The notes under the pieces were generated by a model that was not told the DNA's origin, ran no database searches, and saw only the letters and a program-made list of their open reading frames with translations. Shown here piece after piece: positions 1 through 64,000 of a DNA stretch of 64,000 bases. The stretch spans positions 5,458,501-5,522,500 of the forward strand of contig NC_135243.1 of assembly GCF_947623445.1 (NCBI RefSeq). Direction: 5' to 3'. The stretch is from Clavelina lepadiformis (Eukaryota; Chordata; Ascidiacea; Aplousobranchia; Clavelinidae). Numbering within the stretch: position 1 is the stretch's first letter; every line of letters begins with the position of its first letter. The position numbers and the translations under genes are program-made.

Positions 1-686
1 ACGCAAATCAACCTAATTTAGGTAAATTAGGTTGTCATAGTGATATTTGGTTACAGATTTTTTCACTTGGCACGGAAACGGTTGAGATGTGGTTCCACTT
101 TCTGTAACTTATATGCAGGGGCATTGCTTATAACTACATTATCAGTCTACTTTACACGCTATACCTTATATGTTTAAAAAGGTGCCATTTTATCAGAAAA
201 CGTTTTCCGAACTTTCAAGAGCAACAGAACAAACGAGCGTTTTGATATTGATGAGCTTCTGGAACTAAATAATCGATTGCATAAAAAAGCAAAAACCCAT
301 ATAGGCTATAGCCTATCCCAATTTTTTTCTAATCTAAAACGCAAAGTAAACAATTAACAAACTTTTCTGCTACCGAAGGTAAAAAGAACTACTTCTGAAA
401 CCGAAAATGCATTTTTTCGCAAATTCCAACGTTGCGCTGTTCAAGATTGCTTTCGGTCTCTCAGCGCTAAATCGACACTTGAATAAACGGAAACCAGTTT
501 TTAAACGACTATCATTTTTTGAAGTGCTTAGCCGAACACATTGCATTAAGCAAGCGCAGGCAGTTTTTGAACCACAGTAAGCCTAACCATTTCACGTTGA
601 AATGGTAAGTCTAAAAATTTAGCCTTCACCAGTTAATAAACAGTACGTGCCAGTGCACATGAAAAATCAGTGTCTACTACCTAAGT
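1..686. other. Intergenic DNA, no gene seen
   Basis: No convincing coding exon or RNA gene. AT-rich single-copy-looking sequence that ends at the target duplication of the first hAT-like element. A small inverted repeat (about 590-607) is the only local structure noticed. Confidence 0.5.
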
Positions 687-989
687 CAGTGGTTCCCAAA
701 CTTTTTCAGCTTGTGGTACACTAGAAAAATTATAAAACGCTCGCGGCACACTTACAAGAAAAGAAAAGTTGCTTTAAAAAAAATTTTTTCACGTGTTAAT
801 GCGATGGATGTGCTTATTGGATGGACATGTACTTATTTATCAGCTATTGAAGCAGTTAGAGCGCTTTTAAGTCGCATATGCTTGTCTGCATGCCGTTTGT
901 TAAATATTTATACAATTCTTTTCCAAAATTCCAAAAAGATTCGCGGCACACCTGAGAATCTGTGGCGGCACACAGTTTGGGAATCACTG
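687..989. mobile_element. hAT-like MITE, 303 bp
   Basis: The ends are CAGTGGTTCCCAAACTTTTT on the left and, on the right, the inverted form ending GGGAATCACTG. The 8-bp flanks are acctaagt (679-686) and acctaaat (990-997), a 7/8 match typical of hAT target duplication. The interior repeats a GCGGCACAC motif. No transposase is encoded, so this is a non-autonomous copy. The ORF that covers it is not a gene. Confidence 0.8.
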
Positions 990-997
990 ACCTAAAT

Positions 998-1757
998 AGT
1001 CTTTAGCAATAAGCAACTAATTTTCACAGTTAGATAATATACAACAGAATTACAGAACGCAACTCGGGCCAACAAGAGTGACTATTTCAGGGGTAACCAG
1101 AAAGTGTAGAAACTGTAAAGTTCGAAAATTGCGCTTTTGCAGACCGTTTATCGCTTCCGCAACTACGGCATTATAGAAGTTCAGCTTACATGCTTAGCCG
1201 AAAATCCGCCTTCTGAAGTTGCACCATCGGTCTCTAAAAATTTGCGTAAGTTCGGCTTTGGCTGTAGAGTACTGTAACTACAGACCTAACTATTGTTTGT
1301 GCAAAGTAACAATTATTGCCCTGTTTGGGAGAGAAAATTAGATTTGGAACAACTTACGAAGAACGCGTTGCTGAATGGCGTTTGTTAGTTGCGGTTGGAG
1401 TTATATAATTAATTGTTACATGATAAATTAGAGTTCGATTGAGTATGTTATAACTTTCAAGTTTGGTCATAACATTTCAGCAAAGAGCGTATAAAATCTA
1501 AAATGTGTATGGAATTTTCGCTTAACAACCAAGTTTGTGTTCAGTTGACGACTTCTCGTTCAGGATATGGCCTACCTACTCTGCTTGTCAATACTATCGT
1601 TGTTTTCACTGTATTTTGTTTGAATAAAGTCAGCTTGATTTGCAGTGCACAAGCTACCGTAATGCCAACATTTCCAAAGTTATGTGAAAGTTGGATTATT
1701 TTGCAACGAAACTATAGTTTTGATACAGAGTTTGTTTTTACCAAACTAGTTCCTGCT
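998..1757. other. Intergenic DNA, no gene seen
   Basis: No domain-bearing reading frame, RNA gene or clear repeat recognised. Short ORFs here look like chance. Confidence 0.45.
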
Positions 1758-1765
1758 GGCATGTC

Positions 1766-1940
1766 CAGGTTTTTTTTTTAAGGTTTGGTTTGGGTGACCA
1801 CTAAGTAGTTTTAAGAGACCGCAAGTGTTTCATTTTAATATCAAAAAATAGCCTGTAGTTGCAAGTCCAAATTTTGGGAAACCGCTGGAGAAATTTGGGG
1901 GACCGTTTCGGTCCCCCAAAACACCTTAAAAAAAACACTG
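1766..1940. mobile_element. Short hAT-like MITE, 175 bp
   Basis: Terminal inverted repeats CAGGTTTTTTTTTAAGG and (inverted) CAGTGTTTTTTTTAAGG, with a perfect 8-bp target duplication ggcatgtc at 1758-1765 and 1941-1948. The interior has paired GGGGGACC / GGTCCCCC segments. Non-coding. Confidence 0.8.
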
Positions 1941-2253
1941 GGCATGTCCATTCCATTCTGCAATATTAAGCCTGTTTGGAAAATATATTTTCACACAGTA
2001 TAGTAAAAACGCATTCGGTATATAAGGACTACTTACTTCCTACTGTCACAAAGTTGCCTTCAAAATTTTGTTTTACCAGCATATTGGGTGGAGGAAATGT
2101 CTGCAACGCACAATTGAAACGCAATTTCCATAAATGACAATATTCTACTGAACACTATCCCAAAAACTAAATCTCATGCAAAACTCCCGAATTTATGCAA
2201 AGCGTTGGAAGTATGTTTGTGGTGCATAAATGTAGTTTCTAATTATATTATCA

Positions 2254-2639
2254 TTCACCCGATTCGTCTGCTTTCCGCCCATTGAAATGGGTGAAAATGC
2301 GGTAATATTATTTTGCCATTCGAATGGCAGGAAGTATGCCTTTCTTACCCTAGAGTAAGATATATGCATTTGGAATGGGGAGATGTTTACTTCGGCAGAA
2401 ATATGGTTTGTAGGAAACCCCATTGCTGAAAGCAGGTCCATTTTAATGGGCGGAAAAAATAGACGAATGGGGTTCACAAACCATACTTGTGCCGAAGTAA
2501 AATTCTCCCCATTCCAAAGGCATATATCTTACTCTAGGAGTCTAGGGAAAGAAAGGCATACCTTCAACCATTGGAATGGGAAAAAATTCCCGTACTGTGG
2601 ACCATTTGAATGGTCGGAAAGTAAACGAATGGGGTGCAC
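2254..2639. mobile_element. Foldback-type MITE with long inverted arms
   Basis: About 385 bp in which the left half is the diverged reverse complement of the right half. Paired blocks include CTTTCCGCCCATTGAAATGG on the left with the inverse of CCATTTGAATGGTCGGAAAG on the right, the GTATGCCTTTC/GAAAGGCATAC pair, and the AGTAAGATATATGC/GCATATATCTTACT pair. The two overlapping ORFs on opposite strands are by-products of the symmetry. Exact ends and target duplication were not fixed. Confidence 0.7.
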
Positions 2640-2644
2640 CATTC

Positions 2645-3710
2645 TGGATTGACGTAATGTGGACTAATGACGTAATAGACCTGGATTTTGTAATTGGGAA
2701 AAGAGGTGGCTCCAGTAAAACGATGCTTTGCTGACGGCCATCATTTTTTTCTTCGTACCCTCACAGTTAACAGCGAAAAGATGACAAGACAAGGAAGTAC
2801 TTCTATGCCGTATTACAGTACACACATTTTCCGTGAAACTATTATACCTCCGTAAACAAAGTCGGTCGCAATGCGGCTTATTGCTTACCGGTCAGCTTTT
2901 ACTACTACAAAGAAGAGGAATAAAAAAGGTTTTTTTTGCGGACGAAATTGTTTTATATAGGTTTAGCTTTCTCGAATAGCAAAATAGTTGGAGCAAAACA
3001 CTTCAGTTTAAAAACTTAATGCAATTTGAATGCGATACAATGTTGTCGTTTTCGAAACCTCATTCGCTCCTACTGTAGCCAAACCTTATTGCAGCAGTTA
3101 TGGCTTACTGTTAACTCGAACTACGAAGTAACATGTTATAAGCCCTATTCATCATCTGTCATTCATCGACGGCAAGTTAAATGTGTATCCGCATTCAAAA
3201 CCAAGAAAAGTTCACGCCACCACAACATAGTCGACATTTGCATCTGTAGTTCAAGCAATCGCTATGAGTCACACAGCTTATTCAACTGCGTGATGTCTGG
3301 ATATAATACACGTCTATAACCATTCAAATCGTACCTTAAGTACTAAAGCGGATGCAAAAAAGTCTTCAGTCAAGCCAGCCCTTTCCTGAGTGCAGCACAT
3401 TAGTTTATGAGAAGATCGTGCCACAATGCGGTGCTGAAAAATACTAGCTACTTAGCCGAAAGCGACAAGTTCGAGTGATGAAAACTAATAATTAATCGAC
3501 TGCCGTTGTAGCCAAATGATCTTCACGTTCGTTTATTTTTTAAATGAACCCACAATAGCAACATTATGCTGCCAACTAGGACTTGCAGAGCAAAGGTTAA
3601 TCAAGTTTTTGTTAATTTGTACGAACTAAGAAAGTTATACCAGATGTCTCGTATTTAGATTCTTAACTAATGAATTTTTCATAAACGTGATTAAAGGTGA
3701 CTCACATTTT
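2645..3710. other. Intergenic DNA, no gene seen
   Basis: No exon, RNA gene or recognisable repeat was found. A 97-codon ORF near 3026 shows no family resemblance. Confidence 0.4.
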
Positions 3711-3711
3711 A

Positions 3712-3970
3712 CAGTAAGTATAGGTCATGCAGCCCGTTGTTAAAGATAGACGGTCTGGTTTGGATAGGAAATGGGCATACAAAAATTGATTTAAGAACGG
3801 TAGTTTCTGTAATTAAGGTAAAATTGAAGTTACATTTAGATTATATAGAAGGAAGATTAAGGTTAGGCTAACGTTAAGATATTTAAGCTGAGAATTTGTT
3901 AACAAGGAACTGTGGAATCTTTGAGCGAACAATATTTTTCTGTTGAACTGGTGACAGTCTTGATGACCAG
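3712..3970 (+). repeat. Dispersed repeat family, copy 1
   Basis: Shares an ordered set of blocks with 8600-8820 and 10190-10395: an AAAA-TGATTTAA block, a gttacatttagatt-type block, an aagttag/ttaagatattta block, then an aatctttgagc - gaacagtgacagtctt tail. Its 5' start, aagtataggtcatgcagccc, recurs inverted near 14580. Diverged and non-coding. Class unknown (SINE-like or MITE-like). Confidence 0.5.
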
Positions 3971-5150
3971 ACCACACTGTTTTAACTTCTGTTTGTTGCG
4001 TCATACAAAAACGCTGCGACATTTTCTTCTAACAAAATATACAGCTGTGTATCTCACATGGTTGAAACATTTTTCAACTTTATTGAAACTTCCTATTGTC
4101 CGTATGAATAGAGGAATGTTTGTCGTGTTTTGATTTCATGGTTTTAGAATTACATTTGCCATACCGCTACTGTTTACCGAGTGGTGTCGTTTACAAGGGC
4201 GAGTAATACGAGTAGCAATAGCTGAATTAGGTCTTTTTCAATTTTGTTCGGTCATGCCTATTCATGCGTGACTTTAGTAGTATCGTGTTGGGAATAGCGG
4301 AGAAAAGAAAAGTATGACATGTAGCATTCTTGAGCGCAAACGTAAACATTTCAGCGTAGTTGCCTTGCCGCCTCTGACATGAAGGGTTTGAAATATCGGC
4401 GAGATTTCAATCTTTTATGTTTGGTTTAGAATAAAGTTTAACTGGAATTGTAAAGATCAGCTGCAGTGCAACACCTTAGTAGCACTTACTTCCAACTGAT
4501 AGACAGACAGTGTTGGAAATTTATTATAATTACTAGTTACCTTGCCAAACAGCTGTTATATAGAACTACATGGCAATGTTTGTTTCTGTCGGCGGCTAGA
4601 AATCTTGCTGTAGAATCTAATTGAGTAAGCTCTAGGTAGATGTTAATGTTTGTAAGCATATAACTGAAGTTGATATAGATTTATAATAGTTATAATGCAA
4701 TGTAGCTTGCTACTGACATTGCGATAACGTTGGACTGAAAACAAGTCTTCGTATTTTTACCTGTGAAATATGAATCGGGAATAGACTTAAACTGTGTTTT
4801 GCATGAGCAAGCATAGTTTTAACGCCGGTATGCGGAAGTACGCACCACAGCAGTGTGGGTACAGTACGCTCTTTATTGCACTTGGTAAATCAATTCGTAC
4901 ACAATGGCGCATGTCATACTTGATGCTAGACACGAGTGCGTAAAACCAAAACAAACTCATATTCCATATCATACGGTTTGCAGTCTGTACCTTCAGGCAG
5001 CATGAAATGGTAAGTCTCTGTGTGTTAGGTAGAAGCCGTACTAAGTATATGTATAATTAATTATCCTTAAGTGGGCGAAAAACGAACGCTAGTAACAAAG
5101 GCAAGCCTGAAAAGCGCAGTAGTCTATGACTTTCTCGGAATTATTCAGAA
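3971..5150. other. Intergenic DNA, no gene seen
   Basis: No supported exon or repeat. ORFs in this stretch have no protein-like features. Confidence 0.4.
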
Positions 5151-5153
5151 TTT

Positions 5154-5227
5154 GTCCATTTCACTGGCTAGCCGCTTACTGAAGTAGCCTTACCAAATTA
5201 GGTAAGGCTACAGCTGGTGAAATGGAC
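5154..5227. repeat. Compact 74-nt hairpin
   Basis: The ends GTCCATTTCAC and GGTGAAATGGAC pair, and the inner arms GTAGCCTTACC and GGTAAGGCTAC pair around a 6-nt loop, with an asymmetric bulge between. Either a tiny foldback element or a transcribed hairpin. No host gene surrounds it. Confidence 0.6.
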
Positions 5228-6183
5228 TTAAGACCTTTGAAGAATTTTTCTAGGTGTTTGGCTAGGCTAGGGTAACAGCGTTTTCTTCAAGATAGTAAAA
5301 ACAGATGGCGCCTGAAAGGTCGACAGAGTTTTCTTTATTAACGCACTGGCTTTGGCAAGTTTTGAAATTGTTTCGTCGGCGGTAGTACGTAAACCGCGAA
5401 TCAATCATTTTACTTATCTGGCTATTTATCATAGGGGCACTTTGAAGCTTCACTTCAATTTTGTTGATACAACTGGACCTCAAAGTCTACTTCGAAGCTG
5501 TCTTATTATTTTTGGTGAAAATTGAGCCTTTCCTTATTCATTTCTGTAAAATTTTAACAAACTTAATTGGTCAGACAGCAGAGTTTATGTGCTAGTGTCA
5601 CGGTATGTTGCTATTTTTGTTACAGAAAGTGTCTATACAGATGCAATAATAATATATAATTGTGTGTAAAAAAAGCTTATTTGAACAATTCGGTGAAAGT
5701 AAATCACCACAAAGATTGCTAAATACGATTTAACGTTCTGCTTGTGTTGCTGTATATCACACAGTGCTATGGTGTCTGCAAATAACACACGATGCATGAC
5801 GGAGTCGCCTGTCACCGTGACAAGACAGCATGCTAACAGGCGTACTGACGCACATTAGACGAATAAAAAAAGAAACGGTGACCTGATGTAGAAGAGTATA
5901 TGATGGTGTCATAAAGCTTTGAAATCAATTATGTGCAAAGATGTTCGCTCATTTCCTGCTACGCAAATGCTGCTGAGTCGATAAATGCCTGAATTATTAA
6001 TACACGCTTGGTTACAACACGGTCCGCAGTGAGTATTTAACAACAACAATCGCAGACGTATGTTTAATGTCCTCAACTACTGTTAGAAAAGACAAACGTT
6101 GAAAATGACAATAGAAAGAGAGTGAGACGGACGTTCCGGTTTACAATATATCTCAAATAAAACTTCTTGTGTTTCCTCACACA
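5228..6183. other. Upstream region of the IPPK gene
   Basis: No coding exon was seen. The end of this stretch (gtttcctcacacag, ending at 6184) is a good 3' splice site, so the promoter and a 5' UTR exon of the downstream IPPK gene may lie here, but no TATA box or transcription start can be fixed. Confidence 0.4.
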
Positions 6184-6250
6184 GGTCCAGTACAAAGCTA
6201 CTTATAGGAGAAACAGTAGTCAAGGTGACTTATAATTAAAGGTTGTCTCC

Positions 6251-7768
6251 ATGGCTGACGAATGGACATACAGAGAAGAAGGAAATAACAACGTCGTGTT
6301 CACAAGCATCAACAATCGAAGCATACTTCGACTGCCCAAGGTCCCCAAGGTGAAAAAATCCAAGGAAGACCGTCATGTTTATGCTGGGCATGACGCCATC
6401 AATCAAGAGATTGAATTTTTGGAGAATGTTGTTTATAAGATACTTAGCGGACTACGACTAACTTACAGAGCGGAGCGAATGGCAATCACAAAAGACTTCA
6501 TTCGCAAGTTGTCCACTGATATGAACAAACGACGCTCGTTGCAAAACAATGGAATGGACTTAGACGACACCGTAACGTACGCGTTAAAAATGCCGAATTT
6601 TTGCAATGCTGTAGTGCCACACCCAGTAGTGCACCACTCTACTTACGGTACAGTCTTGCCTGCCGATCATCACGTAGCGGACAAACCAATAATTAGTATC
6701 GAATTACGGCCTAAGACATGTTATTTCCCTGTGTTCGACGAACCGCCTTGCGAGCAGCTTAAAGACAGGTGTTTCTTTTGCTTAGTGCAGATGTACAAGG
6801 AACTAAAGCACCCGGGAACGAAACACACCCGCTACTGTCCGTGCGATCTGTATTCAGGCAACCTAAGGAGAATGAAAGTAGCTCTACTGGAACTAATAGC
6901 TTGTCCACAACGATATCTGTCCGCACGCATCAACGACACGGTCGTCTACTCGCAAGGAATCTTAAATAAAAAAATCCCCTGCAATGCAAATGGTATGAGG
7001 CAGAAGCTAGCGACTGACATATTCGAAGAAGTTATTTCGCCAGTTTATGGTAATACAGACGGAAACGGTCTTGATGTATTTTTGGATGCAATTTGCAAGA
7101 GTTTATTATCCCCTATAGCAACGTCTGGGGGGGAAAGTTCCGTCGGTCACTGGCGTAAAAACAACAGCCAGAAAAGACGTTGCGTAGGCGCACACTACGA
7201 AGTTACGGATTCCACGTATAGAGATGACGATGTGGAAGAAATACAGAACAGCTCTGATACCAACATACTGAGCTTTCTCGACTCGATCAGTTCGATGAAG
7301 GAAATACCAGTTGCGCTTGTTGAATCGATGCACCAGAAAATTACTGACCACGCAATTCTGCATCCATGTAATCGTCAAAACGTGTCGCTCTCATCGCCCT
7401 ATAATACCAAGGAATGGTTACGAGCGACAGGTTTCGATTCTTTTTCAAACGGCTTTTGCTCATTTGACGGCGTAGGTATAGACCACGAAAAATTTGCTGA
7501 TATTCTACGCAAGTACATAGTTGCTCGTGGTTTTAACTGTTGTTCGATTATAATAACACTACAGAAGGCTAACTTAAGTTCCAGTTCTGACGAGCCGCTA
7601 GATGGCAGCACTATCCGTCTGACTGATAGTGTTGGCAACGTTTATCACTCAACTCTTTCGATTCTTGATCTTTATAAAGATCCGGCAAATCAAATTCAAA
7701 AGTACTGTAAACGTGAACGAGACGTGCTTTATTTTCTGAACAATCACTTTTCCAACTTGAAAACTTGA
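6251..7768 (+). CDS. IPPK: Inositol-pentakisphosphate 2-kinase (IPPK)
   Basis: Predicted to phosphorylate inositol pentakisphosphate at the 2-position to make InsP6. The 505-aa frame matches IPPK along its length. EWTYREEGN (residues 4-12) is the nucleotide-binding start, like EWGYHGEGN in human. SIELRPK (149-155) matches the EIKPK motif with Lys changed to Arg. RYCPCDLYSGNLRRM (194-208) matches the RYCPLDLYSGNKQRM block. A C-terminal CSIIITL and SILDLYKDP match the human CSIMIAL and SVLDLDLKP. Human IPPK is about 490 aa, so this is full length. The ATG sits in tctccATGG with a likely 5' UTR splice acceptor ending at 6184. The whole coding region is one exon, unlike all intron-rich neighbours, so it may be an old retrocopy. 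A poly(A) signal AATAAA lies at 7912-7917. Confidence 0.9.
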   Translation: MADEWTYREEGNNNVVFTSINNRSILRLPKVPKVKKSKEDRHVYAGHDAINQEIEFLENVVYKILSGLRLTYRAERMAITKDFIRKLSTDMNKRRSLQNNGMDLDDTVTYALKMPNFCNAVVPHPVVHHSTYGTVLPADHHVADKPIISIELRPKTCYFPVFDEPPCEQLKDRCFFCLVQMYKELKHPGTKHTRYCPCDLYSGNLRRMKVALLELIACPQRYLSARINDTVVYSQGILNKKIPCNANGMRQKLATDIFEEVISPVYGNTDGNGLDVFLDAICKSLLSPIATSGGESSVGHWRKNNSQKRRCVGAHYEVTDSTYRDDDVEEIQNSSDTNILSFLDSISSMKEIPVALVESMHQKITDHAILHPCNRQNVSLSSPYNTKEWLRATGFDSFSNGFCSFDGVGIDHEKFADILRKYIVARGFNCCSIIITLQKANLSSSSDEPLDGSTIRLTDSVGNVYHSTLSILDLYKDPANQIQKYCKRERDVLYFLNNHFSNLKT

Positions 7769-7911
7769 CTCCAGACTCGAACAATAACTAACTATTATTA
7801 TAGCATTTAGTGAACTTGATTCTGACATTCTTTTTACGTTTCACGCTATGCAAATCTTTTAGACGTCATTTTGCATTTATTTGTTTGTTTTAAGGCAGTG
7901 CAATAAATTAT

Positions 7912-7917
7912 TATGTA
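7912..7917 (+). terminator. Poly(A) signal of IPPK
   Basis: Canonical AATAAA about 145 bases after the IPPK stop codon. A second AATAAA lies shortly after at about 7926. Confidence 0.6.
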
Positions 7918-7929
7918 GCTATATTAATA

Positions 7930-8599
7930 AAAAAATGTTTTAACCCGTTGTATAATCTTGCCTGCGTGTGTGTTTGTATAGGCTAGTCTTTTTTTAATGT
8001 TCGATTTGTACTATATGATCACATATCTACTATTAGCATTTCGTTTTATTTCTAAGCATCTATTGTGACTCTGTTTATCACATTACTGATTGATCACATT
8101 TTTTGCAAAAAGTTTTTGTCAAAGAAGTGTTCCTGACATAATAAATAAGTTATATTACAATAAAAACGTGTTGCTGTTGGTGAAGACATGTAAAAAAGCA
8201 AAGTTGCACTAATTTTTGCTAATCCAAACCAATCGGTTATATGTGCACTGTGTAGTCACTTCCACAAAAACAATGCAAGAACTAGCCTCAGAACATTGCG
8301 AATTCAAAGGTCAAACACGCTCAAGGTGGCTATTTAACCGATGGTAACCTATTCAAACGCGGTCAATTGACGCACAAAGAAAAACAGTTCATCGTTTTGA
8401 ACGCGTAAGGCAAGCACTGTTATTTCAAGCGAAATTAAAATGTTCAGGTTTAGTCGAACATAGTGATCTATGAGCTCATACAGCATGCAAAACCTGTCTA
8501 AATGAATTGCCTACGATTTATACAGTTCGGATCAACAACGTTCAGCTGAAAGCTTTCATGTTGCTAACTTCACATTAAACGTTGAAAGTAAGCATTTCG
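7930..8599. other. Intergenic DNA, no gene seen
   Basis: AT-rich sequence after the IPPK poly(A) signal. No exon or repeat supported. Confidence 0.4.
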
Positions 8600-8820
8600 T
8601 CATACAGTCCATAGTTAGAGATAGGCAGTTAGGTTAGAAGAACGACCCTAGGAAAAGCTGATTTCAGCTATTCAGGGTTTAATGAAAGTTAGATTTAGAT
8701 TAAAAAGTAAATTTAGGTTAGCCTACTATGTCGAAATATTTAAATTAGGTTAAGAAACTGTAAAAAGTAGCTTTGAACGTATACGTTTTTACCTGATGAT
8801 ACACAGTGGCGTTGAAGATT
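8600..8820 (+). repeat. Dispersed repeat family, copy 2
   Basis: Contains gttagatttagatt, aaatttaggttagcct, cgaaatatttaaattaggtt and aaaagtagctttgaacg in the same order as copies 1 and 3, on the same strand. Ends are not sharply defined. Confidence 0.5.
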
Positions 8821-10185
8821 TAGCAACGTAGGCTAATGTGCTATACTGAATCAGCATGCAATTTGCACTCATGCGTGTTTGTCTAGAGTCGAACAATTAC
8901 AGGCTTGTTAGATGATTCAATATTTCCAAGAGTAAAGGGTGTTTGGATGCTTGGAAGTCCTATCCAGGAAGCACAAAATTTATCATAATTTCGCCAGAAG
9001 TAACGGCAGTAGTTTAGCTTTCTATAGGCTAGATAGTAGCTAAGAAACAGTGCCACGTCTGGTTAAGTTTTCTTTGCATTTGCATTGTCACTTATTCAAG
9101 TAGGCCTATATACGGTAGGTGTGCGTTGCTGAAGGCAAGTACATATCAATCAATCATTTTATTTTTTGTTAAAACCGCAGTGGACACGACAAATCAAGCC
9201 AATTGTTACTAACACGCACTAACCAACAGGAAAAAGTGACAAAGACGAAAAGGCTTAAAACGTGCTCAAGAGAAATAAAGTTAATATTTGCTGGTTATAA
9301 CTAGCACGGTCACCGAACCTATAATTAGTTTAATCCATAAAACATAAGTTGAAAAAGCGAAAATTAAGCAAACGAGCAGGTGGTGTGTTCAAGCAACTGA
9401 TGAATGAAAATTGTTTCAATGCAGTACATCAGTGTATGGGATAAAAGGTCTATTACGGCAAAAATGTGTACCAGAGAGAGGACTGCTGAATTTTGTAACT
9501 TCCTGCTAGAAGTGCTGTGATAGCTTTAGGGCGCAGATATTGTCATTCAATCAGCAGCGGATTGAGAGCACATAAGAACGAGACAAACGCAAACAGTGTC
9601 GTAATCGAGCAAACGCCACTAGCAATGAACCATAGCAGCTTGCGGAGTGCGCGCACTTGGCTATGCAACATACGCATATGGAAGAAATTTGCTCTGCGAA
9701 ATGCCAGCAATAGCAATGCTTCTTATACCGGATATGTCTGCGTTCTTTTCTGTTACCGGATTTTAATTTCTGCTTTTGCTTGTGCAACCGGGTTTTCAAA
9801 CGAACTACAATGCCGTAAATGTTTTCAATTAGTTACTTGAGTGCAAGCGCGTTTGGTGCATTCAGTTGAGTAAGTATTTGGGAGCTAGGTAAAAAAAATC
9901 CGTTTTCAGGTAACGTATTGTGAAGTGTATTTCTTTTGTTAGGTTTCGTGAAGTGATATAAATAGTAGCGTTGTAATCACAAAAAGTACGGCAATGACGG
10001 GAACTTTATGATAGCAATAACTGCAGATTTTATTTGCGTTAGGTTTATTCTTTTGTTAAATAGGGCCACACTTAGTTTGCTATAAATTTCTTGTCAACGC
10101 TTTTTGTTTGCATTCGACGAAGCACTTTATCATTGGCTTTAACAATTGTAACAAGTTTGTTCGTGACTACTCAGCAATTTTTTAG
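8821..10185. other. Intergenic DNA, no gene seen
   Basis: Includes two overlapping opposite-strand ORFs near 9517-9840 without domain or splice support. They are judged chance ORFs. Confidence 0.4.
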
Positions 10186-10189
10186 CTGT

Positions 10190-10395
10190 TCGACCATTTC
10201 ACCCTAAATAGGCCACCGTAAGAATGGGTTTACAAAAAGTCGATTTAACTTGTTAAGGTTTTAATTAGAGTTAGATTTAGGTGATGTTTAGATTACTATA
10301 TGCTATGGAGTTTAAGTTAGATTAACAAAACACCATGAAAAGTAGCTTTGAATTAAGATTTTTTCCAGCAAAACAGTGACAGCCTTTTTTAATTT
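10190..10395 (+). repeat. Dispersed repeat family, copy 3
   Basis: Contains gagttagatttaggtg, tggagtttaagttagatt and gaaaagtagctttgaatt, then aaaacagtgacagcctt, which aligns with the 3' ends of copies 1 and 2. Non-coding. Confidence 0.5.
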
Positions 10396-11040
10396 TCAAT
10401 GTTGGTAAATGCAGTTACTAAGGTCAATGAAATTACCTATACTTCACCGTTTCACTTGTTCGATCAAATGCAATGGCTCAAGTTTGTTTTAAAGAAGCAT
10501 GCCGCCCGTTTTTGAGTTTAACGTAGATTGCTATATCGTAGTAATACCTCAGATATTCCAGCTGCCATGCAGTTGAAAAGTTTTGGTAGCCTATTCACTC
10601 TTAAAAGTGTTTTAGTCAAAAATGGCTGCCTTTTTATGCTGCTACTTCTTGCAAGAAATAGTCATTGACAACAATCGTGACGTAATCATCTTAGCAATAT
10701 GTTTCCGGGAAAAACAGCAACGACGGATGATTGTAAAGTTCCGCCAGTAAAGTGGTAGAATGTAGACACAGACATCTTTTGCAGTAGACGCAAACACATT
10801 ACGCTGTCATTGCGAAATGTCATGTATAAGGGTAAATGCGGCCGACTGCTGGGCATTTCCAATGTCAGAGATCAATTATATCGTTTCAATCGCACGTTTT
10901 CGATATAGCTTGTTACTTGGGTAGGAAAGTGACGTGTGCTTCTAGCTTAGGAGGTATTCATCCTTAGCATAGAATAGGATTTTAGGATCACGTTAAAATG
11001 GCCCAATCTCACGTCTAACCGTGCCTAGCTTGGCACATTA
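10396..11040. other. Intergenic DNA upstream of the SLC35G-like gene
   Basis: No coding exon recognised. Probably holds the promoter of the transporter gene that follows. Confidence 0.4.
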
Positions 11041-11049
11041 CAGTGTTCA

Positions 11050-11058
11050 TATGGTAAG
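11050..11058 (+). promoter_or_regulatory. Likely 5' UTR splice donor with upstream ATG
   Basis: ATG is directly followed by a strong donor, gtaagtgg (starting 11053). Joining to the acceptor ttttcacag just before the transporter start (exon begins at 11124) would create a three-codon upstream ORF (ATG-ATT-ATC-TGA) that ends 3 bases before the main ATG. Such a minimal uORF could damp translation. Inferred from splice signals only. Confidence 0.4.
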
Positions 11059-11135
11059 TGGATTTGTATTGTATTTGTGTTTTTATTTATCGGCTGAAGT
11101 TTGTATGTTTTGTATTTTCACAGATTATCTGAACC

Positions 11136-12494
11136 ATGGGTAAATTAAGAACGACATTAAAAAAATTGCAGCGATTTTTAGGGGTAACGCTTGGCATCGC
11201 GGCTGGCCTATGCATTGCCATCAGCGCCATGTCTTTGAAATTTTTGCACGAGCCAATAATTACGAAAACTTTAGTTATGGTAAACATTCAGATCTACCTT
11301 TTGTCGCTACCATTGATGACTTATCAGAAACCTCATGGATTTCTTGAAATCAACAGATCAACTGTCATGCTACTTGTCTTGAACGGTGTTTCAATTTATG
11401 CCAGCATGTTCTGCTTTTTCCAGGCAGTCAAATATGTGCCAATGGGAGAAGCCTTAGCGTTGGCTACTACATATCCACCAATCGCGACAATCCTGGCTTG
11501 CATTCTACTGAAAGGTAAAAATTGGGTTCAAGATAGATTCAACACAGTGCGATTAAACCATAGATATCCTATGTTTTATAGAATAGTGGAATAGTCATTG
11601 AGTAGAAATGTCTTGGATTTAATCGTCCGTGTTTTAAATAAACGGACCACTAAAAAATAACACTGCATAGCATAAGCTATAGTTCTACCTTAATTCTAAG
11701 ATCGTTTATTATCGTTCATGTTTAGCATGATTCGCACCTATATAAACAACTTTCGGAATAGGGTTTTCACCACTTCAAATATACTGTGTAGTCTACAGTT
11801 TATTTTTGATTTGATGCTTACTGCAATGAAATGTTGGTCTTCCTAAGAATACGTTTTGAAATTTTTCAGCCAGGTATATGTTTTTACAGAAACGTTCAAG
11901 ATACTGGATGGCATTTTGCTCGTTACCATAACGATTGGCGTCTTCCTAATTGCACAACCTGAATTTCTATTTGGTGGTGCAACTCAGAGTCAAAACAAAG
12001 TTTTAGGAGTTGCATTTGCTGTAGGTTCGTCTACCACTTGCGCTATTGGCATCTTGGTGACGCGCAAACTGAAAACCGACGTCGTTGTTGCGGAAAACCT
12101 GTTGTCTGTAGCGATTCCTGCTCTGATCGGGTCTTGTATTGAATTATCCTCAGTAGAAAATGGCTTTTTGATACCTTGCCTACGAGACGTTAAGTGGATG
12201 TTTTTGGGTGGAGTTTTCTTCCTTGCTGGCTATGGTTTGAGATATTTTGCCCTGCAAATAGAAAGAGTAGGACCGGTTTCTGTGGCTTACACTGGTCAAA
12301 TAGCCTTTGGATATGTATTTGATCTCTTCATTTTTCATGTACCTATTAATGTTATTTCCATTTGTGGCGGGTCATTGATATTTTTGTCATGCGTGGCAAC
12401 AACAGTTACCCAATGTGCTTTTGAAAATCGACAAAAATCGAATTATCATCATGAAAGCGAAAATAGAGAAGAGGAAAATTCAATTGTTTTATAA
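11136..12494 (+). CDS. SLC35G-like EamA-family membrane transporter
   Basis: A multi-pass membrane protein of the drug/metabolite transporter superfamily. Its substrate is unknown. Two coding exons, 11136-11514 and 11890-12494, join in phase to give 327 aa. The junction reads ILLK-ETFKILDG and aligns with FLGEKYSLWD of human SLC35G1. Hydrophobic helices are clear, for example LGIAAGLCIAISAMSL, TVMLLVLNGVSIYASMFCFF, ILLVTITIGVFLIAQP and VISICGGSLIFLSCVA. The block VKYVPMGEALALATTYPPIATILA is the EamA-type repeat 1 core, and ERVGPVSVAYTGQIAFGYVFDLF is the matching piece of repeat 2. The start ATG has a good context (ccATGG). The C-terminal tail is acidic and hydrophilic (about 25 aa, cytosolic by inference). 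Length is near the SLC35G norm, so it looks complete. Confidence 0.85.
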
Positions 12495-13583
12495 AACTCT
12501 GAAATATAACAAAATAGCCTACGTTTATGTTGTAGTTTACTATTTGTCACGTTGGTTCTAATATAGGCCTACATCAAAGTTAGATGATACAGATATGTTT
12601 TTATTCCTTAGATGAAAACTGTGTGCTTTTTATGCAGTACCTTTCTTACTTGATATTTACTAACAATATATTTTGCACAAAGTTGTTTGCCTTTACTTGT
12701 TACAATGATTTGTTTGTGTGCTTTGTCTTACGTTACGTTCATATTTCAAATCATCATAAAACATTAAATACACAAAAACATCAAATAGCCTACAATCATT
12801 TATGCTTGAGATAAACAGAATTTACAAAGTTTAATTAGTTGTGGAGTCTGTCCATCGTAGCTCAATGTAAAAAATTTGACTAATTGGAAAACTGATTAAC
12901 CGCAGCAAACATTCGGGTACCGTATGTTTTTCGGATAGAAATCGTGGCTACTATTTTTTATTCTCAATAATTTTTTGCGGCTTCTAATCGAGGGCAGCTT
13001 CCATTGAAGGATGGTTTATGATCAAAAAAACACGATATCTATATTTTACATAGTTCATAAAAATCATATAATTTTATAAAAAGACTGCTTTCAGACTGCT
13101 TTGCCTTCAGAGAGCAGACTGTGCAGACATCATTTTTGAGGAAGTCTATGTCTAATCTAAGCCTATAGGGTATGGGCCATTGGTTGGCAAGCTGTGGGCC
13201 GCGGTTCAAATGAAGGCCTTCAAACAAAATATAATTTATTGTATCCTGTAACCTTTAAATCCTGTAAATGTGGGCTGAGTGATAGGCCTAGGCTATTTTC
13301 AGAGCTTTTTTTCTATTAGCCTGGTTAACTTGGAGCGCTAGCAATCCACTTCTTAATGGGTTTTTTCCATCTTAACTAGGCTAAAGGTTAACTACAGCCA
13401 TAACGGCAAACATCTGGAAAACGCAACCAGTAACTTCCCACTCACATAGTGTTAATTGTTTTGTCATATTGAGAACGCAAGCCTATTTTTATTTATAACG
13501 CTAAACCTTCAATGCCCTAGCAAACTAGGCCTAGCTGCTAGCAAAACTTCAACCTACGCTCGCACAAACCAATACACGTTCTA
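12495..13583. other. 3' UTR of the transporter and intergenic DNA
   Basis: AT-rich. The first few hundred bases are likely 3' UTR (an ATTAAA lies near 12763). No other gene was recognised. Several AGGCCTA-type words occur. Confidence 0.4.
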
Positions 13584-13591
13584 GTTTCTAG

Positions 13592-14045
13592 CAGAGCCGT
13601 AGCCCCGGAGCTTTGCATTTTCAAAAGGAGCTGGAGCTGTATGTAAAATTCAGGTGGAGCTGGAGCCAGTTGTTTGATAGACAGCTCCAGCTCCAATTAA
13701 TTTCATGAGATGCTGATTTTTAGATTTGTTGTTATTGTCTGATTTCACATAATTTAACAGCAACCCATCACAAAATTGATAATTGTTAACTCCTTGGTGC
13801 CATCTTTTTTAACTTATCATGTGGTTAGTCATTTGGACAAGTGTGTTTGCTATTTCGTAAAACTTTAGATTTGGGGTGAAGGGCGACTATTAATGAAGTC
13901 GTATACTATTCGAGAAAATACGGTAATGGAGCCGGAACTGGAGCAGTGGTGTGAAAGAGCTCCGGAGCTGGAGTCGGAGCTATGCTCTGATAGAAGTGAG
14001 CTGGAGCTGGAGCAGTTTCATTTTTATGTCGGCTCCAAAGCCCTG
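13592..14045. mobile_element. hAT-like MITE, 454 bp
   Basis: The ends are CAGAGCCGTAGCCCCGGAGC and, inverted, CAGGGCTTTGGAGCC. Flanks gtttctag (13584-13591) and gtttctaa (14046-14053) form an 8-bp target duplication with one difference. Both ends are rich in GGAGCTGGAGC words that can pair with each other. No transposase. Confidence 0.8.
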
Positions 14046-14053
14046 GTTTCTAA

Positions 14054-15205
14054 GCCACAATACACCTAAGCATTAGTTTTGCTAGTGTATGTTCATTTGC
14101 GAACTGTCTGTTAATTGCAGGTTACCATATATCACTAAACCCTGTGAAAAGCACGTAACTAGATTAAAATTTAACTGAACTTATCCTAATAGCTTCAAAA
14201 AAGTAATGTCTACTGCACAAAAGAAAAAAGCACATTAAAATTATTAGTGAGCTAGTAATAGTTACTGCGTTAAGTAGATTTCGCATGTAACGTTGGGCCT
14301 TCATTGACTAGTAAAGTGAAAATTTGAACCTTTGTAATGAAAGTTTGCCTACCACTGTTCCTTGCCTACCACTGTTCCTTCCCAATTTATGGCTTTTCTG
14401 GATGTTGTCATGTTGTGGTTAGTAGAAATTTGGCAACATTATGATTATCATTATACCTATAGCAAGTTCAGCGATTGTGGTCTGTTTATTGGACGACAAA
14501 TTCGTGAGTAATTTTAACTGAGCCAGTGGCAGTGGTGCGTGAGGGTTTGATCTTTACGCCTATTCTTGCTTATTGTTAACAGCGGGCTGCATGACCTACT
14601 TACAGTAAAATAGCCACTTCCATAATTATGTGTTCATGAATTTAGGCACATGTTTTGGCAATATTTTGCGAACAAATATCTGTCCCAAACAGCATTTATA
14701 ACCATTAAACCAAACTTTTTTCTTTTGGAACAACTTAAGTGTGATAAAGCGCTTAATTATCAACAATATACAACTCTATATATGCACTGTTGAGTGATTA
14801 TTTGGTGACACTGGAAAAAATGTCTTGTCAACATGTCACATGCCAAACAAGCCACAGGGCATGGGTTTAGCTTTAGATAAAGCAGCTATGATAAACTCTA
14901 TCACAATAAGCTTTAGAGCATTGTTGGTAAGGCCTTTGTACGAAGCTGCTGTGCTTTTTATAATGGAACTGTATCATGTTAACTTTCGTTGACAAAATGC
15001 ATAATGTAAGCTCATCAACGACAATGATATCTTAAACACGAACTCGTATTCAAGTAATTTTATCCCACTATGTAATTTTTTGTGTTGCAGATCTTTCTCA
15101 TCATTTTGATGCTACTGCCTAAAAACCAAGCTGTTATAAATTCATTTAGTTTTGCACATAACTTATTGTACAAGAAGCAAAAAAGCTGAAATTAGTTTGT
15201 TTGCC
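14054..15205. other. Intergenic DNA upstream of TTC26
   Basis: No exon recognised. Contains an inverted fragment of the dispersed repeat family near 14575-14610 and an 18-bp direct duplication (tgcctaccactgttcc) around 14347-14381. Confidence 0.4.
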
Positions 15206-15212
15206 TGTGGCC

Positions 15213-18200
15213 ATGGTAAATTGAAGAATACTTAAATTTGTCTATAAGTATTTTTAGTAAATTAGTGTAAACTTCTATTTATTTTCTAAAGCTTGCCAGT
15301 CACAAACCATGAGTATGCTTATGTGTGTGAATTTTGCTATAATTTGCTTGGTTTACGTGATTCAAAAACTGAATAACATCTCATTTCTGGTACACACAAT
15401 GACAATTAAAACCTGTTACATTTTGACTGAAAATATTCTTTTAAACCTCTTGTAGATTCTGTCTCGCCAGAAACCAGTTGGAGGGAGCACATACACCGGG
15501 GATAAAACTAAAAAGAAAAAGATTCCAAAGTTTGAAGATTTTGTGGAAGATCGGGATTACACTGGTGCAATAACTGTGCTTGAGGTTCGCTTTAAGTTTG
15601 TGATACCCACATATTGTCTGCTTGCTATTGCTGGTAATGGATTTCTTTCATATGTCAGTTTAACCAACAAACGGGAAAGGCAAACAAGAATGTTGATCTG
15701 TGGTTAGCTTATTGCTACTTCCATTTAGCAGAGTTCAAGAAGGCGTTTGAGGTAATAAGCAGCTTAAAAATACATCAAGGCTGGTTTTGAAATGCTATTT
15801 TGTTATTTGAAAGTTTAGATTTTGTCACTTTGAATCTACTAAACTAGCGTTTTTACATGTAACAAAACAATGTTGATGGTTCGTTGTTTTACACGTTCAA
15901 GTAAAGAATAAACACTTGAACAATAATAATAATAATAATATAATAGCAATATATGAATAATACACTTGAACTTAGTAAACTACGGTGCATTTGCTGCGCA
16001 ACATTTCTTTCAGATTTATTCCTCTTTAATAAAAAAAGCTGATGTGGACCCATCAGTATATCTCTATTGTGCATGCTGTTGCTTCTACATGGGCTGGCAT
16101 AAAGAGGCAGAAAGCCTTGCTCAAAAAGGTGAGAAGTGTTGCCCAATGTTAAGTAAAGAGCTAGTAAATGCTGCTGGCCCTGTAATTAATTAAATGTGTA
16201 CAACTTCCAAGCGTGTCTCAGTTATAAAACATAGCAATTTTTTGCTCTTGATTTTAAGCATTGTTTTTTTCATTTTCATTTTGTAGGGCCAGACACTTCG
16301 TTAAAAAATCGATTGCTCTTTCATATTTCGCACAAGGTACTGACTATCCCAATATCCTATTTAAAAGTATTTTCTATTGAAATATGTTTGGGACTTCAGA
16401 CCAGTTAATTTTGCACTGATATGATCTGGGTGTTTATGTTTACTATGAGTGCAGTTTTACAGACATTAAGTAAAAATCGGGCTTTACACTGAGTGTAAAA
16501 ACTTCAGTAATTGCAGAATCAGATTATTTGGTTATAACCAGCAATTAGATGCAGTATGTACTGAGTCCAGAGTCAACAGTTAATGAACAATCGTAAAGTA
16601 GTTTATGAATTATTTATTTTGCTCCAACTGCTCTCCTCAGCTTCATCGACACTCAGCTATGATGTCGTATCATTCAAAGTTGGGAGACGAAATTGACGAT
16701 AAGTTATGTTACACATCGATCCAGTTTCTTAGATCGCATTATCGTGAGGCTATGCAGCACTACAACCATCAGATAAATCTAAACAAGTTCTGTAACCTTA
16801 CTTGTACCGTAATCAGTGTGAAAGCCCGTGAATGTTTCTTCATTTGTTTCGATATGAAAAGTAATGAATCTTACCAGAACTAACAACACATATAATTCTG
16901 GATGTTTTTATTTTTATATGTAATTTTGTTATCCTAAGAATAAGTTTTAGATAAACATGTACTTTTCATATTCTCCTAGTATAATACTGAAAGAAAAATC
17001 CATATTTGTTTCAGAGACTACCACGCACTTCAAATATATGCTGCTTTGTGTGCCTACAAGCTCGAATATTATGAATATTGCATTGTGAGTATTAATTATA
17101 CAAACATTAGTAGCCAACCAACCATTAGTAGCTGTTAATCGTGGCTGACCCTGAAGCATTCTTTCTCTGACATTTGTATGTTATGAAAACTAAACCTTGT
17201 ACTTGAAGAAATAGTGAAATACTAAAAATTCAAAAAGTGAACTCATCTTTTATTCACCCGGCCACTAAAAAAGGTTTTCATACATAATAAAAGCAGTGAA
17301 CTATAGATGGCTTTCAATTGTGAGTGTTGTGTGTAATTCATTCTGCCTATGGTGGTGTAAGAAATAGCTGTTATTGCTGTGGCCCCAAAACAATCCAGGT
17401 TTCGGATTTGGCCCTGTAGTAAAAGGATAAAAAGCATTAAACACTAAACTAGTGACATAAAGCTTAAGGTACCAGCATACAAAGCAAAGTCAGTAACTGC
17501 TGTTATTATTTAATAGTGAAAGAATTGAGTTTAATATTTCAGGACCACCTGGCGGAATACTTACAGTATTATCCAGATAGTGCCATTGCATCAAACTTAA
17601 AAGCATGTGTCCATTTTCGGCTCTATGATGGTAAAGCTGCAGAAGGGGAACTTAAGCATTACCTTGACGTGGCATCTCCATCTGCTTTTGGCTCAGAATT
17701 TATCAACCACAACAAAGTAAATCAGTTCAATGACCACAAGAAAAAATTACCCATTAGTTCAGCTCCCTAACGTTTAAGACATACCTTAAAGCTGCATGCT
17801 GTATTTTTAAGTTAAAACAAGGGTGCAATTCTGTGATATTGTAACTGTTTCAAATTAAAAATTTTCAACGTATTTAACAATGTGGTAAAAAAATGTGAAG
17901 ATACTGTTTGTCAGGTGCTTCGTGTTCATTGTTAAAACTTATGTACATTTGTAAACTTGACCAGCATGGAGTTGTGCCTAATGTATAGTTGTTTAAAAAC
18001 AAGCCCTGATAAGAGTCTTTAAACAGGTTATATTTCGACGTGGTGAAAGCGCATTGCAGATACTTCCACCATTAGTTGGCATCATCCCTGAAGCAAAACT
18101 TAACCTGGCTCTATACTATTTCACACAAGGTACTGAAGCATTCATCCCCAAAATACTGTATTGTTTGTGCTGTTTTTTTGAATTCACATGTATGCTGCTA

Positions 18201-21200
18201 CATCTAACAATGTATGTTCGAAACTTGATGATCAAAACTCAAGCCCAGGAAATTTTCATGACAATGAACCTTTGTGTATGTATTAATCAATGCAGAAGAA
18301 TATTTGGAAGCTTTTCAATTGGTGGAGTTCATGGAACCAGCAACACCGAACGAGTACGTCATTAAAGGAGCCATATATGCTGGCTATGGCCAAGAGGAAA
18401 GCCTGGTAAATTGTAAAAAAACACTCATTTACTCTGAAATGAAATTGGCTATGCTTATGGTTAAAATTGAGGTAGTAGGTTATAGTATTTTCAGTAAATT
18501 ATTTATGGGTTAATAGCCGTGCTAGTGGTTCCCAGCAATTATTTACCTTAATTATTTTTGAGCACTTTTTAAGCCTTTTCCACTTCGTAACTTTTCTCGT
18601 TTATTAGCGCATGCTAATAACAACTGGCTTGATTTTTTCATCCCCACCGTGCTTTTGACGAAAAATAAAATGATTGATTGATTGAACTACTCTACTGCTA
18701 ATATTTGAGTTACAAGACAAGGAAACTGTAATGCTAAAAAAGCTAAGTCCAGCTTCACATTGGGAAGTTTTATCTAGACTCTGGCCATTCATACTATCAG
18801 TGTGACGTTAAGATAACTTTTAATTAAATTTCGTATTGAAGTTATTACAACTATTTCACTACTTGTTTATTTGGTTAATAATGCTTATTAAGCACTTGGT
18901 TGTCGCAAATTGTTTATTTTTTATTTTCAAAGCGCCATATCATCAGCATGGCTCAACAGTGTTACCACAAAGTTGGTTCATCAGCGGGTGAATATGGTTG
19001 TTGATAACTTAGCTTTAATTTGAGAAAGTTGAAGTTGACTTAATTATTCTAAAAATACTAACTACGCTACTTGAAACCTTAAAATATTGCTACATTGAAG
19101 TAAGTTTATATTTCTTAGCAAAATAACAAATATTACCATGCATTTTTTTCATACATCTTTTAACTGCTGTTTACATTTTTGTTTGCAACTTAAAAAAAAA
19201 AAATGTGGAAATGCTAAAATATATGTACATTTCTAAAAGCAAATTTTTAATGTTTAATAATTTCTCCCTGTCCTGTAAAGGGTTGAGTAAAATTGGTAGA
19301 TTGGATTTGGTTAAAAGATTGAATTGCATTGTGTGTGAACGATGAATGTGGTAGAAAGTGGAACTTGGTGACTAATTTACTCTGCTTACAGACACTCTTG
19401 TGGGCAGACAATGCACCGCTTGCAGCAATTTCTTAACAAAAAATTTTGAACAGGTTGTCGTTTACCTTGACTCTATCAAGGTGAGTTTTTTCATAACCAT
19501 GCGATATACATTAATTTTATTAAGTTCTTCTATCTAAATACCAATTCCTAGATTGAATGGCAAGTTACCCACACCTGAGCATAACGTTATCACATATCAG
19601 CGAGCACGCGGTATTAGCCTGTACCAAAAAGCGCCAAATTCTATAAAGTACTTTATTGCAGGGTTATCTGTATGGTGATGACGTGTATAATTTCAACTAC
19701 GCCCAGGCGAAGGCAGCCTGCGGTAACTACAAAGACGCCGAAGATGTGAGTAGCAAAACGATTTCGTGTTTGTATCTTTTATACGGGACGACTTAAATTT
19801 CACGGCTATGTACTGACGTTTCTATTCAATCCTAGATATTCATAGGAATAAAGAACGAAAGGTTGAAAAGTGACTACGTCTACACCAGCTGGCTTGCACG
19901 ATGCTGTAAGTAGTTTAGTGATGTAACGTCAGAAGCCACCGTCGCAAGAATTTCTTTGGAAATTAAATTTTTCAAGTTTTACAAATTCCACAATAGAAAA
20001 GTTGTGTATTGGGCTATAAGACTATTATACACTATATACTATGTTACTATATATATATAGTATATAAGCTACATTATATATTACATAACACTGTTATAAG
20101 TTACTATATTCTATGTAATTACGAGCATACGTTTTATTACGGATGTAAAGCTATAATATGAGTAGTTTTAATAGCGGACTAATTCTGTAATCAAGGCATT
20201 ATTTATAACAAACGGATCAACGAGCAAATTTCTAGGCCAATAAGTTACTAACTCACCGTTGTACTAAATTTAACGCACTACAAACCAAACGAACACTTAC
20301 CTAACATTTACGTAACCGTGAAATGTAACCAAAATGCTTTCTCTGTGAAGACATCATGAACAAAAGACCGCAATTGGCCTGGGAGCTGTATAATAAGATG
20401 GAGACTTCGTCTGATTCCTTCTCGCTTCTACATCTGATTGCGAATGATTGTTACAGGGTGTAGTATTATGTACTCTGTTAAACGATGTTACGATTCTACA
20501 GCATATTGGTTGGTTACAAATCTTTGAATTTTAAGACAAGTCTTGTGCGCTTAGTACCCGTTGTGTGGTCTGCAACGTTGAGTGCTGTATTATTGCAAAC
20601 ACCAATGTGCTGTTCACTTAATACGCTGTTTTTTTGCTTTACACAAAGCTTTATAATATGTTTGTGCATTTTTAACAGACCAGGCAGTACTACATCGCTG
20701 CAAAAGCATTCGACCTCATGGAACGACTTGATTCCAATCCGGAATACTGGGAAGGAAAGAGAGGAGCTTGCGTTGGACTCTTCCAGATGATCATCTCTGG
20801 AGACGAACCAAGGTGAATAAAAAATTATTAAACTAACGAAAATTACTTTTTGATTTTACAATGTTTATTTTAACCGCCTTGTTGTGAATACAACTCCTCA
20901 TTTACGAATTGACGAAATAATGGTTATAGGTTAATAAAATAAGATATCATGTAGATTATTAATTTCTTACATGTATATGAAAATAGCCTTTTTAGCCGCA
21001 CCAACTTAATAATTGAAACATTTAAGAATGTGACTGTACTCGTATATAGTTTATCGAAGTTAGGTCAAGCAACTTGCCAAGAGTGCGCAGTTAGCTTAGG
21101 AAAAGAATTGCAAGTAAATTTGGATCAAAAGATAGGATAAATTTGGAAAAAATTTATTTACAAAATAGAGAAACTATCCAGGAAGTTATACTCATGTTAC

Positions 21201-21286
21201 GTGGCACTACAAGTAACCCGCAGGTGGAATATATCATCAGGACCATTGGGAAATGGGCAAAGGAACACCAAATACCGCTCAAATGA
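15213..21286 (+). CDS. TTC26: Tetratricopeptide repeat protein 26 / IFT56
   Basis: Subunit of intraflagellar transport complex B (IFT56/DYF-13), needed for cilium assembly. Seventeen coding exons in phase: 15213-15215, 15456-15584, 15659-15751, 16014-16128, 16287-16336, 16641-16786, 17015-17084, 17543-17716, 18027-18129, 18296-18405, 18933-18996, 19392-19480, 19662-19745, 19836-19905, 20351-20457, 20679-20812, 21169-21286. They sum to 552 aa against 554 in human. Diagnostic matches are [67 protein letters not shown] and [13 protein letters not shown] helices run through most of the protein. The first exon is inferred: a Kozak-like gccATG followed at once by the donor gtaaat, so the start codon alone lies before intron 1 (human starts MMLSR, here M-ILSR). 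Poly(A) signal AATAAA lies at 21394-21399. Confidence 0.92.
15925..15945. repeat. AAT trinucleotide microsatellite
   Basis: A run of about six (aat) units inside TTC26 intron 3. Confidence 0.7.
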
Positions 21287-21605
21287 CAATAATTTTGATG
21301 GAATTTTTGGTTGTTATATTTAATACAAGTTCTGTATACGAGTTTGATAGACAAAGGAAAATGGTGATCTCTTGGTAGAACGCATTTAACGAAAATAAAA
21401 ATTTTAAACACTTTGCAACTGGTATTATTGTTTTTGTAACTGATAAGTCTTGCTGAAGGAATTTTAATTAAACGTCGGGCTAATTTACATTTTACACAAG
21501 CTGTAAGACTTTTATAAATAGCCTTGTACGAAACTGTAATTTAAACTGAGTTTAGTATGCAATATTCCCGTATTAAAAGTCACAGTATAAATGTAGTAAA
21601 GTAGG
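21287..21605. other. TTC26 3' UTR and flanking DNA
   Basis: Contains the AATAAA at 21394-21399. Nothing else recognised before the hAT-like element. Confidence 0.5.
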
Positions 21606-21613
21606 CCTATATG

Positions 21614-21968
21614 CAGGGTTGCCATACCGTCCTTATTTATAAGATTTGTCCTTATTTTAAAGGTCCGTGTCTTAGAAAATATGTTTGTCCTTATTTCTAA
21701 GAAATGTCCTTATTTTCAACTTTCGTCCTTATTTTTAGGGCGGAGGTGGGCACTTTCGTCCTTATTTTGGGCATTTTGTCACCTTACGATACCATTTTGT
21801 ACCAAAGAGATACCAAAGTTATAAACATGCAGATAGTGTCTTGTTTTTTTTTTTTTTTTTTTTTAGAAACGTTTGTTTGCTTTCTCTTGTTGTACACTGT
21901 TTAAGGTGGTATTCCTCGTTCGTTTTCTAGTCGTCCTTATTTTTGAGTTGAGACTGATGGCAACCCTG
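21614..21968 (+). mobile_element. hAT-like MITE family A, copy 1 (355 bp)
   Basis: Terminal inverted repeats CAGGGTTGCCATAC and, inverted, CAGGGTTGCCATCAGTCT. Perfect 8-bp target duplication cctatatg at 21606-21613 and 21969-21976. The interior repeats a GTCCTTATTTT word and contains a long T run (about 21846-21864). Non-coding. The same family appears inverted at 22296-22599. Confidence 0.88.
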
Positions 21969-21976
21969 CCTATATG

Positions 21977-22287
21977 TAAAAGACGGTCAGGACTAATGGA
22001 TCTGTTGCCATGCCAAGTTTGTTCTGAGCGTGGTGACGTACAAGTTTGATATGACGCAACGTAAGTTTTCTGCTCGAAAACCTTGAGTTCAGGAAAAATT
22101 TGTAACTTTACAAATAACAAAACGTACAAACTTACTGGGAATACGTTTTTGATCAAAAAACTTGCTTGGGTCAAGCGGCATTTTTACGTCACAATGCTCG
22201 GAACAAATTTGGCTCGACACCGTGTCGATTGAATCCAACCAACGACTGGGTTGAATAGCTGTTGAGTTGAAATGTCTTTTGATCATG
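21977..22287. other. Spacer between two inverted MITE copies
   Basis: Non-coding. ORFs on the minus strand that cross this stretch run into the MITEs and are not genes. Confidence 0.5.
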
Positions 22288-22295
22288 GTTATAGG

Positions 22296-22599
22296 CAGGG
22301 TTGCCATCAGTCTGGACTCAAAAATAAGGACGAACAGGAAACAAAAGAAGAATATTACCTTAAACAGTGCACAACAGGAGAAGGCAATCAATGTTCCAAA
22401 AATGAAAAAACGAGATACTATTTGCTTGTTCTCAATTTTTGTATCTCTTTGGTACAAAATGGTATACTAAAGGTGTCAAAATATGAACCTCTGCCCTAAA
22501 AAAGGACATTTCTTAGAAAAAGGGACAAAAATATTTTCTAAGACATGGACCTTTAAAATAAGGACAAATCTTAGAAATAAGTACGGTATGGCAACCCTG
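22296..22599 (-). mobile_element. hAT-like MITE family A, copy 2 (304 bp), inverted
   Basis: Same family as 21614-21968 in the opposite orientation, with TIR CAGGGTTGCCATCAGTCTGG first and the CATACC-type end last. Perfect 8-bp target duplication gttatagg at 22288-22295 and 22600-22607. Non-coding. Confidence 0.88.
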
Positions 22600-22607
22600 G
22601 TTATAGG

Positions 22608-23085
22608 TCACAGCGCAGGTTTCAAACTTTTGTAACGAAGGCCACATTAATATTCATTCGGAAACCACCAGCTTAAGATTGGTCGTTCCTTGTGCAAAAA
22701 TTGTCGTCAAGCAGCTGGCATTCTGGTATCTTCCGTTTTGCTGCTGATCCAGTGCAGCTACTGTTCTACTAGTTAATGCAGTGCTTGTTTGTCAATTGAA
22801 AATGCCGACAGCTATTAAAAATCGCCTTACTATCCAGAAATTTAAATTGGCTGAACTATTCACAGTCTTGATAAAAAAGTTTTTTTGCAGCAACCTCTTG
22901 TTGTTATGGTGTTTGGTATCCATTACCTACATGTGAAATTCCAGTTTGTGACGTCACAGAGATTACCTAAACTACAGCACGCATAAACAAATTTCCTAGT
23001 TACGCTTGAAAAATCAGCTACCGTAAACATTAACAGATGTTCGAAATCTGGATTTAGCTAAAGCTAGCAACTTTGCAATAAAATA
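22608..23085. other. Intergenic DNA, likely promoter of the TPR-like gene
   Basis: No exon, RNA gene or repeat seen. Precedes the start codon of the next gene. Confidence 0.4.
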
Positions 23086-26000
23086 ATGGAAGTTGATAAT
23101 GAAGACAAAGAAAGGGAAGTGTATTGTGTAGAAGAGCCAGTTGAGAAAGATACGTTTGTCGAAATGGAAAACAAAATTCTTCGCCTTTTGGCCGGTGAGT
23201 TATTATGAAATGCTACATGTCAGTGTCGCTATAATGTTGATGGTTGTCACTATAACCTATTTGTATGAACCTCTTTGCGAAATGATAAGAAGCATTAGTA
23301 CAGCTAAAAGGAAAAATAGGAAGCTTCTCTCGTTTGCAACTTAGCCTGCATGCTTTTGGTTAAGCTAATTTTTGAATGCGAAAATTTATCTTGTTATCAT
23401 CAAATATAAGGCTCAACTGGTGAAAAAAAGAACTTAATTTTTCACCAGTTGAGCCTTATATTTGATGAATATTATGCCCGGTACCAACCATAGTATATTA
23501 TCTGGTTATGTTCAAAACTTTGCCTTTGTGCACTCATACTACATTATAGTCTACTGTTGAACAGATTGTACTTCGTCTTGCATTGCACGCGAACCATGCA
23601 AGACCTTCGCAGACGACGCACAATTCGAAATCATTAGTGACCGCTACGCACCAGCGATAGCAAGATGGCAAAATTTTCTTTCTTTAGTTGAAGTAAGTGC
23701 GCATAAAATAATCCCATTTCATCAAACGCACAATCTTCCTGTGATTTCAGTTTCATAACTCTGATGCCAAACACTTAACGTTTATTTTACCTTTACACAA
23801 CAGAGTTTATTCAAAAACCAAGCGGTAAATGAATATTCGGTGAGTGACGTTGCACAGATGAAGGCCTTAGCCTTTGAAAGAATCTCTTTGTGTTATTTGA
23901 TGCGTGACAAAGCAGATCTTGCCGTTAAGTTCGCACAGCGGTAAGTTGAAGTTGTATTTTGATTTATAGAGTTCTCCGTTACAAGTTACCATGTAGATCT
24001 AAAAAATGTGAAGCTGAATACATATTAACCAAATCCTTACAATGTTGCTTCATTAAAACACTCTTTTAAAGGCTTGATCAAGAGGGATTCGAAACGATTT
24101 TTAAATACTCGGTTTGGAGATACACTTTGCTGATATTATACTTAATTAGCGGATACTTGGCTAATTAGAGATTTTCCGTTCTTTAGTACCGTGAAATAAG
24201 GCGCTTGTTAAAATCTGTAAAATACTCGTACGCCTACTTATATTTGTACTTGAGTACAAAGAACTCGGGAAGAAAACTCAAACTTAGTTTCCTGTTTCTG
24301 TGCATACTTCGCAAAGCCCTTATATACCTATATTACCAGTTTCGAGCTCCATAATTTCATATAAACATCACTCATTGCTGAAAGACTTTCAGTAGTAGCT
24401 CTCAGATCAACACAATCTGAACGAGGATAATAAGCTAGTTACTCAGCAATGATTCACATTCGAAATCTGCTTCCATGGAATACAGAACACACCTGTACTT
24501 AACTTTTTACTTTGGTTATATTACATTCATCAAATATTAGAACAAACTTAAATGTGATCAAACTTAAATGAAATTATGTGATCAAACTTAAATGAAACAA
24601 TTACTGAATGAAATTTAACAGTTAAATGGACTTACAAAACTTCTTTTATGTTTTGCTAGCTCCATTGTTGAGAAGCCTTTTTTTGCCAGCAGCCATTTGC
24701 TACGGGCGATCGGCAAACGACGCCGGAACAAGAATTCGTCCGCTCTGAAATCTCTCACGCTCTTTGCCCTTATTAACCTTGAGGAATGTTCATTACAAGA
24801 TAGTTGCCAGGCTACTGTTATGACATACTGGAGAAAAGTGGCAGAACTGGTTTCGGAAACTTCGTCAAATGTAAAGGTGAAGGAAATTTTAGTTCCCAGC
24901 ACACCTGAAACTTATTGTTACTTCAGAGCACCGTGGTGGTACTGTACCGTACTTACTTCACCACCGTGGTGCCAAAGCACTCTACTGATAGCATGTGCCG
25001 AGAACATTTGCCGGGAAAATCGAGCATTGACGTACTACTTCACGTCAAACACATTCTCAAAACGTTTTAAAAAGTTTTATCGGTTACCTTGGGAATGGGA
25101 ATAAGCAAACTGGACCAAGGATAACTTTCTACGATCTGCACCAACTTGTTGTTGTCGAATGTTTTTTAATTTGAAACATGACTTTGAGTCTCGTTGTAAG
25201 TTGTTGTAACTTGCCTACTACACACTAAGCTAATCCTCAACGCATTCCGAAAAATCTAAAACGGGTACAGTAGTGATATTATAGATAGCCTATACAAAGC
25301 TCATTTTAACGAGGGTTGGCTATAGGTTAATACCACTGTCACACTGAGCTAATTCTCAACACAAGCTTTAGTATCTTAAGATTTGTTTTCCTCTGCTTGT
25401 TATGTATGCTTTCTTAAACATTCACGTCAATTCTTTTAATCCTAGTGGTACATTATGTGGAGTCCTGTATAGGAAGATTTTGAGTTGACTCAAAGTGGTG
25501 TTTCTAAATGAAAGTATTTAACATTGCAAAGTATGCACCGAGCCTCTATATATTGTAAATATGAGATTCTGCTAGACTTCAGCCCACACAATTTTTCACT
25601 AAGTCACACCTTTCAGAGCGTACAGTAAGAACGCGTTTTGTGCTGTTACAATGTGCAATGTTTCATTCATTGCTTCGGAGTGTATCTCGGCAGATTTCTG
25701 TTGTAAAAAAGCGTCTTGAGTATAAAACGATTGAAGAACATTAATAGGCATCGATAAATGTCTATTTCTGTTACTTTCTATATATTTTGTTGTTCAGTAT
25801 TTATATATGTAACAGGCTATGTTATTAGTTTGACGTTATTATACCTATACAGTTTTTTTCTATAACTTTTGTTGTTGGCCTGCTGAAAGCGTCACACATG
25901 CTGCTGAAGCATTGCAGCCTACTTGTTTCTGTAATAACCTACGCATTCAGTTAAAAGTAATCACACTCACAGAATTCAGTTTTCTCAGCCGATGAGTTGT

Positions 26001-28344
26001 CATTGGTATATTTCTCTTGCAGCTTTTGCATCTTCCATATCAAGTGCTCTCAGATTCATCCCACAACGAACAATGCGAGAAAATGTGCTTTGCATTCCTC
26101 GCCCAGTATCCACTTTACAATTGTTTGATCCACTCAGGTGAAGGAACCTAGGACAAGTTAATTTACTATAAACTGTCCTTGAAAAATTTATCGATTTTAT
26201 ATAAACTAACCTATGGGTTATCGTTGAATACTCCATAGATCTTAGGCTTCACTGTATAAAGGTATCGCTCTGTATTTGATTTTTCTGCTATGCGCGACAG
26301 AAAACTTCACACGTCTGAAAAATTAACAAAAACGTTTAGGCGTTAAACTGGAGTCTGTAACAGCATTTATCTCTTAGATGTCGCTTCTACACATCTCCTG
26401 CCCAACGACAACGGTACCTTACTGCTCAATGTGGAGGAGCATAGACAAGCGTATGGATTTCTCGAGGACACACCTGACGCACGTTACTTCGCGAAATTGC
26501 CGAACAACTTTACAGACGCACACAGCTCGAATGATTGGCAAGAGCACGACGTGTCCCCTGAAAACGCGAGAATGATTTGGGAGGCGTCGGAATTACTTAA
26601 TAGCACCTGCTGTATTGTAAGTTTTAGAATCTGTTTCAAACTAAGAATGAGGTTTACAAACAGCAAGTTAGCAACTAAGATACTGTAGCGTAATAACTTT
26701 AGGATTAACTTAGAAGAATTTGTGATAAGGTGAAAAAGCGTAAAACAACTAAGTTATGAGCACTGTAAGGAGCAAAGTCTTTGGAGTTACGACTCATACG
26801 AAGAACGAATACAAGAGCCAAAAGAGAAACATTTTATTAGTCAGAAATTTCTGTCGTTACTACAACCTGTACATGGAAAATAGCTGTAACTTAGTATAGA
26901 ACGAAGGGTGTGGCTTATAAAGCGTTTCTTATTTTTTTCTGTCTCGTATTCGTTCTACCTATTAATATAAAACTCTAGCTAACAGAACTGAAGAATATAG
27001 ATCGGCGCAGGAGGATAAATCAGCACATGAGCTTGCCTACATAAAGAGAATGAAAGAATTTCTTCTTCCTCTTTTAGTTGAGCGTGAAGCCAGGGAAGGA
27101 GATATTTGAGCATCTTCACTATTGCTTCGCGCTGGTTAAGGAGGAGCGCTTTTCCGAAGCTCTTCCTGAGTACGAAAGCATCCTTACCGACCTTGCCCTC
27201 GCGCCGGTGTTATCCGGAAATGATTGGGATGAGAAGATCCTGATCCAGATACAAGACTACACCGAGATGATCCAGGTTGCTATCAGCTGGATCAAGGAAC
27301 AAGAACGTAAGAGGCTGGAGAAAGAAAGATCAATTGGTGAGTCATACTCCTGGCCATCTTCGGAAGAAAAAGCTAACTTTCTTTTGCTAATTGCTACTAA
27401 GCTTAAAAGGCAAATTTTATAGTTAAATATCTTGCTGGTTGAATCAGTTGGCGTAGGTCAGGGGTTGGCAACCTGCGGCTCCGGAGCCGCATGCGGCTCT
27501 TTCATCCTTCTGATGCGGCTCTTATTAATTTTATTGCTACAGTAGAAACAAACAGAAGAACACTCGCGTCTTTATCTCACTGAGCACATTATAGTAATCA
27601 CATTAATTAAATCTTACTGAATTAACTGCTTTTATAAATGCGACACATGACAGTTTTGTTACAGAGTGTCGTTTTCGTTTTATTGTGAAAATAGTTTTGC
27701 GGCTCCCAGTGATTTTTATTTTGTGGAATATCGGTTAAAATGGCTCTTTAAGTGCAAAAGGTTGCCGACCCCTGGCGTAGGTCATAGGCGTCATTGTGAA
27801 AACTTGATTTAATAAAACTTACAAACAAGCAATTTATAATTTAGTTCTATGCCTAAGGGAATCGGAAATAATAAAAAGTCAAAGCAATATGGATAGGCCT
27901 ATAGACCTACACAGTAGGAGGCCTACTTAGGATCTATTTTCTGTTGTCAGAGATTTTCTCTGTCCAAGGTTGTATAGATTCAGAAAAATATTCAAGTTCT
28001 ACGCTTAAAACACCATTTTTATTTTAACAGAGCAAATAAAACAAAATCTTAAACTCCATGAGTTAAAGTTTCGGGCGAAACAATGTCAGAAAAAACTAGA
28101 GGCGAAGGAAGGGCTGGCTAAAAGGAATCGAACTCCAAAATCGAAATACTTCTTCAAAGACATGCTTGCCAACCTGCGCAAAGTGCGACAATTCTCTCCC
28201 GCTCAACTCTTTCCACAAATGTCAAAGGAGCCTGGAATTGTGACGGTGTCACCTAAAAAGCAATCTGGAGTGGATGTCTTCTGTACTCCAAAGACAGTCG
28301 CCGGACACCAGCCAGTGAAAATTGAATCCCATCGAACCAGTTAA
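23086..28344 (+). CDS. Unrecognised TPR-like protein, 8 exons
   Basis: Exons 23086-23194, 23565-23692, 23804-23940, 24660-24870 (or to 24876), 26023-26137, 26378-26616, 27078-27336 and 28031-28344 join in phase to about 503 aa. I do not recognise a named family. Residues about 75-200 are alpha-helical with TPR-like spacing (ALAFERISLCYLMRDKADLAVKFAQRSIVEKPFFASSHLLRAIGKR). A second helix pair, HYCFALVKEERFSEALPEYESILTDLALAP, also looks TPR-like. It is followed by a charged coiled coil (WIKEQERKRLEKER...KLEAKEGLAKRN) and a basic tail. The N terminus is acidic. A sperm- or cilium-related TPR protein (SPATA16-like) is possible but is only a guess. The neighbouring TTC26 is also TPR-based, but the two sequences do not look like recent duplicates. 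Poly(A) signal AATAAA lies at 28513-28518. Confidence 0.75.
23398..23467. repeat. Perfect 30-bp inverted repeat with 10-nt loop
   Basis: Arms 23398-23427 and 23438-23467 are exact reverse complements around the loop aagaacttaa. It lies inside intron 1 of the TPR-like gene, so it would be transcribed as a strong hairpin. It could be a small RNA precursor or a young foldback insertion. Confidence 0.9.
27459..27774. mobile_element. hAT-like MITE, 316 bp, in the last intron of the TPR-like gene
   Basis: Ends CAGGGGTTGGCAACCTGCGG and (inverted) CAGGGGTCGGCAACC. Perfect 8-bp target duplication gcgtaggt at 27451-27458 and 27775-27782. The GCGGCTCCGGAGCCGCATGC interior is a type seen in hAT non-autonomous elements of many animals. 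Non-coding. Confidence 0.88.
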
Positions 28345-29619
28345 AACTTAATTGGCGGAATTTTAATGTCAACCAAAGAATTCACAACGGTGTGAACTGA
28401 AATCTTTTGCGCTGTGTTAATGTTTTACGCTTTTCGCACCTTTAGGTCTAGGCCTACTGCTCATAGTGTTCTTATATCGCATACTGATATATTATTTTTG
28501 ATTAATTTCCCTAATAAAAGTTATGCTTGCTTAACTTTGGCGAAATTAGGTAGCTGAATTTTTTATTTACGGGTTACGCTGAAATATTTTTTGTGACTTA
28601 TTTGTCTTGATGATTTGGCTTTTTGAAAGAAATTATAGCTGGCCACAGCATGACATATCCAGACAACTTTTGAAATTTGAGGTTTCTCGGTGTAATGGGC
28701 GTCTTCTGACGTTAGCGACTCTCGGAAGGTCGGCCTGACTCCATATCGGAAGGTTCGTGTTCGATAAAGGAGTTGTCATTTAGCAGGCTAAATTCGAGGT
28801 TCAATCTATATTCTATATATGTTTTGGCTTTGGCTATTCCTGTTGTTCGATGCGGTTGATTCCCAAACAAAACTAATCGTCTGATGAATCTAATGGGAAA
28901 GAGCAAAGAAATTATAAATATATTAATATTCAACCCCAATTAACAGAAAAGAATGTAAAAAAAGTTGACAGAGCAAATAAAATAAAGCCACTATTCCATT
29001 TTATGACGATGACAATGTGCTAACACGCACATAGACATCTTATTTGTAATTACGGTATGTTTGAATCATATTCTCGTTTTTACGTGACATTACGTCATAA
29101 GTTACGCCGTGTTGATATTGTTTTTGCAGTCTTGCAATGTGTACGCTTTATGGCTCCTTACCTTGGTTCTGCGAACCTACCATTATAAGACTTACTAGGA
29201 TGCTTACAGGCCCATCGGCCGTATAAAGTGCGCTTCGGCTGTACGGCGTATTTGAATATTTAAATATAAAGCCTATCATCTTTTTAACTAATATAGTAGG
29301 CTATAGAAGCTCAGGACTGTAAGCCTGGAACCTCGTATGGAGAGGAAGCGTTGTGCACCGGTCATGTGCTGTGCTCAACATAGCTATCTGGTGCACAAAT
29401 TGGGTCAAAAACAAACCACTTTGTAAGCTAAGTAACTCCTAAACAGCGATATTTGGTGCACACTCGCGCATGCTTGTGCAGACTTTTTGTTGCCTACTGG
29501 TGGACACCAGTCTTAGAAAATTCCGCTGTCCAGTGCACAAAAAACTTACATTCAATACTGGTCTGTACCTGAGTCACACTCACTGAGGTGTATGATTTTA
29601 TCATAGGCTGTAAACATTT
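28345..29619. other. 3' UTR of the TPR-like gene and intergenic DNA
   Basis: Contains AATAAA at 28513-28518. The stretch around 29340-29540 repeats GTGCAC words without clear structure. No gene seen. Confidence 0.4.
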
Positions 29620-29639
29620 CACCGGAAAAAGTTTAACGT

Positions 29640-29760
29640 TCAAATCTGTTTTTCATATACAGTATTAGCCTAGTTTCTTGGTAACTTAACTTGAATGTTA
29701 CAACATAGGCCTAGTAACCTTAATCTTCCATCTAGTCTAATGCTAACCTTGGGTATAGCG
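29640..29760 (-). repeat. Possible minus-strand copy 4 of the dispersed repeat family
   Basis: Read on the minus strand it contains atggaagattaaggtta, close to aaggaagattaaggttag in copy 1, followed by a similar AAGTTAAG-type block. Weak and diverged. Confidence 0.35.
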
Positions 29761-31760
29761 CACAACAGAGGACCTTGCTATCGTGCTGCCGTGCCCTCAT
29801 CTCAGCCATAGAATTCTATAGTTGTTTATTTGCACACACATTTTCTAGTAGAAAAATGCAACACTTTCCAGTCAAGGGAATGGGGATCTTTTGACGATAT
29901 TGCACTTAATCTCACTTAATTCATTGTTTGTTGTTAATATCAATTGAAACCCATAGCGGAAAGTCTGGCATCTGTATGCATGATTCATAAACATGCACGC
30001 CAAAAATTTTACTCATCACGTTGGTTGATAATAATAAATAAAGAAAAGTTGATTATTTGAAGGCCAACTTATAATAAATAAACGTAGAATTGAGGCTTCA
30101 GTGCCTGCCATCACGCCATAATTTGTATGTTTGCGACTCACAATTTTTCATAATAAGTTGCCGTATATTACAGGCAGGCCAATTACCATGTCACTAAGTG
30201 TACTTATACACTTTCTACTAAATCGATTTCTTCGAAATTGCCACACTGCCTCAGTATCCAAATTTTATTATGAAGATTGTTTTTGTGTTCGTCGGCTTTG
30301 TTTTTTTTTGTAATAAATTTTATACTTTTTTGCTTATTTATAAGTATGTTGGGTTTACTGACCGTGCTAACCATTGTTCGTTTTATCAGTTGGTTTCTCT
30401 ATTTTTGCACCTTGGGCTTTGCTGCTTTTTCCCGCTCATTTTTTGCTGATGGAGTATTATTTTATGACACCATAATTGTTGGTGTTTTTTTTCATTCTCC
30501 GTCAGACAATGATGAAAAATTAACGGTATATGCAATACAAAATAGTGCCTAGTTTGGAGTATTCTAAAACTTTAAGTCAAATGTAAACATTTTTAAACAT
30601 AGCAGATATAGCTTTTGCCCTATAGCTATAAATGCGTCAAAAATCTATTTTAAATGCTAGATTAGGCTAGCCTATAATTACGGTGTCAAATTTTTCATTG
30701 AACAAAAAATGTTGCAAGTTCTAGTTGCAACCTATCTCCCTAAAACTGTTAAACTTTGACTTAGTGGCAAACATATGGATGTCAAAGCCTGTATGTTAAC
30801 ACGGCTTTAGGGAAATTGATATATATCTCAACAAAATAATTGCTTTTCAACCATTTATGTTTGTGTGTGTTGCACCAAAGAGAGCAAAATACATCAGTGC
30901 ATGAAAGCAATTTTTTTGTATCATTTTGTGAACCAGTTGTCAATTGACTACACCGAGTACCAGACAAATCTAACTACAGAAAAGACAGATATAGTCCAAC
31001 TCCCAGATGCATTTTGCACCATGCTCACTTTTAACATTTGTGCACATTGTAACAATAAACAGTACCAGAAGCAGAATAGAATTCTATCAAATAGTTTGAT
31101 TTGTGAAAAAAACAGTATAAATTTTAAGTTGTTATAGAACAGGGAGATGCACTTTGAAGTTGGTTGTCTGAGGTGTAGGTTAGCTATGGGAAGCGGGGCA
31201 GTTTGTCAAAAGTTGAAATTACAGGTTAAGCCTGTTATCTACCAGGTTATATTTTCACAGCTTAGTCAGACGGTGCAAGCTTTTTGACCAGTTCAACCAG
31301 AAACGAAAACTTGTAGGATCAACCATATTGTTCATTTTTCACTATTTTCATTTTCGCTAACTGTTAAGTGTGAATAGTATTTTGCTAATCTTTTTGTACA
31401 ATAATAAGACAAATCATAAGCACATGACCAATCAATGAACTGCAGAAAGTGACAAACCTAATGGTGAACAATAAGTTGGCCGTGGTTGCGAATCATACTG
31501 TTGGTGCATTAGTACAAAATTTGTCAGTCCAATAATTTCTAAATTGATTGAAAACTTGAGTGTTGACTAATTGATTAGGCCTGTTGCATAATTTTTATTT
31601 TTTCAGGTTAACTCATTTCCTTAATGGAGTATGGTAATACAGAAAATTCTATACAGGTGTTATTTGTAAGATTGATGTGATTTACCCTAAAGACAAATAT
31701 TGGCAAAATGATTTGCCCTTACATGCAGCATTAATATGCATTTTAACTTAAAATCTTCCA
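29761..31760. other. Intergenic DNA upstream of ERN1
   Basis: AT-rich. Short ORFs (for example hydrophobic ones near 30277-30552) have no splice or family support. The ERN1 promoter probably lies near the 3' end. Confidence 0.4.
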
Positions 31761-31811
31761 TGGAATTGACTTTTGCTTCACGCGTTCCAAAGAAGAAGCG
31801 TCGGTGAAAGT

Positions 31812-44589
<12,778 letters not shown>

Positions 44590-46130
44590 CTTCGATCACA
44601 AAGTCTTTGCAGTAAGTAGCTTGCTGCGAGCGAAATAATTACACAACTTCTTAATACAGTAGAATTTGTCTATATCGGCACTTTACGAGAAATTGAGAAA
44701 AGGCACAGACGGTATACACTGCCATCATAGGCAATGAAACTTAGGCAAAAAGCTACTTTCCTAATATTAATGTTTCAAGATGCACCCTTGGTTGTAGGCG
44801 AAATCCGCATGGGCAAGTTCTACTGCAGTTGTACACCATACTTTGGCTATTACTTATGCTTTCTATATTTTTCCCTCATAGCATCCATCTTGTGAGCAAG
44901 CGAGGTGACTTTTGGCACAGTGACGTTTGTAATGAGGTCGTGTGTATTTCTCATGATCTGGTTTTGCATTGGAGGAATGGTATTCCTGTCTGAGGTCCCC
45001 TCAAACCGTTCAAATTACACTCAACTTCTTTAACATCATGCCAGTAATAAATCGTTGAAAACTTGGAAGTCATGGACTTTGCTTCTATACTTTTTTGAAT
45101 TGTGAGCAAATGTTACGCAATAGAATCGTTACAAGTTTGACCATTTAACCCAGCTTGTCATTTTTGTACTGTTTTTTTTGCCAAGTGGCTTATCGCTTTT
45201 TGTACGTTATACATACTGCCAAAACACTTGGGATTTCCAAATACGAGTAGAAAATGATGTTTAGCGACAATGAATGTGCTGTACTTTAAAAGACTATTTT
45301 AAAAGTGTGTTTATATTTTTTTAGAAAGCATAATTGCATTTGCCTCGATCTTTTTGCTTCTAGTACAGTGACATTTTTCTATAGTTGTTTTTTTTATATT
45401 GTTCGCTGTCTGCACCAGTCGGCTTCTGTGTTTGAAGATAACAGTTTTCATTTTAATTCTGTCATCATTGGTCAGTAGACACATTCTTGCCCCAATGAAA
45501 GCTGAAAACAGAAAACAGGTTCTTTGTTTTTAAATCGAAAACTTTTTCAAGTCAAGATGATGCAAGTAGTGGTTACTAGTAGTAGATGACGTGAGATGTC
45601 TTTCGTAGTAGTTCATTTTTATTTCTTTTTTGCTGAATTTTGTGTAATTGTGATTCTGTAGCCATTTATACTCTTTGGTGACTAGTTCCTGCTGTAGGTG
45701 GTGTTGGTAGAAGAAGATACCTTACTTCAAGATTATATACCGACAGTAAATCAAGCCGAAATGTTTAACAAAAAACCCTTTTAAGTATGCTCTGAAAAAA
45801 TGAATGACCCAAAGCACGGCAAATTACTTTACAGCATACGCAAAGACTCGCATTTCTTGGTTCAAATTGTGCAATACGAAATCAAGTGTTTTCTTTGAAA
45901 TGATTACATTACTTGTCTTATTACTAAACGACGCTTTGTTTTAAGAGAGAGTTTTTCGCCTTAATCTTACATATATTTCGTCATTGTCTATGTGAACCAT
46001 TCGTTGTGTATAATTATTGCTTTGGCCAGTTTGACATTATTGTTTATCGGCTTTTTCTATGTCCATCGTATTTTGCCTAAACTTGTAATAATATTTTATG
46101 TATAGAGCTTTGTTTCTTATTGCAGGTGAA
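44590..46130 (+). other. ERN1 3' UTR and downstream DNA
   Basis: Contains AATAAA at 45046-45051 as a likely poly(A) signal. No further coding exon seen. Confidence 0.5.
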
Positions 46131-47627
46131 ATCCGGTAATTTGTGCGGGTTTGCAAGTCGGTCTTAATTTAGATGACGGTCAAGAGTAAAAGCCTTCTCA
46201 AAAAAGTTCCACAATAACTATACGCTAGCAAAAAAAAAGCTTGGAAACTTACATGCAATAGCATGTAGTTCCTTTCCTAACTTCAATATTTACGATTGGC
46301 GTAGCCTACTCCGTACTTTTTACGCAACCATTACCATTTAGAAGTTTTTATTGAACTGTAGCGTACAGTGCCAAATTTGTTTTGTAACCTTCAGTTACCT
46401 ACCAGGAATCAGTGTCATGCTTGCGCTTTTCGTACTCGCGGATTCTATGAAAGAACCCAAATTTCTACATAACACACACTGTTGCATCGCCAAATAAGCG
46501 ATGGTTTGATTAGAGTCGCATATCTGTATCGCACCGCCTGTGAAGCTGGATAAGTCAGATTTATCGGAATTACTAAAGATAGTGGCAAGTAGTAACGTAC
46601 AAATTAAGCAAAACCTTTTTGTCGAAATAGTAGGCGTTAAGTTGTCCGTATACGTAATTTTTTGTAGCACAATATTTTTTACCTTCTGTGTTTTTACTTC
46701 ATGCTTCCTTTATCGATGTGTGACGATGAATGTGCTTTGCAACTAATAGGCCCCATTGAAAGTTGTAGGCCGGGGTCAATTGGCTAGCCAATGTCCTGCT
46801 ATTTCGTGCTTACAGGTAGTTGGTAAGATTTGTTTTAAAATACAATCATATTTGTATGGTATGTTAATGTTTATCTTCGGACTGAGGAATGTCTTTTCGG
46901 GACTTATACCCGGCGAAGTATCCTCATCACTCGAGCCCCGGTTACCAAGCTAGCCTTTGTTCAAGCTCTTATTGTCAGACATTTTAATTTTTATTTGAGT
47001 GATTTAAAAGATGTCTATGCAAAATATTTTTTGCACAATTTTCACAGAAAGGCGTTCGCGGCTTCGCGCGGTGATATTTTTTTAACTCAGGCCTCTGAGG
47101 CTAAGTTACAAAACTGAATGATACTAGATCTTTTGCGCTATATTGTTAAAATTTGCTGCGCATCATGCAAATTATCGCTGATTATATAATTGCAGGTCTG
47201 CAGTTAGTTCAAGCTGATCCGCGATCAACTCTAGAAGTAGCGTGTATAAAAAGTTTGACTGTTTGAGAGAGACTAAAATTCTTCGAAAAGTGAAACAGCC
47301 TACCGCCACATCTAAAAACAATTCAGGTCATAGATTAACAGAACTCGTGAAAATTTGGTACTTTTATCAGAAAATGCATAAAACATTCTCGAGTTTTTTT
47401 TTCATAAGTTTAGCCCTAGGCGCCTAGTCTAATTACCAAACTAAAAATGATTTTTCATGTTAACCGTTTTATGACAGTTTGACATATTTTATGCAGAATA
47501 AAGCCAGGTACAGTACAGCAGTTGTTTTATGGTATTTTATGCAGATAAAGGTAGTTGATATGTGCAGTATCTGTGATAATTGATTGTATTAAGTTAGTGA
47601 GTAGTTCAGTTATGGCCTATAGGCTAT
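46131..47627. other. Intergenic DNA, no gene seen
   Basis: No supported exon or RNA gene. Short ORFs on both strands lack features. Confidence 0.4.
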
Positions 47628-47833
47628 CAGGGGTTCCCAAGATTTTTAAGATGTTGACCACTTGGGCACGCTGTATTGTCAGCACGTGCCACTTATTGTA
47701 AAACAACTAATTTAATTGAATTTTAGTTTATTCAGAAGAATAATATACATTACCATTGCCTGCATTATTTTCCACCACATTACGTGCATGCCTGCATTTA
47801 CGCTTCGCACCTACCACAGATTGAGAATCCCTG
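47628..47833. mobile_element. Probable hAT-like MITE, 206 bp
   Basis: Ends CAGGGGTTCCCAAGATTTTT and (inverted) CAGGGATTCTCAATCTGTGG, typical of hAT termini. The flanking 8-mers do not match, so the target duplication has decayed or the true end differs. Confidence 0.6.
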
Positions 47834-48078
47834 GTTTATAGTAACATGATGTAAATAAAATGTGTCACATTTTTCATGTCTCTTATACTTATGCACTACG
47901 ACATGAAGGTTTGGCTTATACAGTTTGTTTGAAAGCTGGTCAAATGCTCAGTTGTATTTGATTTTGGAAACTTTTTCATTACTGATGTATAGGTCTATGT
48001 AATACAGATGATATATAGGTTATACACATAATTTTAATGATTTCTGTTTACTCAAGGTTAGCTGTTTGCTCTAACAAA

Positions 48079-49272
48079 ATGGAAGCTGCCCTAGGAAGTG
48101 TGGGTGATTTTGATAACCCCTCAGCCAAATTCATTGCGATTATGGTCTTGCAAGAATTAAAAGCAATTCGAAAGGACATGAACCGAGAAATTAAACGATT
48201 AAGCTCAAGTATCGAGCAGTTGTTTTCTCATTTTGATGCTTCGTCTGCTGAATATTGTTCAGATTATGATTTAGTGCAAACTGAAGAAGATAACGTCACT
48301 AGCATTGTAGAAAATAGTGAATTACAGCTCCCTGGACATAACAAAACCACCAGTAACAATGATGATTTGGCTTCCTCCCTGCTTGAAGTGAAACGACCGT
48401 TGCAGGCTTTGCAAAATATACCAGAGAATCCAATAATATCAGCTGACAGCAACAATGGTAAAAATAATCTTCAGATCGATTGTGTTGAAATACAGATTAT
48501 TCAAAATGAAAATATGGATCCAGCATCTGACGAAGTGTCAAATTTCTTTGATTCTTGCGAAATTTATGAATCTGACCAGGAGCATTTATCTGATGAGCAA
48601 ATGGATGAGAGTAATGTTGAAGATGATGATGTAGCTGCAGAAGTTAAAGAGGAGGAGGAATACATATTGGAGGAGATTCCTCAAGATAGTTACTCTGTTA
48701 GAACATCAGAAAATAACTGCCGTCAACTTCGCTCTTTTTCTAAACTGAGATCTGAAAAACACAATGTTCAGTGTGATATCTGTGATAAGGTGTTTGACAA
48801 TCCAAACAATTTTAAATCTCATTATGCAAGACATGTTGGTCCATTTAAATGCAAAATCTGTTCTAAAGAGTTAAGCACAAAAGGCGGTTACAAAACTCAC
48901 TTACTAATTCATAAAAACATTCGACCTCATCAATGCAACCAATGTGATAAAGCATTTTTTGAAAGAGCTGCACTGAGATTTCATATGCGGGCAAATCACA
49001 CTGGCGAGCGTCCTTTTGCTTGCAAACTCTGCGGGAAGGCATTTGTCCGCAAAGGCAACCTAACTGGCCATATGGTTCTTCATTCTGGTGAAAGGCCATT
49101 TCGCTGTGAAGTCTGCGAAAAAACTTTTAATCGCAAAAGCAATTTGAAGTTGCACATGCAGGTACATATCCCTGATCGGGCTGAAGAATGTGGGCATTGT
49201 GACAGAAGTTACATTGACAAAGAAGCATTAAGAAAGCACCGACTGAAAGCGCATGGAATTAAAAGTCTTTAA
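48079..49272 (+). CDS. C2H2 zinc-finger protein, six fingers
   Basis: Probable nuclear DNA-binding protein, 397 aa from the ATG in aacaaaATGG at 48079 (an upstream in-frame ATG at 48037 would add 14 aa). Residues 15-55 (IMVLQELKAIRKDMNREIKRLSSSIEQLF) look like a coiled coil for self-association. Residues about 60-220 are acidic and low in structure. Six C2H2 fingers follow at about 232-393: CDICDKVF..H, CKICSKEL..H, CNQCDKAF..H, CKLCGKAF..H, CEVCEKTF..H, CGHCDRSY..H. Fingers 3-5 are joined by canonical TGERPF/SGERPF linkers. All zinc ligands are present. Generic C2H2 architecture prevents a firm orthologue call. The visible coding region is a single exon, and an upstream non-coding exon is likely (ctcaag acceptor at about 48055). 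AATAAA lies at 49537. Confidence 0.85.
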   Translation: MEAALGSVGDFDNPSAKFIAIMVLQELKAIRKDMNREIKRLSSSIEQLFSHFDASSAEYCSDYDLVQTEEDNVTSIVENSELQLPGHNKTTSNNDDLASSLLEVKRPLQALQNIPENPIISADSNNGKNNLQIDCVEIQIIQNENMDPASDEVSNFFDSCEIYESDQEHLSDEQMDESNVEDDDVAAEVKEEEEYILEEIPQDSYSVRTSENNCRQLRSFSKLRSEKHNVQCDICDKVFDNPNNFKSHYARHVGPFKCKICSKELSTKGGYKTHLLIHKNIRPHQCNQCDKAFFERAALRFHMRANHTGERPFACKLCGKAFVRKGNLTGHMVLHSGERPFRCEVCEKTFNRKSNLKLHMQVHIPDRAEECGHCDRSYIDKEALRKHRLKAHGIKSL

Positions 49273-52200
49273 AGGAATTCGCTTAGGCATTGTTTTTAAA
49301 TGATCTTATACCATTGTCTCAAGATATTTTTATTTCATTGACAGAGTTGCCTTGTTTCACATTTTCAGTAATGATGCGTTCTCAATTGGTAGATATGTAT
49401 AAATTTATGGGTTTAATGAGTTATCTTGCACAACTTTACATTTTCCAGGTGTTTATTTCACGAGGTGTAATGATATGGCAGATCATCTTAGTCATTTAGT
49501 TATAGCAATAGTTGGTTATGATATGATAAATTTTTTAATAAAAGTTCTTTTCGGCATTTCGATCTTTGCTATCAAAAGCTTTGTCACAAGTGCTTTTAAA
49601 CTTCAAATCACTGAAATGCATCAATGTACAAGCAGCATACAGTTTACACCTTTCAGGCTAACTGAGTATTTTTAACACACCTTTGCAAGCTTTAGCTAAT
49701 TCGTCAGGCAGAAATAAATGTCATAAAGTAAATCTCTTTCATGCCTTACTTTAGACCGAATTTCTGCATATATACTATTTTTGGTTTTTAGACAGACTTC
49801 AAGTATCAATCACTTATTCAATCTTGACAAAGCTAAAGGTTGTGTGTTAAAAAAATACAGTTTACCATATAAATGCTATCTGTTTTGTACTTACGACATA
49901 AGAGTTGGTCAACACACAATTCTGTCGTTATCTGTATTTGTTATGGATTTGTAGTATATAATGGTTAGATGTGTGAAAAGTTTATATTTTTGAATGCTGG
50001 TTTCAATGTATTTGCATTTTTGTTTTATATTTTGCATGTGTCTCAAGTAACTATGAAGCATTGTTGCCGTTAGATTGAATTCTTCAATTGTGTAACATTT
50101 TATTTTATACAATAATAATAACCAACATTACAAGTTGTTTTTCTCTACCTACACACAACTGATTGGCAGGTTCATTGGAAGCGCACAAGTTTATTGCTAT
50201 TTACTGGCAATCAGAATTTTACAGTTCAGCAATGACACTAAGGAATATGTTTTCCTGCATTTGGATATGTGTTATTATGTGTGTTATTTCACTGGTACTG
50301 CATTTTGCTTGTGATATGTGAATAGAAAAACTATTACTTTGAGTACATTTTTTGTTCAAGATTGGAGTTTACAAAGTTAGACACCTACATTTAAGTTAAC
50401 TTTGGCTTTGAAATAGAGTCAGTTTTGCAGAGGTTCATTGGAACGTTTTACTCTAACTTTAAAAGATTTTTTAGCAAATAGGAGACTGTGCTTACCAAAT
50501 TTATTATTAGAAAAACAAAAACTGGCCTGAACAGATCCGATCTTATATTAGGCTGATATCCAGTAATATCAGCACCACTCATAACTGCGGTTTTGCATAG
50601 GAAAAGGTAGAAATTGACGTAGGCGTAATTAGAGGTAAATTTGTTGTAAAGTCTGAACCCTTTCCCAATTTGGAAAATGTAAAACATATGTCCTACAGTT
50701 GCTGTGCGTGGCGAAAGACACAAAACGTATATTTTTAGGCAAGAATCATGACATGACATGAGTGGCCTTTTATAAACTGCGTAAAAATAACGATAAGGCT
50801 AAGACGATATTGAGGTTCTGGGTTGGACTGCATTAGAAGATCCCCCGAATCAAAGTCAGTGTATTACCTGTAGCATAGATTTTTATGATCGTTGCTTCAA
50901 ATAGCCAGTTATTAGCAGCTGCAAAAATGTGCACAAAGCACCGCTAGCAAGCATACTTTCATTTGCAGAGTTTTTTTTTACTCCCACACAGTATATCTTT
51001 ATTTTTCAACAACCTTATATAGAAAGTAAACGAAGTGATTTAGTTACTATATGAACACTCAATTTTTAAAGTTTACGTTCCTTGTATTAAAATTTCGAAA
51101 ATAATTATGTGCGTAAAAGTTCTGTTCGTACAATTCAAATGTCATCGGTTCAGTGCACAGAAAAGTGATGACGGTGAATTGGTTATTGTGATGTTTGTGG
51201 AGTCATTTCTGCATAGTCATTGTGACGCTGAAATCTTCAAAGTACTTTTTCTGCAAATGCCAATTGCAGACTCCCATTGCCTCTCAACTTTGCAAGCTTA
51301 CTGCAATGTTCTGCGAATGTGCAGGCTTAAAAGTTTCGATCGACTACTTGTCCTTACGGATCGAAACTTTAGTCTAGCTTGTTATTTTGATTGTATTATA
51401 AGCTGAAAAATATTGTTATGCAGCCTGAACCAGCTTAGTTTTGACAATATGCCGGTATAGTGCTACCCCAGATTTCCAGAATGAAAAGCATAGCCATTTT
51501 TTTCGATGAGATCTCTGGGGGTACAGGACGGCCAAAATCGGAGTGCATTGGCAGACTGGGTGTAAAATAGTGCATTTTGCAGTTTGGTAGGCAAATGCTA
51601 AACCTGTGGGTTCTGTTTTCGAGTGGTAACTGTGAAACGTTTGTGCAGTCGTATGCAGCAAGCACAGTCTGACAATCTTTAGAAATCTCAAGGGTGCAGT
51701 TGCCATGGTTTCCACTATAGGTCCTACCATGTGCCTGTGGTCTGTGACGTATCACGGACTACACTTACACTAATCTATGGGAAATAGTAAACCTGCAAAA
51801 GTCAGGAAGTTTTGGGAGTAATTTGATATATACCATAACCTACTATGCGAGGTAACATTGGTGAACCTATGTCAGTTATGTTGCCAAACATTACACAACA
51901 TGAAAATTAAACATTTATGCGTACTTACAGAAGTGCTAAACTAGATGTAGTTGTGTACAGTACTAGTTCCATGTTATTTATCATTGTGATATCACTTTCA
52001 TACGGTTGTGCAATTTTGCACCAGAAATTGACGTATGATTAGTGAGCAGCTAAGAAATATTTTATTTAAACTTACAACCGATCAAGTAAAACAAAATGAC
52101 AAAACATTTTAAAAGTTTTGTACATGAAATTATCTTTTTAAGGATGTGGTTAGAATTTGCATAATGCATACTCTAAAATAGAGCTTTTTGCTATTTTACA

Positions 52201-52524
52201 TACAATAGAAGTGCATTCTTTGTTTCTTTTTTACTTTTATAACAATACCAACTTCTAAATCTTTAAGCATTTTTGTTTATATGCATTACGTTCGTTAATA
52301 CAATGATTGATTATAAGATATTTTGTAATGCTCACTTTCAGAGTTTTCTGAATCTAGTTAAATTGTCTCTTATCATTTGTAAGTTAAAGTCTAATTTTCT
52401 GGATAAAAGATTGAAATTGTTGTTTTCTAAATTTGCTTAGCTGCATAGGTTTCTCTTAACAATTTCCATAAAAAATACTTGAGATATAACAGTGTAGAAA
52501 AATAGAAACACACTGTCTTTAAAG
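49273..52524. other. 3' UTR of the zinc-finger gene and a long intergenic stretch
   Basis: AATAAA at 49537-49542. After that no exon, RNA gene or clear repeat was recognised up to the selenoprotein start. The two overlapping minus-strand ORFs near 51416-51755 have no family resemblance. Confidence 0.4.
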
Positions 52525-54125
52525 ATGCTGCATATCAAAGTTGTATCAGATATCATGTGACCTTGGTGTTGGGTCGGTAAAAAGAATTTGGAGACCGCCA
52601 TGGAATCTTACAAAGATAAATATACATTTAAGGTTAACCTAAGTCTACCAGTAACAGGAATTCATAAATATTGACTTTTTAACTATTGGTGTCAAATAAT
52701 TCAAAACTTCCAAATAAATTTTTGATTATAGTACTATTAGTAGTACTGTATATTGTAATATTAGTCATCATTGTTTTGTATTTTTCTTTTTTAATGAAAT
52801 ACGTAATTGTCAATACATCATCGTCTTTTTCTCTGACTTTAGGTTACATGGGAACCATTTCTTTTACGACCCAACATGCCTCCAGAGGGTGCCCCAAAGG
52901 GTGACAACTATGGACCTAATTCACCTTCGTAAGATTTTTCTTCTACTTTTTATATATTTTCTGCACCAACATACTGTCGTTATGAATGCGATTATTATGT
53001 GAATGTTTATTTTCCAACGGAATTGTCTTGTAATCTTATTTCTAGATAAAGCAGTGAATTTTATAAAAATGTGCACATTGGTTTTGCAAACAAGCTTTTA
53101 AAAATTGATATGTGACATGTCCCAAAAGCTTTTAAATTTGTAAAATGAAGGTATTTTTCCCTTAAATTTTAAGATATTAACTTTTATTTCGTTTTACTAG
53201 AGCTCAACGATTAATTAACGTTGGACGTAGTGTTGGTGTGGAATTTGCATACAAAGCAAAGAGATTTCCAAACACTATTATTGGCCATTGTGCACTTGAG
53301 TATGCTCTACTACAGGATCCAACCGGACATAAACAGAATTTAGTAAGTTTTGTGGTGTTGTGCAACACAATTGAAAACTTAGTTAATAGTGATGAAGGCA
53401 TTTTTTATAATTAGCGGTAGCTATTTAATTATTATATTAGAACTATTTCTGACACAATTTTTTGCAATTTATTTCAATGTTTACACAATTCTAATTAAAG
53501 TAACATATGAGCTTTTTAAGCATCCATCTTATGTTCAGCTGCAGGAAGGATTGTTCAAGAGTTACTTCACAGACGGGGAATACCCTGATGCAGAAGTGGT
53601 TTCCACACTGGCTTCCACAGTTGGATTGAACAAGGATGATGTCAAAGCTTATGTGCAGGATGAATCCAATCAGAGCCAAGTCAGGGAGAAAGCGGGTCGA
53701 TGGAGTTTACAAGGAGTTTCAGGTAACCAACAGGCAACAAACTTTAGAGAATCGGTTTAAGCTAAAATGAGTTTTCTAGTGGAATTTTGTGCTAAGGTTA
53801 AAGAAATATGTATGAATTGCCTTATCATGACAGTGATTATATACTACACAGCGAGATTGCTTACAGGAACATAATTATCACTGTTCTCTCAAAACAAATC
53901 TATCTAGTAATGAAGTTGAAAAACTAAGATTTTAGTTTCACTGAACTTTTATATTGAATTTCATCAATTGGCATCATTTAATATGAATATTTGTTTTTCA
54001 CTTTAGGTGTTCCGTTCTTTATCGTTAATGATCAGAAAACATTTTCTGGAGCACAGGATCCTAGGAATTTCCTTCACATATTTGACAAAGTGCATGAAAA
54101 GTTCCCACTTTCCACCAAAGCCTAA
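52525..54125 (+). CDS. DsbA/FrnE-like thioredoxin-fold selenoprotein (UPWC motif)
   Basis: Predicted thiol/selenol oxidoreductase of the DsbA-like FrnE clade. Exons 52525-52632, 52843-52928, 53201-53342, 53539-53722 (acceptor could be 53545) and 54007-54125 join in phase to 212 aa. It starts MLHIKVVSDIM, then TGA (52558-52560), then PWCWVGKKNLETAMESY. Family members read SD-x-x-C-P-W-C here, so the TGA stands exactly at the first redox Cys and fits selenocysteine (U12-P-W-C15). Downstream family features are intact: VTWEPFLLRPNMPPEG, the helical insert with HCALEYALLQ and LFKSYFTDG, and GVPFFIVND with cis-Pro176, then SGAQ. No other stop occurs. A SECIS-like hairpin lies in the 3' UTR (54233-54311). 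A decayed gene is unlikely given the clean frame, good splice sites and the SECIS. No signal peptide, so probably cytosolic. Confidence 0.88.
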
Positions 54126-54158
54126 TTTTCTAGCAACCTTGTTGACACGGCCTTTAAT

Positions 54159-54194
54159 CATGAAAATATAACAGATAACATGAAAATATAACAG
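54159..54194 (+). repeat. Short direct repeat in the selenoprotein 3' UTR
   Basis: The 16-mer catgaaaatataacag occurs twice (54159-54174, 54179-54194) with a 20-bp period, and a third partial catgag follows. Function unknown. Confidence 0.7.
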
Positions 54195-54232
54195 CGTTAC
54201 ATGAGATTTTTATTCTTTCCAAAGGCTTTATT

Positions 54233-54311
54233 TTGTTATAGTAAAGACATATGATGTTCATAGAAGGAAATATCAAACTTTTGTGTTCTGAATTCAACTT
54301 TGCCATAATGG
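54233..54311 (+). promoter_or_regulatory. SECIS element, type I-like
   Basis: Predicted fold by hand: helix I pairs 54233-54246 with 54298-54311 (13 pairs, one A-C mismatch). A 5x5 internal loop follows. The non-Watson-Crick quartet is TGAT (54252-54255) opposite TGAA (54289-54292), giving the tandem G-A/A-G pairs, and an A precedes the 5' TGA as in the ATGA consensus. Helix II pairs 54256-54266 with 54278-54288 (two U-U mismatches at its base). The 11-nt apical loop has the unpaired AA at 54268-54269. It lies about 110 bases after the stop and before AATAAA, as expected for a eukaryotic selenocysteine insertion element. Confidence 0.87.
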
Positions 54312-54330
54312 TCTGTTTAAAGCCTAAAAG

Positions 54331-54336
54331 AATAAA
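54331..54336 (+). terminator. Poly(A) signal of the selenoprotein gene
   Basis: AATAAA just after the SECIS hairpin. Places the SECIS inside the mature 3' UTR. Confidence 0.75.
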
Positions 54337-54448
54337 CCAATCGTCACACGTATACGTTTTTTGCAGGTTGTTTTGAATTCTAAGGCAGCCAAGTGTATGC
54401 CAAAACTAAGGGAGTGTATTATTTGAAAGTTGTTGTGTAGGGTTAGAA

Positions 54449-54530
54449 AAGTGGTTCCCAAACTTTTTGTTGATCAGTACCTTTTGAATTTTTCATAGGT
54501 TTGTGTGTACGTACCCCTAAAAGTTTTGTT
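54449..54530. mobile_element. Partial hAT-like element, left end
   Basis: Begins AGTGGTTCCCAAACTTTTTG, followed by a TACGTACCCCTAAAAG block typical of this group. No matching right end was found, so the copy is truncated or too diverged. Confidence 0.45.
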
Positions 54531-57049
54531 ATCTTTTCATCCGCTCAAAGGCACTTGCTCTGCAACACAACTTACTCTCTCCACATACAATTTAATAATC
54601 CATTACATCCCCTGAAAAATTTAACTTACTAACTGTGTCTTTAAACGCTTGGATATATCCATATCTCAGTATGGCGGATTACGGGATCAGTCATCAGTGC
54701 TTCAATTACTTTCATTTTTTCGACAAGTGTTAATTGCTACAACACGCACACTCCAGTTGTAATTGTTCAGCCCATTCGTCAAGGGTGAATTGTTACAACA
54801 TCAACGGCAATGAATTTTTTGCTTGTTTGAAAACTTTGAATCCTCCAGTCGGAGACAACTAATTAGGGCCTTACCCAAGGAAAAACTGACATATTGAACT
54901 CTAATGGGGAAAATGTGCTGCATCCAAGTCTAGTTAATTGCAGCCCCAGAGAGGTTATGTAACTATATCATTTTAGACTACGTGTACATTTTGAAATGGA
55001 TCACTTGATACAGGTAGTCAGACGCTCCAATGTGGAACCCCAGCTTAACACAAGCAGTGCTTTTAAAAGGAGACTTCAAAAAGTACAATAATAAATTATG
55101 TAATCAAATACCGTTTCTAATAGTTTTGCAGGAATATTTAAAATAATTTTTATTTATACAGATAAAAGTCCCTTAATTCATTCAATTGTTTTAAAATCCA
55201 ACAAGTTAACCCACCATAAAGTTTACTCTGATAACAAAACGGATCATGCATCGTTTGCGTAGGGAGAAATTGAATCATATAACTCAAAGTGCCAACATGA
55301 CGTTATTACCAGCAACGAATGTGCCGTTATTTAACCACCGTCATTCTGGCAGAATCCTAGCAGAATCATAGCTTCCAAAATGACAGCAGGGTTTCCGTTT
55401 ATTTTTTTATAAACTATGTACAGTGGACTAAATAATTATTCTTAAGCGCTAATGGTAAACTGCCTAATGGTTTTAATGTGGTATGCCTAGTCGTGACTTG
55501 TCTGTTTCTAACATCGCATTTAAGTATTTTTGGTTACGGTATTTCGATGTCAGCAGTCAAACGTTATTATTAATATTAATGAGAAAATTCTTTGATTTAG
55601 CATTATGAATTGCATGGCCTAGGTAAAAGGTAAAATTGCTGAATGCTGATGGGCTAAAATGTTCTTCTGACATTTTAGGCCTATTAGGTTGATGCACTGC
55701 AGAAGTCTGGAAGTGAAGCTTCTTTGTAGACCATAGCCCATTAGCTATAGCTTAATAACAGGTTGCATGTAATTGAAAAAACAAAATCGCAATAGGTTGC
55801 ACTTGCACTGTCTCAATAATCAAGTCAGCAACTGTATGGATAACAGTCTACAAACCTAAGTAAAAGTGCATAGATGTAGTAATTTGACTGATTTCCAAAA
55901 TAAATATGCATGTAATTGTATTATATGTACTCAGTAAATGCATTTACCTGCCCAAGATGTTGAAATAGCCTACTTATCAAGTGTTTTTTGGCTCTGAATT
56001 CTTAACATGTTATATAGGCCTATTTAGTGTAACTAGTAAGCATTTGTCAAATTGCATATATGTTTTAGGGTTGACAAAATACTGAGTTTATGACAGAGAA
56101 ATGGGAAGTTTTGTTTAAGTACTTCTTGGTGTAAACATCCTTTTCTCTAGATAAGTTAAAATTGTTTGAAAGTTAATCAATACGGTAAGTATTGCAATTA
56201 CTGTTTTAAAAGTCAACTCAGCCCTTTAAAACATACAAGAAGAGGATTTATCATTTTAATGTGGTTAAGCTCCAATATGTCGGTATTGAAGGCATGTTCT
56301 ATTGTTGTGCAAGTCTCATATGTTTTGTGATTTCATTTGTGCTTTTACCATATTTAAGTTTTCTCACATTAATTATTATCACTGAAATTGAACATACCAA
56401 TATATCTATTTGTTTAAATCATAATTTGCTGTTGATGGATTTTCCAACCATGCCCCTGAGGCAGCCCTTTCATGGTCGTTTGGTTTTTTCATCAGGACAT
56501 TCCCCAATAGGCATATTATACCTCGATAATAGGTAATGCTCGTTGAACGAAACCAATGGTTACACTAAGAAGTAGTATTTATAGTGAAGCATAAATACTA
56601 AACAGGCACAACAATTATGATACTGTGCACTTTAAATACAAACAGACAAAGTGAACATAAAAGAATGTGGAGCCAACCAGATACATCATCATTAGAATAA
56701 CATCTAAGAATGCACAAACATGGGACTGGCAGAGGCTACACATGCCATGGAAAAATCTAGTGAACTGACGGCATCGCTGTGCTACATGAAGAAGTACATA
56801 TAAATTTCTTTATATACAAAGACGTCCCAGTGCTCGTATGCACCTATACTATCGTACATTTTGTGAACTGTATGTGATTGTGAACAGCTCTTAATTTCAT
56901 CAACAGACGTTTTGATTGGGAAATTCAACTTCTTGGAAGCATTATTGTAGTCCAAGTGATAGAGGTGCAGAGTGAGGTAAATTATGGCTTCTATTTCTAA
57001 CACTCATATAAGGTAAACGTTACAGCTACACTGATACTTTTCAAAATAC
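54531..57049. other. Long intergenic stretch
   Basis: No gene seen. Contains one arm (about 55331-55375) of a widely spaced inverted repeat pair whose other arm is near 62650-62697. The ORF at 56261-56536 has no features. Confidence 0.4.
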
Positions 57050-57054
57050 TTTAT

Positions 57055-57440
57055 TTAAAGGTTGCCCACAGTGATATGGGAAATAAAAGAGTTGTCTACC
57101 CATCGCTTCCTCACTTGTTGTACACACAGTCTGCTGCGAACAAACTCCAGGAGATTTGATGCAAGGTTGCTACTGAGATATTTCTCCGTGTACTTAACTT
57201 CGTAAAGTCGTACTCGTAAATCTTCAATTTTGTCATTGAACACTGTAAAAAGAGATAGTGGCGATAAGCAAACATCTTTGACTTTGCATTTTCTACAGAA
57301 AACTGTATAAGGTCAATAAGTGATTGAGCAATATTGTCCAGAACGGCCGTCGACAAATCCTTCCAGTGTTTATCAGCCTCACCTTCCAAGTTGTACTGTG
57401 GCTGAAATTCCTCCAGCTCATTTGTTGTGATTATCTCCAT
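57055..57440 (-). CDS. Small unrecognised protein, two exons, 81 aa
   Basis: On the minus strand, exon 1 (57440-57383) ends at a strong donor, GTGAGG. Exon 2 (57242-57055) begins after ctctttttacag. Joined in phase it gives MEIITTNELEEFQPQYNLE followed by VFNDKIEDLRVRLYEVKYTEKYL and a basic helical part ending ISHITVGNL. The charged heptad-like pattern suggests a helical subunit of some complex, but no family was recognised. The stop codon overlaps a poly(A) signal (AATAAA on the minus strand at 57055-57050), which supports a true gene end. A nine-codon upstream ORF (starting ATGGCG at about 57468) ends with TGA one base before the main ATG. Read-through of the intron gives another frame of 109 aa, which looks less protein-like. 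Confidence 0.5.
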
Positions 57441-57537
57441 GTCAAGGATAAATTTCGGTAGTTTTCGCCATTTAATGATTTATGTATTATGCTGAGACTT
57501 GTTTTCTTTCGTGAAAGCAGTTTTCTTATTGACGTCT

Positions 57538-58005
57538 TTATGATGTTTTGGAATATTGGCTGATTTTTTTCGTAAAAAATATATAGTTACAGCGATCGAT
57601 CTTGGAAGGAACACCATCATATTCTACTATCCCCACTTCCCCACCATCACACTGGACTACTCTTTCCTCACGCACGATGTAGGTAACATAGTGCCGTTTT
57701 TCCTCACCAAACTCAAGGTAACAAATCCCTGCCTGAAGTTTATATCTTATTTTTCCTTCTCCACAGGGTATAATTAACTCACGATTGGCAACCACAATCT
57801 TTTCTGACAGTGACTTTGAATCACGTCTTCTTAATCCGATCACAAGCAGTTGTGACGTGGAAATGAACCTTCCTTGAACATTTACGCTCATTATAGGATT
57901 CCCAGGACATGAGGAACATTCTTTGGAAGTTAAGCATGTGAAGTGTTCGGCGATATAGAGAATTAACATCGAGCCGTGTCTTACCTCATTATACAAAGGC
58001 AGCAA
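57538..58005 (-). CDS. USP-type deubiquitinase C-terminal fragment (peptidase C19-like)
   Basis: The frame reads like the second half of a ubiquitin-specific protease. TSKECSSCPGN resembles the zinc-ribbon Cys pairs. STSQLLVIGLRRRD matches the PxxLxIxLKRF strand. IRYKLQAGICYLEFGEEKRHYVTYI matches the Y-x-L-x-A-x-I...HY-x-A-Y segment with the active-site His, and CDGGEVG...RCNYIFFTKK matches the final strand (usually AYxLFYxK). The family's N-terminal Cys box (GLxNLGNTCYxN) was not found upstream. So either earlier exons lie beyond a donor-like gtaaga near 57984, or this is a truncated or domesticated piece. The frame is open upstream to about 58088, with no certain start codon; ATG at 57969 is one option. 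It lies head-to-head with the retroelement and may have travelled with it. Confidence 0.5.
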   Translation of the reverse strand: MLPLYNEVRHGSMLILYIAEHFTCLTSKECSSCPGNPIMSVNVQGRFISTSQLLVIGLRRRDSKSLSEKIVVANRELIIPCGEGKIRYKLQAGICYLEFGEEKRHYVTYIVREERVVQCDGGEVGIVEYDGVPSKIDRCNYIFFTKKISQYSKTS

Positions 58006-58299
58006 ACGATTTCTGTTGTTTCTGTTACACTTTTTTTTGCCCTGTATCTGTTGCGTTTCTCCCTTGCGGCCGATTGCGCGTTTCCGTGGTTAATTAAGCA
58101 CATGTATCTTTTTATCGATGTGTGTCTGACAAGTAGTTGCACTGACAGTTTTGTATTGGAGCTCCTGAAATGAGCTATGTGAACGAAAACTTGACCTAAC
58201 TGCTTTTAAAATAAAACATGTGCCTGTAATTCTAAGAGTGAGAACAACAAAACGTAACACTGGCGAGCACGGCACGACCTCTTAGAGGCACAGAAGATT

Positions 58300-61200
58300 T
58301 TATCAAGTTTTACTGAAGTTGAATTTTTTTTACTCTCCGCCTCGTTACCAGCGTGGCAATAGTTTTTCGTCTTTTCTCAAAGAATTCGAATCCTTCTGCG
58401 ACAGCGTTAAAGCATCGGATGCGGTGAAGAAACATGCATCTCTACAAAGCTTGCCGGAAGGCATGAGATTCTCAATGACCGATGGTCGTAAAAAGCTCTA
58501 CGAGCTTAGTTATGACGAACTCATTCAAAAAGCAAAAGACACAGTTTCAGGACTATCTTCACAAAAGCATGCCATGCAACAACCCGTTCAGCGAACTCAA
58601 GGTTTTGACGAATCTGTAAGAAACTTTTTTGAATCTATAGCTCAATTGGGAAAAATGGCTTATACAAACGACGAACAGCATGAAATGCGCAGCAGTGTGC
58701 TGTACAACCTACTTGTTCGAGGACTGAGAGATCGTCAACAAGCCTCTCAAATCTTACGCGATAACTTTAAAAATGCACAACCGGATTTTTACGCCACAGC
58801 AAAGAACATTATTGAAAACGCAGAACGGACGCATCATGAACCACGTATAATGACGTCAGAAGTAGCAGCGGTTACAGGAGATCACCAGGACGTATCCCAA
58901 TTAAAAAGAACTGTCGAAAAACTTCAGGACGAAATTTTCCAACTGCGAAAAGAAATGAAGACAGCAAGAAAACCTCGGGAAGAGAGAAAAAGACTTCAGT
59001 GTTTTAACTGTGGGGAATATGGTCACATTGCTCGACGTTGTCACAGGCAACGTGCAAGAAACTTTCGACGTGCTTCTGACATACATGGAACTCACAGCAA
59101 TCCACCATGGGAAATCTACCAGGTTCAAACTATGGATCAGGACTTGCATAGAGAACAAGTTTTCCAACGATGAGTTGTCGGCACTGCACGATGAGTTATG
59201 TTTGGACAAATTGGAACTGTCAGAGGTTGAACGCCAAAAGCTGTTTCCGTAATCTCTTCCTATCGTGATGTATTTTCGCTGCACCCGTACGATATTGGAC
59301 AAACAGAACTGGTCGAACACTCAATCGAAACTGGAGACTCGCTCCCTATACGCCAGCACCCAAGACGCTTGCCTGAACCCCAAAAGCAAAAGAAGCATCT
59401 GGATGGTCAACCGAAAACACTATTAAGGCGCAGCAAAAAGATCCAGTGTTGAAAAGACTGTTTCAGTGGATGAGCCAGGAACGCCGACCATCATTCAAAA
59501 AAAAATCGAGAATTCTCTGGAAGAAGTTTATGCTCAGTTGCTGGTGCCCTCAACAATGAAGAATGATGTGTTGAAGTCTGTTCACGATTTAATTCACGGA
59601 GGTGGACATATGGGCGTTAAAAGGACATTTGCCAGGTTAAAGGAGCGTTTTTTCTGGCCATTTTGCCACAAAGATGTCGAAACATACTGCAAAGAGTGTT
59701 GCTTGCGCGATTTAAGAAAAGTACCAAGGCGGATTGTTCTTGCCCCATTAGTTCCATCAGAGGAAAATCCACCTATGCAGAAAGTTGAAATCGTCGTATT
59801 ATGGGAATATGGTGTATGATGGTGGCTTTCGGGATGGCCTAAGCCAAGTCTTACTGTTTGACTCCGAGATAATTGTCTTTGACTCCGTTGCGTTTACTGT
59901 CTCTATATTGCTTCTTAAATCAACACCAACTTCATAAAGTTTAATTGTTATATTGTCCGAATAAGTTGTATCGAATTAGCAATATTTACACCATGCTTCC
60001 AATTCCCAATATCTTAGTAATTACTTCAATTCACAGGAAATAACTCAGAAGAAGTGAATGTCTAAAAGGGGTTTCTCAGATACTTTCCAAGAGAGCGATT
60101 TTAAACCCAACATTTCTTTTTATACTCAAAGTATTGACCAATCAGCGCTTGCCAATTGCCGTACAGTCAAACGTGTCTACTGTCAAGTATTCCAATTTAA
60201 GCCTTTTTCTCACAAAGAATTCAAATCGATTTACATCGTGTACAGAAAACCACTTGACACACTTAACTACGTCACATGTCAATTGGAACTACTTTTTGAC
60301 TACAAATTGCTAGAAACAATGCATTTGCTACGTACAAACTATTACACGGTAAAATACAATGCTACTTGAAACATTTTAGACTCCTTTGTTTGAATAACTG
60401 CTTAACCATGTAATACATCTGTTTAAACATTAAAATTCTATTCCAGCTGGAGAACACACATAACCCGCTTTTAATTGCCAATTATATACAGTGTTCACGG
60501 TCGCCACAGTATTAAGCGGTCTACCCGAAACAGGAAACGACAACCGTGATATTCTTGTCGTATGTGACACCTACACAAAATACATGCAGTGTTGGCCAAT
60601 GAAATTCCAAAATGCCAAAGATACTGCTTATTTGCTTTACCACCGTTGGGTGACGATACATTGCGTCCCAGAAACAATTCACTCCGACCAGGGCCGGAAT
60701 TTTGAAAGTATTCTTTTTCAAGAGCTCTCACGGTTAATGGGCTGCAAAAAGACAAGAACCAGCCCGTATCACGCAAAGGGAAACGGTGCTGTGGAAAGAA
60801 ACAATCAGACCACAATTGCGATTTAAAAAAATTATGTTGAGGTTGACCCAACTTCTTGGGATGACGCGCTCTTCTTGGTTAGCGCTACTTACAATTCAAG
60901 TGTTCATGAGGAAACTGGAGTTTCTCCTCATTACTTGCTCACTGGAAATAATCTTAGGTTGCCTGCAGATCTTGTTAGTAAGGCACCAATTTTTACTCCA
61001 AAGTGTGAAGACATCCTTCATCTTCAAGATCGAATGAAATTGGTTCACCAAACAGTTCAATCAAGGTTGGAACAACGTAGGTTTCAAATGAAGAAGCGTT
61101 ACGACAGGCCCCTATGTTGTTAAAAAAGTTATTCCTCCTGCAAACTATTTGATAGAAAATCGAAAAGAAGGTGTGAGCGAGAATGAAGGGCAAAATTCTT

Positions 61201-61440
61201 GCTCAACAGTCCGACAAACAACCGCCATCACTTTCGTGCATGCTGCAGTCCGGAACCGGAAATAACGGCTACTATAAATATCAGCAGCGACCAGGGGTGT
61301 ACATAGTGCCGAAAAATATTCAGAACGCAGTTCAGAATAACAGTTTAGTAACCGATGATGTTTTACATTCTCCAAACCTTCCACAACACATTAAACGTAG
61401 ACCTTGTTTTTACCCAGATGTTGAAAGGTAAAATACGATA
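58300..61440 (+). mobile_element. Broken Ty3/gypsy-type LTR retroelement (fossil)
   Basis: Parts seen in order are: a gag-like region (58319-59173) with a coiled coil and a CCHC zinc knuckle (CFNCGEYGHIARRC); a short pol piece near 59280-59370 resembling the start of Ty3-type reverse transcriptase; the integrase zinc-binding region (59466-59800); and an integrase core with the D..E pattern (60490-61120). A stretch of about 0.65 kb between the two integrase parts looks like a later insertion. LTRs were not identified. It is clearly broken in several places and cannot be a working copy. The fairly good state of the individual parts suggests a moderately young fossil. Boundaries are approximate. 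Confidence 0.8.
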
Positions 61441-61643
61441 ATAGACGGATCTTTTCACTTCACTCACGCACGTATATGTAGTTATTAATAGCAAATGTTT
61501 GTGTTTTTGTGTTCGTGTTTTTAAACGTGTTTTTATACTGAGATTATAAATTTTTATATAGTTATATTCTTTTGTTTATACTAAGATTTTACATTTTAAG
61601 TGTGTCACTACTTGTGGTTTGAGTGTCTATTTAAGTGATCGTT

Positions 61644-62351
61644 CGTTTTTGTAAATTTCGGAACTTTCCGGCCAGGGGGGATCGATTTCAAGGTGACCAT
61701 CGTGAAGAGGAGGAAATCTTCTTTAAGAATCTGCAATAAAAAATTCACACCTCCTCCGGAAACACTCAGCAGAATTGACGTGAAACATTTAATAAATACG
61801 GCATTTTTTACGTTTTCGGGTCTTATCGCATTTCTTAGTACCTGTCGCGTTTTTGTAAATTTCGGAACTTTCCGGCCAGGGGGGATCGATTTCAAGGTAA
61901 CCATCGTGAAGAGGAGGAAATCTTCTTTAAGAATCTGCAATAAAAAATTCACACCTCCTCCGGAAACACTCAGCAGAATTGACGTGAAACATTTAATAAA
62001 TACGGCATTTTTTACGTTTTCGGGTCTTATCGCATTTCTTAGTACCTGTCGCGTTTTTGTAAATTATGGAACTTTCCGGCCAGGGGGGATCGATTTCAAG
62101 GTGACCATCGTGAAGAGGAGGAAATCTTCTTTAAGAATCTGCAATAAAAAATTCACACCTCCTCCGGAAACACTCAGCAGAATTGACGTGAAACATTTAA
62201 TAAATACGGCATTTTTTACGTTTTCGGGTCTTATCGCATTTCTTAGTACCTGTCGCGTTTTTGTAAATTTCGGAATTTTCCGGCCAGGGGGGATCGATTT
62301 CAAGGTGACCATCGTGAAGAGGAGGAAATCTTCTTTAAGAATCTGCAATAA
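61644..62351 (+). repeat. Tandem array, 204-bp unit, about 3.5 copies
   Basis: Units start at 61644, 61848, 62052 and 62256 (each CGTTTTTGTAAATT), an exact 204-bp period. The copies differ at only a few positions. Because 204 is a multiple of three, long ORFs stay open on both strands (236 codons plus, over 100 codons minus). These are products of the repeat rather than evidence of a gene. It follows the retroelement directly and may derive from its 3' part. Confidence 0.92.
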
Positions 62352-62359
62352 GGCCTTTT

Positions 62360-63120
62360 TCCTTTTGTTCATTATTACGTCATGTAGTGAAATTGTTTTT
62401 TAATTGTGACAGAGGACTACAACATTCATATCTCTTGAAACTCGTTTTGTGTGTATACTCTCTTGTTTTTTTCCTTCTTGTTGTTTTGTGTTACCATCAT
62501 TTCTAATTTTAAAATATGTGTCTAAAATTTTTGTTTTTTTTGACTTGGAGGATTGGAAGCGTTAAACTTTGTCTGCTTTGTTTTAAAATGCTGTTTCATT
62601 CTGTTTTTGAAAATTTTGGAGTCGGAAACACTGTTGTTCGTTTGGATAGTATGATTCTGCTAGGATTCTGCCAGAATGACAGTGGTGTTATTTAGACCAA
62701 ATTAGGAAAGACATTTGCGGCTGAGACAACTGTGTACATTACCAAAATTGGGTTTTAAGCGCAGCCTACTGGTGACAAAACACCGCTAGTATGTAATTGA
62801 AGATTTGTTATGAATCCTGTAGTACACAAAGTGATACGTCGACGGACACAAGTTTAATCTCGCACTCAAACCTAAATCTCTGAACCTATACAGCCTGCAT
62901 GACAGGTGCTGTACTGCTAGTCGGTTAGCTTCTGGCCTTAATTGTCGGTGTAACGAGATCGTTAAGTAGCTAAAGTCCGAAAATACTGCACTGCAATCAA
63001 AGAACGCTTAACTCTAGTTTTATAGACCTGTTATAGAAGAAGGTATTCTTGAGTGTCTCCATGGGATGTTAATGGTTTGTCGATTGTTACACTGAGTTCT
63101 CTTGGTTTTATCACCTTACA
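62360..63120. other. Intergenic DNA upstream of the F-box gene
   Basis: No exon seen. Carries the second arm (about 62650-62697) of the inverted pair with 55331-55375. A splice acceptor, ttacag, ends at 63120 and marks the start of the F-box exon. Confidence 0.45.
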
Positions 63121-63174
63121 GCACCCTGGCATATTTTACTGCATTTATCCCGAATTCGAACTATTTTGTATATA

Positions 63175-64000
63175 ATGGAATACCTTAACTGGACTAATAT
63201 TCCTCAGCATATATTGGTTGAGATATTTTCCTACTTGCATGTCAACGATCGTCTGAATGCCAGCCTTGTGTGCAAAGCGTGGTCGGATTGCTTTCATCAC
63301 CCAAAGCTCTGGAGCAGATTCATTTTCAAATTTGACAGTGATGTTGACAATGAAGGAAAAGCAATGACATGTGTGGAACGGTACTGTGATGTTTTGAAGG
63401 ATGTAAAAATTTACATAAACCAATCCCAAAAGGTAAGCCGTGAAAGAGCTTGTTACGTGATAGATGAGCTGACATCATTGCAGAAAAAGAAATTGCAAAA
63501 ATTTGCTTTTCACTTTACTGGGAGCAACCCGTTGTGTTTTAATGGAAATGAGATTCTGGATAAATTGAAAAACATGTTTCGACATCAAGCGGAATCAGAA
63601 CTTTTATTACACTTAACCTCAGTTGATCTTAACCACTGCAACATTGCTTTTGATAATGAACTGTTTTTAATTTTTGCCAAGCACCATAATGTTCTGCGAG
63701 TTTTACGAGTACAAAATTCCTGTCTGGTTGATAATGTCACACCAAACAGTATACATGAGCTTGTAAAGAAATGTCCATGTTTGGAGGAGTTGCATACATT
63801 TTATCACTGCATCAACAGTGATGTTCTGGAAACACTTGCGGAGAAAAAAAGCGTTCCATTTAGGGAGTTATCTTTGATGTGCAATAGAAGTGACAAATAC
63901 AATGAACTTATTCCGAGTGAGACTTGGAAGACTTTGTCAAAAGCACATCCTTTATGTGAGGTAACGATGAAATTTCACAGCTCCATGTTGCATCACAAGA
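63175..64000 (+). CDS. F-box protein, FBXO33-like, cut by the window end
   Basis: Predicted substrate-binding subunit of an SCF ubiquitin ligase. The frame opens with ATG at 63175 and stays open to the window end (275 codons, no stop). Residues 4-48 form the F-box: NWTNIPQHILVEIFSYLHVNDRLNASLVCKAWSDCFHHPKLWSRFIF. A leucine-rich-repeat-like region follows (SVDLNHCNIAF, VLRVLRVQNSCLV, CPCLEELHTFYHCIN). The stretch LETLAEKKSVPFRELSLM...IPSETWKTLSKAHPLCEVTMKF aligns with human FBXO33 (VPLQRLSLL...MPNDEHWKALSRKSTSFRVYIMAF). FBXO39 is the nearest alternative. A 5' UTR intron probably ends at 63120. Confidence 0.85.
   Translation, partial: MEYLNWTNIPQHILVEIFSYLHVNDRLNASLVCKAWSDCFHHPKLWSRFIFKFDSDVDNEGKAMTCVERYCDVLKDVKIYINQSQKVSRERACYVIDELTSLQKKKLQKFAFHFTGSNPLCFNGNEILDKLKNMFRHQAESELLLHLTSVDLNHCNIAFDNELFLIFAKHHNVLRVLRVQNSCLVDNVTPNSIHELVKKCPCLEELHTFYHCINSDVLETLAEKKSVPFRELSLMCNRSDKYNELIPSETWKTLSKAHPLCEVTMKFHSSMLHHK

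Follow-up and report, generated by a model that had tools for sequence, protein, structure and literature searches.

Genes and other features of the locus

The stretch of Clavelina lepadiformis DNA analysed here (64,000 nucleotides, hereafter referred to as the window) carries a sea squirt gene of five exons, the product of which contains a DSBA domain (Table 1). Pieces of other genes, LTR retrotransposon-like sequences and a tandem array are found elsewhere in the window. The retrotransposon-like pieces lie in separate ORFs and include a CCHC zinc knuckle, an integrase zinc-binding domain and an integrase core, the last just below the Pfam cut-off, while the tandem array comprises 3.5 copies of a 204-base unit that are 98% alike and is contained in a stop-to-stop frame of 254 amino acids (61639-62403).

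Table 1. Positions of the DSBA-domain gene, its associated elements and the other features of the window
Feature	Position	Strand	Remarks
Inositol-pentakisphosphate 2-kinase-like gene piece	6236-7768		
EamA-like transporter gene piece	11133-12494		Second piece below the Pfam cut-off
Protein kinase gene piece	39269-39658		
C2H2 zinc-finger protein gene piece	48019-49272		
Exon 1	52525-52632	+	Met1 to Lys36; holds the putative Sec codon and UPWC; based on in-frame translation, GT donor, phase 0
TGA codon, residue 12	52558-52560	+	Putative Sec in place of the first Cys of CPWC
Met26 ATG	52600-52602	+	Context GCCATGG; downstream of the TGA; first residue of public record P0001
Exon 2	52843-52928	+	AG..GT, frame maintained; matches P0001
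Exon 3	53201-53342	+	AG..GT, frame maintained; matches P0001
Exon 4	53539-53722	+	AG..GT, frame maintained; matches P0001 except one residue (R in the gene model, Q in P0001)
Exon 5	54007-54125	+	Carries the GVPFF loop and the TAA stop
Candidate SECIS	54236-54308	+	111-183 bases past the stop codon; ATGA at 54251
AATAAA	54331-54336	+	Possible polyadenylation signal; first AATAAA after the stop, downstream of the candidate SECIS
LTR retrotransposon-like pieces	58286-60826		
Tandem array	61644-62351		

The four introns of the DSBA-domain gene are all of the GT..AG type, with phases 0, 2, 0 and 1, and the spliced exons form an ORF of 639 bases that encodes 212 residues and ends in TAA. The frame is interrupted by a single internal stop, the TGA at residue 12, in agreement with the original prediction of a five-exon frame that is otherwise intact and soundly spliced. 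The start codon (Met1) has an A at -3 and is preceded by stops in the same frame, and the frame between Met1 and the TGA is open. In the 209.06-Mb assembly, exon 1 matches no place but its own. Contamination was considered as a source of the gene and rejected on account of the introns, the location on a 25-Mb contig with neighbouring animal-like genes and the best match, which is to Clavelina itself. That best match, the public C. lepadiformis protein P0001, is 187 amino acids long and begins past the TGA, as had been anticipated for an automatic annotation of such a gene; from residue 26 onwards it differs from the gene model at one residue and agrees with it at all four splice junctions.

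Domain, fold and active site

The 212-residue product matches the Pfam DSBA family (PF01323) with an E-value of 2e-29 over residues 4-197. Among solved structures, the FrnE chains 5cp1 and 5cnw, which we take to be those of Deinococcus radiodurans, are nearest in sequence (E about 8e-21, residues 3-202), and the search of NCBIfam gave a weak and partial match (23.3 bits against a cut-off of 190). In the alignment to 5cp1 and 5cnw the TGA falls under the first Cys of CPWC, exactly where the original prediction had placed it, and the second Cys of the CxxC motif is retained, so that residues 12-15 would read UPWC. The GVPFF segment, presumably the cis-Pro loop, is likewise present as predicted, with G174, V175 and P176 invariant in an alignment of 14 sequences.

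The Clavelina protein differs from the bacterial FrnE of 5cp1 and 5cnw, which has Cys at the position of the putative Sec and is 260 residues in length. Bacterial FrnE also has a C-terminal extension with a CX4C motif, which the Clavelina protein lacks, as it ends at residue 212 and has no Cys past residue 95. By inspection, there is no space for a signal peptide ahead of the FrnE match, which starts at residue 3, although an upstream exon is possible; the enzyme is therefore more probably cytosolic than secretory, and a role of the periplasmic type should not be read into the name DsbA.

Pfam DSBA is also matched by three GST-kappa-like genes of the same genome, clustered at G000:C4:9321251-9325519 and each matched in a single ORF; one of them (L010) is closest to GSTK1 and the other two were assigned by resemblance. 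Their translations carry SPYS at the position of CPWC, and hence they are not selenoproteins at that site. A GST kappa paralogue was rejected as an identification of the gene in the window, since no GSTK chain occurs among its six matches to solved structures (E up to 0.001).

By homology, the product would be a thiol oxidoreductase of the thioredoxin-like DSBA fold in which Sec12 acts as the attacking nucleophile and Cys15 as the resolving residue, beside the cis-Pro loop, and the two would form a selenenylsulfide during thiol-disulfide exchange.

The putative Sec site in homologues and the public record

Homologues of the protein were compared at the position of the TGA, using the 120 listed of the 295 that were found. 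The site is occupied by Cys in 35 of these 120 and by Trp in one, and is absent from the remaining 84, which start downstream of it. The first residue of the 84 is Met in 73, Val in nine and Leu in two, which is what a gene caller would yield after a stop and is suggestive, though not proof, of a TGA in those genes. Tunicates, a lancelet, hemichordates, an annelid, a bivalve and bryozoans are among the taxa named for them. Among the best 14 database matches, 13 lack the site because they begin beyond it, and the remaining one has Trp there. For the two Ciona species, the records P0003 and P0004 (61-62% identical) share with P0001 a first residue at the position of Met26.

Cys occupies the site in the three gastropod records that were inspected (Aplysia, Batillaria and Littorina). 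Both positions of the CxxC motif are Cys in all 80 bacterial loci examined, the best 80 of 522, and a scan of viral contigs returned 51 pattern matches, none of which is a relative. P0002, a full-length relative that is 56-57% identical, reads SDIMWPWCW where the Clavelina frame would read SDIMUPWCW. Its Trp is perhaps most simply explained as a TGA read under a code in which TGA specifies Trp; since P0002 preserves the stretch that precedes the site, translation probably runs through it.

These comparisons bear on two ways in which the TGA could be a genuine stop. The first is that it is an ordinary stop or a codon of the 5' UTR and that the protein begins at Met26, with 187 residues and no CxxC motif. 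This is how the gene appears in P0001, and the Met26 codon stands in the context GCCATGG. However, the residues preceding Met26, including SDIM-PWCW, are conserved with the full-length relatives, a start at Met26 would cost the DSBA fold its first strand and both catalytic residues, and the frame is open from the TGA back to a Met1 with A at -3. Moreover, the same mis-annotation has been corrected in print for Ciona, according to the available part of PMC2874816. We therefore regard this explanation as very improbable.

The second is that this is a degenerating gene copy or a pseudogene, in which a nonsense mutation arose by chance in the active site; nothing speaks for it beyond the stop codon itself. 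It was rejected because the remainder of the frame is intact, as are the splice sites and the invariant residues. Also against it are the single copy of exon 1 in the genome, the database matches noted above, in which the site is either skipped or Trp, and the Sec at the equivalent site of Ciona and amphioxus in the accessible text of PMC2874816; its probability is close to negligible.

Selenocysteine, which very probably is what this TGA encodes, thus remains by far the best reading of the codon. A broader proposal is that the enzyme usually carries Sec among its nearest database relatives, and that in Clavelina Met26 may also permit a short product that is independent of selenium and lacks the active site; the strong start context of Met26 means that such a product could also arise. 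We consider this proposal tentative and somewhat doubtful. If the Sec form were indeed usual, the enzyme would be one of the most widely mis-annotated selenoproteins.

Selenocysteine machinery and other putative selenoproteins in the genome

The genome was searched for tRNA-Sec, EFsec, SBP2 and SepSecS. A single tRNA-Sec scores above the family cut-off (75.3 bits against 47) and has the anticodon TCA; the other 37 matches to the model are below the cut-off, and both of the two that were inspected sit in tRNA-Ser clusters. The EFsec-specific domain PF21208 is present, as is an exon of SBP2, the only solved-structure match of which is SECIS Binding Protein 2 (1.6e-19), and SepSecS has two matches. 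All four components being present, a lack of selenocysteine machinery, named in the original prediction as an observation that would speak against Sec, is excluded. The two SepSecS matches (G000:C6:2413286-2419154) each cover almost the whole profile in one ORF of 480 amino acids and start about 4.7 kb apart, an apparent tandem duplicate of this enzyme of Sec synthesis.

Seven other genes of the genome have TGA at the Sec site: five glutathione peroxidases (GPx), SelT and SelW, the positions being assigned with motifs that we assume to mark the Sec site in these families. Ten matches to the GPx family were found, with TGA in five (L015, L019, L021, L023 and L024) and Cys in L016, while the remaining four span a later part of the domain. 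Two of the GPx genes are arranged in tandem (G000:C7:16649668-16654031, L019-L022), both of them with a TGA at the Sec site and followed by a SECIS-like element; of these two elements, only that of L020 is reported by Rfam.

In Clavelina, therefore, the ribosome would have tRNA-Sec, EFsec and SBP2 at its disposal to read the UGA at residue 12 as Sec. The PF01323 match, the Cys-containing homologues and this machinery together support the original prediction of a DsbA/FrnE-like animal selenoprotein with a U-P-W-C active site.

The candidate SECIS element

Insertion of Sec would probably be directed by the SECIS-like element located in the 3' region of the gene (Table 1). Its lower helix has 10 of 11 positions paired and is followed by an internal loop and an ATGA/TGA core; above the core there are a G-C pair, two U-U mismatches and eight continuous pairs, capped by an apical loop of 11 bases with unpaired AA. 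A descriptor composed after the candidate had been seen gives it a score of 21, the best of the window, where the next is 16, and no score in 60 simulated 64-kb strands exceeds 20. When relaxed, the descriptor recovered the L022 GPx element with a score of 15 and missed the elements of L015 and L020 that Rfam finds.

The folding energies are less distinctive. In a constrained-energy scan the candidate has -14.5 kcal/mol, and 108 elements that are equal or better occur in 100 simulated 64-kb strands, which amounts to a chance of roughly 0.5% within 300 bases; in the window itself, two places on the plus strand and three on the minus strand outscore it. The SECIS-constrained energy of the candidate is close to that of the L022 GPx element (-14.4 kcal/mol) and much weaker than those of the L020 GPx (-26.2) and L035 Sep15 (-24.5) elements, and the constrained folding gave no result for L015 and SelT. 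The z-score of the candidate fold is -1.13, with 31 of 200 shuffled sequences folding at least as well.

The Rfam search of the gene region and the 3' region returned no SECIS match. As a control, eight loci around selenoprotein-family gene pieces of the Clavelina genome were searched with the same models; SECIS_1 was reported in three (L015, L020 and L035), all below the gathering score, and not in L017, L018, L022, L033 or L034. Elements are present in L022 and L033 nonetheless, as judged by matches to the covariance model R1, so that the silence of Rfam on the candidate is weak evidence.

Two covariance models were built from SECIS elements of this genome: R1 from four sequences, including that of L022, and R2 from six rows, two of which represent one and the same element, as L020 and L021 overlap. 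Three of six non-training loci were matched by R1, although L019 and L021 overlap training loci and contain the same elements, and the only new match is the SelT element in L033 (22.5 bits); L017, L018 and L034 gave no match with R1 and one weak, partial match with R2 (L034, 10.9 bits). Applied to the window, neither model matched the candidate. A five-sequence alignment that included the candidate placed its core out of register and was discarded.

It could accordingly be proposed that Sec is inserted with the help of a SECIS other than this candidate, which none of the covariance models (Rfam, R1, R2) matches, and the best window match of R1 and R2, at 56081-56138 (16.2 and 15.2 bits), points the same way. 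The latter, however, lies about 2 kb past the stop codon and beyond two AATAAA sequences, and its alignment contains a 3'-side gap and helix positions that do not pair; it was rejected as a SECIS and is probably due to chance. The candidate, with the top descriptor score, precedes the first AATAAA after the stop. A different SECIS thus appears unlikely, and the candidate is provisionally regarded as the likely, though not established, SECIS of the gene.

Relationship to known DsbA selenoproteins

The original prediction did not count this family among the standard animal selenoproteins, but the literature refutes the idea that it is new to animals (PMC2874816, PMC3473315, PMC3965025). Sec-containing DsbA with SECIS elements was described in 2010 in Ciona intestinalis, C. 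savignyi and Branchiostoma floridae, whereas no DsbA was found in vertebrates, as far as the available text of PMC2874816 states. An excerpt of a study of 2012 lists it for four of six marine invertebrates, namely Nv (two; read as Nematostella), Lottia, Capitella and Branchiostoma floridae, and Cys forms for Amphimedon and Trichoplax (PMC3473315). The FrnE (DsbA) family is included in SelenoDB 2.0 (PMC3965025, in part), and DsbA is named among the algal selenoprotein families also reported in animals in the accessible portion of PMC7539508. No paper on the selenoproteins of Clavelina was found in the open-licence collection searched, nor one treating DsbA, selenoprotein and tunicate together.

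Like the gene described here, the Ciona and Branchiostoma genes in the available text of PMC2874816 belong to the DSBA family and have Sec where the CxxC motif would begin, a residue that is putative in Clavelina. They also carry a SECIS downstream, the counterpart of which in Clavelina would be the candidate element. The same source gives form II for the Ciona SECIS, whereas the Clavelina candidate resembles form I, with a simple apical loop. In both ascidians the part of exon 1 with the TGA was omitted from the annotation; in Ciona it had been called UTR (PMC2874816, in part). Clavelina differs from the Ciona hosts in its ascidian genus, and from the SelenoDB FrnE (DsbA) entries and the Sec-DsbAs of Nv, Lottia, Capitella and amphioxus, which are of the same family, the difference is of species only, as judged from the accessible parts of PMC3473315 and PMC3965025.

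Hence, we conclude with high confidence that the C. lepadiformis gene is orthologous to DsbA, an animal selenoprotein that is already known (as FrnE in SelenoDB), with the UGA at residue 12 read as Sec. It opens no new kind of system. What is new is one more species with a Sec-DsbA, together with a gene model and a SECIS candidate, which adds a further ascidian genus to the Sec-DsbA/FrnE record and shows that the active site is still missing from the public protein record. This is useful for annotation and for mapping the exchange of Sec and Cys in chordates.
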